Source: Commensalibacter communis (GTDB taxonomy: Bacteria; Pseudomonadota; Alphaproteobacteria; Acetobacterales; Acetobacteraceae). Taken from it: a DNA stretch of 64,000 nucleotides. Of the stretch, positions 1 to 64,000 are shown piece by piece. The DNA is taken from NCBI RefSeq assembly GCF_947179015.1, contig NZ_CAMXCM010000001.1, positions 359,387 through 423,386 on the forward strand, given 5' to 3'. Position numbers and translations under genes: made by a program. Numbering within the stretch: the first letter of the stretch is position 1; every line of letters begins with the position of its first letter. Below the pieces are notes generated by a model that saw nothing but the letters and a program-made list of their open reading frames with translations, was not told the DNA's origin and did not search any database.

Positions 1-368
1 GTTCTTAAGACCATAGCATCAACAAATCGAGATAAAACACGTGCTGTGTCAGCAATGGTTTCCCCACGACCAATTTGCATTGTATCGGTTGATAAAACAA
101 CAGAATCACCACCTAATTGACGAATGCCCACTTCAAAAGAAACACGTGTTCTGGTCGAGGGTTTAGAAAAAATTAGTGCAACATTTTTGCCTTTTAAAGG
201 TGCTGTAGGATGCAAAGGATATTTACGATTTTCTTGCATATCCTTCATTTGTTTTCCCAAAACAACCATGTCTTGTAAATCTTTTTTTGATAAGTCACGA
301 ATATCAAGGAAATGTTTGCATTTTTTACCGTGATGGTTGTTTGGATGAGTTTTTGATAAAGAGCTCAT
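1..368 (-). CDS. argF: Ornithine carbamoyltransferase, N-terminal part (cut by window edge)
   Basis: This is the first 122 codons of ornithine carbamoyltransferase, which makes citrulline from ornithine and carbamoyl phosphate in arginine synthesis. I translated it by hand from the ATG at 368. It contains the carbamoyl-phosphate-binding motif FSKPSTRTRVSFE near residues 74-86, followed by GGDSVVL and an MQIGRGE stretch, all typical of the ArgF/OTC family rather than aspartate carbamoyltransferase. The start overlaps the argD stop by one base (TAATG), so the two are translationally coupled in an argD-argF operon. The rest of the gene lies left of the window; nothing suggests it is broken. Confidence 0.9.
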   Translation of the reverse strand, partial: MSSLSKTHPNNHHGKKCKHFLDIRDLSKKDLQDMVVLGKQMKDMQENRKYPLHPTAPLKGKNVALIFSKPSTRTRVSFEVGIRQLGGDSVVLSTDTMQIGRGETIADTARVLSRFVDAMVLR

Positions 369-1555
369 TAATTTTGTTCCATAATATTTTGTAATTGCTT
401 TGCGGCTTTTGCCAAACGATTTGCACCCTCGTGACATTCTTCTTCAGTAATAATGAGAGGAGGGATAATTCGAAGCACATTATTTCCCGCGGCAACCGTC
501 AATAAATCTTGGTGTAAAGCAGCATTTTGAATTTCAGCAGGAGGCAGTTTTCCCTTGAGACCCAACATCAATCCCATCCCTTTGACTTCTTCAAAAACCG
601 TTGGGTATTGTGCAATTAATGTTTGCAGCTCATTTCTTAGATAGTCTCCTGTTTGGACAACTTGATCTAGAAAATTAGGTGATAGTAAAATATCTAATAC
701 AGCATTCCCAGCGGCACACGCCAGCGGATTCCCACCAAAAGTCGATCCGTGCGTCCCTGGTGTTAAATGTTTGGCAATAGATTCTTTAGCAAGAAACGCG
801 CCCATTGGAACACCACCTGCAATTCCTTTGGCCAAAGACATAATATCAGGTTCTACATCTGTCCATTGATAGGCAAACATTTTACCCGTACGACCCATAC
901 CGCATTGAATTTCATCAAAGCCAAGATATAAATTTTTTTCGTCACAGATTTTTCTTAGTTCACGCAAAAATACTTCTGGAACAACATTAATACCGCTTTC
1001 CCCTTGGATTGGCTCAATCAGGAAACCAGCAGTATGTTCATCGACAGCCTTGTGTAAAGCCTCCAAATCTCCAACAGGAATATGCTTAATCCCAGGAAGT
1101 CTTGGTTCGAATCCTTCCAAGTATTTCGGATTGCCTGTTGCAGTTAATGTTGCCAACGTTCTGCCGTGGAAGGCATTTTTAAAGCAAATAATATCTGTAC
1201 GTTCAGGATGACCATTTTGAAATTGTGCTCTACGGATTCCTTTAATTATTCCTTCGTTGGCTTCAGCACCGGAATTGCAGAAAAAAACACTATCAGCAAA
1301 ACTGATTTCAACTAGTCTTTGTGCTAGTTTTTCTGCTTGTGGAATGCGATATAAATTGGAAACATGCAATACCAGTTTAGCTTGTTCAGCGATCGTATTG
1401 GTCAAATGAGGATGGTTATGTCCAATAGAGGAGGTCGCGATGCCTGCACCAAAATCTAAAAATCGTCGTTTATCTTCCGTAAAAAGCCAAGCACCTTGAC
1501 CTTGCATAAACGCAAGATTTGCACGATTATAGGTAGGCATAAGAACGGATATCAT
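368..1555 (-). CDS. argD: Acetylornithine/succinyldiaminopimelate aminotransferase
   Basis: A 395-residue class III PLP-dependent aminotransferase of normal family length. It transfers an amino group between glutamate and N-acetylglutamate semialdehyde in arginine synthesis, and often also serves the lysine pathway. Visible landmarks are the PLP phosphate-binding SGAEAN (residues 95-100), the ring-stacking region FHGRT (129-133), the FDEIQCGMGRTG segment (213-224) and the Schiff-base lysine K243 in LAKGIAGG. The start is the ATG at 1555. It leads an operon with argF and is divergent from recX across a 145-bp gap that must carry both promoters. The cytosolic enzyme function is secure; which of the two substrates dominates cannot be told from sequence. 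Confidence 0.93.
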   Translation of the reverse strand: MISVLMPTYNRANLAFMQGQGAWLFTEDKRRFLDFGAGIATSSIGHNHPHLTNTIAEQAKLVLHVSNLYRIPQAEKLAQRLVEISFADSVFFCNSGAEANEGIIKGIRRAQFQNGHPERTDIICFKNAFHGRTLATLTATGNPKYLEGFEPRLPGIKHIPVGDLEALHKAVDEHTAGFLIEPIQGESGINVVPEVFLRELRKICDEKNLYLGFDEIQCGMGRTGKMFAYQWTDVEPDIMSLAKGIAGGVPMGAFLAKESIAKHLTPGTHGSTFGGNPLACAAGNAVLDILLSPNFLDQVVQTGDYLRNELQTLIAQYPTVFEEVKGMGLMLGLKGKLPPAEIQNAALHQDLLTVAAGNNVLRIIPPLIITEEECHEGANRLAKAAKQLQNIMEQN

Positions 1556-1700
1556 GGTTACTCTTCTTCATGAATTGGTTTAAAGAAAAGAATCATAATC
1601 TGTGATTGTATTTGTAAAGTCAATTTTTCTTTTTATTTTGCACGGCTAAATATATACAATAATATTATCATTTTTGATTATGCAATAGAGTATTCATCCT

Positions 1701-2270
1701 GTGAAATATCCAGATCTTCAAGAATATGCAATGGCTTATCTAGCACGATATAGTAATACTGAAAAAGGGTTAATTCGTGTGTTGAAAGCTAAACTACGCC
1801 GTTGGGCGGCAAAAGCTGAACAGGGTGGTATCGATCAATCAGAGATTGATGAGGGATTACGTCAAGGATTACAACAAATTCCTCAGATCATTGCAAAGGT
1901 TAAGAAAATAGGGATTATTGATGACCATACTTTTACTGAATATAAAATAAATTCATTGATACGCTCTGGACGCTCACAAAAAGTAATACAAAACAAATTA
2001 TTACAAAAAGGTGTTGCTTTTGATGTGATTCAGTCGGTATTAGATCAGTATCAAGACATAGATACAGAATTACTAGCGGCGTTGGTCTACGCCAGGAAAA
2101 GACGTTTGGGTCCTTTTCGTCGTGTTGATCGCGAGGTTGGTGATGAACTAAAACAAAAAGAACAATCTTCTTTTGCCAGAGGAGGGTTCTCCTTCGTGAT
2201 GGTAGATAAAGTATTGTCGATGGAACAGGCAGAAGCAGAAGAAACGATACAAAGATTACGGTCTTTATAA
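1701..2270 (+). CDS. recX: RecX family regulatory protein
   Basis: A 189-residue mostly helical, basic protein of the RecX family, which binds RecA filaments and limits RecA activity. The N-terminal YLARYSNTEKGLIRVLKAKLRRW segment corresponds to the first RecX three-helix repeat, and IGIIDDHTFTEYKINSLIRSGRSQKVIQNKLLQKGV is the most typical second repeat. The start is a GTG at 1701 with no strong ribosome site, so an alternative start is possible. The gene is not next to recA here, as is common in alphaproteobacteria. A gene for a CHAP lipoprotein begins only 15 bp after its stop, suggesting co-transcription. Confidence 0.82.
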   Translation: MKYPDLQEYAMAYLARYSNTEKGLIRVLKAKLRRWAAKAEQGGIDQSEIDEGLRQGLQQIPQIIAKVKKIGIIDDHTFTEYKINSLIRSGRSQKVIQNKLLQKGVAFDVIQSVLDQYQDIDTELLAALVYARKRRLGPFRRVDREVGDELKQKEQSSFARGGFSFVMVDKVLSMEQAEAEETIQRLRSL

Positions 2271-2285
2271 ATTGGGTTGTTATAT

Positions 2286-2744
2286 ATGACGATTTTTAGA
2301 TCATTAATTATATTGACATTTCTGTTACCTCTGCTTGCAGCATGCGGGGGTGGTCGCAGTTATAACGGACCATTACAATGTGCACCTTATGCCAGAAAAT
2401 TAACGGGTGTTCAGCTCAGAGGCTCTGCCTATACGTGGTGGTATAAATCTCAAGGAAAATATTTACATACAAAGCAACCTAAAAAAGGGGCTATTTTAGT
2501 CTTTCGTAAAACATCAAAACTGCCCGATGGGCATGTTTCTGTTGTAAAAAAAATTAAAGATTCGCGCACAATTATAGTCGATCATGCCAATTGGGATGCA
2601 CAAAGGATTAACCATAATGCATCTGTGGTGGATGTTTCCTCTCGGAATGATTGGTCTTTGGTTCGGGTTTGGTGGCCACCAATAAATAAATTGGGAACGC
2701 GTAAATATCCAACGTATGGATTTATTTTGCCAGGAAAGACTTGA
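2286..2744 (+). CDS. CHAP-domain lipoprotein, putative peptidoglycan amidase/endopeptidase
   Basis: A 152-residue exported protein. The N-terminus is a lipoprotein signal with lipobox LLAAC followed by a glycine-rich stretch, so it is probably anchored in the envelope. The mature part looks like a CHAP (cysteine/histidine-dependent amidohydrolase/peptidase) domain: a candidate nucleophile cysteine in LQCAPYAR, the catalytic histidine in DGHVSVV, and a polar residue in the following VDHANWD. Such domains cleave peptidoglycan peptides. I chose the ATG at 2286 over an upstream TTG at 2277 because the signal peptide then starts normally. It lies just downstream of recX. Catalytic activity is inferred from the motif pair only. 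Confidence 0.75.
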   Translation: MTIFRSLIILTFLLPLLAACGGGRSYNGPLQCAPYARKLTGVQLRGSAYTWWYKSQGKYLHTKQPKKGAILVFRKTSKLPDGHVSVVKKIKDSRTIIVDHANWDAQRINHNASVVDVSSRNDWSLVRVWWPPINKLGTRKYPTYGFILPGKT

Positions 2745-3069
2745 TCTGTAAGAAATATGAATCTGAATTCTGCTTCCAAATACAATCAATTGTCATATTT
2801 GGAATGTTTAGATCTGACAAATTGTTGAAAGTTGAAAATATCACCTGATTTGATTACTACCCCCAAGAAAAGCAAGTACTAACATGTCAAACCAGAATAG
2901 TAACAATAGACTAAATATGGATTTATAAATTTTGCATCCTATATAAAATTATAGTATTACCCAAGAAATCAGATTATAGTATATTTCTTATGGTTTTATT
3001 ATTGATCTGGTTATGATGTTAAAGCAATAGATGCATCATTTTGAACCCAAACATAAATATGAGGATACT
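2745..3069. other. Intergenic region before tatA
   Basis: This 325-bp AT-rich gap between the CHAP gene and tatA holds the hairpin at 2774-2804 and presumably the tatA promoter. I see no RNA gene or convincing ORF; the minus-strand frames that overlap it mainly cover the CHAP gene and look like shadows. Confidence 0.5.
2774..2804 (+). terminator. Hairpin after the CHAP gene, possible weak terminator
   Basis: A perfect 9-bp inverted repeat (TTCCAAATA at 2774-2782 with TATTTGGAA at 2796-2804) with a 13-nt loop, 30 bp after the CHAP gene stop. It has no real T-tract, so termination is only a possibility. Confidence 0.35.
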
Positions 3070-3336
3070 ATGGGTAGCTTAAGTATTTGGCATTGGCTGA
3101 TTGTATTAATTGTTATTTTATTATTATTTGGATCAACAAAAGTATCTTCCTTAATGGGCGATTTTGCCAAGGGGATTAAATCCTTTAAGAAAAATATGGC
3201 CGATGACGAACCATCACCAAATTCTTCAACGACCCAACCCAATAAAACATTATCAGCATCAGATCATAAGGATGACTCTGTGCCTTTTAATGAACCTCCG
3301 AAAACGACTGTCTCTTCTGATTCTGACAAGAAGTAA
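3070..3336 (+). CDS. tatA: Sec-independent protein translocase subunit TatA
   Basis: An 88-residue protein of the TatA/E family, which forms the pore that moves folded proteins with twin-arginine signals across the inner membrane. It has a single N-terminal membrane segment ([16 protein letters not shown]), the conserved FG hinge, then an amphipathic helix ([16 protein letters not shown]) and a low-complexity acidic and polar tail, exactly the TatA plan. An ATG at 3031 would add 13 polar residues before the membrane segment; the ATG at 3070 with GAGG just upstream is the better start. tatB and tatC are not adjacent, so this tatA is on its own here. ribF follows 27 bp after the stop. Confidence 0.88.
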
Positions 3337-3363
3337 ATTAATCAAAGGAATATATAGTCGTTT

Positions 3364-4305
3364 ATGACTGTAATTTTTAAAAATAGCCAATCCATTTCCC
3401 AAGATGCCAAGGGAAGTGTGGCTGCATTAGGAAATTTCGACGGTGTACATCGTGGACATGGTTATTTGATACAAAGCCTGCGCGAACAATATCAAAACCG
3501 TCCTTTATCTGTTGTAACGTTTGAACCTCATCCTCGACAGCTTTTTTTTAAAGAAGCTGCGCCATTTCGTTTGACCAATGCGGACGAACGAAACGTAGTT
3601 TTAGAAAAGATGGGGGTTGATTTTATTTTTCAAATTGACTTCACACAAGAATTCGCATCTTTGAGTGCTCATGATTTTGTACATAATATTTTACATAATC
3701 ATTTAGGCGTTACTCATATCGCTTGTGGCAATTGCTTTGCTTTTGGTAAAGGGCGCAGTGGGAGTATTGAATATTTAGCCTCTGAAACACAATCCTTGGG
3801 AATAGGCTTGACGGTTTTGGAGCCTTTACAAGATGGCGATGAAGTGATTTCTTCCAGTCGTATCCGTCATTTATTAAGAGATGGTCATCCTCGGAAAGCT
3901 GCTGAATTATTAGGTAGAGTTTGGAGTGTTCGAGCCATTGTCCAACACGGGGATAAACGTGGCAGAACAATTGGTTTTCCAACCGCAAATTTACTCTTGG
4001 GCGAACATGTTGAGCCAATGTGCGGTGTTTATGCTGTTAAGATTGCGCTGCCGAATGGTGAAATGCGTGATGGTGTTGCAAATGTGGGCTATCGCCCCAC
4101 TTTTGGTCAACAAAATGAATGCCGTTTAGAAGTGCATTTATTTGATTTCAATCAAGATATTTATGGTCAAGAGCTACAAGTGTGGTTGCATCATTTCATT
4201 CGCTCAGAAAAACGCTTTTCTGGACTGGATGAATTAAAAGGTCAAATTGCCAAAGATGCACTGGACGCTAAAGATTTTTTTAGTAATCTTGAAATAATTA
4301 GATAA
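3364..4305 (+). CDS. ribF: Bifunctional riboflavin kinase / FAD synthetase
   Basis: A 313-residue two-domain enzyme that phosphorylates riboflavin to FMN and adenylylates FMN to FAD. The N-terminal nucleotidyltransferase domain shows GNFDGVHRGH (residues 23-32) and ISSSRIR (162-168), which act like the HIGH and KMSKS motifs of related enzymes. The C-terminal kinase domain shows GDKRGRTIGFPTANL (196-210). Length is normal for RibF. The upstream gap of 27 bp leaves no room for an FMN riboswitch. The gene sits between tatA and ileS; the ribF-ileS-lspA order is widespread in proteobacteria. Confidence 0.95.
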   Translation: MTVIFKNSQSISQDAKGSVAALGNFDGVHRGHGYLIQSLREQYQNRPLSVVTFEPHPRQLFFKEAAPFRLTNADERNVVLEKMGVDFIFQIDFTQEFASLSAHDFVHNILHNHLGVTHIACGNCFAFGKGRSGSIEYLASETQSLGIGLTVLEPLQDGDEVISSSRIRHLLRDGHPRKAAELLGRVWSVRAIVQHGDKRGRTIGFPTANLLLGEHVEPMCGVYAVKIALPNGEMRDGVANVGYRPTFGQQNECRLEVHLFDFNQDIYGQELQVWLHHFIRSEKRFSGLDELKGQIAKDALDAKDFFSNLEIIR

Positions 4306-4433
4306 TTTGTAATTATGAATTGAAAATAATCTGAAAAATAGGTTATTGATTGATGTTCGTGACTATTGATTTTTATCGTTATTTAAGGATTAATAGTCGT
4401 TTTGTTTATTATTGTCACAGTTAGAATAATGTT

Positions 4434-7313
4434 ATGACTGAATCCAAATCGACTGATCTGTATCGTGATACAGTATTTTTACCTTCTACTTCCTTTCCTA
4501 TGCGTGGTGGCTTACCTAAAAAAGAACCAGAAATTCTGGCTCATTGGAAGAAGATAGGGTTGGATGAAGCCATACAGAAAAAATCTGACGAGCGTCTGGC
4601 TGCAGGTCATAAAGTCTTTACCCTGCATGATGGTCCTCCTTATGCCAATGGTCATTTACATATTGGTCATGCATTAAATAAAATCATTAAAGACGTTATT
4701 AATCGCTCTCATCGCATGAATGGTGAGGTCGTGCGCTATATTCCTGGTTGGGATTGTCATGGCTTGCCGATTGAGTGGCGGATCGAAGAACAATATCGTA
4801 AAGCAGGTAAGAATAAAGATGATGTTCCTGTTTTGCAATTTCGTGCAGAATGTCGTAACTATGCCAAAGAATGGTTGACCACTCAATCTTCAGAGTTTCA
4901 ACGTTTAGGGGTTCAGGCTGAATGGGATAATCGTTATGCAACGATGGATTTCTCTTCTGAAGCAACGATCGTTGAGGAAATTGGTCGTTTCTTATTGAAC
5001 GGTAGCCTCTATCGTGGTTTGCGTCCTGTAATGTGGAGCCCAGTTGAAAAAACAGCTTTGGCAGAAGCAGAAATTGAATATCACGATCATACTTCTGTAA
5101 CGATTTTTGTTGCGTTTCCAATTGTGAAAGATTCGACTTCAAATCACGCATTAGACGGCGTTTCAGCGGTTATTTGGACAACAACACCTTGGACAATCCC
5201 TGCAAACAGAGCAATTGCTTATAATAACGACATTAATTATCAAGTCATTATTGCTCAAGCTGTCAGTGATGAATCCTATGTCATGGTTGGCTCTAAATTT
5301 CTGGTTGCGCAAGATCTGGCTGATTCTTTTTGTCAACAAGTCGGGATTACCGATCATCAAGCTTTACATACATTCTCTGGTCAAGCGCTAAAAGGCACCG
5401 TTGCGGCACATCCTTTCCGTGGGAAAGGGTTTGATTATGATGTACCATTACTTGCAGGCGAATTTGTAACAACAGAGGCTGGAACGGGATTGGTTCATTG
5501 TGCGCCTGCTCATGGTGAAGACGATTTTTATCTTTGTCGTGACCACCAAATCGGCGTTGATGAATTGGTTCAAGATGACGGTGTATATGCACCTAATGTT
5601 CCATTATTTGCTGGTATCCACGTATTTAAAGCAGCAGAACCCGTTTGTGACCAGTTAATTGAATCGTCTCAAAAAGCACAAACCGAAGGAAAAGCTTTCA
5701 CAGGATTAGTCGCCAGATCATCGATTGTTCACTCTTACCCACATTCTTGGCGTTCAAGAGCACCAGTTATTTATCGTGCGACACCGCAATGGTTTATTGC
5801 GATGGATGATGACAGAAAAATTCGTGAAAACGCATTATCTGTATTGGAAGTTGTAACTTTTGTCCCTGCACAAATTCGTAATCGCCTGACCAGCATGGTG
5901 GCATCCCGTCCAGATTGGTGTATTAGTCGCCAGCGTGCTTGGGGCGTTCCGATTGCGGTGTTTGTCAACAAAGAAACCCGTGAAGTATTACGTGATGAAA
6001 ACGTTATGCAACGCATTGTCGAAGCATTCAAAGTTGAGGGGGCAGATGCTTGGTACACATCACCAGCTTCTCGCTTCCTTGGTGATAGCTATAATGCTGA
6101 TGACTTTGAACAAGTATTTGATATTGTTGATGTTTGGTTCGAAAGTGGTTCAACCCATGCGTTTGTCCTAGGTCAAGATAAACTCAATTTTCCAGCAGAT
6201 TTATATCTTGAAGGCTCAGATCAACATCGTGGTTGGTTCCAGTCTTCTTTGTTAGAATGCGTTGGCACCAGAGGCATTGCCCCATATAAAGCAATTGTTA
6301 CGAACGGCTTTGTTATGGATGAGCAAGGGCGCAAAATGTCTAAATCTTTGGGCAATGTGGTCGCGCCACAAGATGTAAATGATTCATTGGGAGCAGATAT
6401 TCTTCGGCTTTGGGTGATGAACTCAGATACGAATGATGATTTGCGTATTGGTAAAGAAATCCTGAAACAACAAGGGGATTTATATCGCCGTTTACGCAAT
6501 ACCTTGCGTTGGTTGTTGGGGGGCTTGGATGATTTCTCTGAGGCTGAAAAAGTGCCATATGCAGAATTACCAGAGCTTGAAAAATGGGTTTTACATCGCT
6601 TGACCGAAATGAATAAAATCATTCAACAAGCAGTAACCTCTCATGAATGGGTTGGGGTTTATCCAACGTTACACCATTTCTGTACGGTCGATTTGTCTGC
6701 ATTCTATTTTGATATTCGTAAAGATGCGCTCTATTGCGATGATACAAATAATGTCCGTCGTAGAGCTGCTAGAACTGTTTTGGACATTTTGCATCGTTGT
6801 TTATGTGCTTGGTTGGCACCTGTATTATGCTTTACTGCAGAAGAAGCCTGGACAGCTCGTTTTGGTGAAGATCAAAGCATTCACCTAGAAGATTTCCCAA
6901 CCTTGCCAGCTGAATGGAATAACGAAGCCTTAGCAGAAAGATGGTTACAAGTTAGAGCTATTCGCCGTATTATTACTACTGAAATTGAAAATGCAAGAAG
7001 AGAAGGGATGATTAAATCTTCTTTACAAGCAGCTGTTGAATTGGCTTTTTCTGAAAAAGAAGTGGCTCTTTTTGGACAATATGATTGGGCAGAATTAGTG
7101 ATTGTTTCTCAGGTCGATATTCAGATCGTGCCTGGTTCAGCATCTCTTTATACGGAGGATGAAGAACAACAAGGTGAGCCGCATGCACCGCCAGTGGTCA
7201 CGGTTGCTTCTGGTGAAAAATGTGCGCGTTGTTGGAAAGTTTTGGATGAAGTGGGTGAAAATACTGAACATCCAGAATTATGTCTGCGTTGCGTAGATGT
7301 AGTCAGCCAATAA
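4434..7313 (+). CDS. ileS: Isoleucyl-tRNA synthetase
   Basis: A 959-residue class I aminoacyl-tRNA synthetase that charges tRNA-Ile and edits mischarged valine. The HIGH motif lies in GPPYANGHLHIGHA (residues 67-80), the KMSKS motif at 634-638, and the editing domain includes the TTTPWTIPANRA segment. The C-terminus keeps the zinc-binding pairs C930/C933 and C950/C953 seen in bacterial-type IleRS, so this is the ordinary bacterial enzyme rather than the mupirocin-resistant eukaryote-like form. lspA starts 21 bp after the stop, and the two are very likely co-transcribed. Confidence 0.97.
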   Translation: MTESKSTDLYRDTVFLPSTSFPMRGGLPKKEPEILAHWKKIGLDEAIQKKSDERLAAGHKVFTLHDGPPYANGHLHIGHALNKIIKDVINRSHRMNGEVVRYIPGWDCHGLPIEWRIEEQYRKAGKNKDDVPVLQFRAECRNYAKEWLTTQSSEFQRLGVQAEWDNRYATMDFSSEATIVEEIGRFLLNGSLYRGLRPVMWSPVEKTALAEAEIEYHDHTSVTIFVAFPIVKDSTSNHALDGVSAVIWTTTPWTIPANRAIAYNNDINYQVIIAQAVSDESYVMVGSKFLVAQDLADSFCQQVGITDHQALHTFSGQALKGTVAAHPFRGKGFDYDVPLLAGEFVTTEAGTGLVHCAPAHGEDDFYLCRDHQIGVDELVQDDGVYAPNVPLFAGIHVFKAAEPVCDQLIESSQKAQTEGKAFTGLVARSSIVHSYPHSWRSRAPVIYRATPQWFIAMDDDRKIRENALSVLEVVTFVPAQIRNRLTSMVASRPDWCISRQRAWGVPIAVFVNKETREVLRDENVMQRIVEAFKVEGADAWYTSPASRFLGDSYNADDFEQVFDIVDVWFESGSTHAFVLGQDKLNFPADLYLEGSDQHRGWFQSSLLECVGTRGIAPYKAIVTNGFVMDEQGRKMSKSLGNVVAPQDVNDSLGADILRLWVMNSDTNDDLRIGKEILKQQGDLYRRLRNTLRWLLGGLDDFSEAEKVPYAELPELEKWVLHRLTEMNKIIQQAVTSHEWVGVYPTLHHFCTVDLSAFYFDIRKDALYCDDTNNVRRRAARTVLDILHRCLCAWLAPVLCFTAEEAWTARFGEDQSIHLEDFPTLPAEWNNEALAERWLQVRAIRRIITTEIENARREGMIKSSLQAAVELAFSEKEVALFGQYDWAELVIVSQVDIQIVPGSASLYTEDEEQQGEPHAPPVVTVASGEKCARCWKVLDEVGENTEHPELCLRCVDVVSQ

Positions 7314-7334
7314 AGATAGAGATTGTAGAAAGTA

Positions 7335-7844
7335 ATGAATATAGTCTCGGCACATTCGGCGAAAACCAAGCATTGGCTTTTGGGTATAGTGATGTTGGTG
7401 TTGGTTCTCGTTTGCGATCAGTTAAGCAAATATTGGATTTTAAATATTTTTGACTTGCCTGAAAAAAGGTCTGTCGAGATACTTCCTTTTCTGAATTTTA
7501 CAATGGTATGGAATAAAGCGATCACATTTGGCATGTTGGGTGATGCATTAGGTCAATACGCCCCAATAATTTTTGCTGTTGTTGCTTTTTCTATTGCAGT
7601 TGGTCTGTTTGTATGGATGATAAGAGCATCTAAACGATGTGTTGTTTTAAGTTTAGGTGCAATTATTGGTGGTGCTGTCGGAAATATTATCGATCGTGTA
7701 CGTTTTGGGGCGGTTGTGGATTTTATACATCTTCATGTTAGCGGCTGGTCGTGGTATGTATTTAATATTGCCGATAGTGCAATTGTTTGTGGTGTAGGGG
7801 TATTGCTAATTGATGCTTTTTTCCGTAAGGATTCAAAACATTAG
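7335..7844 (+). CDS. lspA: Lipoprotein signal peptidase (signal peptidase II)
   Basis: A 169-residue inner-membrane aspartic protease that removes signal peptides from prolipoproteins. Four hydrophobic segments are visible. The catalytic aspartates lie in GNIIDRVRFGAVVDFIH and FNIADSAI. The N-terminal CDQLSKYW motif is typical. The usual N-x-G-x-A-F-G segment reads NKAITFG here, a mild departure, but both catalytic aspartate blocks are intact. It follows ileS and precedes a lipoprotein gene that would be one of its substrates. Confidence 0.93.
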   Translation: MNIVSAHSAKTKHWLLGIVMLVLVLVCDQLSKYWILNIFDLPEKRSVEILPFLNFTMVWNKAITFGMLGDALGQYAPIIFAVVAFSIAVGLFVWMIRASKRCVVLSLGAIIGGAVGNIIDRVRFGAVVDFIHLHVSGWSWYVFNIADSAIVCGVGVLLIDAFFRKDSKH

Positions 7845-7906
7845 TTCGTATTGTCGTCTATTGAATGTTTGTTGATTTTTATTGTAAGTTAGGGGTGAGG
7901 CAAATT

Positions 7907-8425
7907 ATGGTGCATAAGTTAAGCCTGAATTCTTTGATGCCAGTTGGCTGTCTTATGACGGTGTTTCTTCTTTCTGCATGTTCGGGAGAGGATGTTTCCC
8001 GCGCTTTTGGAATAAAACGTTCTATGCCTGATGAATATACGGTGACAACACGTTCACCATTATCTATGCCTCCATCGGAAAGTTTGTTGTTACCTGACAG
8101 CAATGGGGGACGTCCCGCAGGACAATCTATTCGTCAACAAACTTTAGAAATTTTATCCCCTGATGTGGCATTGGAAAGAGATAAAGACGTTCCAAGTCCA
8201 GGACAATCAGAGTTGGTAACACAAGCCAATCAATCTGCTGATGTTAGCCGTCAACATGAATTGGTAACGGATCAAGGTTTTGTTGATCAAATTATGTTTT
8301 GGAAAAGTGGCAAACCATCTGATCTAGCTGTTGATGGTGCTGCTGAAAATAAACGTTTACATAATAATCTAAGCCTAGGGGTCAGCCCAGATCAAGGGGC
8401 AACGCCTACAACAGATAAAAAATAA
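7907..8425 (+). CDS. DUF3035 / BamF-like outer-membrane lipoprotein
   Basis: A 172-residue predicted lipoprotein. After a signal with lipobox-like LLSAC, the mature start SGEDVSRAFGIKRSMPDEYTV and SPLSMPP match the alphaproteobacterial DUF3035 family, some members of which are described as BamF, an accessory of the outer-membrane beta-barrel assembly complex. The rest is low-complexity and likely unfolded. I chose the ATG at 7907, preceded by a strong ribosome site (AGGGGTGAGG), over the upstream ATG at 7865. It lies in the ileS-lspA-mutL run. The family match is from memory of its N-terminal pattern; the BAM role is known for the family, not shown here. Confidence 0.75.
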   Translation: MVHKLSLNSLMPVGCLMTVFLLSACSGEDVSRAFGIKRSMPDEYTVTTRSPLSMPPSESLLLPDSNGGRPAGQSIRQQTLEILSPDVALERDKDVPSPGQSELVTQANQSADVSRQHELVTDQGFVDQIMFWKSGKPSDLAVDGAAENKRLHNNLSLGVSPDQGATPTTDKK

Positions 8426-8448
8426 CTTTTTCTTTGAGGTGATCGATA

Positions 8449-10326
8449 TTGGTTGAAGATAGTGATAGAGAAAATATTTCTTTTCAAAATCATAATAAAA
8501 TTCGCCAATTATCTGAACATACAATAAATCTAATTGCTGCGGGTGAAGTCATCGAACGCCCAGCAGCAGTTGTTAAAGAACTTGTTGAAAATGCACTTGA
8601 TTCTGGTGCCGATCGTATTGTTATACACCTTGTTAATGGGGGTATAGATCGTATTCAAGTGATTGATAATGGATGTGGAATGTCATCCGATGATTTATCA
8701 CTTGCGATAGAACGACATTGCACATCTAAATTAAAAGAAGAAGATCTAGTCCATATTCAAACACTAGGATTTCGTGGTGAGGCATTGCCTTCGATCGGTG
8801 CTGCGGCACGTTTAAAGATTATTTCCCGTATAGAAAATGCATCCCAAGCATGGCAGATCAGTGTTGAGGGTGGAAAAACCAGGGGTATCTCACCAGCTGC
8901 TGGGCAAAAGGGAACCCAAGTTGTTGTTGAGGATATATTCTTTGCAACACCAGTGCGGCGCAAATTTTTAAAAACGCCTCGTGTAGAATTTTCTCGTTGT
9001 GAAGCGATGATACAGCGCCTTGCTGTAGCACGTCCAGAAGTTTCATTCTGTTTGATTCGAGACGACAGAACAATTTTTGATCTGCCGATTCAAACTCAAC
9101 AAGAACGAATTCTCGCAATTTTAAACGATATTCGTAAAGAAGAACTAATTGCGATTGATTTTAAGCGTGAGGAATTACGTCTAACGGGGTTTATTGGTGC
9201 TTCTTCTGTAAATCGATCTACGACTAATGGTCAGATTATGGTGGTCAACGACCGCCCTGTGATTGATCCAGTAATGCAAACAGCTATTCGCGTTGGGTAT
9301 AGAGATGTTTTAGAAAAAGGACGTCATCCCGTTGTTGCTTTGTTTTTAGCGGTGCCGTTAGATCAGTTAGACGTTAATGTTCATCCTGCTAAAACGGAAT
9401 TAAGATTTTCTGATGAAGCCAATGTGCGTGCATTATTAATTGGCAGTATTCAAAAAAGCCTGTCGATTGGTGCAGGAAATATAGGTATTCATCCTGAGTC
9501 GTTACATGTCGTCCCCAGGCAATATCAATCAAAACCGACAAATATACAATACCCATCTTCTATACCGCGATCCTTACCTACTCAATCGGATTCTCCTCTT
9601 GTGGAGCAAGCGCCTAAACAACAACTGGATGTTTTGTTTAATAGAGGAGCTTTGTCGGCCAGAGATGTTGGAAATAGTTTAGTAACCTTTTCCAATCCTG
9701 TTTTTGGAAAGGAATTTGATAACACATCATTTCCTTTAGGAACAGCTGTTGCACAGATATTTAAAACTTACATTTTGGCGGTCACAGGTCAAGATGAATT
9801 GGTGATTGTTGATCAACATGCTGCACATGAACGATTAACGCATGAATTATTAAAAAAACAATATTTAGAACAAGGAATTCGTTCTCAGCCTTTATTATTA
9901 CCTGAAGTAATTGAGTTATCAGATTCTCACATACAATGTTTGTTGGATTTTAAAGATAGTTTAGAAGGGTTAGGGATCGAGCTCGAATCTTTTGGTGGTA
10001 AATCTATATTGGTTAGGTCATTACCCCAACTACTGGGTGCAATTTCTGCAAAGCCTTTGTTGATTGATTTGGCAGAAGAATTAGAAGCTGACGATCAAGC
10101 AAACCCCGAAGAGACGGAAACTCTCCACCATCGCCTAGATGCCATTCTGGCAAGGATGGCTTGTCATCACAGTGTCCGTGCGGGACGTTCGTTAAAAATA
10201 GATGAAATGAATGCGTTGTTACGACAAATGGAGGAAACCCCTAGGGCAGGAACCTGTTCTCATGGTCGTCCTACTTGGTTAAAATGGTCGAAAAAAGACA
10301 TAGAAAAGCTCTTTCATCGTTCATAA
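8449..10326 (+). CDS. mutL: DNA mismatch repair protein MutL (endonuclease type)
   Basis: A 625-residue GHKL ATPase that couples MutS mismatch recognition to strand removal. The ATPase core shows IERPAAVVKELVENALDSG (catalytic E44), DNGCGM (73-78) and GFRGEALPSI. A variable linker is followed by a C-terminal dimerization domain with the endonuclease signature DQHA-x2-E-x4-E starting at D455, plus ACHHSVRAG and CSHGRPT. This is the nicking MutL found in bacteria without MutH. The start is a TTG at 8449 with GAGGT 8 bp upstream; there is no in-frame ATG before the conserved core. Confidence 0.95.
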   Translation: MVEDSDRENISFQNHNKIRQLSEHTINLIAAGEVIERPAAVVKELVENALDSGADRIVIHLVNGGIDRIQVIDNGCGMSSDDLSLAIERHCTSKLKEEDLVHIQTLGFRGEALPSIGAAARLKIISRIENASQAWQISVEGGKTRGISPAAGQKGTQVVVEDIFFATPVRRKFLKTPRVEFSRCEAMIQRLAVARPEVSFCLIRDDRTIFDLPIQTQQERILAILNDIRKEELIAIDFKREELRLTGFIGASSVNRSTTNGQIMVVNDRPVIDPVMQTAIRVGYRDVLEKGRHPVVALFLAVPLDQLDVNVHPAKTELRFSDEANVRALLIGSIQKSLSIGAGNIGIHPESLHVVPRQYQSKPTNIQYPSSIPRSLPTQSDSPLVEQAPKQQLDVLFNRGALSARDVGNSLVTFSNPVFGKEFDNTSFPLGTAVAQIFKTYILAVTGQDELVIVDQHAAHERLTHELLKKQYLEQGIRSQPLLLPEVIELSDSHIQCLLDFKDSLEGLGIELESFGGKSILVRSLPQLLGAISAKPLLIDLAEELEADDQANPEETETLHHRLDAILARMACHHSVRAGRSLKIDEMNALLRQMEETPRAGTCSHGRPTWLKWSKKDIEKLFHRS

Positions 10327-10444
10327 TTCAGTCTGTTGATCAGGTTGAATTCCAAAAAAATAAAATCATTTCTGGGCAATTCTGTTATAAAGATGTATAA
10401 ACTTTTTATTATCGTATTTGAATCAATAAATTAATGAGAATACA

Positions 10445-11986
10445 GTGCACACAGTATTACTTACGCTCGTAACGTATTTGCCCTTACTTGGGGCTTTAAT
10501 TATCTTCCTGATGCGTGGATCTTCTGAAGAGGTTGCACGTACCGCAAGATGGATCGCTTTATGGACCAGTGTTGTTGTCTTTGGTTTATCTATTGTAATG
10601 TGGAGCAAATTTGATCCAACATTGCCTGGATATCAATTTGATTACCAAAGTACATGGTTAGAAGGCTATGGCGTATCTTATCATGTTGGGGTTGATGGAA
10701 TCAGTCTATTCTTTATTATTCTGTCTACCTTGCTGACATTGGTTGCTATTTTAGCCGCTTGGCAAATGATTATTGATCGTATTCGTGATTATATGGTCGC
10801 TATATTATTGCTTGAAACGACATTAGTTGGTTTGTTCTCTTCACTAGACATGGTGGTTTTTTACTGTTTCTACGAAGCAACTCTGATCCCAAGCAGCATG
10901 CTCATTGGGATTTGGGGCGGACCAAAGCGTATTTTCGCATCATTAACATTCTTTTTATTCACATTTACTGGATCATTATTCATGATGATCGGTATTTTGT
11001 GGATATGGGTTCATACAGGCACCACCGATATTCCAGTGCTAATGCATCAATCGTTTTCTGGCACTGTTCAAGGCTGGTTATTGTTGGGCTTTGTCTTGGC
11101 GTTTGGTGTTAAATTGCCGCTATTCCCATTACATTCTTGGTTGCCAAACGCATATTCTGAAGCTCCTGCACCCACAACATTATTAGTCTCAGGCGTGATG
11201 TCAAAGGCGGGTGCTTATGGTCTATTACGGTTTTGTATTTTGATGTTACCAGAAGCTTCGCATCGTTATTCCATGTTAATTATGATCTTGGGTGTGTGTG
11301 CTGTGATTTATGGTGCTGTGATTGCACTGGCACAGACGGATATTAAGCGTATGGTAGCTTATTCGTCTTTTTCACACATGGGATTGATTGCAATTGGTTT
11401 ATTTTCGTTCACTGCTGAAGGTATTAACGGTGCTTTGATGCAAGTTATTTCTCATGGTGTAACGATTTCAGCATTATTCTTATGTATTGCAGCCGTGACC
11501 TATCGTGCAGAAACACGTTCTATTACCGAATTTGGTGGGGTGGCTAGTCAAATGCCTAAACTTGCCTTACTAGGGATGATCTTTATCATGGCAAATGTTG
11601 GTTTACCTGGTACGGGTGCATTTGTTGGTGAATTACTTGTTATGGTAGGGGCTTTACAAGTTTCTTTCTGGATTGCTTTGTTGGGTGGATCCACCATGAT
11701 TTTAGGGGCAATCTATACCTTAGTTTTATATCGAAAAGTTATCTTTGGTGCCGTAGTAAAGCCAGCTGTTAGCCACATGCGTGATTTGAGTGTCAGAGAA
11801 TTAACTATTCTTGTACCACTAGCATTGATTACTTTGTGGATGGGGATTTATCCAAATAGTTTCCTATCCGTTTTTGATCCAGCAGTTGTTTCCTTTACCA
11901 GTTCAGGTAGAGTTGCCGAGTTAACATCTCAAGTTCATACTGTTGCAGTGAATAGTATTGATACTCATTCAGCTGTTGTTCGCTAA
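10445..11986 (+). CDS. nuoM: NADH-quinone oxidoreductase subunit M (NuoM), stand-alone
   Basis: A 513-residue polytopic membrane protein of the proton-pumping antiporter-like subunits of complex I. YHVGVDGISLFFIILSTLLT near the N-terminus is typical of NuoM, as is the FGVKLPLFPLHSWLPNAYSEAP segment with the functional lysine, and LVSGVMSKAGAYGLLR. About 14 membrane helices are evident, normal for NuoM. The start is a GTG at 10445. Unusually, no other nuo gene flanks it: mutL is upstream with a 118-bp gap and a strong terminator separates it from fumC, so it is its own transcription unit. A role in a different proton or ion complex that recruits NuoM-like subunits is a possible alternative. 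Confidence 0.88.
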   Translation: MHTVLLTLVTYLPLLGALIIFLMRGSSEEVARTARWIALWTSVVVFGLSIVMWSKFDPTLPGYQFDYQSTWLEGYGVSYHVGVDGISLFFIILSTLLTLVAILAAWQMIIDRIRDYMVAILLLETTLVGLFSSLDMVVFYCFYEATLIPSSMLIGIWGGPKRIFASLTFFLFTFTGSLFMMIGILWIWVHTGTTDIPVLMHQSFSGTVQGWLLLGFVLAFGVKLPLFPLHSWLPNAYSEAPAPTTLLVSGVMSKAGAYGLLRFCILMLPEASHRYSMLIMILGVCAVIYGAVIALAQTDIKRMVAYSSFSHMGLIAIGLFSFTAEGINGALMQVISHGVTISALFLCIAAVTYRAETRSITEFGGVASQMPKLALLGMIFIMANVGLPGTGAFVGELLVMVGALQVSFWIALLGGSTMILGAIYTLVLYRKVIFGAVVKPAVSHMRDLSVRELTILVPLALITLWMGIYPNSFLSVFDPAVVSFTSSGRVAELTSQVHTVAVNSIDTHSAVVR

Positions 11987-12018
11987 AATGTGAAGGAATT
12001 TATTCCTTTAAATGATGA

Positions 12019-12059
12019 AAAACCCATTGCAGCCCTTGGCTTTGCAGTGGGTTTTTTTT
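12019..12059 (+). terminator. Rho-independent terminator of nuoM
   Basis: A 12-13 bp stem (AAACCCATTGCA pairing with TGCAGTGGGTTT, one G-T pair) around a short loop, followed by a run of eight Ts. Strong intrinsic terminator between nuoM and fumC. Confidence 0.9.
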
Positions 12060-12095
12060 ATGATGTATTAATCTATAAATAAAAGGATTTTTTCA

Positions 12096-13547
12096 ATGGC
12101 TCAGGATAAAGCGTCTTATAACTATGTGGAAATCGGTATCCAAGCAACAGGAAATCGTCAAGAAAGCGATTCTATGGGTGCTGTTGAAGTACCTGCTGAT
12201 CGATACTGGGGCGCACAAACTCAGCGGTCTTTACACCATTTTAATATTGGTGGTGATATCATGCCACGTGAGGTCTATCACGCTTATGGTGTGGTTAAAG
12301 GAGCCGCAGCAGAAGTCAATGCCGCAGCAGGACGTTTGGATAAAACAATAGCTGAAGCGATTGTGCAAGCTTCAAAAGAAGCTGCTAATGGCAAATTGGA
12401 TGATCATTTCCCATTATGTGTATGGCAAACAGGATCTGGTACACAAACCAATATGAATGCTAATGAAGTTATTGCTAATCGTGCCATTCAATTACTGGGT
12501 GGTGTAATTGGATCGAAGAAACCCGTTCATCCAAACGATCATGTGAATATGGGACAATCTTCCAATGATAGTTTCCCAACAGTAATGCATGTGGCTATGG
12601 CTTTAGAATTAGAGAGAAAATTCTTTCCAGAATTAAACAATCTTGTCAAAGCGATTGAAGCTAAGGCAGAGCAATGGTTTGAAGTTGTCAAAGTAGGTCG
12701 TACTCATTTACAAGATGCTGTGCCATTAACCGTGGGTCAAGAATGGTCTGGTTGGGCCTATCAATTAAAAGATGCATTACATCGTGTTAAAGAAGCAGAA
12801 AGAGGTGTTTTTGAATTAGCTGCTGGTGGAACTGCTGTTGGAACTGGGATGAATGCTCCCAAAGGTTTCTCTAAAGCAATTGCGGCAAAAATCTCTGAAA
12901 TTACTGGGCAGTCTTTCATTACAGCACCTAATAAATTTGCTGCTTTAGGTGGCGTGGACGGAATGGTTGCAGTGATGGCAGCCTTGCGCGGTGTTGCAAC
13001 AGTATTAATGAAAATTGCCAACGATACACGTTGGTTGGCTTCTGGTCCACGCTGCGGTTTGGGTGAATTACATTTGCCAGAAAATGAGCCAGGTTCTTCA
13101 ATTATGCCAGGTAAAGTTAATCCTACACAATGTGAAGCCATGATTATGGTATGTATACAAATTATGGGGCTGGATGCTGCTGTCGCACTTGCAGGATCTC
13201 AAGGTAATTTACAGCTTAATGTTACACGTCCTTTGGTGATTATGAATACATTGCATGCAAGTCGTCTATTAACTGATGCTGCCAAAGCTTTCCGTGAATT
13301 CTCAGTTGAGGGTACTACATTAAACGAAAAGCGTATTCAGCATTATATTGATAATTCATTGATGTTAGTAACAGCATTAGCTCCAGTTGTCGGATATGAT
13401 GGAGCAGCAAAAATTGCACATCTAGGGGATGTAGAAGGATTAAGTCTGAAAGAAGCTGCTTTGAAAACAGGATTGTTAGACGAAAAACAATTCGACGAAC
13501 ACATTAAACCACGCCTGATGGCTGGTGAAGGTGTTGAGGGCGCTTAA
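12096..13547 (+). CDS. fumC: Class II fumarate hydratase
   Basis: A 483-residue iron-independent fumarase that interconverts fumarate and malate in the TCA cycle. It shows the superfamily signature GSSIMPGKVN at residues 333-342, SGTQTNMNANEV from about residue 114, and HPNDHVNMGQSSND. The N-terminus carries roughly 20 residues more than the E. coli enzyme ahead of the DSMGAVEVPAD segment. The ATG at 12096 has AAGGA upstream. It is flanked by terminators on both sides, so it is a single-gene unit. Confidence 0.96.
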   Translation: MAQDKASYNYVEIGIQATGNRQESDSMGAVEVPADRYWGAQTQRSLHHFNIGGDIMPREVYHAYGVVKGAAAEVNAAAGRLDKTIAEAIVQASKEAANGKLDDHFPLCVWQTGSGTQTNMNANEVIANRAIQLLGGVIGSKKPVHPNDHVNMGQSSNDSFPTVMHVAMALELERKFFPELNNLVKAIEAKAEQWFEVVKVGRTHLQDAVPLTVGQEWSGWAYQLKDALHRVKEAERGVFELAAGGTAVGTGMNAPKGFSKAIAAKISEITGQSFITAPNKFAALGGVDGMVAVMAALRGVATVLMKIANDTRWLASGPRCGLGELHLPENEPGSSIMPGKVNPTQCEAMIMVCIQIMGLDAAVALAGSQGNLQLNVTRPLVIMNTLHASRLLTDAAKAFREFSVEGTTLNEKRIQHYIDNSLMLVTALAPVVGYDGAAKIAHLGDVEGLSLKEAALKTGLLDEKQFDEHIKPRLMAGEGVEGA

Positions 13548-13576
13548 TGATATAATTCAGATTTGGTATGTTAATA

Positions 13577-13611
13577 AAAATAGCTAATATATTTAATATT
13601 AGCTATTTTTT
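13577..13611 (+). terminator. Rho-independent terminator of fumC
   Basis: A perfect 14-bp stem (13577-13590 with 13596-13609), 5-nt loop and a T-run. The AT-rich stem is typical of this genome. It isolates fumC from the next gene. Confidence 0.85.
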
Positions 13612-13645
13612 ATGTACATCAAAGTAGTAAAACTAGGAATAAATA

Positions 13646-14188
13646 ATGTTGCAAGCATATCGAAAAAATGACGATAGATATATATTGACATATCAGCTGA
13701 ATCAAAACGACATAAATATATTTTTTAAAATGTTTAATAAGCTATTTCTATTACAGAGATGGTTTATTTGTTTAGTTTCATTTTACTGTGCTTTTATTCT
13801 CTTGTTTCCTACATTTCATTTAAAATGGGTCTTACTTTTTATAAGTTCTATCGTAGCAGGAGTATATTTTTCTTCTAATTTGTTTGTTAAGAACTGTACT
13901 AAAAAAGCCCCTGGCTTTTCTGTTTTAATACATAATAGATCATTATTAACTGTAGATAATGATTGTATTACAATTGATTATTTAGAAAAGTTAAAAAGTA
14001 TTGTTCAATGGAGAGCGGTTATTAAAATAATTGAAAAGAAAGATTATCTTTATATTCATCTTGAAACAAAAAATTATTTAATCATTCCTTGTTATGTATT
14101 TGAAACAGAGCTAGATAAAACTAATTTTATCCATTTTGTAAAAACGCATATATTATTAGCAAAAGAACAAGATAAATTGAAAAAATGA
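13646..14188 (+). CDS. YcxB-like membrane protein of unknown function
   Basis: A 180-residue protein with a short polar N-terminus, two closely spaced membrane segments (residues about 38-55 and 60-76) and a C-terminal soluble domain. The C-terminal pattern, a tryptophan in IVQWRAVIKIIEKKDYLYIHLE followed by YLIIPCYVFE, resembles the YcxB-like family (PF14317), whose function is unknown. The gene is AT-richer than its neighbours and sits alone between fumC and the convergent parE. The family call rests on the two-helix plus W...IIP pattern and was not tested by search. Confidence 0.6.
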   Translation: MLQAYRKNDDRYILTYQLNQNDINIFFKMFNKLFLLQRWFICLVSFYCAFILLFPTFHLKWVLLFISSIVAGVYFSSNLFVKNCTKKAPGFSVLIHNRSLLTVDNDCITIDYLEKLKSIVQWRAVIKIIEKKDYLYIHLETKNYLIIPCYVFETELDKTNFIHFVKTHILLAKEQDKLKK

Positions 14189-14372
14189 GGATATAGTTTT
14201 AAATACTATAATGGATCTTGACATTTAAGATTTAATTAAATTTTTTAGAACAGTGGTGATCGTTAGTTTAAGTTTCAACCGAGATTGCTCTACTTTTGCG
14301 TTAGAGGCATTGCTTTCTCATTCCTATAATAATTTGATAATTTTTACACTTATTACGGTCGAAAGAAATAAT

Positions 14373-16379
14373 CTAAATATCTAACGTTTCTATAGAGCCT
14401 GCATGTTCCTGAATGAATTGAAAACGCATTTCAGATTTTTTACCCATTAGATTAGAAACGCGTTCTTCAGTAAAGTTAGCCTCTTCTTGAGGAATGGTGA
14501 CTTTTAATAAAGTTCTATGTTTAGGATCCATTGTTGTTTCCTTAAGATCTTTCGGAGGCATTTCCCCAAGACCTTTAAAGCGAGAAACTTCGACCTTTCC
14601 ACGTCCTTGACTAAGTTTACTTTGTTTTTTCTCTTTATCTTTGTCATCCATTGCGTAAACACTTTTTTCCCCTTGAGTTAATCGATAAAGGGGAGGTTGA
14701 GCTAAATAAAGTTTTCCTTGAAGAATAAGCTCAGGCAGTTCTTGGTAGAAAAAAGTCATCAGCAGAGATGCAATGTGAGCGCCGTCAACATCAGCATCCG
14801 TCATAATAATAATACGACCATAGCGCAATTTATCTATATTGAAATAAGACCCAATACCACATCCTAGCGCTTCGATTAAATCTTTCAATTCTTGATTATT
14901 ATTTAATTTTTGATTAGAAGCACTGGCAACATTCAGAATTTTACCACGTAAAGGAAGGATTGCTTGGGTTTCACGATTACGAGCTTGCTTTGCAGATCCT
15001 CCAGCAGAATCACCCTCAACAATAAATATCTCAGTAATTGCAGCATTTTCTTTAGTACAGTCTGTTAATTTTCCAGGTAAACGTAATCGTTTTGTAGCGC
15101 TTTTTCTGGGCGTATCTTTTGCTTCTTTACGACGTAGGCGTTCTTCGGCTTTTTCTAGAATGGTTGTAAACAGGATATCTGCTTGGCTGGGATCAGCAGC
15201 TAACCAATGATCTAAGCGATCACGTAATGCCGTTTCAACAAGCTTGACCGTTTCCTTGGAACTTAATTTTTCTTTTGTTTGCCCTTGGAACTCAGGGTCG
15301 CGAATAAAAACGGATAATTTAGCTGCAAGTGATCCCAATACATCATCACTTGTAATGATAGAGGCTCTTTTGTTAGAACGCTGATCACCCCAAGCTCTGA
15401 TACCTTTGAGCAAAGCATTTCTAAAACCTTGCTCGTGCGTTCCACCCAATGGAGTGGGAATCGTATTACAAAAAGAACTGAGTGAAGAATCGCCTTTGGT
15501 TAACCATGCGATAGACCATTCAATACGACCTGTGTCTTTGCCTTCTGTGTCTGTTGGGAGGGAAACATCGCCCGACCAAATAGGGCAAATAAGAGTATTG
15601 GTATCAATTTCTTCTTTTAAACTATCTTCTAGTCCATTTGGAAAATGTAATGTAGCTTGAGCTGGAATGTCGCTATTTTTTAAAAGTGTTTCATCACATG
15701 ACCAGCGAATAGTAACACCTTTAAACAAAAATGCTTTTGCACGGCATAGTTTAAAAAGTTGTTTAGGTGAAAAATGAATGTCACCAAAAATTTCTGTGTC
15801 TGGGATAAAGCTAATTTGGGTGCCACGTCGATTCTGAATTGCGCCTACTTCAATGAGTGGGGTAATTGGGGTACCACGTCCATAGGTTTGTTTCCAGAGG
15901 ATTTTATCTCTGGCAATTTCGACTTCCATCCAAGATGACAGCGCATTAACTACAGAAGAGCCGACACCATGTAACCCACCAGCAGTATTATATACTTTAT
16001 TGGAGAATTTTCCACCAGCATGCAAGGTTGTAAGAATGACTTCTAACGCTGACTTATCTTTAAATTTAGGATGAGGATCAACAGGGATACCTCGACCGTT
16101 ATCGCGAATGGTTAGCTTATTGTCCGTATCTAATCTTACGTGGATCAGATTAGCAAAACCACCAACAGCTTCATCCATAGAATTATCAAGAATTTCGGCA
16201 GCCATATGGTGGTATGCCGCATCATCGGTACCACCGATATACATTCCCGGTCGCCTGCGAACAGGTTCAAGACCTTCTAAAACTTCAATATCATTAGCAT
16301 TATAACTGTTTGTCGAGGATATGGTCGCACCTGATTGCTGAGGTATCTTAGAATTATCAGAAGAAAATAAATCGCTCAT
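14373..16379 (-). CDS. parE: DNA topoisomerase IV subunit B
   Basis: A 668-residue GHKL-type ATPase subunit that powers decatenation of daughter chromosomes with ParC. It shows the ATP-binding RRRPGMYIGG and AAEILDNSMDEAVGG segments, DNGRGIPVD, and GGLHGVGSSVVNALS. The Toprim domain starts with EGDSAGGSA (E455 onward), followed by PLRGKILNV and TDADVDGAHI. The length and the RFKGLGEM segment fit ParE better than the longer GyrB found in most proteobacteria. Start ATG at 16379. parC is not in the window. Confidence 0.92.
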   Translation of the reverse strand: MSDLFSSDNSKIPQQSGATISSTNSYNANDIEVLEGLEPVRRRPGMYIGGTDDAAYHHMAAEILDNSMDEAVGGFANLIHVRLDTDNKLTIRDNGRGIPVDPHPKFKDKSALEVILTTLHAGGKFSNKVYNTAGGLHGVGSSVVNALSSWMEVEIARDKILWKQTYGRGTPITPLIEVGAIQNRRGTQISFIPDTEIFGDIHFSPKQLFKLCRAKAFLFKGVTIRWSCDETLLKNSDIPAQATLHFPNGLEDSLKEEIDTNTLICPIWSGDVSLPTDTEGKDTGRIEWSIAWLTKGDSSLSSFCNTIPTPLGGTHEQGFRNALLKGIRAWGDQRSNKRASIITSDDVLGSLAAKLSVFIRDPEFQGQTKEKLSSKETVKLVETALRDRLDHWLAADPSQADILFTTILEKAEERLRRKEAKDTPRKSATKRLRLPGKLTDCTKENAAITEIFIVEGDSAGGSAKQARNRETQAILPLRGKILNVASASNQKLNNNQELKDLIEALGCGIGSYFNIDKLRYGRIIIMTDADVDGAHIASLLMTFFYQELPELILQGKLYLAQPPLYRLTQGEKSVYAMDDKDKEKKQSKLSQGRGKVEVSRFKGLGEMPPKDLKETTMDPKHRTLLKVTIPQEEANFTEERVSNLMGKKSEMRFQFIQEHAGSIETLDI

Positions 16380-16446
16380 ATTGTTACTGTTCCTTTAAAC
16401 GGTACAATGTTACACACTATTTTCTTCATCTTTCTTGATTTAAAGT

Positions 16447-16998
16447 TTATTTTTTGCTTGTTTTTTTAGTATGACGTACTGCGCGCTTTTTACTTGTTTT
16501 TGCTCTACTTTTGGAGGAAGAAGCAGGCGCATCACAAACTTCGATTGAAGTTGGTTGTGCAATATCTTTTGCCTCTGCGTATTGAGACAAATCTGTAGCT
16601 GTTTTTAGAGGTTTAAGCTCATCAAACATACTCATTCTTTGTAAACAGAAAATAGTTCCTGCTTTTAATCCTTGAGAGGATTGAACGTTAGCTAGTTGGG
16701 TAATATAATCATCTTGTGCTTTTTGAGCACCACGTCCGTAAGTTGTACGAAAATGACGCTTTAATTGGCTCTCTTGGTCATTCACAATAGAACCAAATTG
16801 TTTAATAAACCCGTTATATTGATCTTGTGCTTTACAAGATAAAGCAGTCACCATAAGCTCGCTTTTTAAACCTTCAACGTTGAAAGCTTCATGAGCAGAG
16901 GATGAACGGCAGGCTGCATTTGCAGTACTAATTTGACCGACAATAAGGCCGCTAAGAATAACCCCAGAAAGAGCAAGACGTTTAATTGAAAAAGACAT
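16447..16998 (-). CDS. Exported protein of unknown function with a lysine-rich C-terminal tail
   Basis: A 183-residue protein I do not recognise. An N-terminal signal peptide ends near ANAA. The mature part has four cysteines (CRSSS, SCKAQ, IFCLQ, EVCDA), suggesting two disulfides in the periplasm, and is mostly helical. The last 25 or so residues are a basic tail rich in K, R, S and T (SSSKSRAKTSKKRAVRHTKK). The divergent lipoprotein gene at 17407 ends in a very similar tail. It lies upstream of parE with a 67-bp gap, but a functional link is not evident. Its start ATG at 16998 follows GGAGAATTG. Confidence 0.7.
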   Translation of the reverse strand: MSFSIKRLALSGVILSGLIVGQISTANAACRSSSAHEAFNVEGLKSELMVTALSCKAQDQYNGFIKQFGSIVNDQESQLKRHFRTTYGRGAQKAQDDYITQLANVQSSQGLKAGTIFCLQRMSMFDELKPLKTATDLSQYAEAKDIAQPTSIEVCDAPASSSKSRAKTSKKRAVRHTKKTSKK

Positions 16999-17406
16999 TC
17001 AATTCTCCAAATCAGGACAAAGGACAATGATTATAAGAATATATCAAATGAATATATAAAATAACCGATTCGGTATTTTTTTTCAGCTATTTTTATTTTC
17101 TTAGCAACTCAAACCTGTATCAGTTCATATGATTTGCTTTTTTGATATAGCAGGTATTCAATATAATGCAATAGTTTATTATTCTTTACCTTAACTGAGC
17201 ATTCAGTAAAAAAAAGCATTGTTTTATCTTTGATAAATGATTAAAGATTATGTAAAATATTAAAGTTATATCGATATATTCTGTCATTAATAAACAATGC
17301 TTGGGATCAGGATAAGTCTTTGATATAATTTTTTATAAATAAATGGTTTGATTAGTAATCATAAAACGAAAAATAGTTTTTCGTTGAATGCAATGGGGGC
17401 TAGTAC
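16999..17406. other. Long AT-rich divergent intergenic region
   Basis: This 408-bp gap separates two divergent genes for exported proteins with basic tails, and must contain both promoters. It holds an 11-bp inverted repeat (17214-17302, listed separately). I see no ORF or tRNA in it. Confidence 0.5.
17214..17302. repeat. 11-bp inverted repeat with 67-nt spacer
   Basis: AAGCATTGTTT at 17214-17224 is matched perfectly by AAACAATGCTT at 17292-17302. Between the arms lies a smaller inverted repeat (ATCTTT / AAAGAT). If transcribed this would fold into a branched RNA; it could be a leader of the 17407 gene or a small RNA. No T-run follows. Confidence 0.35.
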
Positions 17407-17967
17407 GTGCGTCTTCAATTATCTTTAGTTTTGGTTGGTTTAGGGTTTGCCTTAACCGCATGTCAAAATCAGCAGCTTACCTCTTCTGATAGTGAGGCAA
17501 ATAATCCGTTTAAATACACAAAACGTTCCGCTGTGTGTAAAGTAACGCCAATTGTCAAAGAAAAAGATGGTAGTTGGAAAACAACTATGGCTGTACGCAG
17601 CGATGACGGGCAATGTGAGTTCGTTGTTAAAGATCCAGATTCAAGCGGTTCATTTGCCTCTTTCGGTATGACGATTGCACCTGAAAACGGTAAAACATTT
17701 TTGTACAATTACGACAATCGTACTTATGTTCGTTATACACCAACAATGGCATATGCAGGTGCCGATAAATTTACAGCAAGTTTGATAGGCAAAGATGCTG
17801 TTAAAAGAACACCATTGCTTGTCGATGTTACTGTTGATAACACAGGGGTGCAAGTTGCAAAACCTGTTGTTGCCACAGCACCTGTAAGTAGTAGTAAGGC
17901 AAGCAGTAAAAAAGCCAAAACTACTCGTAAAAAAACGACACGTCGCTCTACAGCTAAGAAGAAATAG
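17407..17967 (+). CDS. Lipoprotein of unknown function with a lysine-rich C-terminal tail
   Basis: A 186-residue predicted lipoprotein that I do not recognise. The signal ends in the lipobox LTAC (C19). The mature domain (about residues 30-150) appears to be beta-rich with motifs such as FASFGMTIAPENG and TYVRYTPTMAYAGADKF, reminiscent of Ig-like folds. The last 30 residues are a strongly basic tail (SSSKASSKKAKTTRKKTTRR...). The start is a GTG at 17407; an ATG 14 bp upstream is out of frame. A basic tail beyond the outer-membrane anchor could bind peptidoglycan, LPS or nucleic acid; that is inference. Confidence 0.7.
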   Translation: MRLQLSLVLVGLGFALTACQNQQLTSSDSEANNPFKYTKRSAVCKVTPIVKEKDGSWKTTMAVRSDDGQCEFVVKDPDSSGSFASFGMTIAPENGKTFLYNYDNRTYVRYTPTMAYAGADKFTASLIGKDAVKRTPLLVDVTVDNTGVQVAKPVVATAPVSSSKASSKKAKTTRKKTTRRSTAKKK

Positions 17968-17978
17968 TTAAATATATA

Positions 17979-18018
17979 AAAATTGAATATGAGATTAATA
18001 AATTTCATATTCAATTTT
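17979..18018. terminator. Bidirectional terminator between convergent genes
   Basis: Perfect 14-bp stem, AAAATTGAATATGA (17979-17992) with TCATATTCAATTTT (18005-18018), loop of 12 nt, A-rich on one side and T-rich on the other. It separates the lipoprotein gene from the convergent Rrf2 gene and touches the latter's stop codon. Confidence 0.75.
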
Positions 18019-18466
18019 ATATTGTAAAATAAATTGGATTAGGACGAGGTCTTTTCATTCCCTTTTCTTCAGCTGATTTGATTAAATCTTGCAACGTAAC
18101 TTTTGTAGCTTCTTTTAGTATTTTGTGATCTGTTTCTTCCCAAAAAGGTTTTATAACCTGTTGATATAAAGGGGAGGAAATTTCTGTATATTTTTCTTTT
18201 TCTTGAACTGAAATCGCTTGTATTATACTAGCAACAGTAATTAATCGCTTTGGTTTGGCAAGGTGATATCCACCGTGGGGACCTCTAGTACTTTCCAAAA
18301 TAGAAGCTTTAGAAAGTAATTGTAACAAAGGCTCAATACTTCGTTTAGGCAAAGTTGTTCTTGTCGATATATCAGCAGCACTGACTGTATTGTTTCGACT
18401 TGAATAAAAAGCAACATCTGTCACAATTAAAAGAGCAATGATTGCTCGATCTTGTCTTAAAAGCAT
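18017..18466 (-). CDS. Rrf2-family transcriptional regulator, cysteine-free (CymR-like)
   Basis: A 149-residue winged-helix regulator. The Rrf2 signature is clear: an N-terminal helix (LLRQDRAIIALLIVTDVAF), the helix-turn-helix around SAADISTRTTLPKRSIEPLLQLLSKA, and the wing LESTRGPHGGYHLAKP. Family members IscR, NsrR and RirA hold an Fe-S cluster with three cysteines; this protein has no cysteine at all, so it cannot. CymR, a cluster-free member, represses cysteine metabolism and is controlled through CysK. Here the gene is divergent from cysK. I chose the ATG at 18466, with GGAAAG just upstream, over a TTG at 18478. Confidence 0.82.
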   Translation of the reverse strand: MLLRQDRAIIALLIVTDVAFYSSRNNTVSAADISTRTTLPKRSIEPLLQLLSKASILESTRGPHGGYHLAKPKRLITVASIIQAISVQEKEKYTEISSPLYQQVIKPFWEETDHKILKEATKVTLQDLIKSAEEKGMKRPRPNPIYFTI

Positions 18467-18560
18467 AAATCTTTCCAAAGTTAGTTATTGAACATTAAAA
18501 AATATTTAATATTATTAAACATAGATATTATATTATTTTAGTAAAAAAAATAGGTTTTTG

Positions 18561-18593
18561 TACAAAAAATTATATTATATACAAAAAAATATA
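18561..18593. promoter_or_regulatory. Candidate operator repeats in the Rrf2-cysK divergent promoter
   Basis: Two near-identical direct repeats, TACAAAAAATTATA (18561-18574) and TACAAAAAAATATA (18580-18593), begin 19 bp apart in the 171-bp gap between the regulator and cysK. The spacing is close to two helical turns, so both would lie on the same DNA face. The gap is extremely AT-rich, so chance similarity is possible. Confidence 0.35.
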
Positions 18594-18637
18594 GTAATAT
18601 ATTGAATTATAATATTTATAATTGGGGATTAAATTAG

Positions 18638-19621
18638 ATGGTTGATATACAAGGGAATGACTTTGGCTTCTCAAAGGCAAGAGGTAAAATTTATAATTCG
18701 TTATTGGAAACCATTGGTGGCACGCCGTTGGTACGTCCTTCGAATTTATTAAAAAAGGATCAAATTGCTGCTGATATTTTATTAAAATTAGAATGCTTTA
18801 ATCCTTTGGCATCTGTAAAAGATCGGTTAGCGGCAGCTATGGTTTTACAGGCTGAAGCTGATGGAATTATCAGCCCACATAAAACAATTTTGGTTGAACC
18901 AACATCTGGAAATACTGGAATTGGTTTAGCGTTCATTGCTGCGGCAAGGGGGTATCGCTTGATTGTAACGATGCCTGAAAAAGCGTCGATAGAACGTCGA
19001 AAAATGATGCGTTTTTTAGATGCTCAATTAGAGTTAACTCCTGGGCATTTAGGAATGGCAGGGGCAATTGCACGTGCAGAGGAAATTGTTGAAACAACTC
19101 CAAACGCATGGATGCCAAAACAATTTGAAAATCCAGTGAATGCAACAATGCATGAATTCACAACTGCTGAAGAAATTTGGCAAGATACAGAGGGTAAAGT
19201 TGATATCGTTGTTGCTGGTATTGGAACAGGTGGTACGATCACAGGAATTGCAAACGGGCTTAAAAAACACAATAGTGCTATTGAAATCTATGGTGTCGAG
19301 CCTGCAGAAAGTGCTGTACTAAACGGTGAGGAACCTGGTCCTCATGGTATCCAAGGAATTGGTGCTGGATTCAAACCAAAAGTTTTAGAAATGGATTTGA
19401 TTAAGCAAGTATTAATGGTTTCAGAAAATGATGCCTTAGCTGCATCTCGTAGACTAGCTAGTCTTGATGGTATTCCAGTTGGAATTTCTTCGGGTGCGGC
19501 ATTACATGCTAGTTTAATGCTGGCAACTCGCCCTGAAAATAAAGGGAAAATGATTGTTGCCATAGCGCCTTCATTTGCAGAGCGTTATTTATCGACACCT
19601 TTATTTAATAATTTGGGATAA
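18638..19621 (+). CDS. cysK: Cysteine synthase A (O-acetylserine sulfhydrylase)
   Basis: A 327-residue PLP enzyme that makes cysteine from O-acetylserine and sulfide. The Schiff-base lysine is K61 in NPLASVKDR; the substrate-binding TSGNTG is at 89-94; the PLP phosphate loop GTGGTITG follows in the second half. The C-terminal part keeps GISSGAA. About 16 residues precede the usual family start. It is divergent from the Rrf2 regulator and ends at a strong terminator, so the pair forms a self-contained regulator-target unit. CysK rather than CysM is favoured by the overall pattern (ILVEPTSGNTGIGLAF). Confidence 0.93.
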   Translation: MVDIQGNDFGFSKARGKIYNSLLETIGGTPLVRPSNLLKKDQIAADILLKLECFNPLASVKDRLAAAMVLQAEADGIISPHKTILVEPTSGNTGIGLAFIAAARGYRLIVTMPEKASIERRKMMRFLDAQLELTPGHLGMAGAIARAEEIVETTPNAWMPKQFENPVNATMHEFTTAEEIWQDTEGKVDIVVAGIGTGGTITGIANGLKKHNSAIEIYGVEPAESAVLNGEEPGPHGIQGIGAGFKPKVLEMDLIKQVLMVSENDALAASRRLASLDGIPVGISSGAALHASLMLATRPENKGKMIVAIAPSFAERYLSTPLFNNLG

Positions 19622-19638
19622 CAATATTATATTAATTC

Positions 19639-19670
19639 AAAAAAAGCGGGAGTTACCCGCTTTTTTTTAT
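19639..19670. terminator. Bidirectional terminator between cysK and the OmpA-like gene
   Basis: Stem AAAAAGCGGG (19641-19650) with CCCGCTTTTT (19656-19665), 5-nt loop AGTTA, T-run on the plus strand and A-run on the other side, so it can stop both convergent transcripts. Confidence 0.9.
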
Positions 19671-19683
19671 TTGTGATCGTTAA

Positions 19684-20835
19684 TTAACGTAGAATAATTT
19701 CTACACGTCGATTTTGTGCTTCGCGTACATTTGGACCTGTTGGTACTAATGGGTTTTCTGATCCATAGCCATGAATATCTATGTTACTTGCTGGGACACC
19801 ATTTTTAATCAATTCAGCTTTGATTGAACGTGCTCTTTTAAGAGAGAGAGCAATATTATAACGTTTGCCTTGTTCATTAGGAGCTGCAGAAGTATCGGTG
19901 TATCCGTCAGCTTCAATACGTGTACTACGAACACTATTATATGCTAGTGCCGCTTCTTTAACGATAGATACAGCATGATCGTTTAAAGCATAACTGTCCC
20001 ATGCAAAGAATACCAAATATGTGCGTGACTTTCTTGAGGATGGAACGGTTGGTGTTGTATCAACAGGCTGTGTAGGAGGAGGGGCTGGATTGAATTCGTA
20101 TCTCAACCCTAATAAAATAGAATGATTGAAATAGGTAGTTGTATCTCTATTTCCACGTGCTTGGCTATAGGCATGAGTCGTATTATAGCCACCTTGTGTT
20201 CCCCAAACATCGGCAGTGTGGCTTTGTGGACCTAGCATCGTCCAAAAACGATATTCCGTCGTAAAGGAGAGCCCGACAACCCAAGGCGTTGGAAAGGACA
20301 AACCACCAATTGCTTGATAGGAAAAATTACCAAATGTTCCGCCGAGATGTTCTGTAAGACGATTATCTGTGGTGCGAAGTTTTACACCATTCATAGATGA
20401 CCATCCATACCCAATACCTGCACCGAAATAAGGAAAGATATAGGGGCTACCAACATCCATATCAAAAAGAGCATTTGCCATAAAACCATAAGTTTGTTGG
20501 CGTCCTTGGCCCCAGGCTTTATAAGAGCCTAGATTCTGATATCTTAACGGATTGTTACGATAGTTTCCTTCGATTTCAACACGGAAACCATTTCCAAGGC
20601 CATAACCAAGGCTTGTGACTGCGGTTGCACCAGGTGTATATTTATCCCGTCCACCTGGCATAAATTTATTTAATCGTACAACTTGATCTTGGTTAAAGCT
20701 TACTCCGCCTGCTCCTGAAACGTAAATCCCTCGAACAGGCTGTGCTTTAGCAGTAGAGGATAAAAGAGGCATTACACAATAAGATGCTGAAAGGCTGAAT
20801 AGGGATGTCATTAATAGACGAAAGCGTAAATTCAT
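19684..20835 (-). CDS. OmpA-family outer-membrane protein
   Basis: A 383-residue protein with a signal peptide ending near AKA-Q, an N-terminal 8-strand-type beta-barrel (about residues 35-255, with repeated aromatic and glycine strands such as GIYVSGAGGVSF and YIFPYFGAGIGYGW), a proline-rich linker (PPPPTQP) and a C-terminal OmpA peptidoglycan-binding domain (about 265-383). The latter shows DGYTDTSAAPNEQGKRYNIALSLKRA and the closing NRRVEI pattern. It tethers outer membrane to cell wall and is likely abundant. Start ATG at 20835. The barrel region resembles the outer-membrane barrels of Acetobacteraceae, but I assign no specific symbol. Confidence 0.88.
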   Translation of the reverse strand: MNLRFRLLMTSLFSLSASYCVMPLLSSTAKAQPVRGIYVSGAGGVSFNQDQVVRLNKFMPGGRDKYTPGATAVTSLGYGLGNGFRVEIEGNYRNNPLRYQNLGSYKAWGQGRQQTYGFMANALFDMDVGSPYIFPYFGAGIGYGWSSMNGVKLRTTDNRLTEHLGGTFGNFSYQAIGGLSFPTPWVVGLSFTTEYRFWTMLGPQSHTADVWGTQGGYNTTHAYSQARGNRDTTTYFNHSILLGLRYEFNPAPPPTQPVDTTPTVPSSRKSRTYLVFFAWDSYALNDHAVSIVKEAALAYNSVRSTRIEADGYTDTSAAPNEQGKRYNIALSLKRARSIKAELIKNGVPASNIDIHGYGSENPLVPTGPNVREAQNRRVEIILR

Positions 20836-21025
20836 CTTAACCTTTAAACTCCTGTTAAGTGTAGCTGCTGTTGTTTATAGTACAATAATCATTTTGGAAT
20901 AGCGTGTTTTTTTATAAGAAAGAAGCAAAAAATTATTTTTTTGAAAAAAGTTTTATTTTTGTCATACAAACATCACATATTACTCATGATTTTTAAGTAT
21001 AAGAACTAAGTTAAGCTGATAGAAA

Positions 21026-22615
21026 TTATTCGCTAGGAATAAAATTTAGTAATTGTTTATAAAGTGTTGGTTTAAGGATTAACATGTTCGCGATATCAAG
21101 ATCAGCATCAGTTCCCAAAGCAGCTGGACAAGCACTGCGGATATTTTGAATAATTTTTGCATCCAGAGGGGCTCGTGCTTTTCGAGAGGATACAACGCTG
21201 TCTTTATAAAAAGATGTAGGTGTTTTTAAAGAATCTAATTGTTTTTTTATAAATTGCTCGCCTCGGCTGGTGCATAGTTGTGGCATGACACCCAATCCTT
21301 GGAGGGGCCATCCTAATGGTGCTAGAACTCGACTCCATGTAACGAATAATTCACCTTCATCAGGCAATTGTGCAATGGTTTGCACCAATCCTTTTCCTAA
21401 GGTTGTGCTGCCTACAATGACTGCTCTTTTATGGTCAGAAAGAGCCGCTGCCAGAATTTCTGCTGCACTCGCAGTATGTCCGTCAACTAAAATGACGATA
21501 GGTATCCCTTGGGTCAGGTCTCCTCCTTGAACGGCCCAAATATGATTTGCATCATCAAAGCGCCCTTGAGTGGTTGCAGCAATACCATTATCTAATAACA
21601 GCGCAGCACTTGTAATTGCTTGTTGTAATACGCCACCACGATTACCGCGAAGATCGATAATTAAGCCCTTTATTTTCATATCTTGTATTGCTTGATCTAG
21701 GTATTGGCTGATTTCCTCGGCTGTATCTGTTGAAAAAGAAGTGATTTTTAGCATCACAATATTATTGCTAGTAAATGCGAAAACAGTTGCTGGGGGAACA
21801 GATGCTCTTTTTATACGAACTGTTTTGGTCTTTTTGTTACTAGCCATACTAACCGTTAGGGAAATAGTTGTATTTTCCTTACCCCTTAACCATTTTTTAA
21901 CCGTGTCTAATGATTGTTTAGCTGTTTTTTTACCATCCACTGCATATAAGCGTTGACCTACCATTAGCTGCGTTTCCCATGATGGGCCATTGGGATTAAT
22001 AGAAGATATAATAAAATAGTTGCCTTGTTTAATTAAAGAAATTCCTGCGCTGGCGTCACCACCATCGCGTATGTCTCGATCGGTAACGGCAGAACTAGGG
22101 GCGACATAACGAGAATACGGATCCATATGATCGAATAGCTCGTCAAAAAACGCCTGTATAATTGCTTGCTTACCAATAGATTGGATTGTGTTTGAATTCT
22201 GCCAAGCATTGTACCAGATATTTATAACGCTTTGTGACCATAATTTGATATTGTCAGCTGAAGGAGGGATTGGCGTACTATAAAGCAGTTTTTGGGCTTT
22301 ATATAAATTTAATTGTCCTTTTTCCTCTTTGATAGAAAAGGCAGGATCGATCGCGTTTAAGCCATTCAACCCCCATAAACATAATTGTTCGATAGAATGT
22401 TCATCTAGCGTTCTGGGTTGTAAAAATGTCAACGCTGTGGCGATAATATTAATGTAATTATTTTGATCGAAATCTTTGTCGCTTGAATGCACTGTGCTGG
22501 GTTGGGGTTGTTGTGCAATGGCAAAAGAACAACTCATCGCTATTAAGAAAGTTACGACAAGTAATATCTTTAAGAGTCGTTTGCAACAAGGCGTTATTGA
22601 AAGAACAAGTTGCAT
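21026..22615 (-). CDS. S41-family carboxy-terminal processing protease
   Basis: A 529-residue exported serine protease of the CtpA/Prc family. A signal or anchor segment (LLKILLVVTFLIAMSCSFAIAQ) is followed by a helical cap domain, a PDZ-like region (DASAGISLIKQGNYFIISSINPNGPS ... VDGKKT) and the S41 core. The catalytic pair is S383 in GHTASAAEIL and K408 in LGKGLVQT, 25 residues apart as in Prc. Substrate recognition segment LRGNRGG is present. I prefer the ATG at 22615; a TTG at 22633 would add six residues. Such proteases trim periplasmic proteins or activate peptidoglycan enzymes; no adaptor gene is adjacent. Confidence 0.85.
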   Translation of the reverse strand: MQLVLSITPCCKRLLKILLVVTFLIAMSCSFAIAQQPQPSTVHSSDKDFDQNNYINIIATALTFLQPRTLDEHSIEQLCLWGLNGLNAIDPAFSIKEEKGQLNLYKAQKLLYSTPIPPSADNIKLWSQSVINIWYNAWQNSNTIQSIGKQAIIQAFFDELFDHMDPYSRYVAPSSAVTDRDIRDGGDASAGISLIKQGNYFIISSINPNGPSWETQLMVGQRLYAVDGKKTAKQSLDTVKKWLRGKENTTISLTVSMASNKKTKTVRIKRASVPPATVFAFTSNNIVMLKITSFSTDTAEEISQYLDQAIQDMKIKGLIIDLRGNRGGVLQQAITSAALLLDNGIAATTQGRFDDANHIWAVQGGDLTQGIPIVILVDGHTASAAEILAAALSDHKRAVIVGSTTLGKGLVQTIAQLPDEGELFVTWSRVLAPLGWPLQGLGVMPQLCTSRGEQFIKKQLDSLKTPTSFYKDSVVSSRKARAPLDAKIIQNIRSACPAALGTDADLDIANMLILKPTLYKQLLNFIPSE

Positions 22616-22823
22616 CGCAATAGTTTCAATCAATGGAAATGTTACATGCCTTAATAGGACTAGAATCGTATTTCTCCGATTAAAGTAGAGTGAGCAATTA
22701 AATTACAAAAGATATTAAGTACAGAACTTCGTCAAAAAGAACAGTGATTATTGATACAAAAGTAAAAGTTGTAATAAAATTACACTGATTGTTACATAAA
22801 ATATACATAACAATCATGTGGAT

Positions 22824-25418
22824 TCAGTCTTTTTTTGTCTTTTTACGAGAAGTTGTTTTTTTTGCTGTAGAAGTTGTGGCTTTCTTCTTTTTAGTTTTTT
22901 CTTTGGTGGATTTGCCTTTCTCTTCCAAAATAGACAACGCAGTTTCTAGAGTAAGCGTGTCGCCATTATCCCCTTTCGGTAGGGGGGCAACTGTTTTTTT
23001 ATGTTGCAAGTAAAATCCAAAACGTCCTTTGCGTAACAAAATAGGTTCTTTATCTTTTGGATGGGCGCCTAAATTTTGAATAGAGGCCATTTTTTTCTCA
23101 ACGACTTCCAATGCACGGGGAAGATCAACGGTTAAGACATTATCCGATTTATCCAAGGAAGCAAATATATTCCCGACTTTGATATATGGTCCAAACGGCC
23201 CCAAGCCTGCTTGAATCGCTTCTCCAGTGGTTGGGTATTGGCCTAAAGTGCGTGGAAGGGATAGTAATCCAATCGCATCTTCTAGAGTCATGGCATTTCC
23301 ATCCATTCCTTTTGGAATAGTGGCACGCTTGGGTTTCTTCTTTTTATTTTCAGGATCTGCTTCGCCACATTGAATATAAAGTCCATAAGGACCACGTTTA
23401 AGGATAATGGATTCATCTGTTTCGGGATGGTTTCCGAGGGTGCGAGAACCCTCTTTTAATGTATCCTCTTCTTCTGGATTAGCACCATCAACCCCTAATC
23501 TGCGGGTATATTGGCATTCTGGGTAATTTGTGCATCCTATGAAAGCCCCATAACGTCCTAACTTAAGATGTAGTTTGCCACTATCACAAGCAGGACATTT
23601 ACGCGGATCAGATCCATCGGTAGACTCTGCAAAGAAATGATTGCCTAGATCATGATCTAATGCATCAATAACATCTGAGATTTTAAGATCTTTTGTTTGT
23701 TCGATTGCCTTGGAAAAATCATCCCAGAAATTGCGTAAAACCGTTTTCCAATTGACTTTACTATCAGATATATCATCCAGTTTTTCTTCTAGATTAGCAG
23801 TAAAGTCAACGTCAATATATCGTGTAAAGAAAGAAGTTAAAAAGGCGGTAACCAATCTTCCGCGGTCTTGAGGGATAAAATAACGATTTTCAAGCGTTAC
23901 ATATTCTCGATCACGTAGCACTCCCAAAATAGACGCATACGTAGAAGGTCTACCAATACCCAACTCTTCCATTTTTTTAACAAGGGAGGCTTCGCTGTAA
24001 CGAGGGGGTGGCTGCGTAAAATGCTGTTCTGGGATGATTGTTTTGGTTGTCGTATGTTCACCTTCTTTCATAGAAGGTAACATTGTTGAGCTTTCCTGTT
24101 TTGATGGATCTTTTTCTTGATCGTCAACAATATCTTTATAGAGTTTTAAAAACCCATCAAATGCGATCATTGAGCCTGTGGCTCTAAACAAATGCTCTTT
24201 GTTTGGATTAGCAAGTGTTACCGCAACTTGATCCAATTCTGCGGATTGCATTTGACTTGCAACGGCACGTTTCCAAATCAATTCATAGAGCTTTTTTTGA
24301 TCTGGTGTTAAATATGCCGCGATTTGATCTGGAGTATAGCTAATATTTGTTGGCCGTATTGCTTCATGTGCCTCTTGGGCATTTTTGGCTTTGCTCGTAT
24401 AGTGACGGGGTTTGGAAGGTAGATATTTATCCCCAAATTGAGTTTCAATATGTTGACGAATGGACGTAATAGCTTCACTTGCCATTTGTACGCCATCTGT
24501 TCTCATATAGGTAATTAACCCGACCGTTTCCCCACCAAGATCAACTCCTTCATAGAGTTGTTGGGCTGTGCGCATTGTGTTTTGTGCGCTCATATGTAAT
24601 TTACGAGAAGCATCTTGTTGTAAAGTCGATGTTGTAAAAGGGGGAGCTGGATTACGTTTTGTTTTTTTACGCTCAACAGCTTGAACAGCGAATTTTTCTT
24701 TTTGAAGGGTTTGTACAGCTTGCTGAGCTAACTCTTCATTGTTAAGATCAAATTGCTCTAACTTTTTACCTTGGAGTTGTGTCAGTTTCGCTGTGAATGC
24801 TACATTTTCTGAAGTTAAGAACGTGCCACTAATCGTCCAATATTCTTTGGATTTGAAGACTTCAATTTCAGCTTCACGTTCACAAATAAGACGCAACGCC
24901 ACAGATTGCACGCGTCCAGCACTGCGAGAACCTGGTAGTTTTCGCCATAGAATAGGAGATAATGTAAATCCAACCAAATAATCCAAGGCACGACGAGCAA
25001 GATAGGCTTCAATAAGCGGTTGATCTAGTTCTCGAGGGTTTTGCATTGCATGCTGGACGGCTTGTTTGGTAATCTCGTTAAAAGTTACCCGTTCAACATT
25101 AATGTTTTTAAGGAGTTTTTTATCCTCTAACATTGCTCTAACATGCCAAGAAATAGCCTCACCCTCTCTATCTGGGTCAGTTGCGAGATAGAGGTTTTTA
25201 GCACCCTTTAAGGCTTGTGATATGGCTTTAATCTGTTTCGTGCCACGTTCATCCGCAGCCCAATCCATAGCGAAATCTTCATCGGGACGAACACTGCCAT
25301 CTTTGGGCGGTAGGTCGCGAACATGACCAAAAGAGGCAAGAACAGTATATTGATTGCCAAGGTATTTATTGATTGTTTTAGCCTTAGCAGGTGATTCTAC
25401 TATAATGACGTCTGTCAT
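22824..25418 (-). CDS. topA: DNA topoisomerase I
   Basis: An 864-residue type IA topoisomerase that relaxes negative supercoils. The Toprim domain opens with VIVESPAKAKTINKYLG and later LATDPDREGEAI. The catalytic tyrosine is Y304 in GLITYMRTDG. The C-terminus carries one clear C4 zinc finger (CPACDSG ... GCTNYPEC), then repeated topoisomerase C-terminal modules with the pattern GPYGLYIQ and GRFGFYLQ, and ends in a lysine-rich tail common in alphaproteobacterial TopA. It is downstream of dprA, as in many alphaproteobacteria, with a 168-bp gap that could hold its own promoter. Confidence 0.96.
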   Translation of the reverse strand: MTDVIIVESPAKAKTINKYLGNQYTVLASFGHVRDLPPKDGSVRPDEDFAMDWAADERGTKQIKAISQALKGAKNLYLATDPDREGEAISWHVRAMLEDKKLLKNINVERVTFNEITKQAVQHAMQNPRELDQPLIEAYLARRALDYLVGFTLSPILWRKLPGSRSAGRVQSVALRLICEREAEIEVFKSKEYWTISGTFLTSENVAFTAKLTQLQGKKLEQFDLNNEELAQQAVQTLQKEKFAVQAVERKKTKRNPAPPFTTSTLQQDASRKLHMSAQNTMRTAQQLYEGVDLGGETVGLITYMRTDGVQMASEAITSIRQHIETQFGDKYLPSKPRHYTSKAKNAQEAHEAIRPTNISYTPDQIAAYLTPDQKKLYELIWKRAVASQMQSAELDQVAVTLANPNKEHLFRATGSMIAFDGFLKLYKDIVDDQEKDPSKQESSTMLPSMKEGEHTTTKTIIPEQHFTQPPPRYSEASLVKKMEELGIGRPSTYASILGVLRDREYVTLENRYFIPQDRGRLVTAFLTSFFTRYIDVDFTANLEEKLDDISDSKVNWKTVLRNFWDDFSKAIEQTKDLKISDVIDALDHDLGNHFFAESTDGSDPRKCPACDSGKLHLKLGRYGAFIGCTNYPECQYTRRLGVDGANPEEEDTLKEGSRTLGNHPETDESIILKRGPYGLYIQCGEADPENKKKKPKRATIPKGMDGNAMTLEDAIGLLSLPRTLGQYPTTGEAIQAGLGPFGPYIKVGNIFASLDKSDNVLTVDLPRALEVVEKKMASIQNLGAHPKDKEPILLRKGRFGFYLQHKKTVAPLPKGDNGDTLTLETALSILEEKGKSTKEKTKKKKATTSTAKKTTSRKKTKKD

Positions 25419-25586
25419 TGCTTCTCCAGGCGAGAATAAGATGAAAAGTGTAAAGTCGAAAATATAAAAAACAAAATACTATCGTTTTTTTTCAAAGAAG
25501 CAAATGTTATTTAATTGCCTTCTAATAATGTTTGGTAATCTTTTTGTAAAGGTAAGAAAGAAAATTTTAAAAGACTAACAATGATT

Positions 25587-26744
25587 TTAGCTGGTTAGAA
25601 TATATCCATTATGTTGAAAGATAATTTTGTTATTGATTTCAAGTAAAGTAATTGTGCTAAGTATTTCAGTGGCTGAATAAGAAAGATGACGAATAATTAA
25701 ATCAATAGGGATCGGTGTTGTCGACAGTAAAGCAATGATTTCATCTTCTATTGAATTGCATGTTGTTTCTTGAATGGTATCCATTGATTGTTTGTCAATT
25801 GTGGCAATAGAAGGCTCTATATCAGTAAATAAATCTGGTTTAAAAGGTTTATGATTGTTTGTAATGAATGGTGAAAGCTCTGGAATAATATCCAACGCAC
25901 TTTCCGTAAGAACTGCACCCATTCGTATCAGATTATTGCTGCCTTTACAGCGTGGATCCAAAGGTGATCCAGGCACAGCAAAGATAGGTTTGTTATAATT
26001 TAACGCAAGTTTGCTTGTAATCAGACTGCCAGAATTCAGAGCAGCTTCAATAACGACACATCCATGACATAGCCCTGCAATTAATCTGTTTCGACGAGGG
26101 AAATGAGTGGCTTGGGGAGAAGTGCCAAATGGAAATTCTGATATAATAACGCCTTTGTCGGCAATTTGCTTTTGTAGTTTTTCATGCTCTGTTGGATAAA
26201 CAATATCGATCCCGCATGCAATGGCTGCAATTGTAAAGCCTGTATATAAAGCACCTTTGTGTGCAGCCTGATCGATGCCTCTGGCTAAACCAGAAGTGAC
26301 ACCAATCGAATGTGCTGCTAAATCAGCAGCAAGACTTTCTGCGATACGAATACCGTGCATTGACGCATTTCTGGCTCCAACAATTGCAATATTTTGCTGA
26401 TGTAGAAAACCTGCGTTTCCCAAAACAGTAAGGACTGGAGGAGCATCATCTAATTGGGTCAATAATGCAGGATAGTCATCAAAGCCGTGAATGAGAAATT
26501 GTCCTTGAAGTTCAAAAGTTTTCTCAATTTCTTCAATGATAATAGAGAGAGGCGGTGGCGAAAAATACGTAGAGTTTTTTTTGTTTCTGAGTAACGAAGG
26601 TAATATATCTAAAGCTGCATCAGGTGTGTGATATTTTTTTAATAGCTGATGAAAGCGAATAGCTCCGATACCGTCTGTTCTTGCTAACCTTAAATAGGAA
26701 GATAGCTTTTGAATAGACAGGTTTTTGGATATCATTTTAGTCAT
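25587..26744 (-). CDS. dprA: DNA-processing protein DprA
   Basis: A 385-residue protein that loads RecA onto incoming single-stranded DNA during transformation. An N-terminal SAM-like helical region is followed by the Rossmann-fold DprA core with IAIVGARNAS, GVTSGLARGIDQAAHKGAL, FPRRNRLIAGL and ALNSGSLITSKLAL. The C-terminal 65 residues form a winged-helix domain. I chose the ATG at 26744, which overlaps the plsY stop by 8 bp; a frame extension to 26804 is possible but would run deep into plsY. It pairs functionally with comEC at 35635, which suggests natural transformation capacity. Confidence 0.92.
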   Translation of the reverse strand: MTKMISKNLSIQKLSSYLRLARTDGIGAIRFHQLLKKYHTPDAALDILPSLLRNKKNSTYFSPPPLSIIIEEIEKTFELQGQFLIHGFDDYPALLTQLDDAPPVLTVLGNAGFLHQQNIAIVGARNASMHGIRIAESLAADLAAHSIGVTSGLARGIDQAAHKGALYTGFTIAAIACGIDIVYPTEHEKLQKQIADKGVIISEFPFGTSPQATHFPRRNRLIAGLCHGCVVIEAALNSGSLITSKLALNYNKPIFAVPGSPLDPRCKGSNNLIRMGAVLTESALDIIPELSPFITNNHKPFKPDLFTDIEPSIATIDKQSMDTIQETTCNSIEDEIIALLSTTPIPIDLIIRHLSYSATEILSTITLLEINNKIIFQHNGYILTS

Positions 26745-27405
26745 TCGATGACTTTGATAAGGAAGATTGCTCTTTTTTATCTCCAATACGGGGTTCCGTG
26801 CCATCCATCAGACGTTGAATATTGGCGTGGTGCCGCCAGATAACCAACAGACTTATGATTAGGCTTGGAAAGAGTAGAGGTGCTTTTAAGTCAAACTGGG
26901 ATTCAATCATAACTAATAATGGCCACGCGATAAACGCTGATAATGCACCCATTGAAGAAATTTTCGATAATTTAGCGCCTAAAAGCCAAATAGCACAGCA
27001 TAAAGCGCCAGAAATTGGTGTTAACGCAAGTGCGGCACCAAGGCCCGTTGCGACACCTTTGCCGCCTTTAAAGCCTAACCATATTGGGAAGCAATGTCCA
27101 AGCACCACACAAATAGCAGCAATCGAAATCGCGGGATTAAGATTAGCCAGGCCAAAAATATACCCGCAAGCTACTGCAAATGTTCCTTTGCCCATATCGC
27201 ACAATAATGTGAGTGCTGCGAGTTTTTTATTACCTGTTCTTAGCACATTGGTTGCCCCAATATTGCCAGAGCCAATTTTACGAATATCCCCCATTCCGCC
27301 GAGTTGACTGATAAGCATCCCAAAAGGAATGCTGCCAATAAGATAGGATATCAACGCAATTCCGCCCATTAAAGGCATTTGAGAAGGGGGGATATGCCAC
27401 ATCAT
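26737..27405 (-). CDS. plsY: Glycerol-3-phosphate acyltransferase PlsY
   Basis: A 222-residue inner-membrane enzyme that transfers an acyl chain from acyl-phosphate to glycerol 3-phosphate, the first step of phospholipid synthesis. The three conserved PlsY motifs are present: SGNIGATNVLR, GHCFPIWLGFKGGKGVAT, and the C-terminal IWRHHANIQRL. About six membrane segments are visible. The ATG at 27405 overlaps the stop of the pyrC-like gene (ATGA), supporting this start over an upstream extension. The C-terminal tail is polar and serine-rich. Confidence 0.93.
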   Translation of the reverse strand: MMWHIPPSQMPLMGGIALISYLIGSIPFGMLISQLGGMGDIRKIGSGNIGATNVLRTGNKKLAALTLLCDMGKGTFAVACGYIFGLANLNPAISIAAICVVLGHCFPIWLGFKGGKGVATGLGAALALTPISGALCCAIWLLGAKLSKISSMGALSAFIAWPLLVMIESQFDLKAPLLFPSLIISLLVIWRHHANIQRLMDGTEPRIGDKKEQSSLSKSSND

Positions 27406-28694
27406 GATGATTGCCTCGTATAAACACGACGACCAGATTTCCACGTACCTAAAACAATCCCAGGCAGTTCACGATTATCAAAAGGTGTATTTTGTGCACG
27501 TCCTGGTAATTTTCCAGCTTCAACCAGCCAAGTTTGATCGGGATCAAATAAACAAAGATCAGCATCAGCCCCTATATTCAAGGTTCCAAAATGTTGATCT
27601 AATAACGCTGCGGGACGATAGGTTAATAACGATAATGCATCCGACAAGGAAAGATTGCCTTCTTTAACCCGTAATAAAGTGACACTTAATAAAGTGACTA
27701 ATCCTGTGCCACCAGCAGCAGCTTCAGCAAAAGGTAGTCGTTTATCATCAACATCACGGGGAAGATGATCTGATGCAATCGCATCAATTGTCCCATCGGC
27801 AAGCGCTTGGCAAACAGCTTGACGGTCTTCTTCAGATCTTAATGGTGGTGATAATTTTGCATAAGTACGAAAATCACCGATAGCTTCTTCATTCAGATCG
27901 AAATATACAGGAGCAGTGTCGCAACTGATGGGTAATCCTTTGGCTTTAGCTTGGCGAATTAACTCCAGCCCTTCGGCGGTGGATATATGACCAAAATGTA
28001 AACGGCATCCTGTCAATTCAGCAAGACGCAAGTCTCTGGCAATCATGATGGCTTCAGCCGCAGCAGGAATAGAAGGCAATCCTAATTTGGTAGCCAACTC
28101 ACCGCGAGTGGCACTGCCATTTCTAGCAAGAGAAGGATCCTCTGGATGTTGCACGACAAGGCAATTATATCCTCTGGCATAAGCCATGATGAGCATCATG
28201 AGGCGTGTATTTTCGAGGGCTTTGTTTCCATCAGTGAATGCAATTGCTCCCGCTTCATGTAATAAACCGATTTCAGCCATTTCTTTGCCTTCGCACCCGA
28301 CACTCAGTGCACCGTAAGGTAAAATATTGACAGAATGTGTTTCTTCCCCTTTGGCTTTGAGTAGAGTTACTAATGCAGGGTTATCAATGGCTGGTTTGCT
28401 ATTCGGCAAAATTGCCATCGTGGTAATTCCGCCAGCAGCACTGGCTTCGGCAGCTGTAGCAATTGTTTCACGATATTCATAACCTGGTTCGCCAACAGTG
28501 ACGCGCATATCGACTAGACCAGGACACAGTACAGCGCCTTGCCCATCAATAAGTTCACACTCTTCGGGTGGCTTTTCTGTTTCTGGAAGATCGACAGCAG
28601 CAATCTTGCCTTCTTTGACAAGTAAACATCCCAATTTATCCAACCCAGATTTAGGGTCAATTAAGCGCACATTGGTAAAAAGCAATGGTTTCAT
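27402..28694 (-). CDS. pyrC: Dihydroorotase-family protein paired with PyrB, probably non-catalytic (PyrX type)
   Basis: A 430-residue amidohydrolase-fold protein directly after pyrB, overlapping it by 4 bp. Active dihydroorotases bind zinc with the motif D-x-H-x-H-x-R-E-P-G. Here residues 62-71 read [10 protein letters not shown], so both histidines (positions 64, 66) and the arginine (68) are replaced. Later motifs [15 protein letters not shown] and ASDHLPRD remain. Many alphaproteobacteria and pseudomonads encode such a PyrB-linked homologue, which acts as a structural partner of aspartate transcarbamoylase while a separate pyrC does the catalysis. I therefore expect the true dihydroorotase gene elsewhere in the genome. 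Confidence 0.88.
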
Positions 28695-29626
28695 GGTTGT
28701 GCCTTTATCTGAGAGAATTTTTCGAGAACAGCCATGCGAACAGCAACACCCATTTCAACTTGCTCTTGAATAACGCTTTGTACAGGGTCGTCTGCTACAT
28801 TACTGTCGATTTCTACCCCGCGGTTTAATGGACCAGGATGCATAACCAAAGCACCTGATTTAGCAAGGTTAAGGCGACGGCGATCCAATCCAAAGAAACG
28901 GAAATATTCTCTGCTACTGGGGACGAGACCAGCTTGCATTCGTTCTTTCTGCATTCGTAACATCATAATAACATCAACGCCTTTAATCCCTTCGTCCATA
29001 GAATAGTAAGGGGTGGCGCCCATTTTTGTAATCGTTAGTGGCAATAAAGTTGGTGGACCAATGACGCGTACGTTGCAACCCATTGTATTTAAAAGTAAAA
29101 TATTTGAACGAGCTACTCGACTATGTAAAATATCACCACAAATTGCAACGGTTAATCCTGATAATTTCCCGTAATGGCGACGAATAGTAAGCGCATCTAA
29201 CAATGCTTGTGTGGGGTGTTCATGCATCCCGTCACCTGCATTAATGACGCTGGCATCGACTTTTTGAGCTAAAAGGGCTGGCGCGCCAGAGTGAGCATGT
29301 CGAATAACCAATAGATCAGCACGCATTGCGTTTAATGTATAAGCTGTATCTAATAATGTTTCCCCTTTGCTGACAGAGGAGGTGGAGACAGACATATTAA
29401 TCACGTCAGCGCCTAGTCGTTTTCCTGCTAATTCGAAAGAGGTTCTGGTTCGTGTGCTATTTTCAAAAAAGAGCGTAATCAGAGTACGTTCTCTTAATAA
29501 GGTCCTAGGCGTTTTCCTGGATCGATTAAGCAAAGCATAATTATCCGCTCGATCCAATAAAGACTCTATGTGATGAGGGGATAAGCCTTCTATTCCAAGA
29601 AAATGCTGTCCAAATGGATTATCCAT
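28691..29626 (-). CDS. pyrB: Aspartate carbamoyltransferase catalytic subunit
   Basis: A 311-residue enzyme that condenses aspartate with carbamoyl phosphate, the committed step of pyrimidine synthesis. The carbamoyl-phosphate motif [13 protein letters not shown] spans residues 53-65, and the second motif HPTQALLD is present. Length is normal. No pyrI regulatory subunit is nearby; the following dihydroorotase-like gene is the likely partner of a dodecameric complex. Its start overlaps the gltX stop by 8 bp, so the two are co-transcribed. Confidence 0.96.
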
Positions 29627-31022
29627 TGGTTACGGCTCCTAATCTAGCCAAAACTTCCTCTTTACCTAAAGCGAGTAATGTATCATCAATTCCAGGAGAC
29701 ATGGTGCTGCCTGTCACGGCTGCGCGCAGAGGTTGGGCGACTTTACCCAACTTTAAAGATTCTTTTTCTGCAAATTCGTGAAGAAGATGATTAATAGTTT
29801 CTTTGGTAAAAGGAGTTAATGTGGCAAGTTGCGATGCAAGTTTGCTTAACATATCACAATTTTCTTCGGTCAGTAATTTTTGTGCTTTATCTGTAAAAGA
29901 TAGAGGGGTTTGAGCAAATATAAATTGTGAATTCTCAGCGAGTTCTACAAGGTTTTTAGCGCGTTCTTTAAGTCCTGGCATCAATGTTAATAGACGATCT
30001 TGATGGCTTTGATCTAGGATAAGATCAGGATTGTTTGAAAGGCGACTTACAACATCTTTAACGAGTCTTTGATCGTCCGCTTGGCGGAGCCAATAGCCAT
30101 TGACATGCATTAATTTTGCATAATCCATACGAGAGGGTGAGCGTCCTACACCATCAAGATCAAAGAGTTTAATCTGTTCTTCACGGTCTAGAATCTCGTC
30201 GTCTCCATGTCCCCAACCCAAGCGTAATAAATAATTACAAAGCGCTTCTGGTAAATATCCTTCATCTCGGAATTCGACAACAGAGCTGGCACCGTGACGT
30301 TTGGAAAGTTTTGCACCATCAGGGCCATGAATGAGCGGAAGATGTGCAAAATTTGGAATATCCCAGCCCATAGCACGATAAATCATTAGTTGGCGAAATG
30401 TATTGGTTAAATGGTCATCTCCACGAATAACATGGGTAATATTCATGTCATGATCGTCACATACAACAGCATGTTGATAGGTCGGTGTTCCATCAGCACG
30501 TAGAATAATCATATCATCCAGTTCAATATTTGCGACAGTGACTTCGCCTTGAACTAAATCATTGAGAATGGTTTTTCCTTCGTGAGGTGCTTTAATTCTA
30601 ACTGTGTAAGGCGCACCTTCTGGAGCTTCTGATTCGTCACGATCGCGCCAATAGCCATTATAACGAGGGGGTTTTCCCTCAGCTTGTGCCTTGGCACGCA
30701 TATCGGCAAGTTCTTCTTGGGTACAGAAACATTTATAGGCTTTACCTGTTTCTAATAAATGTAAAGCCACTTCTTGATGCCGTTTAATACGGGTTGATTG
30801 ATAGACAGGTTCTTCGTCTGGGGTTAATCCCATCCATGCTAATCCATCAAAAATAACATCTACGGCTTGTTGTGTAGAGCGCTCTTTATCTGTGTCTTCA
30901 ATACGTAATAAAAATTGACCATTATGATGCTTGGCATAAAGATAATTAAAAAGTGCTGCGCGAGCATTTCCAATATGGAGTAAACCTGTGGGGCTTGGGG
31001 CAAAACGTGTACGAACTGTCAT
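29619..31022 (-). CDS. gltX: Glutamyl-tRNA synthetase (first of two)
   Basis: A 467-residue class I synthetase that attaches glutamate to tRNA-Glu. The HIGH-type motif is [17 protein letters not shown] (H16-N19) and the KMSKS-type motif is KLSKRHG at 238-244. Length is typical of the canonical bacterial GluRS. A second copy lies at 58347. Alphaproteobacteria commonly lack GlnRS and use one GluRS to mischarge tRNA-Gln for GatCAB; which copy does which cannot be read off safely. It heads the gltX-pyrB-pyrC-plsY-dprA run. Confidence 0.95.
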
Positions 31023-31237
31023 AAGCGTCTTTCTTGAGTGCGCAAATTGAAAATAAATTTTGTATAAACGATCATACTATAATTATTTAAATCATATATG
31101 TGAAGTCTAGTTTCGTATTTGTTGTTATATTTTTCATCCCGTTAAGGATATGGGCGTTTCTTGACCGAATAATTAAAAAATCAATTAAAGCTGTTCAATT
31201 TTAATGATGTATTATGATCTGAGAATGGAGATGCAGA

Positions 31238-32170
31238 ATGAATGAGCAAAAAGAACGTCAGGAAAGAAAAATTCAACGTGGTAGAATACCGGCGCCGCGT
31301 TTATATGGAATATTGGCAAGATCAAAGAGAGAGGGAGTGATTTTGCGTCGAGGCCCTAAAGAATGGGTGCAACTTATTAACTGGAATCTTTCTAACGATA
31401 CATTGGAACATGGGCAATGGTTAAAAGGGCGCGTTTATGAAAATCGGTGTGATTTATCGCCATCTGGAAAGTATTTGATATATTTTGCCACAGGCCAGCA
31501 TGGTACTCGCAGAGGATATGTTGGAACAATGGTATCAAAACCGCCTTTCTTTACGGCGTTGGCATATTGGAAACATGGTGGTCATACATGGGGTGGAGGC
31601 GGTGTTTTTGAGAATGAAAAAACTATTCAATTAAATTATTATTGGGATGAGCAAATACTAGCAGATGGATTTTCCGTGCCTTCGTCTATTCGTGTTAAAC
31701 CTTTTGGAGAACAATCGGGCAAAGGTGAAGATTGGCCTGTTTATTATCATAGGCAATGTCGTGATGGATGGATAATGATACAAGAAGGGAAATGCCATCG
31801 TGCTTCCGCTGATATGACATATTTTTGGTATTTCGATCCTGTGATGATTTTTGAAAAAGTAAATAAAAATGGCTTCAAATTACAACAAATATGGCGCTGG
31901 ATAGGAAGGCAAAATAAGCCTCATCTAGAGTCCGATTATGTGATTTTAGATCCGAATACTCGAATTCGTTTACAACTTGAGAATTTGACTTGGGCAGATT
32001 GGGATCAAGGGAATTTAGTTTTTGCTAAAAATGGATGTTTATATCGTCTTTCATGTAGTAAAAAAGGACATTTTCCACCTGTAGAAGAACAATTTTTTAA
32101 ATTGATTTATAATTTTAGAAAGAACTCTTTTGCGCCATTAAAGGCGCCACTTAAAGTATGTAAGTGGTAA
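31238..32170 (+). CDS. Tryptophan-rich protein of unknown function
   Basis: A 310-residue soluble protein I do not recognise. It has no signal peptide or membrane segment and starts with a charged stretch (MNEQKERQERKIQRGRIP). It contains 14 tryptophans (about 4.5%) and many tyrosines, spread at intervals in segments such as EWVQLINWNL, YLIYFATG, GHTWGGGG and LTWADWDQG. The spacing suggests repeated beta-blades, possibly a propeller. GDGWI-like and DLSPSGKYLIYF pieces recall propeller repeats. It is divergent from gltX, has a good ribosome site (GGAGATGCAGA), and stands alone ahead of the sugar module. Confidence 0.55.
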   Translation: MNEQKERQERKIQRGRIPAPRLYGILARSKREGVILRRGPKEWVQLINWNLSNDTLEHGQWLKGRVYENRCDLSPSGKYLIYFATGQHGTRRGYVGTMVSKPPFFTALAYWKHGGHTWGGGGVFENEKTIQLNYYWDEQILADGFSVPSSIRVKPFGEQSGKGEDWPVYYHRQCRDGWIMIQEGKCHRASADMTYFWYFDPVMIFEKVNKNGFKLQQIWRWIGRQNKPHLESDYVILDPNTRIRLQLENLTWADWDQGNLVFAKNGCLYRLSCSKKGHFPPVEEQFFKLIYNFRKNSFAPLKAPLKVCKW

Positions 32171-32327
32171 CTCTTTTAATTAATCGTTTATTTTATTTTT
32201 CAATCCTTTCAAGATAAGTTGATCTGCCGAAATATATTTTCTTATTGTTGTTCTTTGAAATGTTGTTTACCAATAGTTATGGAAATTTTTTTCTATTAGA
32301 AGAAATTTATATCCTAAAATAGAATTA

Positions 32328-32358
32328 TTTTTCTACGATTGTGAAAAAAGTAGAAAAA
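32328..32358. promoter_or_regulatory. 9-bp inverted repeat upstream of the sugar module
   Basis: TTTTTCTAC (32328-32336) and GTAGAAAAA (32350-32358) form a perfect inverted repeat with a 13-bp spacer, 41 bp before the first module gene. The position suits an operator for a dimeric repressor or a leader hairpin. It is AT-rich and untested. Confidence 0.35.
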
Positions 32359-32398
32359 TGATGGTCATAATTTTTAAACTTGGTTTTGGGGGACAAAG

Positions 32399-33262
32399 AT
32401 GAAATTTGCATATGATCCCAGTCACTTTAGAGATAATACAACAATAACTGAAATGATTCACAAGGTTGCTGATCTCGGATATGAATATATTGAGATGTCT
32501 CCTCGTGTAGATTTTTGCCCTTTTTATGGATTTCCTAAAGTCGACAAAGCAACGATACAAACCGTAAAAAAAACTCTGTCTGAAACGGGAGTAAAGATAT
32601 CTTCTTTATTGCCTTTGTATCATTGGGCTGGACCAGAGGAAGATCGCCGTCAAGCAGCGGTACGCAATTGGAAAAGAGCGATTGAAATTGCTGTAGAGTT
32701 GGGCGTTGATCTGATGAATAGTGAATTTTCAGGATCAAAATATCAAGCGGATGTTTCAGAGGAAATGTTTATTCGCTCGATGGATGAATTATTACCTATA
32801 TTTGAAAAAGAAGGCGTTCGTCTAAATTTACAAGCACATCCTTATGATTTTATTGAAACCAATGCGGGTGCAGTGAATATGATTAGAGCACTTGATAAAC
32901 CTTGGATCAAGCTAGTTTATTCAACAGCACATGCTTTTTATTATGATGATGGTGTTGGTGATATTAATGCTCAGTTTGATGAGGCTGGGGATCTAATAGA
33001 CCATGTTTTATTTGCAGATACATATAATCATAAAGCAGCCTTTGGATTACGGTATATTGTTAATCCACCCGATGCAAAAGTAACCATTCATCAGCATTTA
33101 AATATCGGTGAGGGTGAAGTTGATTTCGATACGATTTTTAAAAGACTGCGAGCCATGAAATTTGATGGGATTGCAACCAATGCTGTCTTTGCATGGTCAG
33201 ATAAACCACAAGAATCTTCAGATTTTATGAAGAAAAAATTAAAAGAAGGTCTTGGAATATAA
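32399..33262 (+). CDS. IolH-like sugar isomerase/epimerase (TIM barrel)
   Basis: A 287-residue protein of the xylose isomerase-like TIM-barrel family. From the start ([12 protein letters not shown] ... [18 protein letters not shown]) through [15 protein letters not shown]-like text, [52 protein letters not shown], it resembles IolH of inositol catabolism as I remember that family. Likely metal ligands are in NSEFSG, QAHPYDF and HQHL. It probably epimerizes or isomerizes a keto-sugar or inosose. It begins a three-gene same-strand set with a Gfo/Idh/MocA dehydrogenase and another TIM-barrel isomerase. Ribosome site GGGGGAC is upstream of the ATG. Confidence 0.72.
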
Positions 33263-33274
33263 TGTTTAACATTG

Positions 33275-33340
33275 ATGCTGCCTTCGTTTAACGCTGGATA
33301 AAATCATACTATTTCACTGTTTTTCAATGCAAGGCAGCAT
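33275..33340 (+). promoter_or_regulatory. 10-bp inverted repeat between the first two sugar-module genes
   Basis: ATGCTGCCTT (33275-33284) is perfectly complementary to AAGGCAGCAT (33331-33340), which is followed by TTTTAATTT. The stem is GC-richer than its surroundings and has a 46-nt loop. It could be a partial terminator or mRNA processing site that lowers expression of the downstream genes. Confidence 0.4.
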
Positions 33341-33381
33341 TTTAATTTCTTAGCAAATTTAAATAATAAAGGTTTAAGAAT

Positions 33382-34551
33382 ATGATTAATGGTGAAAGTA
33401 AAATTGCACGATTGCGTTGGGGTATGATCGGTGGTGGTCGTACGGGACAAGTCGGCTATAAGCATCGTACGGGCGCGTTAAGAGATGGAACTTATCAACT
33501 CGTTTGTGGCGCTTTCGACCTTGATGTAGAGAGAGGTCGTGAGTTTGGGGTAAATATTGGTGTTGCATCAGATCGTTGTTATGCGGATTACAAGGAATTA
33601 ATTGCCAAAGAAACAGCACGTCCAGATGGTGTGGAGGTGGTTTCTATTGCAACGCCTAATTTCACGCATTTTGAAATTACCAAAGCATTTTTAGAAGCTG
33701 GCTTGCATGTTATTTGTGAAAAACCATTATTTTTTACGGTGGCAGAATGTGAAGAAGTTCGAAAAATTGCCGAAGCAAAAGGGTTAATAGTCGGGGTAAC
33801 TTATGGGTTTACAGGACATCCATTGGTTGAACAAATGGCTATGATGGTTAAAAAGGGAATGCTTGGTGATATTCGGATTGTTGATTTGCAATATACACAT
33901 GGATTTAATGCTGGGGACGATACCAATGCCAGCGAAGCACAAAAATGGAGAACCAACCCCAAGACTTCTGGTCCAACATTTGTGCTAGGGGACATCGGAA
34001 CACATCTTTATTATCTTTCAGAAGTCGTGTTGCCACATTTAAAAATCGACAAACTGCTTTGTGATCGTAAGGCATTTATTCCAACGCGTGAACCTTTGGA
34101 GGATCATGCAACAGTATTAATGCATTATGATAATGGTGCTCGTGGACATTTATGGGTTTCTTCGGTTGATGCAGGGAATATGCGTTCGCATCGTTATCGT
34201 TTTGTTGGGTCTAAAGCATCGCTTGAATGGACAGATTCTTTTCCGAACCAATTAAGCTATGAAGTGCAGGGCGAGCCTGTCAAAATCTTGCATCACGGTA
34301 TGCCTTATCTAGAAGATGAAACGAATGCGATTGATCGCATGGGGGCATTACATACCGAAGGGCTAGGAGATAGCTGGGCAAATATTTATTTATGGATTGC
34401 TCAAGCTATTGATGCCAAGAAAAGAGGAGATGAAGCCTTTTTGAAAACGCATCGTTATCCTGGGATCGAAGCAGGGACAGAGGGTGTTCGTTGGCTTGAA
34501 AACTGTGTTCGTTCTGCGGATGCAGGGGCAGTATGGGTTGATTTTAAATAA
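33382..34551 (+). CDS. Gfo/Idh/MocA-family sugar dehydrogenase
   Basis: A 389-residue NAD(P)-dependent oxidoreductase. The N-terminal Rossmann fold starts RWGMIGGGRTGQVG, and the family hallmark EKP lies in GLHVICEKPLFF. The substrate domain has FVLGDIGTHLYYLSEVV, where the D-x-x-x-H pair (GDIGTH) carries the typical catalytic aspartate and histidine. It is longer than minimal IolG (about 340). Members oxidize or reduce sugars, inositols or glycosides at one hydroxyl; the substrate here is unknown. Flanked by two TIM-barrel isomerases on the same strand, it is likely the redox step of one pathway. Confidence 0.85.
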   Translation: MINGESKIARLRWGMIGGGRTGQVGYKHRTGALRDGTYQLVCGAFDLDVERGREFGVNIGVASDRCYADYKELIAKETARPDGVEVVSIATPNFTHFEITKAFLEAGLHVICEKPLFFTVAECEEVRKIAEAKGLIVGVTYGFTGHPLVEQMAMMVKKGMLGDIRIVDLQYTHGFNAGDDTNASEAQKWRTNPKTSGPTFVLGDIGTHLYYLSEVVLPHLKIDKLLCDRKAFIPTREPLEDHATVLMHYDNGARGHLWVSSVDAGNMRSHRYRFVGSKASLEWTDSFPNQLSYEVQGEPVKILHHGMPYLEDETNAIDRMGALHTEGLGDSWANIYLWIAQAIDAKKRGDEAFLKTHRYPGIEAGTEGVRWLENCVRSADAGAVWVDFK

Positions 34552-34575
34552 ACTATTATAAGAGAAGTGAATAGA

Positions 34576-35517
34576 ATGAAATTATCAATTTGTACTGATG
34601 TGATGGCGGACCTTTCTTTTGTAGAAATGTTGGATAAGTGCGTCAAACTTGGTGTTGAAGGCATTGAGATGACGGGTGGCGGCTGGTCTCGTGCGCCACA
34701 TTTTAGAGCCGATGAATTATTGGCTGACAAAGGGTTGCTCAAACAAAAACTAAATGAAATTAAAGCCAGAAATCTTGAAATTGCAGCGTTAAATTGTTCA
34801 GGCAACCCATTGGATCCAGGAGGAATGGGAAAACGTCATTTAAAAGAAATCGAAGACACTATTCGATTAGCTGGAGAAATTGGCGTTAAGAAAATCGTTA
34901 CTATGTCTGGTTTGCCCGAGGCTGCCCATGGCGATACAGTTCCAAATTGGCTGGTTTACACCAAAAGTTGGCCAGGGGAGATGCCTGAGCGAGATCGCTA
35001 TCAATGGGAAGACAGAGCTTTTCCTTTGTGGCATCATTTGGTGAAATTGGCTGACGAAGTGGGTGTCGAAAAATATGCCCTTGAGAATTTCTCGGCAATG
35101 TTGGTTTGGAATCCAGAAACACTTTTTCGACTGCGCAATGAAGTGGGAGAAAAGATTGGAATGAATTTAGATCCTTCACATTTAATATGGATGGGTGCTG
35201 ATCCAATTGCTTCAGCCAGAGCATTAGGAAAAGCTATTCATCATTGTCATGGTAAAGATACCCGTATTGAACGTGGATTAGCGGATGTGAATGGGTTGCT
35301 TGAAACCAAAGAAGTGACAGATGTTGCTAATCGTGCTTGGAACTATGTGGCGGTTGGGGCAGGTAAAGATTTGCAATGGTGGAAAGAATTCTTCTCGGTC
35401 GTCAGGATGGTTGGATATAATGGTTGGGTCAGCTTAGAAATGGAAGATTTTACGATGTCTACTGAAGCTGGTATTCAAACATCCATTGATGCTTTGCAAG
35501 CAACGATTAGTCGGTAA
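34576..35517 (+). CDS. Sugar phosphate isomerase/epimerase-family protein (TIM barrel)
   Basis: A 313-residue xylose isomerase-like TIM-barrel protein. It opens with MKLSICTDVMADLSFVEMLDKCVKLGVEGIEM and keeps the metal-ligand type segments YALENFSAM, GMNLDPSHLIWMG, HCHGKDT and VSLEMED, so the E-D-H-E metal site expected for the family appears complete. I chose the ATG at 34576, with AGAGAAG 8 bp upstream, over a GTG at 34567. It follows the dehydrogenase by 24 bp and is surely in the same operon. Substrate unknown; 3-keto-sugar or inosose chemistry is plausible from the partners. Confidence 0.82.
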   Translation: MKLSICTDVMADLSFVEMLDKCVKLGVEGIEMTGGGWSRAPHFRADELLADKGLLKQKLNEIKARNLEIAALNCSGNPLDPGGMGKRHLKEIEDTIRLAGEIGVKKIVTMSGLPEAAHGDTVPNWLVYTKSWPGEMPERDRYQWEDRAFPLWHHLVKLADEVGVEKYALENFSAMLVWNPETLFRLRNEVGEKIGMNLDPSHLIWMGADPIASARALGKAIHHCHGKDTRIERGLADVNGLLETKEVTDVANRAWNYVAVGAGKDLQWWKEFFSVVRMVGYNGWVSLEMEDFTMSTEAGIQTSIDALQATISR

Positions 35518-35530
35518 TTTTATTGTATCA

Positions 35531-35634
35531 CCTATAGAATATTTGTTTAAAAGATTAATATTGTATATTAATATATACCTTATCTATATATTAATTTTAT
35601 TAAGGCTAACAATATTCAAGCTATATTCTATAGG
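35531..35634 (+). promoter_or_regulatory. 12-bp inverted repeat whose right arm abuts the comEC start codon
   Basis: CCTATAGAATAT (35531-35542) is perfectly complementary to ATATTCTATAGG (35623-35634), and the ATG of comEC begins at 35635. The right arm includes the only ribosome-site-like bases (AGG). The 80-nt loop is extremely AT-rich and itself contains inverted TATATTAAT elements. In an mRNA this could hide the start of comEC. Confidence 0.5.
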
Positions 35635-37728
35635 ATGTATCAATATTTATATATTGAAACTGAATCGCTGAGATTATGGATTCCTATTGCTTTTGCCGTT
35701 GGGTGTTTAGCTTATTTCTTACTACCTTTTGAACCATCTATCATTTGGGGATGTATATTTTCTGTTATAGGATTAACAGCGGTAATCATAATCCGTCGTT
35801 ATTACACGGCGTATTTAGGTCTTTATCAAATCAGCTGGACAATTACACTAATAGCGTCGGGGTTTTGCTTGGCATGGTTGCAAACCTACCGCCAAGAACC
35901 TTTTTATGCGGTGCCCTCTCGTGCGACGGTTGTCCAAGGACAAATTCAGTCTATTGAATATTTAAATAACGGTAAGAAACGGATTACGTTACAGCAAGTT
36001 CGTTTTAAAACAGCACCAGAATCAGACCAAAAAAAATGGGAAAGAGTGATCTTATTCACGCTTTCTAAAAAAGATAATCAGTCTTTACGAAGTGGTGATT
36101 TGGTGCAGGCGAGAGTTATGTTGCATCGCCCTGCACCTCCTCAATATGTAGGAGGCTATGATCTACAATTTCGATCTTGGTTTAACAATATAGGAGCATA
36201 TGGATACGCTCTAGAACCTGTAAAACTTATTTCTGTTCATCCTATTTACTCGATACAAAGTCTAAGAGAGAAAATTGCAGCACATATTCGAGAAATAAAT
36301 GCTGGTTCTGCAGGGATTATTGCGCAAATCTTGCTGACAGGCATGGGTGGAGAATTATCCCCTGATGTGCGTCATGTATTTGCTGCTTCTGGACTGGCGC
36401 ATCTATTGGCAATTGCTGGATTACATTTGGGCATTGTGATGGGGATTGTTGCTTTTACAGTACGGTGGTTATTGTTGCGCAGCCAAACTCTGACATTATA
36501 CTGGCCGATAAAATCGATTGCGATTATCGTTGGATGGACTGTCGGATGTGGTTACTTGGTGCTAACAGGATTGCATATTCCAGCAATGCGAAGTCTATTA
36601 ATGGCCAGTATTGTGATGTTGGCTTTACTTTGCAATCGTTCGGTGTTTTCTAAATATAATTTGATGCTGGCTGCCTTATTTCTTTTGTTGCTTTCGCCAG
36701 CTTCTGTATTGGATGTGTCATTTCAGATGTCAATGACGGCGGTGATGGCTTTGGTTTCTGGATATCAGTTGGTTTATCGGTGGTTAGAGAAATACCAACA
36801 GATTAACTCTTGTTTATTCCGATTTATTAAAGTTTATATTCTGGAAGGGGCATGGGTTAGTATTTTGGCAGGAACCGCTGTGGTTCCTGTGGTGATGTTT
36901 TATTTTCACGAATTAAATCTATATTTTGTCTTTGCAAATTTAATCGCAGTTCCTTTAATGGCTTTGTGGGTTATGCCTTTGGGATTATTGACCTTATGCA
37001 CAATGATTTTTGGGTTTGATTATATTTTCTTAAAGCTTATGACCTTTGGAATAGATTGGATTATTTGGTTAGCAGAGCTTGTTTCCCATTTACCTTATGC
37101 CAGTGTTTCAGTTCCTAATTTTCCTGCTTGGGGATACGCACTTTATTTTCTAGGGCTGTGTATTTTATGTTTATGCATAACAGCTATACGTTGGTTTGGT
37201 ATAATCGTGATGATAATCGGCATATCGTCTATTTTTTGTATAACCACACCAACTATTATAACGTCACCTAATGGAAGAATGATAGGGGTCAATCACCAGC
37301 ATCGATTGTTGATGGTCTGTCAAGGAGGATGTGATCCGATAGCCGTGGAAGAATGGCGTAAAATTACAAAACTTACAGAAGCCAAAGTAATATCTTCCAA
37401 TACCATAGAGGCAGGAATATATTGTAATAAGGATTATTGCTTTATCAAAAGAAAGAGGATTTTGATTTTATTAAAGAGTATTCCAAAGGATCAACAAGAG
37501 AATTTATGTCGATCAAGTCTCATTGAATTATCTTTCTTGTGGAATGAGTCCTCTTGTAAAAATATTCCTGTTATCAATAAAAAAGAAAATTGGATTAATG
37601 GCGCACATAGTATCTGGCTAGATCCTCTAATAATAAACACCGATATATATAATAGGGGGCAGCGACCTTGGGTTATGGAACCTATTCAGAGGGGGGTTCC
37701 TAAAATGCCGATGGCACAGCAGGAATAA
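35635..37728 (+). CDS. comEC: ComEC/Rec2-family DNA uptake channel
   Basis: A 697-residue inner-membrane protein that carries transforming single-stranded DNA into the cytoplasm. It has two or three N-terminal membrane helices, an OB-like DUF4131 region (about residues 90-200, with VQGQIQSIEYLNNGKKRITL), and the competence domain with FAASGLAHLLAIAGLHLGIVMG and many helices up to about residue 540. The last 150 residues lack the HxHxDH motif of the metallo-beta-lactamase domain found in longer ComEC proteins, so any nuclease function of that domain is absent or degenerate. Start ATG at 35635 is preceded by TAGG inside an inverted repeat. Confidence 0.88.
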   Translation: MYQYLYIETESLRLWIPIAFAVGCLAYFLLPFEPSIIWGCIFSVIGLTAVIIIRRYYTAYLGLYQISWTITLIASGFCLAWLQTYRQEPFYAVPSRATVVQGQIQSIEYLNNGKKRITLQQVRFKTAPESDQKKWERVILFTLSKKDNQSLRSGDLVQARVMLHRPAPPQYVGGYDLQFRSWFNNIGAYGYALEPVKLISVHPIYSIQSLREKIAAHIREINAGSAGIIAQILLTGMGGELSPDVRHVFAASGLAHLLAIAGLHLGIVMGIVAFTVRWLLLRSQTLTLYWPIKSIAIIVGWTVGCGYLVLTGLHIPAMRSLLMASIVMLALLCNRSVFSKYNLMLAALFLLLLSPASVLDVSFQMSMTAVMALVSGYQLVYRWLEKYQQINSCLFRFIKVYILEGAWVSILAGTAVVPVVMFYFHELNLYFVFANLIAVPLMALWVMPLGLLTLCTMIFGFDYIFLKLMTFGIDWIIWLAELVSHLPYASVSVPNFPAWGYALYFLGLCILCLCITAIRWFGIIVMIIGISSIFCITTPTIITSPNGRMIGVNHQHRLLMVCQGGCDPIAVEEWRKITKLTEAKVISSNTIEAGIYCNKDYCFIKRKRILILLKSIPKDQQENLCRSSLIELSFLWNESSCKNIPVINKKENWINGAHSIWLDPLIINTDIYNRGQRPWVMEPIQRGVPKMPMAQQE

Positions 37729-37830
37729 TATTATAAGGTAGAATTAAACAAAGAGTTTTATGAATCAGTTACTATTCTTAAGTTTGTATAGTCATAAATA
37801 CTTAAATAAATTTTAGGCTAGCCAATATAC

Positions 37831-38511
37831 TTAAATTGCTAAATTTTTATTTGGATAATGGCAAACAGCAGTAGCAGGACAACGCCAACATTCGGGTTTC
37901 CTGGCTTTACAAATATATCTTCCGTGTAAAATCAACCAATGATGAGAATCTCGTAATAATTCTTTAGGAATACGCCGAATTAATGCTTTTTCAACCGCAA
38001 GTACATCCTTTCCTATAGCAAGACCTGTGCGATTTCCCAATCTAAAAATATGGGTATCAACAGCCATGGTGCTTTGATTAAAAGCGATATTTAACACGAC
38101 ATTTGCTGTTTTTCGACCTACGCCAGGTAAGGCTTCTAACGCTTTTCTTTCTCCAGGAACATCACCATTATAATGTTCTAATAGCTGAGCCGACAAAGCA
38201 ACTACATTTCTTGATTTCGCACGCCACAAACCAATGGAATTGATGTATTTTGCAACGCCTTCTTCGCCTAAGGCAACCATTTCTGAGGGAGTAGATGCAG
38301 CTTGAAATAGCTTGTCCGTTGCTTTATTGACCGATGCATCTGTTGCTTGTGCCGATAAAACAACAGCAACTAGCAATGTATAAGAAGAAGTATAATTTAA
38401 TTCACTTTCTGCATCCGGATTTTCTTTGGCCAAAAGTTCAATAAAAGTCCGTACTTCTGCCAATGACATGGCGGTTACTTTTTTATCTGTTTCTACGCTT
38501 TTGCTTTTCAT
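37831..38511 (-). CDS. nth: Endonuclease III
   Basis: A 226-residue DNA glycosylase/AP lyase that removes oxidized pyrimidines. The helix-hairpin-helix LPGVGRKTANVVL includes the catalytic lysine K134; the catalytic aspartate is D152 in VDTHIFRLGNR. The C-terminal [4Fe-4S] loop is complete: C201, C208, C211, C217 with the standard 6-2-5 spacing. It is the last gene of the his-hit-nth run, 14 bp after the HIT gene. Confidence 0.96.
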   Translation of the reverse strand: MKSKSVETDKKVTAMSLAEVRTFIELLAKENPDAESELNYTSSYTLLVAVVLSAQATDASVNKATDKLFQAASTPSEMVALGEEGVAKYINSIGLWRAKSRNVVALSAQLLEHYNGDVPGERKALEALPGVGRKTANVVLNIAFNQSTMAVDTHIFRLGNRTGLAIGKDVLAVEKALIRRIPKELLRDSHHWLILHGRYICKARKPECWRCPATAVCHYPNKNLAI

Positions 38512-38525
38512 TGCGAAAAATTAAA

Positions 38526-38894
38526 CTAACCCATAAAGCCCAATTGTTTTCCACCCATAATATGGAAATGGAAGTGAGGAACTTCTTGTCCAGAATCTCG
38601 ACCTATGTTGCTGATAATACGATATCCGTTATCTTCCAGTCCTAATTCTTTGGCAACATAAGCAATGGCTTTGCTAAAGGCAACAAGCTCTTCTGGTGCA
38701 GCACGTTCAGCAAAATCAGAATAGCAAGTATACGGATTTTTAGGGATTATCAACGCATGGACTGGGGCTTGTGGAGCAATATCATGAAATGCAAGCACAA
38801 AGTCGTTTTCGTAAATTGCTTTGCATGGAATTTCTTTTCTTAGAATTTTTGCAAAAATATTTTGAGGATCATATTTTGAGATATTAATAGACAT
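38526..38894 (-). CDS. HIT-family nucleotide hydrolase
   Basis: A 122-residue histidine-triad protein, probably a purine nucleoside phosphoramidase of the HinT type. The triad HFHFH spans residues 107-111 in EVPHFHFHIMGG, and the FHDIAPQAPVHALIIPK segment is typical. Length is normal for HinT. It sits between hisE and nth on the same strand, 19 bp after hisE; hisE-hinT adjacency is common in alphaproteobacteria. Confidence 0.92.
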   Translation of the reverse strand: MSINISKYDPQNIFAKILRKEIPCKAIYENDFVLAFHDIAPQAPVHALIIPKNPYTCYSDFAERAAPEELVAFSKAIAYVAKELGLEDNGYRIISNIGRDSGQEVPHFHFHIMGGKQLGFMG

Positions 38895-38913
38895 AGTTTG
38901 CTCCTTGCATGAT

Positions 38914-39261
38914 TTATTTCAAAGGATCACTAGAACGCGCAGCTTTTTCTGCAATGCCGCTGGTTCCTTCTCTGCGATGTAGTTCTTGCCAAACATCATC
39001 AGGGGATACGCCTGCACTGACCCACATAACAAGTAAATGATATAATACATCAGCACTTTCGGTAATCAATTCTTTTTGATTGCCAGTGGCACATTCAATC
39101 AGACATTCGACGGCTTCTTCACCGAATTTTTCAGCAGTTTTTTTTGAACCTTTGGCCAGTAATTTTGCAGAATAGCTGGTATTGGGATCTGCATTTTTCC
39201 GTGAAAGAATCGTTTCATAGAGTTGATTAAGGATATCGGCGCTGATTTTTGGGCTCATCAT
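38914..39261 (-). CDS. hisE: Phosphoribosyl-ATP pyrophosphatase
   Basis: A 115-residue all-helical MazG-like enzyme that hydrolyses phosphoribosyl-ATP, the second step of histidine synthesis. The motif [12 protein letters not shown] followed by [13 protein letters not shown] holds the metal-binding acidic residues. It is a stand-alone HisE rather than the HisIE fusion of enterobacteria, so hisI must be elsewhere. Either of two adjacent ATGs (39261, 39258) may start it. It follows hisF by 21 bp. Confidence 0.94.
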
Positions 39262-39282
39262 TATCTTCTTTTGCTCTAATTC

Positions 39283-40044
39283 TTATTTCGATAAACGAAC
39301 AGGAATGTTGTTTTGGGCGAGTTCTTGTTTAACTTGAGAGATCGTAAATTGCCCAAAATGAAAGACGCTTGCTGCCAGCAGCCCTGTAGCCCCTGTCTGT
39401 GCCCCTTCCGTAAAGTGATGTAATTCACCGACACCACCACTGGCAATCACAGGGATCTTAATGGTATTACAAACTGTTTTTAATAGTTCCAAATCGAAAC
39501 CTTTGCCTGTTCCATCACGATCCATGCTGGTCAGTAAGATTTCACCAGCTCCACGCTCCGCCATTTGTTGACACCATTCAATCGCATTAATGCCCGTTGG
39601 ATTACGCCCCCCATGGGTATAGATTTCCCAAGATCCTTTGCCATTAGAACGTGCATCAATCGCGACAACTACACATTGACTACCAAATTTATTTGCCGCT
39701 TCGTTGATAAGTTCGGGGGTTTTGATGGCAGCTGAATTGATTGCACATTTATCAGCCCCAGCCAGTAAAAGTGCGCGCATATCTTCGACACGACGAACGC
39801 CGCCACCAACTGTTAAAGGTAGGAATATTTTCTCTGCAGTGCGAGTCACGACATCCAGAATGGTATCCCTGTTTTCATGGCTGGCGGTAATGTCAAGAAA
39901 CGTCAGTTCGTCTGCACCTGCTTGGTCATAAACTAATGCTTGTTCAACGGGATCACCAGCATCACGCAATGAAACAAAATTGACCCCTTTAACCACGCGA
40001 CCATCTTTTACATCAAGACAAGGGATAACCCTGGTTTTTAACAT
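39283..40044 (-). CDS. hisF: Imidazole glycerol phosphate synthase subunit HisF
   Basis: A 253-residue TIM-barrel cyclase that, with HisH, makes imidazole glycerol phosphate and AICAR. It opens with [19 protein letters not shown] including the catalytic aspartate (D11), and the second catalytic aspartate lies in VVVAIDARS. The phosphate loops TVGGGVRR and IASGGVG are intact. It overlaps the hisA stop by 7 bp, so the pair is translationally coupled. Confidence 0.97.
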
Positions 40045-40799
40045 GTTTCCAAGACCTTTAATGCTTCGGTAATATTCACACGCCCATCATATAATGCCCG
40101 ACCAACGATAACGCCCTCAATACCGGGTTCTGTGTTGGCGACCTCACGTAAAGCACGTAAATGATCTAAATTGCCTACACCACCACTGGCGATGACAGGT
40201 ATAGATAAATGGTGCGCTAATTCAGCCGTTTGTTCTAAATCTAATCCAGACAACATGCCATCTCGCTGAATCTCGGTAAAAATAATTGCTCCAGCTCCGC
40301 TGTCTTGTAATTTTAAAGCAAGATCGAGTGCTTTCATTTCAGAGGTCTCTGCCCAACCTTCGGTAGAAACAAACCCCGATTTGGCATCAATCCCAATCAC
40401 GATCTGATTAGGAAATGCTTTACAAGCATCGTAAACCAGTTGTGGGTTTTTAACCGCGACACTGCCCAGAATAACGCGAGTAACCCCTTGAGACAACCAA
40501 AACTCAATGGATTGAAGGTCTCTGATGCCACCGCCAAGCTCTACTGGAACCTTTGAATTCGCAAGGATGGCTTGCACAGCTTCGATATTGACAGGTTTTT
40601 TAGCAAAAGCACCGTCCAAATCCACAACATGTAGCCATTTACATCCTTGCTGATGCCATTCTTTGGCTTGGCTTCCTGGATCATCTGAGTAAATGGTGGC
40701 TTGATCCATTTCCCCTTGGCGTAACCGAACGCATTGCCCGCCTTTTAAATCAATAGCAGGATATAAGGTTAATGGACGAGGAGCGGGATGTGATATCAT
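40038..40799 (-). CDS. hisA: Phosphoribosylformimino-AICAR-phosphate isomerase
   Basis: A 253-residue TIM-barrel enzyme that opens the ribose ring of ProFAR in histidine synthesis. The start [30 protein letters not shown] is characteristic and includes the catalytic aspartate; VELGGGIRD and VIASGGVGN are the phosphate-binding loops. It is homologous to hisF next door. A GNAT gene precedes it by 19 bp on the same strand. Confidence 0.97.
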
Positions 40800-40818
40800 A
40801 AAAAAAGAGCTTTCCTGA

Positions 40819-41379
40819 TTATGAAGAGGAAGTATTTAAAAACGATTTATAAAGCAACAAGCCTTTAACAATTTGACCGTCTATTCTTTGATAGTAGGGA
40901 TGGGTTGCCCAATGTTGATATTCATTTTGTAGATAAAATTGAAATAATTTTTTCTGTGTTTCATCAATAATAACATTGATGATCGGAAATCCGAGTTGCG
41001 AAATACAATGCTCCACTTTTGATAATAGTCGCTCCTCAACCCCTGCATTTAATGCATAGGGTGCAACGGTAAAGATATCGATCATTGCAGCAATTGAAGA
41101 CGAATCTTTTTGCTTTGGTGGCGTCGTCACCTCGCAAATTCCAGTAATATTCCCATCTAAACGTGCAATGAATAAAATCTTTTCAGGTACTAACAACACG
41201 CCTTTGAAATAGTTTTCTACCTGATGACGAGGAGGGGGCTTTGTCCATTTACAATGATATCCAGCAATAATCGAGGCCTCTAATGCTTCAGATAGAGAAT
41301 GAAGATCGTCTTCATTCTCCCAAGATACGAGTTTTTCGATTTCTATTTTAGGTAAAAGACCAGAAGTAAAATGATCCAT
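40819..41379 (-). CDS. GNAT-family N-acetyltransferase inside the his operon
   Basis: A 186-residue protein that looks like a GCN5-related acetyltransferase. The middle part (ILFIARLDGNITGICEVTTPP ... AAMIDIFTVAPYALNAGVEERLLSKVEHCISQLGF) matches the GNAT beta4-alpha3 layout, though the acetyl-CoA loop Q/R-x-x-G-x-G/A is poorly conserved (LNAGVEERL). Substrate unknown. It is sandwiched between hisH and hisA with gaps of 8 and 19 bp and so is co-transcribed with histidine genes. It has no obvious role in the pathway. Confidence 0.7.
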   Translation of the reverse strand: MDHFTSGLLPKIEIEKLVSWENEDDLHSLSEALEASIIAGYHCKWTKPPPRHQVENYFKGVLLVPEKILFIARLDGNITGICEVTTPPKQKDSSSIAAMIDIFTVAPYALNAGVEERLLSKVEHCISQLGFPIINVIIDETQKKLFQFYLQNEYQHWATHPYYQRIDGQIVKGLLLYKSFLNTSSS

Positions 41380-41387
41380 TTTAAATC

Positions 41388-42068
41388 TTAATATGAATGA
41401 TTAGGATAAGCGGAGTTAGTCTTCCATGTTAAAAAATTAGCAAGAATTCTCAGGCCGACTTCTTGGCTTTTTTCAACATGAAATTGTGTTCCAACCTTGT
41501 TGCCTTGGGCAATAATAGCAGGAATGGCTACTCCATCATAATCTGTTGTTGCGATAATAGTCTGTGAATCAGCGTTGGTTAATGCATAAGAATGCACAAA
41601 ATAAGCATGATTACCAGGGTCTATTCCTTCAAGAATGGGATGCTGATTTGGTTTAAATTGTAATTCATTCCATCCCATTTGAGGTAGGGGTAAATTCTTG
41701 GGCTTCATTTGAGCGATCTCACCTTTTACCCACCCTAGACCCTCAGTGATATGATGTTCCAGACCTCTTTGTGCCATTAATTGCATACCAACGCAAATTC
41801 CCAAAAAAGGAGTTCCTTGGTCGGTGCTTTGTTCTATCGCGGTTAAAAGGTGAGGGATATTCTTTAATCCATTCATACAGTCTGCAAAAGCACCTTGACC
41901 TGGCAATATAATTCGATCTGCATTAAGGATTGTGTCTGGATGATTGCTGATTTCTACATCAACAGATAAATTAATTTGTTGGGCTGCATACAGGGCAGCA
42001 CGTTGTGCAGAGGCAAGGTTGCCGCCATTATAATCAATCACAACGATTTTAAGAGAAGGATGGGACAT
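41388..42068 (-). CDS. hisH: Imidazole glycerol phosphate synthase subunit HisH
   Basis: A 226-residue class I glutamine amidotransferase that feeds ammonia to HisF. The nucleophile cysteine lies in GTPFLGICVGMQLMA, and the catalytic His-Glu pair in GTQFHVEKSQ (the usual HPEKS has V for P). The PGQGAFADCM oxyanion-strand region is present. I chose the ATG at 42068 over an upstream TTG at 42089, because the family normally starts right before the IVVIDYNGGN strand. Confidence 0.95.
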   Translation of the reverse strand: MSHPSLKIVVIDYNGGNLASAQRAALYAAQQINLSVDVEISNHPDTILNADRIILPGQGAFADCMNGLKNIPHLLTAIEQSTDQGTPFLGICVGMQLMAQRGLEHHITEGLGWVKGEIAQMKPKNLPLPQMGWNELQFKPNQHPILEGIDPGNHAYFVHSYALTNADSQTIIATTDYDGVAIPAIIAQGNKVGTQFHVEKSQEVGLRILANFLTWKTNSAYPNHSY

Positions 42069-42072
42069 TATA

Positions 42073-42429
42073 TTATATCTTTTGGGCAAGATCTGGATAT
42101 TGATCGAATAATCTTAATAAAGCAGCTTGTTTATTTCGTCCTGCTATAATTGTTTTGATTTTCCATCCTGATAACGTAAGTTCTGTTCTTTGAAAATGAT
42201 ACGCAAAACAGGCTAATAGAAAATGGATCAAAAATAAAATAACAAATGGCGGGTGTAACCAAAATTTTAAAGAAATACACAGGCTTAATATAATTAATCC
42301 GTGTATCCAGCTTTTTTGGATAAATAAACCAATTGCGCCCAAGACCAAAACCATCCAAGAAAATCCATTAGGAACAAGTTTGATATTTCTGGGGTATTGT
42401 GGATTGGTATAAACGGTAAAAAACTTCAC
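42073..42429 (-). CDS. DUF2628-type small membrane protein
   Basis: A 118-residue protein with about three membrane segments. VPNGFSWMVLVLGAIGLFIQKSW resembles the DUF2628 family core (V-P-x-G-F-S-W), whose function is unknown. It overlaps the hisB stop by 4 bp and ends 4 bp before the hisH start, so it is part of the his operon. A membrane role in histidine synthesis is not known; the linkage may be regulatory or accidental. Confidence 0.72.
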   Translation of the reverse strand: MKFFTVYTNPQYPRNIKLVPNGFSWMVLVLGAIGLFIQKSWIHGLIILSLCISLKFWLHPPFVILFLIHFLLACFAYHFQRTELTLSGWKIKTIIAGRNKQAALLRLFDQYPDLAQKI

Positions 42430-43040
42430 AAGACACCTTTGGTAGATGGAATGTTATTTAAGGCACGAGCATCCAATTCACATGCACAGCGTAAAGCTCT
42501 GGCAGTGGCTTTGAAAGTTGCTTCGGCAATATGATGCGAATTACGTCCTGCACGTCTGATTGCATGTAGATTAATATGCGCACTCATGACAAAACCGCGA
42601 AAAAATTCTTCGAACAGTTCTGTATCCATTTGCCCAATTTTTTGTGTAGGGAAAGATACATCCCAAGCCAAATAAGGACGGCCAGAAATATCAATGATGA
42701 CTTCGCTAAGCGCTTCATCCAAAGGAACCGTAGCTTGTCCAAAACGACAAATCCCTTTTTTATCCCCAATGACTTGACGAAAAGCCTGTCCCAAAGCAAT
42801 CCCTGTATCCTCGACACTGTGATGATCGTCTATATGAAGATCCCCTTTGACGACCAAATCAAGATCAAACAGACTATGTTTAGACAAAGCGGTTAGCATG
42901 TGGTCAAAAAAACCAATCCCTGTATTAATATTAGATTTTCCAGTGCCGTCAATATTTAGCGTCAACTGAATATCTGTTTCCGAAGTTTGTCTGTGTATGC
43001 TGGTTTGTCTTTGCTGGGTCATAAAAGATTCTGTGTCCAT
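42426..43040 (-). CDS. hisB: Imidazoleglycerol-phosphate dehydratase
   Basis: A 204-residue manganese enzyme that dehydrates imidazole glycerol phosphate. The metal-binding histidine clusters are visible in GIGFFDHMLTALSKHS, DLHIDDHHSVEDTGIALGQAF and AHINLHAIRRAGRNSHHIAEATFKA. It is the monofunctional form without a histidinol phosphatase domain. It is the first gene of the minus-strand his run, so the operon promoter should lie in 43041-43240. Confidence 0.97.
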   Translation of the reverse strand: MDTESFMTQQRQTSIHRQTSETDIQLTLNIDGTGKSNINTGIGFFDHMLTALSKHSLFDLDLVVKGDLHIDDHHSVEDTGIALGQAFRQVIGDKKGICRFGQATVPLDEALSEVIIDISGRPYLAWDVSFPTQKIGQMDTELFEEFFRGFVMSAHINLHAIRRAGRNSHHIAEATFKATARALRCACELDARALNNIPSTKGVL

Positions 43041-43240
43041 TGATAATGATTACTGGCGATACAAGATAGAAATATAAGGCCAAGAAAAAGAAAAGACAAT
43101 CTTATAGAAATAGAATAATGTAAGAAAAATTATTTTTTATTAGTTTTTATCAGTTTTTAATTTTTTTATTCGAGATACTGTGAGTGTTTGAATACTAAAA
43201 ATACGATATATGGTTTAATATTCATATAGTGGATTAGCAA

Positions 43241-43828
43241 ATGTCAAATATTGATTTTTTACTTTCACGTTTTTCGAGCGGTGCTTTGAAAGAGCCAGCA
43301 CCTTCGGATCAACAATTGCATCAAATTCTGTCTGTGGCAATGCGTGCGCCAGATCATGGAAAGTTGCGTCCTTGGCGTTTTATCGTAATTCCAAGGGAAA
43401 ACAGAGCCGCATGGTTGCAATCAGTTGAGCAATCCATGCAAAAACCAGAATATGATTATCCTGCATCCTATTTGCCAAAAGTGCAGCATAATTTTTCATG
43501 CGCGCCGATGGTGATAGCACTTGGCATGCGTCAATTTACGCAAAAAACCAGCGTTTCTGTTGATGAACAACTAATGGCTAGTTCAGCTGCTGTGATGAAT
43601 ATTCTGAATGCTGTGCATGCGTTGGGATTTGGTGCCAAATGGGTTACCGGTCCAATTGCTAATAAAGATATTGTTGAAGGGCTAGGGTTCCAAGAACCTT
43701 ATCGGATGCTTGGTTTCTTATTTATCGGCAGTTTATGTGAGTCTGAAGAAGCTCCACCTCGCGTAGCGGTAGATGATTATGTTGCTGTTTGGAACGGGAA
43801 GCCTGTTCAATTCAAAGTAGATATTTAA
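43241..43828 (+). CDS. YdjA-like nitroreductase
   Basis: A 195-residue flavin-dependent oxidoreductase of the nitroreductase superfamily. The FMN-contacting pattern RAPDHGKLRPWRFIVI and the later GAKWVTGP and LGFLFIGS segments fit the small YdjA-type branch. Such enzymes reduce nitro compounds or quinones with NAD(P)H; the natural substrate is unclear. The divergent neighbour is hisB; a flavin monooxygenase gene follows 52 bp downstream on the same strand. Confidence 0.88.
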   Translation: MSNIDFLLSRFSSGALKEPAPSDQQLHQILSVAMRAPDHGKLRPWRFIVIPRENRAAWLQSVEQSMQKPEYDYPASYLPKVQHNFSCAPMVIALGMRQFTQKTSVSVDEQLMASSAAVMNILNAVHALGFGAKWVTGPIANKDIVEGLGFQEPYRMLGFLFIGSLCESEEAPPRVAVDDYVAVWNGKPVQFKVDI

Positions 43829-43880
43829 GAGTATATGACCTACTTAAGAATAAAATTATATTAATTTGGGAGAGTATCAA

Positions 43881-45098
43881 ATGCCATTACCAATGGATAA
43901 GAAAGATGTTGTTGTTATTGGCGGTGGCCCCGCTGGTTTAGGGGCAGCATTATCCTTAGAGGCATTGGGATTACAGGTTACTGTAATTGATCCAGCACCG
44001 TTACATGCTTTAGAAAACCCGTCATTTGATGGGCGTGAAATTGCGTTGACCCATCACACGGTTGCGTTAATGCAATCAATGGGGGTGTGGGATCGTATTC
44101 GACCCGAAGATATTTCTGTGATACAAGAAGCACGCGTTGAAAATGGTGATGAAAATGACCCTTTAACCTTTGATACCAAAGGCAAAGATGAAGAGGCGTT
44201 AGGATATTTAGTTCCAAATTGTGCTATTCGTAAATCTTTGTTTGAAGAAGCACAAAGCCGCGAAGGAATTACCATTTTACCTGAACAATCTTGTGAAGAT
44301 CTGGCTTGTTTTGTTGATTATGTAACGGTTCAAATTAAAGGCGAGAAATTTACTGCAAAATTAGCTGTGCTTGCCGATGGACGTTTCTCTAAAACCAGAG
44401 ATCATCTTGGCATCGGGTATCATTTACATGATTTTCATCGCCATATGATGGTAACTCGTTTAGAGCATGAATTACCACATCATGGGGTTGCGTTACAGTG
44501 GTTTGATAAAGGTCAGACGATTGCGTTACTGCCATTGAATGGCAATATGTCATCGATTGTTTTATCGTTACCTCCTGATGAAATGAACAAGGTTCGGTCA
44601 TTAGACCAAGATGCCTTTACCGCCGATATTAGCCAACGACTACAAAATCGCTTAGGCAAAGTTAAGTCTGTTTCCTCACGTCATGTATATCCATTAAAAA
44701 CAGTCTTTTCGAACCGATTTGAAACTCGCCATACGGCACTCGTTGGAGATACTGCGATTGGAATGCATCCAATTACAGCACATGGATTTAACTTTGCAAT
44801 GACCGCGCAAGAGATTTTAGCACAAGAAGTTGAAGCAGGAATCGAACGTGGTGAAGAAATTGGTGCGGCAAAACAACTGCGCCGTTATGAACGTCGCTTA
44901 AGACAAAAAACATTCGCAATGTTCACAATTACCAATACGATTGCCACTTTATATACCCGTGAAGAAAAAGGATTATGGCTGTTAAGACAAGCCGGAATGC
45001 GTGCTGCTAATTTATTAAAACCTCTAAAAGATAAAGTTGTGGATCAATTGATTGATAAAAAAAGACGGTTATCCTCATCGTCAATAGACACAAAATAG
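43881..45098 (+). CDS. UbiH/UbiF/COQ6-family FAD-dependent hydroxylase
   Basis: A 405-residue flavoprotein monooxygenase. The FAD dinucleotide fold is GGGPAGLGAALSLEA (from residue 14), the second motif is the DG in AVLADGRFSKTR, and the third is GDTAIGMHPITAHGFNFAM, which is the signature of ubiquinone-ring hydroxylases. It therefore probably hydroxylates the ubiquinone precursor ring at one position (UbiH, UbiF, UbiL or UbiM type cannot be told apart by eye). I chose the ATG at 43881, with GGGAGAG upstream, over a TTG at 43866. Confidence 0.85.
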   Translation: MPLPMDKKDVVVIGGGPAGLGAALSLEALGLQVTVIDPAPLHALENPSFDGREIALTHHTVALMQSMGVWDRIRPEDISVIQEARVENGDENDPLTFDTKGKDEEALGYLVPNCAIRKSLFEEAQSREGITILPEQSCEDLACFVDYVTVQIKGEKFTAKLAVLADGRFSKTRDHLGIGYHLHDFHRHMMVTRLEHELPHHGVALQWFDKGQTIALLPLNGNMSSIVLSLPPDEMNKVRSLDQDAFTADISQRLQNRLGKVKSVSSRHVYPLKTVFSNRFETRHTALVGDTAIGMHPITAHGFNFAMTAQEILAQEVEAGIERGEEIGAAKQLRRYERRLRQKTFAMFTITNTIATLYTREEKGLWLLRQAGMRAANLLKPLKDKVVDQLIDKKRRLSSSSIDTK

Positions 45099-45147
45099 TT
45101 ATAGAAATAAAGATGAGTAGTATCCTTTTGGTCGTGAAGTTATCGTG

Positions 45148-46086
45148 ATGAGAAATATTGTAAAATATGGATTTACAACCTTATTACTATCCGTAAATAT
45201 CTCAGCTTCAGCTGAAGTTGTTCATTCGCTGGATCAGATTAACCCTAAGATGCATAGTCAAGATGGCAAAGCCAATTTTGCAAAAGAAATGAATGGGGAT
45301 ACACTACCCAATGAGTTTGGTAGCGATTTTTGGTCAACGCAGACAGCGTTAAAGCCCAGTGATATAATCAATATTATTGCTCCACAATATAAAAATGACA
45401 AATGGAGTCTGGTGGGGATGAAGGCTTGGCCAGGGCAAAAAGATCGTTATATTGTTGTGGCTTGTTCTACAAAGATAAAAAAAGAGATATTGGATAAATA
45501 TCAAGAAAATAGTTGTTCGTACGAAGTCGATCCAAGAGATAAAATTATTGTAGCTGTTCTGGATTATGATGGCTCAGGAATGCCAAAACTTGCCGCTGAG
45601 CCATATATTGAAACAGTTGCGAGTGATGAAAATGGTTATGTCAACAATGACAATGGAGATGAGCTTGAAAAAAGTGCATTTAATCTAAAAAATAGAGACG
45701 ATGGAGTTGTCGTAGGGAATTTGCAAAATTTAGATTTCGCGCATTACCAAGTAAATCCTCAAACTCTGGCGTTTGGTATTCGTTATGGCGCAGAGGTAGG
45801 GTATTCAGGAGGAAATGCGTCTAATCAATCGATGACTTTGTTTGCTATTATGCAAGGAAAACTTCGTCCGATTTTAAAAACAGATATGTATCATTTTGCA
45901 AATATTGCGGGTGAATGGCATAATGACGGAACTCGCGATCACGATATAACCGAAGAAGAGTATATTTTATCTTTTTTACCCCATCAAACAAATGGATTTT
46001 ACGATATAAAATATACTCAAAAAGGGACTAAAAGTAAGAAAAGCAAAATCTATCGATGGAATAATCAAAAACTATACTATCAATAG
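45148..46086 (+). CDS. Exported protein of unknown function
   Basis: A 312-residue protein with an N-terminal signal peptide ending near ASA-E and no other membrane segment, so periplasmic or secreted. I do not recognise the family. It contains a pair of cysteines (VVACSTK, NSCSYEV) about 20 residues apart that may form a disulfide, many D/N-rich loops (SDENGYVNNDNGDE) and a C-terminus rich in lysine and tyrosine. Start ATG at 45148 (a GTG lies one codon upstream). It is convergent with the helicase gene with 18 bp between stops and no evident terminator. Confidence 0.6.
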   Translation: MRNIVKYGFTTLLLSVNISASAEVVHSLDQINPKMHSQDGKANFAKEMNGDTLPNEFGSDFWSTQTALKPSDIINIIAPQYKNDKWSLVGMKAWPGQKDRYIVVACSTKIKKEILDKYQENSCSYEVDPRDKIIVAVLDYDGSGMPKLAAEPYIETVASDENGYVNNDNGDELEKSAFNLKNRDDGVVVGNLQNLDFAHYQVNPQTLAFGIRYGAEVGYSGGNASNQSMTLFAIMQGKLRPILKTDMYHFANIAGEWHNDGTRDHDITEEEYILSFLPHQTNGFYDIKYTQKGTKSKKSKIYRWNNQKLYYQ

Positions 46087-46104
46087 TTTGCTTTCATTAT
46101 CTTT

Positions 46105-48432
46105 TTATAATTCTGCTTTTCGTCTTTGTTGACGTAATACAGATTCAATCCAGTCATTCAGTTCCCGAGTAGTCTTCTCTGCGGTTTCTAAATCGGGATA
46201 TATTTTAGGAAAACGCAAGGATAACCAACGCCACGCAACAAGACGTTTATGGCGTTTTTCTGCTCGTTCTAACTCTTGACGTGATGCATTGCTTGGATGA
46301 GGAAGCTTGCCAGTGCTGGGTGCAGAAATTTCTTTACCAGCAGCATGATCGGCTGCCCAACGCGTTAAGCGTTGAATACCATTATCACGATCATCAACAG
46401 GACAGACCGAATATGTCCAGCGATCTTTTAATTCTAATCCTTGCACACCTTCTAATGCTGAGGCAATCGCAAAGGTTTCTTCCATCGGGGCGAGGCGATA
46501 ATTCGGATCATCAGGACGTAATACCGCGCGTTTCAATCGTGTTAAAACACCAAACAAGCTGTCAGAGTTAATTTCGTTGGCAATAAGCTGCACAATATCA
46601 CTGTCAGGTTGCACCAAAGGTCGTAAGTCCTTCAGGATTTCAGGCGGTGCTTCTAATTGACGGCGAATGAAATCGGGATCACCAGCACCTGCGAGTAAAC
46701 CAACGGTTCCTGTTTCATGCTTTCCATAACGTCCTGCACGACCGCCAATTTGCTTGACTTCTTGAGACGTAAGGGGACGTCTGCTGGTTCCGTCAAATTT
46801 ATAAATAGTGCTGAAAATCACCCGTTTGATTGACAGGTTCAATCCCATACCAATCGCATCAGTAGCAATCAGGATTTCAGCTTCACCATCATTAAAGCGT
46901 TTAGCTTCGGCACGTCGAACCTCTGGACTTAATGCGCCGTAAATGACAGCAACTCGATGCCCTTTTTGCATAAGAACTGCACGTAAATCCAAGACTTCAC
47001 GCCTGGAAAATGCAATTAACGCATCACCAGCGTGAAGCTGGTTTAGTCGAATAGGGGCAGAAGCTGTTTGTAAAGCACTTTTACGCTCCAGAGAGATTTC
47101 TTCCCAAGGGTCATCACAGAGTCGGGCTATATTTTTAACAATCGGAATACATTCAGGCGATCCCAGAACAAAAACTTGTCGTGCTGGCACACCCATAATC
47201 GCAGCCGTCCAAGCAGCCCCTCGATCTTGGTCGGTCAGCATTTGTGCTTCGTCGATAAGTGCAACATCGACAGGATTATCCATTGGACACATCTCAACTG
47301 TCGCAGCTAAAAACTTGCTATGAGGAATAAGTTGGCGTTCTTCTCCCGTTTTGAGGGATGCGCCGATGTCTCTTTCTGCCAGGGCTTCTTTGAATTCGTG
47401 CGCTAATAAACGTAAAGGAGCCAAAGCAATTCCGCTTTCGCTCTCTGCCATCGTTTTTAAAGCAGTGTAAGATTTTCCACTGTTTGTGGGGCCAGTAACA
47501 ATAGTAATACGGCGTTTTAAACTGCGTGCTGTGACAAAGTGACCTGCATAACGATCCATCGCTGCAACACTGGCAAGGACTTTATTTTTGATATTCAGAT
47601 CACCCAAATTGATAAAAGCGTTCTTTTTCCCTTTGGTTGGTGTATCATTGCGCCAGTTGGAGATTTGAGGGCGTAACGCTTTAATTTCTTTGGGATCAAA
47701 ACGCCAAATATCTTTGCCATGTTTTTTTATTTTTTGGGCAACTGGAATTTTATTTTCAGCAATCCAGCGTAAGACTTCTTTATGAGAACAATGTAGCAAA
47801 GCAGGGATTTCTTTAAAAGAAACAAGGCTGTCTTCCCATTCTCTTTGCTTTTTAATTTCGTCTTTTTTACGATCACGAGCCTTTTGATGAATTTCTTGAT
47901 CTTTTTGCTGCTGCTTTTGCTCTTGATAGACAATATCTTCGATGAAATGTTCGGTAGCATCAGGGTCTAATTGAAAAGCCAATGCAATATCTTGTGCCAT
48001 TAAGCGCAGCGATTTGCTACCAATAATGGGTTTGCCACTATCAAGCAAATCCGTGTAAAGGGTTTGAAACGAGTCATTAGCGTTTTTACCGTTTTGACGT
48101 AGCCGTGTATGAAGGGCTTGTTCTAACGCATTATGTAAAGATTCTTCGTTGGGGTCTGGATCATGAATGAAAGAGACTGCCCAAGCAATATCTTCGGATT
48201 GAATCCAATGTTTATTCTCTTTTTGAACTTGTTTATTTAGATGTTTTGCCCATTCTTTTCTGCGAATAATGCAAAGTAATTTGTTAAAAGTTGCCGTTGA
48301 GATTTCGGTTTGCTCTGGTTGTAAATTACGAGCAATTAATTTTAATAACCGAGGTTCTTCTTGAGCACTTAGGGTAATAGGGCTTTGTTGTAATGCTTTT
48401 TGTAAGGCAAGTTCAGCAGGAGATAAATTCAT
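46105..48432 (-). CDS. Suv3-like DExH RNA helicase
   Basis: A 775-residue superfamily 2 helicase related to mitochondrial Suv3. Motif I is GPTNSGKSYT (K320), motif II is DEAQ in VALIDEAQMLT, motif V is ATDAIGMGLNL and motif VI is QIGGRAGR. The C-terminal part follows the Suv3 layout (Suv3 C domain, RWLSLRFPKIYPD). The N-terminal 300 residues are helical and charged and include a small helix-turn-helix-like segment (SFKEIPALLHCSHKEVLRWIAENKIPV) just before the motor. It probably acts in RNA turnover. I chose the ATG at 48432, with GGAAATTC upstream, over a TTG at 48462. Confidence 0.85.
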   Translation of the reverse strand: MNLSPAELALQKALQQSPITLSAQEEPRLLKLIARNLQPEQTEISTATFNKLLCIIRRKEWAKHLNKQVQKENKHWIQSEDIAWAVSFIHDPDPNEESLHNALEQALHTRLRQNGKNANDSFQTLYTDLLDSGKPIIGSKSLRLMAQDIALAFQLDPDATEHFIEDIVYQEQKQQQKDQEIHQKARDRKKDEIKKQREWEDSLVSFKEIPALLHCSHKEVLRWIAENKIPVAQKIKKHGKDIWRFDPKEIKALRPQISNWRNDTPTKGKKNAFINLGDLNIKNKVLASVAAMDRYAGHFVTARSLKRRITIVTGPTNSGKSYTALKTMAESESGIALAPLRLLAHEFKEALAERDIGASLKTGEERQLIPHSKFLAATVEMCPMDNPVDVALIDEAQMLTDQDRGAAWTAAIMGVPARQVFVLGSPECIPIVKNIARLCDDPWEEISLERKSALQTASAPIRLNQLHAGDALIAFSRREVLDLRAVLMQKGHRVAVIYGALSPEVRRAEAKRFNDGEAEILIATDAIGMGLNLSIKRVIFSTIYKFDGTSRRPLTSQEVKQIGGRAGRYGKHETGTVGLLAGAGDPDFIRRQLEAPPEILKDLRPLVQPDSDIVQLIANEINSDSLFGVLTRLKRAVLRPDDPNYRLAPMEETFAIASALEGVQGLELKDRWTYSVCPVDDRDNGIQRLTRWAADHAAGKEISAPSTGKLPHPSNASRQELERAEKRHKRLVAWRWLSLRFPKIYPDLETAEKTTRELNDWIESVLRQQRRKAEL

Positions 48433-48758
48433 GAATTTCCAAAAAATAAAGGATATGTCCAAAAGTAAAAAGAGAATAAAATCAAAGAAGTTATTGAAAG
48501 TGCAAACGGATTTCGAATATAACTAAGAATGATTATAATCTATTGATTTTTATTTTGTCACTTTAAATAGCTTTGAGGCATGATATTAGCTATTATTTAA
48601 CGAAAAGAGTAGTGATAATTTTTTAAAGTTAAAAAAACTTATAAATACTCTTTGAAATCTGTTCAATTTTGGATAGGAATGGGTTAAAGTACATTCGAAA
48701 TGTGAATAATTTTTATTTACGCAATAATTTAGGTTAATTTAGTAGGAGCCTCTTTATA
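48433..48758. other. Divergent promoter region of helicase and fpr
   Basis: A 326-bp AT-rich gap. It contains a small palindrome ACATTCGAAATGT (48691-48703) about 55 bp before the fpr start, a possible regulator site, and a good ribosome site (AGGAG) before fpr. I see no ORF or RNA gene. Confidence 0.45.
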
Positions 48759-49589
48759 ATGTCTGAACCAATCGTTATTGATAGTTCTTTTCGTCTGACA
48801 GACCCAACCAAAGAATATAGCCATTTAAATGCAGAAAAAGTGTTGACGGTTCATCATTGGACTGATCGTTTATTTTCATTTACTTGTACTCGCACATCCA
48901 GCCTGCGCTTTGAGAACGGTCAATTTTGTATGATTGGGATCGAAGTTGACGGTAAGCCTTTGTTGCGTGCGTACAGCGTCGCTAGTGCAAATTATGAAGA
49001 AGAGTTAGAATTCTTATCTATCAAGGTTCCAGATGGTCCATTAACCTCTCGTCTATGCCATATGCAAGTTGGCGATACGGTTTTAATTGGGCGTAAACCA
49101 ACGGGGACATTGGTGCTATCTAATTTAAAGCCAGGTCGTAACTTGTACTTCTTCTCCACCGGAACTGGGCTTGCACCTTTTATGAGTCTGATTCGTGATC
49201 CTGAAGTCTATGAAAATTTTGATCATGTGATTTTAACACATGGCGTTCGTACTGTGGGTGAATTGGCATATCGTGATTATATTACCAAAGAACTTCCAAA
49301 TCATGAATTCCTTGGTGAAGATATTGCTAAAAAGTTGATTTATTATCCAACGGTTACGCGTGAAGATTTTCCTGTTCGTGATCGTATTACAACTTTGGTG
49401 AATAATGAGAAATTGTTCTCTGACATTAACTTACCTGTGATGGATCCAGAATTGGATAGAGCCATGATTTGTGGTTCACCAGAAATGTTGGTTGAAATCA
49501 AAGCTATTCTTGAAAATCGTGGCTTTACGGAAGGGAACGGGAATTCTCCTGGTTCTTTCGTTATTGAAAAAGCATTTGCGGAGCAATAA
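48759..49589 (+). CDS. fpr: Ferredoxin/flavodoxin--NADP reductase
   Basis: A 276-residue FAD enzyme that shuttles electrons between NADPH and ferredoxin or flavodoxin. The FAD motif is RAYSVAS (70-76), the NADP pocket GTGLAPF (135-141), and the C-terminus ends GSFVIEKAFAEQ, close to the VEKAF-type tail of bacterial class I FPRs. The length fits the alphaproteobacterial/Azotobacter type. The glutathione reductase gene follows after 3 bp, so the two form a redox operon likely tied to oxidative stress. Confidence 0.94.
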   Translation: MSEPIVIDSSFRLTDPTKEYSHLNAEKVLTVHHWTDRLFSFTCTRTSSLRFENGQFCMIGIEVDGKPLLRAYSVASANYEEELEFLSIKVPDGPLTSRLCHMQVGDTVLIGRKPTGTLVLSNLKPGRNLYFFSTGTGLAPFMSLIRDPEVYENFDHVILTHGVRTVGELAYRDYITKELPNHEFLGEDIAKKLIYYPTVTREDFPVRDRITTLVNNEKLFSDINLPVMDPELDRAMICGSPEMLVEIKAILENRGFTEGNGNSPGSFVIEKAFAEQ

Positions 49590-49592
49590 TTA

Positions 49593-50990
49593 ATGACATA
49601 TGACTTTGACCTTATCGTAATCGGAGCAGGTTCTGGTGGCGTTCGTTGCGCACGAATTGCTGCTGGACATGGCGCGAAAGTTGCCATTATTGAAAAACAA
49701 CATTGGGGTGGAACCTGTGTAAATATTGGTTGTGTTCCTAAGAAGTTAATGATGTTTGCCAGCACCTTTGGCGATTTGGTCGAAGATAGTCATGGATATG
49801 GCTGGGATACGAAAAAAGGTCAGCATCATTGGCAACAGTTGATTGAAGCAAAAGATAAGGAAATTAATCGTTTAAACGGTATTTACGTATCAATGCTTCA
49901 AAAAGCTGGTGTGACGATCTTTAGAGGCGCAGCCTCTTTTAAAGATGCACATACGATTAATATCGCACAAAGCGTTTTATCTGAAGATAATGCTCAAGGT
50001 AAATTAAATATTACCGCAAAGCATATTGTGATTGCGACCGGTTCATCACCAAGTCTTTTAGATATTGAAGGCAAAGAACACGCAATCGTTTCTGACCAAG
50101 CTTTTTATTTAAAAGAACGCCCTCAGAGAGTATCGATTGTAGGTTCCGGATATATTGGGATTGAATTTGCTGGTATTTTCGCAGGTTTGGGATCTCAAGT
50201 AGATTTAGTTTATCGACAATCGGTTCCCTTACGTGGGTTCGATCAAGATATGCGTGAAGCGTTATATGATGCTATTGATGCACGCTCTAATATTACGCAA
50301 CATACTAGGGTATCACCTGTTAAAGTTGTTAAAAATGATGATGCTTACCAGCTTCATTTAGATAATGACGAAGTGATTACAACGGATTGCGTATTTTTTG
50401 CAACGGGTCGCCATCCTAATATCGAAGGGCTGGAGTTAGATCTGGCTGGGGTAGGCGTGACTAAGAAAAAACAAATTATCGTTAATGATGATTTTGTCAC
50501 TTCTACTCCTAATATTTACGCTATTGGCGATGTGATCGATAAGATTAATTTAACACCTGTTGCTATTGCTCAGGGACATGCGCTAGCAGATCGTCTATTC
50601 GCAGGAAAAACTCGTAAGAGTGCTTATGATGCAACGCCTAAAGCAGTTTTCTTTTATCCGCCTTTGGCAAGTGTTGGATTGTCAGAAGAAGAGGCAGCTG
50701 AAAAAGGTGAAGTGGAGATTTACATTTCACAATTCACATCAATGAAGTATGCATTTACCCAGCGTAAAGTTAAAACTTATATCAAGATGATTGTTGATAA
50801 AGCCTCACAACATGTTGTTGGATTGCATATGCTTGGTGATGATGCCCCTGAAATTATGCAAGGGTTTGCGGTCGCCATTGCTTCGGGTTTAACGAAAAGT
50901 GATTTCGATCAAACGATTGGTATTCATCCATCTTCAGCTGAAGAGCTTGTTACGTTAAGACAAGTAACAAGAACCAGCCAAAAACAATAA
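49593..50990 (+). CDS. gor: Glutathione-disulfide reductase
   Basis: A 465-residue flavoprotein disulfide reductase that regenerates glutathione with NADPH. The FAD fold is IGAGSGGVRCARIAA, the redox-active pair is C42/C47 in GGTCVNIGCVPKK, the NADP fold is IVGSGYIGIEFAGIFAGLGS, and the catalytic base is in GIHPSSAEELVTLR. The CVNIGC spacing and the HPSSAEE end separate it from lipoamide dehydrogenase. Start ATG is 3 bp after fpr. Confidence 0.94.
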   Translation: MTYDFDLIVIGAGSGGVRCARIAAGHGAKVAIIEKQHWGGTCVNIGCVPKKLMMFASTFGDLVEDSHGYGWDTKKGQHHWQQLIEAKDKEINRLNGIYVSMLQKAGVTIFRGAASFKDAHTINIAQSVLSEDNAQGKLNITAKHIVIATGSSPSLLDIEGKEHAIVSDQAFYLKERPQRVSIVGSGYIGIEFAGIFAGLGSQVDLVYRQSVPLRGFDQDMREALYDAIDARSNITQHTRVSPVKVVKNDDAYQLHLDNDEVITTDCVFFATGRHPNIEGLELDLAGVGVTKKKQIIVNDDFVTSTPNIYAIGDVIDKINLTPVAIAQGHALADRLFAGKTRKSAYDATPKAVFFYPPLASVGLSEEEAAEKGEVEIYISQFTSMKYAFTQRKVKTYIKMIVDKASQHVVGLHMLGDDAPEIMQGFAVAIASGLTKSDFDQTIGIHPSSAEELVTLRQVTRTSQKQ

Positions 50991-50998
50991 TACTATAA

Positions 50999-51409
50999 TT
51001 ATCTTGGGGTTAACCAACCATTGCCAGTTGAGTCCCCAAGTTTACCGCTGCCCATTGGGCCACTTTCCCTGTAAGCAGTTCCGTAACGTGAGAGATTAGC
51101 CCCACTGACAGGATCTTTTCCTTCTTTTAACGCCTGCTGGTGCTCTGGATCAGGACCTTTGGTCATATCCATCGAGGGCGCATAAGTATAACCAGGAGGT
51201 GGGGCTCTACGACCACGAACGGTAATATGTTCGCCATTACCAGAGTTATTATTTCCAGAGGTTGAGGACTGTGCATTCGTGGACTGTCCTGAAAGACCTG
51301 GTAATGTGGCACTGTTAGAGTTCACATTCATCTCTTGTGCATAACTGTTTGTTATGAGTAAAGGCGTGATTAGGAATAGCCCGTATAAGCTATGTTTCAG
51401 CCAGTGCAT
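50999..51409 (-). CDS. Exported low-complexity protein of unknown function
   Basis: A 136-residue protein with a signal peptide ending at SYA-Q. The mature part is rich in Ser, Asn and Gly, followed by HITVRGRRAPPPGYTYAPSMDM and a C-terminal GSGKLGDSTGNGWLTPR. The ITVRGRR piece resembles the start of the mature part of TonB-dependent receptors, but there is no plug or barrel. I do not recognise it. It is convergent with gor, with 8 bp between stops. Confidence 0.55.
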   Translation of the reverse strand: MHWLKHSLYGLFLITPLLITNSYAQEMNVNSNSATLPGLSGQSTNAQSSTSGNNNSGNGEHITVRGRRAPPPGYTYAPSMDMTKGPDPEHQQALKEGKDPVSGANLSRYGTAYRESGPMGSGKLGDSTGNGWLTPR

Positions 51410-51718
51410 TTTAATATCCTTTTACTTCTTTGAGCGGTAAGAATTGCATATTCTATAATAAATACAATTCATTTTATATAAAACTGATAAGAAAATATAG
51501 ATTCAAAATGATTTATTTGTGGCAAGTTCATTAAAATCTGATCAAACAGAATAAATAAAATTCATTGTTTTATTAAAGAATAAATGGGTTTATTGTCCAA
51601 AATTGAGTTGACGACAGTTCATATGATATTATTGATTCTAGGAATTGAGAGGCAAGCTATTATTTTTATAGATTTTTGCTTAATCTAAAATAGTATTGTT
51701 TTTTAGAGGGTAACTGTG
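51410..51718. other. Divergent intergenic region before the SUKH gene
   Basis: A 309-bp AT-rich gap between the exported low-complexity protein and the SMI1/KNR4 gene. It must hold both promoters; I see no hairpin, ORF or RNA gene worth naming. Confidence 0.4.
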
Positions 51719-52300
51719 ATGGATCTTCAAGCGATTAATCCGATTGTTTATAATGCTTGGTTACAAAGAAAAAACGGAGGGTCACGTTATTATACGCCAA
51801 GTACAATTGAGCAATTACAGCAAATTGAAGATAGGGTCGGCTGTCATTTGCCTGCGGATTTTACTGAATTTATGCTTAAGTATTCATGTGTTGCACCGAC
51901 ACCGAAAAATAAATGTTCATGCTTTAAAGTGGACTACGTCACAGGTGCTAAACTTGGGATGATTTGGGGTTTAGTAGATTGTGCAAAATCAATTATAGAC
52001 GCTACGGCATTTTATCATGAAACCTCTCCATATAATGATGAAATTGGCCCTAGATTACCAAAATCTTTGTTACCTTTGACCAGAAGTGAAGAGGCTGCTT
52101 TATTGATTGATTTGCGACCAGAAAGTTTTGGCAATATCCTTTATCATCCTGATTTGACTTATTATACGTTTGGCACGGATCTTAATGATTGGTGGAGAGT
52201 GGGCTATGTTGCACCAACTTTTACAGATATGCTTAAAGAGTTAAATACTGAAGAAGTCATTTGCCAACGTTATAACTTGCAACTTGGGAACTATGACTAG
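51719..52300 (+). CDS. SMI1/KNR4 (SUKH) domain protein
   Basis: A 193-residue soluble protein with a SUKH-type fold. The family pattern appears in TPSTIEQLQQIEDRVGCHLPADFTEFMLKYS, in the central aromatic region, and near the end in TYYTFGTDLNDWWRVGYVAPTFTDML. In bacteria these domains are best known as immunity proteins against polymorphic toxins. No toxin-like gene is adjacent. I chose the ATG at 51719, 8 bp after GAGGG, over the GTG at 51716. Its role as an orphan immunity protein is inferred only from the family. Confidence 0.75.
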   Translation: MDLQAINPIVYNAWLQRKNGGSRYYTPSTIEQLQQIEDRVGCHLPADFTEFMLKYSCVAPTPKNKCSCFKVDYVTGAKLGMIWGLVDCAKSIIDATAFYHETSPYNDEIGPRLPKSLLPLTRSEEAALLIDLRPESFGNILYHPDLTYYTFGTDLNDWWRVGYVAPTFTDMLKELNTEEVICQRYNLQLGNYD

Positions 52301-52342
52301 ATTTACTTTGCATATTGACAGTAGGAACGACAAGCTGAAGTT

Positions 52343-53050
52343 TTATCTGTGATTTACTCTTCTTGCTAAATAATCTCCAACCCATTGAATGGCAGAAATC
52401 ATAATGACCAATAATATAGTAACAATCAAAGTAATATCATTTCTATAATCTTGATATCCGTATTTAATAGCATATCGTCCCAATCCGCCTGCACCAATCG
52501 TTCCAGCCATTGCTGAAATGCCAATAACAAGAATAATGGTAACCGTAAAGCCAGAAATTAATCCAGGTAAAGCTTCGGGTAAAAGAACTTCTCTGATAAT
52601 GGTTAATCGGCTGCCACCCATTGCTTTGACGGCTTCTATCAATCCTTGATCGACTTCTTTTAAAGAAACCTCAGCAATGCGGGTAAAGTAAGGAATGGTT
52701 GCAATGGATAAAGGAATAATAGCGGCTTCTGTTCCAATAGACGTTCCTATGATAAATCGTGTCACAGGGATTAAAGCGACTAATAGAATGATAAAGGGAA
52801 TAGAGCGAAATATATTGATGATAATACTGACAATTTTATTAGAAATAGGGGCAGGGCGTAACCCGTCAGGTGCAGTAATGACTAAGAATAAAGCAATCGG
52901 TAGTCCACCAATCAATGTTAAAAAGCTACAAGCAGCAGTCATTTCTGCTGTATCTGCAATGGCTTGATAGAGTTGCGTTAACAGGTAGGGTGAGAGATGA
53001 AGTGTGTTTGCAATAAAAGCGTTCATTTGATCTAAACTAGAGGTTAACAT
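52343..53050 (-). CDS. metI: Methionine ABC transporter permease
   Basis: A 235-residue inner-membrane permease with about five to six helices. The cytoplasmic EAA loop reads EAVKAMGGSRLTIIREVLLPEALPGLI, the coupling site to the ATPase. It belongs to the MetI family for D/L-methionine uptake. I chose the ATG at 53050, which overlaps metN by 14 bp; a TTG at 53065 and ATG at 53026 are alternatives. Last gene of the metQ-metN-metI operon. Confidence 0.92.
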   Translation of the reverse strand: MLTSSLDQMNAFIANTLHLSPYLLTQLYQAIADTAEMTAACSFLTLIGGLPIALFLVITAPDGLRPAPISNKIVSIIINIFRSIPFIILLVALIPVTRFIIGTSIGTEAAIIPLSIATIPYFTRIAEVSLKEVDQGLIEAVKAMGGSRLTIIREVLLPEALPGLISGFTVTIILVIGISAMAGTIGAGGLGRYAIKYGYQDYRNDITLIVTILLVIMISAIQWVGDYLARRVNHR

Positions 53051-54092
53051 ATCCAATTCTTTCAACTGTTTCTACACCCATTGATGCCAAAGCATGAATT
53101 GTTTTGTCGCAATCTTTTGCAGGAACAGCCAGGAATGACGTGCCGATAGGGGTTTCCCTGATATGAGAGATACTTCCTTCTAACAAAGAAGCAGAAATAG
53201 AAAAATCTTTTTGTAAGTCAGCAATGAGCGGTTTTCTGACGACATTGCCAAACATAATGACATGCAAAATCGCATAATCATTAGGTGCAGGTTCATCATG
53301 TAATAGGTTCGTAATGCTGGCTGGTAAAGAAGGTTGTTCTTCGGTTAATAATTGTTTTGTTGTCTCTGTCTTAGGATGAGAAAATATATGAGCAACAGCA
53401 CCTTCTTCAATAATCTGTCCTTTTTGGAGGACAATAACACGATCTGCCAATAAGCGAATAACACTCATCTCATGCGTAATCAAAATGATTGTGAGCTTTA
53501 GCTCTTTGTTGATTTGCAATAATAATTCAATAATTGAACGGGTGGTTTCTGGATCAAGGGCAGAGGTTGCTTCGTCGCAAAGCAGTAATGCAGGATCGGC
53601 GGCTAATGCTCTTGCTATACCTACACGTTGTTTTTGCCCGCCTGAAAGCTGTGCAGGATAATTATTGGCTTTATCAGGCAATCCAACTAAATTAAGTAAC
53701 TCTTGTGCTTTTTGATATCGTTTTGCTTTTGGCATACCAGATATTTTAAGAGGTAAAGCAACATTTTTTAAAACGGTTTTATTACTGATTAAGTTAAAGT
53801 GTTGAAAGACAAGCCCAATTTTCTGACGCAAAGGTAGTAATTCTTTACGAGGCAAATTAGCAATATCTTTCCCTTCAATTTTGACCTTACCCGTATCAGG
53901 TTGCTCTAATCCAGCCAAACAACGTAAAAGGGTTGTTTTTCCAGCGCCAGAATGTCCGATAATTCCTAATATTTCACCTTTTTTAACAGAGAAAGAAAGG
54001 TGAGACAAAGCAATATGATTGTCGAAATTTCGGCAAACATCGTCAAATTCGACGACAGGAACATCAGGGGTGTTTTCAGAAGGTAAGATCAT
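53037..54092 (-). CDS. metN: Methionine ABC transporter ATP-binding protein
   Basis: A 351-residue ABC ATPase. Walker A is GHSGAGKT (46-53), the signature is LSGGQKQRVGIARALA, and Walker B is LLCDEATSALD. The C-terminal 75 residues form an NIL domain (HVIMFGNVVRKPLIADL ... GTSFLAV), which in E. coli MetN senses cytoplasmic methionine and shuts off uptake. The operon order is metQ-metN-metI with gaps of 29 bp and an overlap. Confidence 0.96.
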   Translation of the reverse strand: MILPSENTPDVPVVEFDDVCRNFDNHIALSHLSFSVKKGEILGIIGHSGAGKTTLLRCLAGLEQPDTGKVKIEGKDIANLPRKELLPLRQKIGLVFQHFNLISNKTVLKNVALPLKISGMPKAKRYQKAQELLNLVGLPDKANNYPAQLSGGQKQRVGIARALAADPALLLCDEATSALDPETTRSIIELLLQINKELKLTIILITHEMSVIRLLADRVIVLQKGQIIEEGAVAHIFSHPKTETTKQLLTEEQPSLPASITNLLHDEPAPNDYAILHVIMFGNVVRKPLIADLQKDFSISASLLEGSISHIRETPIGTSFLAVPAKDCDKTIHALASMGVETVERIGYVNL

Positions 54093-54121
54093 TTTTTAAA
54101 AATATATAGTAAAGAAAAGGT

Positions 54122-54943
54122 TTATTGCCAAGCAGGTAGGATTGCCCCATGATATTTATCTTCCATAGCTTTTTTAACAGCATCAGATTGGAAGCTTTCA
54201 ACCAGTTTTTTAATTTCTGGGCGGTTCTCATCACCTTTTCTGACCACGATGATATTTGCGTATGGATTATTCAAACGATCTTCTTGTAGAAGGACTGACT
54301 TAGGATCAATCTTGGCAGAAATCACGTAATTGGTGTTAATCGATGCCATACTGACATCATCCAAAGAACGGGCAAGTTGAGCTGCGTCAAGTTCAACAAA
54401 ATCATAATGATGAGGATTTTCTGTAATATCAGCTAAACTCGGTAAAGCAGGGGCGCCTTTTTTAAGTGTAATAAGCCCTTGTTTTGCAAGTAGATTTAAA
54501 GCACGACCTTGATTGGATGGATCATTTTGGATGCCAATTTTTGCTCCATCAGGTAGCTCTTTTAAAGACTTAATTTTATGAGAGTAAAATCCTAAAGGTT
54601 CAACCCAAGTTTTACCAACAACAGCAAGCTTATATCCACGTGCTTTGACCTGTGCATCCATAAAAGGAATATGCTGGAACGCATTCGCATCAATATCTTT
54701 GCCCACTAATGCTTCGTTAGGGAGGTTGTAATCGTCAAAATCGATAAGTTGGACATTAAGATTTTTTGTTTTTGCAACATTTTTTGCAACAACGGCTAGA
54801 TCTTCTTCTGGGCCGGATACAACACCGACTTTGATCGTTTTGTCTTGTGAATCAGCAGCTTTGGTTTGAAGTGCTGTAAACGAGCAAAGTGCAAAAGCAA
54901 CAGAACCAGCAAGAATAACTCGACGAGATAAAGAAGAAAACAT
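54122..54943 (-). CDS. metQ: Methionine-binding periplasmic protein (MetQ/NlpA family)
   Basis: A 273-residue substrate-binding protein. The mature core IKVGVVSGPEEDLA ... NAFQHIPFMD ... IGIQNDPSNQGRALNLLA ... LDAAQLARSLDDV fits the MetQ family. Its N-terminus is odd: SLSRRVILAG resembles a twin-arginine signal, and there is no proper lipobox (FALC lacks a small residue before C); a signal peptidase I site TKA-A follows. So it may be a free periplasmic protein rather than a lipoprotein. I chose the ATG at 54943, with AGGGG upstream, over a TTG at 54949. Confidence 0.93.
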   Translation of the reverse strand: MFSSLSRRVILAGSVAFALCSFTALQTKAADSQDKTIKVGVVSGPEEDLAVVAKNVAKTKNLNVQLIDFDDYNLPNEALVGKDIDANAFQHIPFMDAQVKARGYKLAVVGKTWVEPLGFYSHKIKSLKELPDGAKIGIQNDPSNQGRALNLLAKQGLITLKKGAPALPSLADITENPHHYDFVELDAAQLARSLDDVSMASINTNYVISAKIDPKSVLLQEDRLNNPYANIIVVRKGDENRPEIKKLVESFQSDAVKKAMEDKYHGAILPAWQ

Positions 54944-55240
54944 AAGCAAAGCCCCTTGTGATGCAAGTGAAAATGACCAGTTTATTTATAAAATTGAGTT
55001 TATATCTATAGTAAAATTTTAAAAAAACAATAGTTAAACTACAACTTATAAAGATAATATCTTTTTTAAGGTGAAATAAAAAACGATTATTTTAAGGTAA
55101 ATTGATATTTTTCTATAGGAAAAATCTAAAAATACGATACAATAATTAAGCCTTATATGCATGAAACTTCTTATTCTAATTCGTGATATAACGTATTATT
55201 TAAATTTTGTAACTTTTAATAATTGATTAGGATATACCCG

Positions 55241-56641
55241 ATGAGTGAACCTTCTTCGAACTCTGGAACCAAAAATTCATCTTGGAAGTCAGATAGCTGG
55301 CGTTCATTTCCAATTAAGCATGTCCCAGAATATCCTGATCAATCTGCTTTGGCTGAAACCGAAGAGAAGCTCAATCGATATCCACCCTTGGTTTTTGCTG
55401 GTGAAACACGCCGTTTAAAGCAACAATTGGCATTGGCATCACAAGGGAAAGCCTTTGTGTTACAGGGTGGGCCTTGTGCCGAAATATTTGAAGAATTTAC
55501 AGCAGATATTATTCGTGATGTGTTCCGCGTGATTTTACAAATGGCGGTCGTCCTAACCTACGGAGCAAAAGTGCCTGTGGTTAAAATTGGTCGTATCGCA
55601 GGACAATTTGCCAAACCACGTTCATCAGATAATGAAACCAAAGATGGTGTCAGCCACATGTCCTATCGTGGGGACATCATTAACGGTATTGAATTTTCTG
55701 AAGCCTCACGAGTGCCAGATCCAAAACGGATGGAGCTTGCTTATTTCCAATCAGCAGGCACATTAAACTTAGTTCGTGCTTTTGCTAATGGGGGGTACGC
55801 GAATTTAAATGAAGTACATCGTTGGAATTTAGATTTTGTTCAACGTTCTCCATTAGCAGAACGATATAGTGTATTATCAGAAAAAATTGGTGAGACATTA
55901 GCATTTATGAATGCTTGTGGGTTAACAGGTCACAATACACCTCAAATTAATGAAACTGATTTTTATACATCACACGAAGCCTTGTTACTTCCTTATGAAC
56001 AGTCATTGACCAGAATTGATTCAACTTCTGGTGAATGGTATGATTGTTCTGCGCATTTCTTATGGATTGGCGACAGAACACGTCAACCAGATGGTGCTCA
56101 TGTTGAATTCTTACGTGGTATTAAAAACCCGATAGGAATCAAAGTCGGGCCTAGTGCTAATATTGAAGATTTATTAAAATTATTGGATATTTTAAACCCT
56201 GAGAATGAGCCTGGACGCATCTCTTTAATTGCGCGTATGGGTGCAGGTAAAGTTAAAGAATTGCTTCCTCCTTTTGTAAAAGCAGTAAATGAATCAGGTA
56301 AAATTGTGACGTGGTTATGTGATCCAATGCACGGCAATACCATTTCAACAAGTGATGGCGTAAAAACACGTCCATTTGATGCAATTTTATCTGAAGTAAT
56401 GGGATTTTTTGATGTTATGGCATCGGAAGGTGCAATTCCAGGTGGTGTGCATGTTGAAATGACAGGGGCGAATGTAACCGAATGTATTGGTGGTGCGCAT
56501 CATTTAACCGAAGCAGACCTAGGGGAACGCTATCATACATTCTGTGATCCTCGTTTAAATGCTGAACAATCTCTTGAAATGGCCTTTTTAGTTGCAGAAG
56601 AGCTGGCTCAACGTCGTGTTGCTGCGAATAAAGAAAAATAA
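55241..56641 (+). CDS. Class II DAHP synthase (3-deoxy-7-phosphoheptulonate synthase)
   Basis: A 466-residue plant/mycobacterial-type enzyme that joins PEP and erythrose 4-phosphate, the entry to aromatic amino-acid synthesis. Key segments are [66 protein letters not shown] and [15 protein letters not shown]. The first metal-site motif, LQGGDCAES in most relatives I recall, reads LQGGPCAEI here; the metal cysteine itself is kept. I chose the ATG at 55241 over a TTG at 55223. Its upstream gap is AT-rich and divergent from metQ. Confidence 0.93.
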
Positions 56642-56668
56642 CCCAAGGTTTTTGAAAGAGCATTATAT

Positions 56669-57871
56669 ATGACTGCCAAGGATAATAACGACTTAGCGTC
56701 TGTGTTTAACGATTGGGTTTCCGTAAAACAACCAGCCAATGCCGATAGTGTTGCGCTACGAACAGATGCTTATTTTGATAGAACACAGCAGATTGTTCAT
56801 CATTATGGTGATAAAGAAGTAGTATATGCGGTCTTTTTACGTCGCCCTGTCTTATCTGCCCCAAGGTTAGTGTTGCAGTGGTTGGATCAAATCTTTGAAC
56901 AAGAAAAGATTAAGGCAACCTATTACGTTGCCTTTCCAGAAGGGGAATGGGTTGGGGCTGGTCAACCTATTTTGTATTTAAAAGGTTCTTTTGAACAACT
57001 TGTTGTTCTAGAAACCATTTTATTGCAAAAACTGGGTGTCTGTTGTGTTGCTGCGTGTAATGCGTTTCAAATGGCACAAGCATTACCTGAAGTTGACTTT
57101 ATCGCAATGGGTGCACGTCATTGTGCAGGCTATGAAATGCAGGAACTGGTTGAATATGCGGCTTGGGTTGGAACACAGGCTGCACAGAAAAAGAGTGGTT
57201 CTAAAGGATTTATCGGCACGGCGGCTGCAAGTACAGCGACAATGTTTGGGTTGGACGCTGGTATGGGCACAATGCCTCATGCTTTGGTTGGATATGCGGG
57301 TTCTACTGTTCGTGCTGCTGAGATGTTTCATGAACAATTTCCGGATCAAATATTGGGTGTATTGGTTGATTATTTTGGCAAAGAGGTCACAGACGGTATC
57401 GCTGTTTGTCAACGCTTTCCAGAGCTTGCCGATCAAGGAAAAATTTCTTTGCGTTTAGATACGCACGGCGGACGTTTTTTAGAAGGATTAAATCGACAAA
57501 CATCTTATTCTTTGATTATGCGTCATGCTCCAGAAACATTGCAACGCTATTGTTCTGAAAAAGAATTAACGCATTTAACGGGGACGGGGGTTTCAGCTGC
57601 TGCAATTTGGTGGATGCGTGAGCGCCTGAATGAAGCGGGGTTTAAAAAAGTTAAATTAATTGCCTCTTCTGGTTTTGATGTCACGAAATGCCGTATGATT
57701 GCCGAGGCCAAAGCACCAGTAGATTGTATTGGAACTGGCTCTTTTATTCCCAGTCGCTGGAGCGAAACCTATGCGACGGCTGACATTATTGCCTATAATG
57801 GTCAGGCGCTTGTCAAACAAGGAAGAGAATTTTTGATTAATTTTGCACGCCAATATGTTCCTGGGTTATAA
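56669..57871 (+). CDS. pncB: Nicotinate phosphoribosyltransferase
   Basis: A 400-residue enzyme that converts nicotinate and PRPP to nicotinate mononucleotide, the salvage route to NAD. Characteristic segments are RTDAYFDRTQQIV, the DFIAMGARHCAGYEM region, GFIGTAAASTATMFGLDAGMGTMPHALVGYAGS and the late SSGFDVTKCRMI with IGTGSFIPSR, which together mark the NAPRTase type II PRTase fold. It begins 27 bp after the DAHP synthase stop, so they may share a transcript. Confidence 0.88.
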   Translation: MTAKDNNDLASVFNDWVSVKQPANADSVALRTDAYFDRTQQIVHHYGDKEVVYAVFLRRPVLSAPRLVLQWLDQIFEQEKIKATYYVAFPEGEWVGAGQPILYLKGSFEQLVVLETILLQKLGVCCVAACNAFQMAQALPEVDFIAMGARHCAGYEMQELVEYAAWVGTQAAQKKSGSKGFIGTAAASTATMFGLDAGMGTMPHALVGYAGSTVRAAEMFHEQFPDQILGVLVDYFGKEVTDGIAVCQRFPELADQGKISLRLDTHGGRFLEGLNRQTSYSLIMRHAPETLQRYCSEKELTHLTGTGVSAAAIWWMRERLNEAGFKKVKLIASSGFDVTKCRMIAEAKAPVDCIGTGSFIPSRWSETYATADIIAYNGQALVKQGREFLINFARQYVPGL

Positions 57872-57908
57872 GTGTTGAAGAATCAAAAAATGTATAGGAG
57901 TAGAGTTT

Positions 57909-58301
57909 TTGGATAGTCAAAACAATGATGAAAATCATGACAAAGGTGAATATAAAGTTCATGTTTTTGATCTTTCCAGTGATGCCGAGGATAAAGTCGT
58001 AGAAATCATTGATGGTTTTTATAATGAAGAACATGCGATTGTTTTTGCACATGCCTACGTGCGGGCAAGTGTAGAACGCTGTCGTATTCCTGGCGTGACA
58101 AATCAAGAAATCGTTGATGCGTGGTCTGCGTTCGGTGAAGATATAAAAGTCATGAAAAAGGAAGAAATAGTTTGGAATTCTTCTGACGAAATTATGTCTT
58201 TTGTTGAAAATGTTGCGACCCCTATGGAATGTGATTGGCGTTCATTAGACCCCCGCCGATTGGTTGAAGAAGACGAATTCCCAGAAGATGACGACGAATA
58301 A
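57909..58301 (+). CDS. Small acidic cytosolic protein of unknown function
   Basis: A 130-residue soluble protein, rich in D and E at both ends (C-terminus EEDEFPEDDDE). The middle (DKVVEIIDGFYNEEHAIVFAHAYVRASVERCR) is helical. I do not recognise a family. The start is a TTG at 57909 with a strong AGGAG 8 bp upstream and no in-frame ATG nearby, so this start is well supported. It lies between pncB and the second gltX, 45 bp before the latter, and may be co-transcribed. Confidence 0.65.
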   Translation: MDSQNNDENHDKGEYKVHVFDLSSDAEDKVVEIIDGFYNEEHAIVFAHAYVRASVERCRIPGVTNQEIVDAWSAFGEDIKVMKKEEIVWNSSDEIMSFVENVATPMECDWRSLDPRRLVEEDEFPEDDDE

Positions 58302-58346
58302 CCCCCTTGAGTTTTAAGATAATTTAAATAGCGATAAGTTTTAAAG

Positions 58347-59681
58347 ATGAAATTACGTTTTGCCCCAAGTCCTACTGGTTTAATGCATGTAGGAAATGCT
58401 CGTTTAGCTGTTGCGAATGCTTTATATGCACGTCGTCATGGCGGTAAGTTTATGTTGCGTATTGATGATACGGATGTTGAACGTTCCAAGGAAGAATATG
58501 TTCGTGAAATTCACAAAGCATTAGAATGGTTTGGTTTTTCTTGGGACGAATATATGAAACAATCTGATCGTATGGATCGTTATAATATGGCGATTGAGCG
58601 ATTGAAAGAATCTGGACATTTATATCCTTGCTTTGAAACCAAAGAAGAGTTGGATTTTAAACGCGAATTGCGTCGTCGTCAAAATAAACCGCCCATTTAT
58701 GACCGTGCAATGTTAAGATTAACACCAGAACAACGCGCATCAGCTGAGGCAAATGATAAAGTGCCACATTGGCGTTTCAAACTTTCTGGTCGTGAAGTCA
58801 AATGGGATGATTTGGTGATGGGGCAATGTCGGGTTAAATTAACATCGATCTCTGATCCGATTATGATTAAAGCTGATGGAACTGTGTTATATACACTAGC
58901 TTCTGTTGTTGATGATTTGGAAACAGATATTACTCATATTATTCGTGGGGAAGATCATGTGACAAACACGGGTGTTCAAATTGATTTAATTGAAGCATTA
59001 ACAGGTAAACCAAATAAAATTAGATTTGCGCATTTGCCTTTATTAATGGATGCCGATGGCGGTAAATTATCTAAACGTTTAGGCAGTGTTTCTTTGAAAG
59101 AGCTACGTGAAGACGGGTTAGAAGCCAAAGCCATTGTTTCTTATTTGGCACGTTTGGGAACATCCCGTGACCCTCAATTATTAAGTGTTGATGAGTTGGC
59201 ACAAGATTACGATTTGTCAACTTACTCCAAATCTCCTGCACGTTTTGATATTCAACAAATGTTAATGTTGAATAAGAAATGCTTGCACGGAATGGAATTT
59301 GCAGAAGTCAAAGATCGCTTGCCATCTTATATCACAGAAGAATTTTGGAATGTCGTTCGTCCGAACATCGATCTTCTTAGTGAAGCGAGATATTGGTGGG
59401 ATTTAATTCATGAAGATATGATTCCAGAAGTGGCAGAAGAAGATAAAGACTATTTACAACAGGCCTTAGACTGCTTGCCAGAAGACCCTTGGAGCGAAGA
59501 AACTTGGGGAGAATGGACAGCAAAACTGAAAGATATCAGTGGCAGAAAAGGTAAATCTTTATTCCATCCATTGCGGATTGCTTTGACTCGTGAAGAAAAA
59601 GGCCCCGAAATGAAAGGGATGTTACCTTTGATTGGTCGTGAACGTGTTGTTCGCCGTTTGCAAGAGGCAGTTTCTCGTTAA
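58347..59681 (+). CDS. gltX: Glutamyl-tRNA synthetase (second copy)
   Basis: A 444-residue class I synthetase. HIGH-type motif PSPTGLMHVGNARLAV (H14-N17, V in place of I) and KMSKS-type motif KLSKRLGS from K240. It differs clearly from the copy at 29619 (for example KLSKRHG there) and is shorter. In bacteria with two GluRS, one often charges tRNA-Glu and the other tRNA-Gln before GatCAB amidation; which role this copy has needs tRNA-binding residues to be compared. It ends at an inverted-repeat terminator. Confidence 0.94.
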   Translation: MKLRFAPSPTGLMHVGNARLAVANALYARRHGGKFMLRIDDTDVERSKEEYVREIHKALEWFGFSWDEYMKQSDRMDRYNMAIERLKESGHLYPCFETKEELDFKRELRRRQNKPPIYDRAMLRLTPEQRASAEANDKVPHWRFKLSGREVKWDDLVMGQCRVKLTSISDPIMIKADGTVLYTLASVVDDLETDITHIIRGEDHVTNTGVQIDLIEALTGKPNKIRFAHLPLLMDADGGKLSKRLGSVSLKELREDGLEAKAIVSYLARLGTSRDPQLLSVDELAQDYDLSTYSKSPARFDIQQMLMLNKKCLHGMEFAEVKDRLPSYITEEFWNVVRPNIDLLSEARYWWDLIHEDMIPEVAEEDKDYLQQALDCLPEDPWSEETWGEWTAKLKDISGRKGKSLFHPLRIALTREEKGPEMKGMLPLIGRERVVRRLQEAVSR

Positions 59682-59708
59682 TATTCATTATATTGAGTTA
59701 AGAGCTAA

Positions 59709-59751
59709 ATCATAAAGGGCAGTTTAGGAACTCTAAATAGCCCTTTATGAT
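59709..59751. terminator. Terminator-like hairpin between gltX and the SDR gene
   Basis: ATCATAAAGGGC (59709-59720) pairs perfectly with GCCCTTTATGAT (59740-59751); an inner TTTAG/CTAAA pair extends the stem. The following T-run is short and interrupted (ATTTTAG). It lies between convergent genes and may work in both directions. Confidence 0.7.
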
Positions 59752-59762
59752 ATTTTAGGGTT

Positions 59763-60611
59763 TTATAAATTCATGTATTGAGCGAATTGCTTTTTCCAAA
59801 GTGGATGCCATCTTGATAAAGCAGGTCGGTTTAAAATAATATCATTGACTGCCCACATCATACGCCGTTTATCGATTTCAGGAGTTACGGCATTATCGGG
59901 ACAAAGTATATAAAAATCCTCTTGAAATAATCGCTCGATAAAATAATCTACAAGTTGTTTTGCTGTCCAAGGTTCTTCTGGTTTATCGTCAGATGTTGGA
60001 TTCATATTGGGGAAATTCATCGGGGTCCAAGTATAACCAGGAATCAATAAATGCGCCGAAACAATACCATTTGTGCTTTTCAGTAATTCGTGTGCCAGTT
60101 GCTCTGTTAATAGTTTAACCGCACCTTTGGCAACGGAATAGGCCGCATTTCCTGGGGGAGTGGTAATCCCTTCTTTTGACCCTAAATTAATTATGGCTGC
60201 AGGATTGTTGGCTTTAATCATATATGGCACAAAAAGATGTTGAGCATTTAAAACAGCGGTAAAATTCACATCTAACGATTGACGCCATTGTTCAGGGCTA
60301 TCCCAAGGCCCAGCATTTAGCGTTATGCCTGCATTATTTATAAGCAATGCAACGTCTTTAAATTGCTCTGTGGTTTGGTGATAGAGTTGTTGTAAAATAT
60401 GGGGATCACTGATGTCTCCACCCATTATGATGGTGTCGGTATTCAGGGTGCGGGCAAGTTTATTTAACTCGTTTAAATCTATATCAATTAAAGAGAGTTT
60501 CATTTTATGGGATGCAAGCTTCCGTGCCAATTCTGCGCCAATTCCTTTGGCAGCTCCTGTGATAACAGCAACTCGATCTTTTTGTATGATATGATGCATT
60601 CTTGTTGTCAT
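59763..60611 (-). CDS. Short-chain dehydrogenase/reductase
   Basis: A 282-residue NAD(P)-dependent SDR. The cofactor loop is TGAAKGIG (18-25), the NNAG motif is at 92-95, and the catalytic triad is S145 with Y158 and K162 in YSVAK. The C-terminal 60 residues are longer than in minimal SDRs. Substrate unknown. Its ATG overlaps the stop of the MFS gene by 4 bp, so it is the second gene of a two-gene operon that is divergent from a LysR regulator. Confidence 0.87.
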   Translation of the reverse strand: MTTRMHHIIQKDRVAVITGAAKGIGAELARKLASHKMKLSLIDIDLNELNKLARTLNTDTIIMGGDISDPHILQQLYHQTTEQFKDVALLINNAGITLNAGPWDSPEQWRQSLDVNFTAVLNAQHLFVPYMIKANNPAAIINLGSKEGITTPPGNAAYSVAKGAVKLLTEQLAHELLKSTNGIVSAHLLIPGYTWTPMNFPNMNPTSDDKPEEPWTAKQLVDYFIERLFQEDFYILCPDNAVTPEIDKRRMMWAVNDIILNRPALSRWHPLWKKQFAQYMNL

Positions 60612-61801
60612 GATGAATATCCTTTATTTTTGATAAGAATTGAAAAGACAAATAATGGTATTCCACAAATCGCGAGGATGGCTCCCACCACACCAATAGA
60701 TGCCCAGCCAAAACCTGTTGAAATAGCTATTCCTCCAGTCCATGCGCCAATGGCATTAGAAAGGTTAAAAGCAGAATGATTCATGGCAGAGGCTAAGGTT
60801 TGTGCTTTTGGGGCAATATCCATTAGTCTTGCTTGCAATGCGGGAACCAAAGCAAAGCCAGTTCCGATTAGGAATAAGCAAATGGCTACCCATAAGGGGG
60901 AATGCGCTATGATGGTGAATAAACCGAGGAAAATTGCATTCCAAATTAGCAAACCAAAGATTGTTTTTAATAAAGATTGGTCTGCCAACCAAGAACCAAT
61001 GATATTTCCGATCACCATTCCTAGTCCCCATAAGGCAAGGAAGAGAGGAACGCGGTGTTCAGGTTGCTGGGTTACATGTATTAAGGTAGGGGTTATATAA
61101 CTGTAAACAGCAAACATTCCACCAAATCCAATAGCGGCAGTTGCCAGCGTCAGCCATACTTGTCGTGTATTCATGGCTGAAACCTCTTGTAACGGAGAAA
61201 TCGTTTGATCGGATTTAATTTTTGGAACAGTAAGGGGAAGTAATAGCAGCAATATGATCCCCCCAAGGGATATTAACCCAAAAGTAGAACGCCACCCCCA
61301 TAATTGTCCCATCCATGTCACCAAAGGAACCCCTGCAAGGTTTGCAGCTGCCAGACCTAACATGACGCGTCCGATTGCTTGGGTGCGTTGATGGTGGGGG
61401 ACTAAACTTGCGGCTACTAATCCAGCCGTGCCATAATAAGCACCATGAGGTAAACCAGCGATAAATCGAGCGATGGCTTCCAAACCAAAATGGTTGGCAA
61501 ACTCAGAAGCACCATTGCCAATGAATACTAAAATCGCAAGGAGATAAAGCAAAAATCGTCTCTCCATCCTTGCGCCAAAAATCACCAGTAATGGAGACCC
61601 AACAATAACGCCACAAGCATAAATAGAGATCAAATAACCAGCAGTTGGAATGGTGACTTGAAAAGTTTGTGCAATATTGGGTAACAGCCCCATTGCTGCG
61701 AATTCACCTGTGCCAATAAATAATCCGCCCAGAGCCAAAACAAGATGAGCCATCCAAATAGTGGTTGGATTATTTTCTTGAGATAAAGATGTCGTTTTCA
61801 T
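60608..61801 (-). CDS. MFS transporter, DHA1-type efflux family
   Basis: A 397-residue inner-membrane transporter with 12 helices. GTGEFAAMGLLPNIAQTFQVTIPTAGYLISIYACGVIVGSP and the loop GARMERR are typical of the AraJ/YdhP-type DHA1 branch, which exports drugs, sugars or metabolites by proton antiport. It is the first gene of the operon with the SDR. Start ATG at 61801. It is divergent from a LysR regulator and is likely controlled by it. Confidence 0.88.
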   Translation of the reverse strand: MKTTSLSQENNPTTIWMAHLVLALGGLFIGTGEFAAMGLLPNIAQTFQVTIPTAGYLISIYACGVIVGSPLLVIFGARMERRFLLYLLAILVFIGNGASEFANHFGLEAIARFIAGLPHGAYYGTAGLVAASLVPHHQRTQAIGRVMLGLAAANLAGVPLVTWMGQLWGWRSTFGLISLGGIILLLLLPLTVPKIKSDQTISPLQEVSAMNTRQVWLTLATAAIGFGGMFAVYSYITPTLIHVTQQPEHRVPLFLALWGLGMVIGNIIGSWLADQSLLKTIFGLLIWNAIFLGLFTIIAHSPLWVAICLFLIGTGFALVPALQARLMDIAPKAQTLASAMNHSAFNLSNAIGAWTGGIAISTGFGWASIGVVGAILAICGIPLFVFSILIKNKGYSS

Positions 61802-61902
61802 GTCAGATACTCTGTTTTAATTTAATTAGAACCTTCATATAAATTAAATAGAGCGCGCTTTATGTAGGTAAGGTAACGGATGAACTCTGTGTTTTCAATG
61901 AA

Positions 61903-61930
61903 CTAAAATTGCACATAATGTTGATTTTAG
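61903..61930. promoter_or_regulatory. Candidate LysR operator in the MFS-LysR divergent promoter
   Basis: CTAAAAT (61903-61909) and ATTTTAG (61924-61930) form a perfect 7-bp inverted repeat with a 14-bp spacer, about 60 bp before the LysR start. Position and symmetry fit a LysR-type recognition site, though it is not the classic T-N11-A length. Confidence 0.45.
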
Positions 61931-61989
61931 ATGAACATTAAAATATGATTATGATGTAAAGATTGGGTCAGTGATGGGGTGAAAATTCT

Positions 61990-62898
61990 ATGTCATTATT
62001 AACGCGCAGCGATCTTGGTGATCTCAGTCTTTTTCGCGAAATTGCCGAAGCTGGAGGGTTCCGAAAGGCTGCGGATAGACTAGATATGTCACCCTCAGCA
62101 CTCAGTCGGGCCATGCGTAATTTAGAGGAACGTCAGGGTGTTCGTTTATTTCATCGCACCAATCGTAGTGTTCAACTAACCCCAGCAGGACGAGAGCTGT
62201 TACAATCCATTCATATTGGCTTTGGTGAGATTGAATCTGGATTAGAGGCGCTTAATCGCTATCGAGATCATCCTGCGGGGCTACTCAGAATTAATGTGTT
62301 AAGCGATGCTGCACGTCTTATTTTGGCACCTATCTTAGCAAAATATGCCGAAACTTATCCTGATGTCAGGTTGGAAATTGCCGTTCAAGATACCGTTATT
62401 GATATTATCAATAATGGATTTGATGCCGGTATACGATACGGTGATAATGTCCCGGAGGATATGATCGCTCTGAGGCTATGTAATGATTTAAAATGGATCA
62501 TTGTTGCTTCTCCTGAGTATTTAGAATCAGCACCGCCTTTAAAAATCCCTGCGGATTTACATCATCATCAATGTATCGGTACCCGTATGGGAAATGGCAA
62601 GATTTATCATTGGGAATTAGAGCAGGAAGAAGAAAGATTTATTCTTTCCGCGGATTGGTCAATTATTGTAAATGAAACGATCCTTTCGATTGAACTTGCC
62701 GAAAAAGGCGGTGGGATTTGTTATAATTTAGAGCATCGCGTTGTCAAGCAATTGGCTGATGGGTCATTGGTTCGGGTTTTGCCAGAATGGGGATCAATAG
62801 GAGAAGCTTTTTACTTATATTACTCAAACCGTCGTCAATTACCCAAAGCATTGCGGGCACTAATAGATTTTATTAAGATATATCCTTTTTATTTATAA
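61990..62898 (+). CDS. LysR-family transcriptional regulator
   Basis: A 302-residue regulator. The N-terminal helix-turn-helix covers residues about 8-67 (LSLFREIAEAGGFRKAADRLDMSPSALSRAMRNLEERQGVRLFHRTNRSVQLTPAG). The rest is a periplasmic-binding-like effector domain starting at GLLRINVLSDAARLILAPIL. It resembles the branch that usually controls a divergent MFS or SDR gene, which is exactly the arrangement here. Effector unknown. Confidence 0.93.
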   Translation: MSLLTRSDLGDLSLFREIAEAGGFRKAADRLDMSPSALSRAMRNLEERQGVRLFHRTNRSVQLTPAGRELLQSIHIGFGEIESGLEALNRYRDHPAGLLRINVLSDAARLILAPILAKYAETYPDVRLEIAVQDTVIDIINNGFDAGIRYGDNVPEDMIALRLCNDLKWIIVASPEYLESAPPLKIPADLHHHQCIGTRMGNGKIYHWELEQEEERFILSADWSIIVNETILSIELAEKGGGICYNLEHRVVKQLADGSLVRVLPEWGSIGEAFYLYYSNRRQLPKALRALIDFIKIYPFYL

Positions 62899-62918
62899 TC
62901 AAAATATATTAAATTTGT

Positions 62919-63465
62919 TTAAGGATTAAATAAATGAACTTGATTTAAATTAGTAGGATGAATCACATAGGTTTGTTTAGATTTATCCTTTGACAAGTAA
63001 TTATATACTTTTAATTTAGCGTTATTCGGTGTTAGTAAATAATATGAAACGTTATCATTTTGCTCTTTTTTATCTAGACTAAAAGCTATGATTACTCTTT
63101 TCTTTGTAAAGAAAAAATACTTTAAATCATTAAATGATGGTAACATATCAAGATCATATAAAAAATCATTATGAATAATCTGACCATATAAAACTAATTT
63201 GCTCTCCAATATCTGTTTCAAAAGAGTTTCTGAGACCCGTTTTATTTTGAATACTATCTTGACTTGCTCTATCAAAAAAATATGTTTTATCCCATTTAAA
63301 AGGTAAAATTTGATTTAAATCAACCACACATTCTTTTTGCTCTTTGCAATTATTCTTTAAGTATAAAAAAAGAGTTTGTTCAAAATCTTTTTTTACAGAA
63401 AAATATATAAAAAGCGTAAAGACAACTACTCCAATACAAATTATCGAATATTGCTTTAATTTCAT
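62919..63465 (-). pseudogene. Small membrane-anchored protein gene split by a frameshift
   Basis: Two overlapping minus-strand frames appear to be halves of one gene. The first (63465 down to 63169) has an N-terminal membrane anchor (YSIICIGVVVFTLFIYFSV), then CKEQKECVVDLNQILPFKWDKTYFFD ... and runs to DIGEQISFI before a stop. The second, in the next frame, continues with YGQIIHNDFLYDLDMLPSFNDLKYFFFTKK and ends at 62919. Joined near 63180-63195 they read as a plausible single protein of about 180 residues. I recall similar small exported proteins with the LNQI-PFKWDK pattern. It could be a true pseudogene or a base-call error. Confidence 0.6.
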
Positions 63466-63623
63466 ATTTTTAACCTAAAACCTAAGTTTTTATATTCTCT
63501 TAAATAATTTTGAATTATAGAGCAAAAGATTAATTTTCTGCTGCTTCTTTATAAATACATTTAAATAATATATATAATTTGCTAAAAGATCTTTCCTTTA
63601 TATTAAAAAACAGTTGTTATTAC

Positions 63624-64000
63624 ATGTCAAATCCTTTGAAAGTTGAACTCTTAAGTCCCGCGGGGACATTAAAATCCATGCGTTATGCATTTGCCTATGG
63701 CGCAGATGCTGTTTATGCGGGACAACCTCGATATAGTTTAAGAGTTCGGAATAATGAGTTTAATCACGAGAATCTTAAAATTGGGATTGATGAAGCTCAT
63801 GCTCAGGGGAAATGTTTTTATGTGGTGGTGAACATTGCCCCTCATAATGCGAAATTAAAAACTTTTATCAAAGATTTAGAACCTGTGGTTGCAATGAATC
63901 CAGATGCATTGATTATGTCTGATCCTGGATTGATTATGATGGTGCGTGAAGCATTTCCTGATATGGCTGTGCATTTATCTGTGCAAGCCAATGCAGTCAA
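63624..64000 (+). CDS. U32 peptidase-family protein, TrhP/YegQ-like (cut by window edge)
   Basis: The first 125 codons of a U32-family protein, translated by hand from the ATG at 63624. It begins KVELLSPAGTLKSMRYAFAYGADAVYAGQPRYSLRVRNNEF and continues with NIAPHNAKLKTF and PDALIMSDPGLIMMVREAFPD, a close fit to the YegQ/TrhP branch. TrhP takes part in prephenate-dependent hydroxylation of wobble uridine in tRNA. The metal-binding cysteines would lie beyond the window. An AT-rich 158-bp gap precedes it. Confidence 0.87.
   Translation, partial: MSNPLKVELLSPAGTLKSMRYAFAYGADAVYAGQPRYSLRVRNNEFNHENLKIGIDEAHAQGKCFYVVVNIAPHNAKLKTFIKDLEPVVAMNPDALIMSDPGLIMMVREAFPDMAVHLSVQANAV

Follow-up and report, generated by a model that had tools for sequence, protein, structure and literature searches.

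Why does a gene for the complex I subunit NuoM stand by itself between mutL and fumC in Commensalibacter communis, an acetic acid bacterium of the insect gut, what does its product work in, and how did it come to be there? The window analysed here, a stretch of 64,000 nucleotides, spans positions 359387-423386 of contig C1 in an assembly (genome G000) of 66 contigs that is rated 99.76% complete. The initial annotation had described a full-length NuoM gene with a GTG start, a strong terminator of its own and no nuo neighbour, and this description held up at each point (Table 1). The reading frame is intact in the list of open reading frames, and in a profile search its product is identified as NuoM by TIGR01972 (NDH_I_M; 546 bits against a cut-off of 263.8), with one Proton_antipo_M domain. 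For NF004499, an equivalog and the top-scoring NuoM model, the score of 564.3 bits falls short of the cut-off of 585, an early sign that the product is divergent. The protein is 92% identical to NuoM of Commensalibacter intestini and C. papalotli, and its closest solved relative is 8qby, 'NADH dehydrogenase subunit M', to which it aligns over residues 3-487 (E 2.9e-122).

Table 1. Features at and around the lone nuoM, in window positions.
Feature	Coordinates	Strand	Remark
ileS, lspA, DUF3035 gene	4434..8425	+	mutL neighbours; many operon-type relatives also have them near mutL, but no nuoM there
mutL	8449..10326	+	passes curated model; usual upstream neighbour of displaced nuoM
mutL-nuoM intergenic stretch	10327..10444	+	site of own promoter unless read-through from mutL
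nuoM, displaced	10445..11986	+	only NuoM found in genome; 513 aa, GTG start
Intrinsic terminator 3' of nuoM	12020..12065	+	stem-loop with T run
fumC	12096..13547	+	passes curated model; nuoM's downstream neighbour
parE	14373..16379	-	passes curated model

No nuo gene adjoins the window nuoM, and ileS, lspA, mutL, fumC and parE each score above the curated cut-off for their names. By eye, GAGA immediately 5' of the GTG is a possible Shine-Dalgarno sequence. A pattern scan listed no promoter-like site in the gap between mutL and nuoM, and its count for the whole region was near chance (9 against 6.2 expected). The terminator has a folding energy of -19.9 kcal/mol (z -4.3), and none of 200 shuffles was equally good; it is missing from the list of the simple pattern scan, probably owing to a bulge in the stem.

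The rest of complex I is encoded on the same contig. The genes nuoA-B-C-D-E-F-G-H-I-J-K-L-N lie intact and in order at C1:720560-733583, and nuoM lies ~349 kb before nuoA. nuoL and nuoN sit together at C1:730-733 kb, with only 24 nt from the nuoL stop to the nuoN start, where nuoM would be expected. Twelve of the 13 operon products (B to L, and N) exceed the NCBIfam cut-off for the named subunit; NuoA has no NCBIfam match at 1e-30 and passed Pfam PF00507. The search for nuoA-N and the count of NuoL, NuoM and NuoN copies that the initial annotation had proposed thus gave a 13-gene operon without nuoM and one copy of each protein, and a complete operon with its own nuoM, which it had allowed for, was not found. 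Its suggestion that complex I has been broken up or lost survives in its first half and only weakly, as a single gene is sited away from the other 13, which are present in order; complex I itself has not been lost. Genome-wide, PF00361 (Proton_antipo_M) is found in three proteins only, NuoL, NuoN and the window NuoM, which makes the lone gene very likely the source of the complex I NuoM. We conclude, with a probability of about 0.92, that it encodes the NuoM (ND4-type antiporter) of an otherwise normal 14-subunit complex I and that the gene has moved: in an ancestor of the acetic acid bacteria the working nuoM came to sit behind mutL, and its operon slot between nuoL and nuoN disappeared. NuoM would be made outside the operon, insert in the membrane and take its usual place between NuoL and NuoN, and thus presumably assembles into complex I. 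Gene order in the nuo operon is reportedly not essential for assembly of the E. coli complex (Oppermann et al. 2022).

Consistent with this conclusion, the residues expected of a proton pump are in place. E144, K223, H230, K254, H337 and E396 are invariant in all 21 displaced NuoM (those encoded away from the operon, as here) and in all 39 operon NuoM compared. We take them to correspond to E. coli E144, K234, H241, K265, H348 and E407; the match to the E. coli numbers runs at a constant offset after the first residue. Presumably these six key residues form the proton path, as the TM5 Glu, the TM7 Lys and His, the TM8 Lys, the TM11 His and the TM12 Glu. Between G000 and a second genome, G002, dN/dS is 0.048 for nuoM, 0.043 for nuoL and 0.051 for nuoN, and a value of ~0.05 indicates that nuoM is under purifying selection.

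The arrangement is not peculiar to this genome. Loci were picked by NuoM, NuoN and NuoL searches over 150 Acetobacteraceae, and 39 operon-type loci were fetched for comparison, selected because nuoM sat between nuoL and nuoN. The operon was also fetched from 18 displaced genomes, and in every one it reads nuoABCDEFGHIJKL-N, without nuoM, the nuoM query matching nuoN only. Likewise, in all eight other genomes of the same genus the starts of nuoL and nuoN are ~1.9 kb apart and no third member of the family lies in between; NuoM is located elsewhere. The displaced genomes thus have the same subunits and the same relative order of nuoL and nuoN as the canonical operon of other Acetobacteraceae, but differ from the 39 operon-type genomes, picked for this trait, in having no nuoM between the two. 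In a search of the family (397 genomes), at least 62 genomes fell, by genus code, in the displaced type (11 codes: g1, g2, g10, g14, g55, g66, g80, g84, g95, g97 and g110), a count taken from the search list. We refer to this group as acetic acid bacteria, a label inferred from Commensalibacter and a paper on Acetobacter.

The new site is also largely shared. nuoM follows mutL on the same strand, at a distance of up to 200 nt, in 16 of 21 displaced genomes. In the remaining five, the distance is 2.0 kb (G102) or 7.2 kb (G087), the contig starts inside nuoM (G003) or shows no mutL within 4.5 kb upstream of nuoM (G162), or mutL and nuoM are on different contigs (G148). Downstream, parE is found within the fetched locus in 18 of the 21; fumC follows nuoM in the six same-genus genomes and in none of the 15 others. 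Where mutL regions were fetched from operon-type genomes (18, plus G131, discussed below), nuoM was not beside mutL.

Five of 18 displaced genomes (G073, G091, G104, G117 and G153) encode a further NuoM, with 33-35% identity to that of the window, next to a second NuoL, the pair being of a distant type, so the displaced NuoM is not the sole NuoM there; perhaps these cells hold two kinds of complex I. Separately, nine near-complete small genomes of the family (1.9-2.6 Mb, 99-100%) from genus codes g57, g78, g85, g90, g94 and g125 gave no match at E 1e-60 to either NuoM or NuoL, and complex I of this kind appears to be missing from them.

We compared the three antiporter subunits across 57 shared genomes (18 displaced, 39 operon). 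For NuoM, mean identity is 0.748 within the operon-type genomes, 0.648 within the displaced and 0.507 between the two. The corresponding values are 0.688, 0.666 and 0.590 for NuoL, and 0.647, 0.643 and 0.560 for NuoN. Thus, NuoM is the best conserved of the three among operon genomes, yet the most changed across the split. A similar picture came from switched positions, at which one residue is at least 90% conserved in operon-type genomes and another at least 90% conserved in displaced ones: there are 18 among the 276 operon-conserved positions of NuoM, 4 among 286 of NuoL and 4 among 184 of NuoN. In a wider set, which contrasts 22 displaced-type rows (including G247, typed by sequence only) with 79 further NuoM rows, 21 positions are switched; of the 79, 39 are operon-type and 40 come from other alphaproteobacteria, and two are identical. 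These positions, conserved in the 79 rows, also set the displaced clade apart from 8qby subunit M. Several of the 21 flank key residues, 8 lying within 4 residues of one of the six (p 0.016); windows of 2, 3 and 5 residues gave p values of 0.045, 0.051 and 0.011, all uncorrected, which is only suggestive of an enrichment near these residues. Apart from one C-terminal column, the displaced clade has no indel that sets it off from other NuoM.

How the gene came to lie beside mutL is a matter of ancestry. The NuoM tree joins the 21 displaced copies in a single clade (98/79), to which the window NuoM belongs, away from operon NuoM. The initial annotation had considered a recent duplicate; the window NuoM, placed in the displaced clade and the sole NuoM found in its genome, does not fit that description. 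A quick tree that also took in other alphaproteobacteria puts the displaced clade amid the NuoM of Acetobacteraceae. Its neighbours there are two long rows, G099 and G031, which makes the exact position uncertain. Import from outside the family was rejected on this branching. A search of the class with the NuoM of G117 listed rows outside the family that are 51-55% identical.

One genus, g124, holds both types of nuoM; the genomes are G131, G187 and G229, each a single contig of ~2.7 Mb. The two copies of G131 are at L111:8128-9660 and L112:13724-15286. The operon copy groups with operon copies, and the second is sister to the displaced clade (100/100, on a stem of 0.78), at a place where, as the tool warned, long branches meet. 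Sequence identity agrees with the tree, as the second copy is 61% identical to the NuoM of G117 and 50% to the operon copy of its own genome, and it has 14 of the 21 new residues in common with the displaced clade. A recent duplication within G131 was rejected (p-AU 1.1e-8). The second copy is not beside mutL; its neighbours encode a TPR protein, a tRNA-synthetase-like protein and a ctaG-like gene product, and apart from the ctaG-like gene, ~2.4 kb off, they have no functional link to respiration.

The two copies in g124 suggest that a diverged duplicate replaced the original nuoM. We put forward tentatively, at somewhat less than even odds, that a replacement antiporter subunit runs the complex I of acetic acid bacteria: a NuoM paralogue, duplicated before g124 split off, would have ousted the operon copy, and residues beside the proton-path Glu, Lys and His (F143Y, S219A, A221G, W227F, V229L, H237Y, L253S and M255A) would have changed and then become fixed. 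On this view the displaced gene would have arisen from a gene duplication, the operon copy being lost afterwards. The changes beside the proton path may perhaps have served pumping in acid, high-proton-motive-force conditions. The duplication step depends on one genus, g124, which trees of other genes neither place beside the displaced clade nor keep away from it. Two histories are left: duplication, divergence and loss of the operon copy, or a jump with later transfer into g124.

In the second history, a single nuoM would have jumped by transposition and then diverged faster, with no duplicate stage, and g124 would have acquired its extra copy laterally from an early acetic acid bacterium. 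Trees of NuoL, of NuoN, of IleS plus MutL and of the four together do not put G131 beside the displaced clade, and the second copy of G131 lies elsewhere than at mutL; both speak for this history. On the other hand, constraining G131 with the displaced genomes was not rejected (p-AU 0.238), and the divergence of NuoM across the split far exceeds that of NuoL and NuoN, which an older duplicate explains without a change of rate. We regard a single jump as a serious possibility, a little short of an even chance.

The other readings fare much worse. The initial annotation had offered a role for the lone NuoM in some other ion-pumping assembly, for which Mrp, hydrogenase-type and DAB-like systems are the candidates. 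Such systems have the antiporter fold in common, and the gene does stand apart from the nuo operon. However, the models for Mrp antiporter subunit D (NF009306, 173.1 against a cut-off of 542; TIGR00944, 129.5 against 692) and for hydrogenase-4 and hydrogenase membrane subunits (NF005086, 142.9 against 667; NF006418, 132.7 against 794) scored far under their cut-offs. A DabB-type partnership is not supported at this locus either, as there is no DabA-like gene beside nuoM, its neighbours being mutL and fumC. Moreover, the only other family members in the genome are NuoL and NuoN, so that no further PF00361 protein was found as a partner, and complex I would be left without NuoM; a role in such an assembly is therefore very improbable. 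A remnant of a decaying complex I is more improbable still: loss does occur, as some genera of the family have no match to NuoM or NuoL at E 1e-60, but the 13 other subunits are all present in order, and this and a dN/dS of ~0.05 for nuoM, nuoL and nuoN refute decay for this genome. An assembly artefact, which the initial annotation had also considered and for which no evidence emerged, can practically be dismissed, given the same arrangement in eight same-genus assemblies, in other genera and in 18 of 18 displaced operons.

The bare separation of nuoM from its operon is not new. Acetobacter pasteurianus SKU1108 is listed with a nuo operon of 13 loci and nuoM (APT_00690) elsewhere (PMC5158111), an arrangement like that described here; the passage lists the loci and does not remark on ancestry, neighbours or divergence. 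In the parts of the texts covered, nuoM apart from the operon was found in PMC5158111 only, and not in PMC10715153, PMC10149009, PMC12361115, PMC5419562 or PMC9368920. The main text of PMC10715153, on respiratory traits across the family, does not contain 'NuoM', and the covered text of a Commensalibacter comparison has no 'nuo' (PMC10149009). Neither a clade-wide relocation nor a diverged paralogue was found described in the literature searched, and the subunit-specific divergence of NuoM looks new. The explanation is for the most part ordinary, and the proposed replacement is of moderate interest. The case shows a core complex I membrane subunit encoded apart from its operon across 11 genus codes; among the three antiporter subunits, NuoM alone changed sharply. 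If a diverged duplicate did replace the original, the displaced bacteria, together with a genus that still holds both copies, would be a natural experiment on which antiporter residues can be exchanged without breaking proton pumping.

Two other Acetobacteraceae carry an extra nuoM besides the operon copy, at L113:7066-8646 in G133 and at L152:7054-8571 in G019. Nothing among the neighbours scanned links them to respiration. In the NuoM tree they pair with each other (100/100), and in both Asn replaces the TM8 Lys, which is invariant in all other rows.
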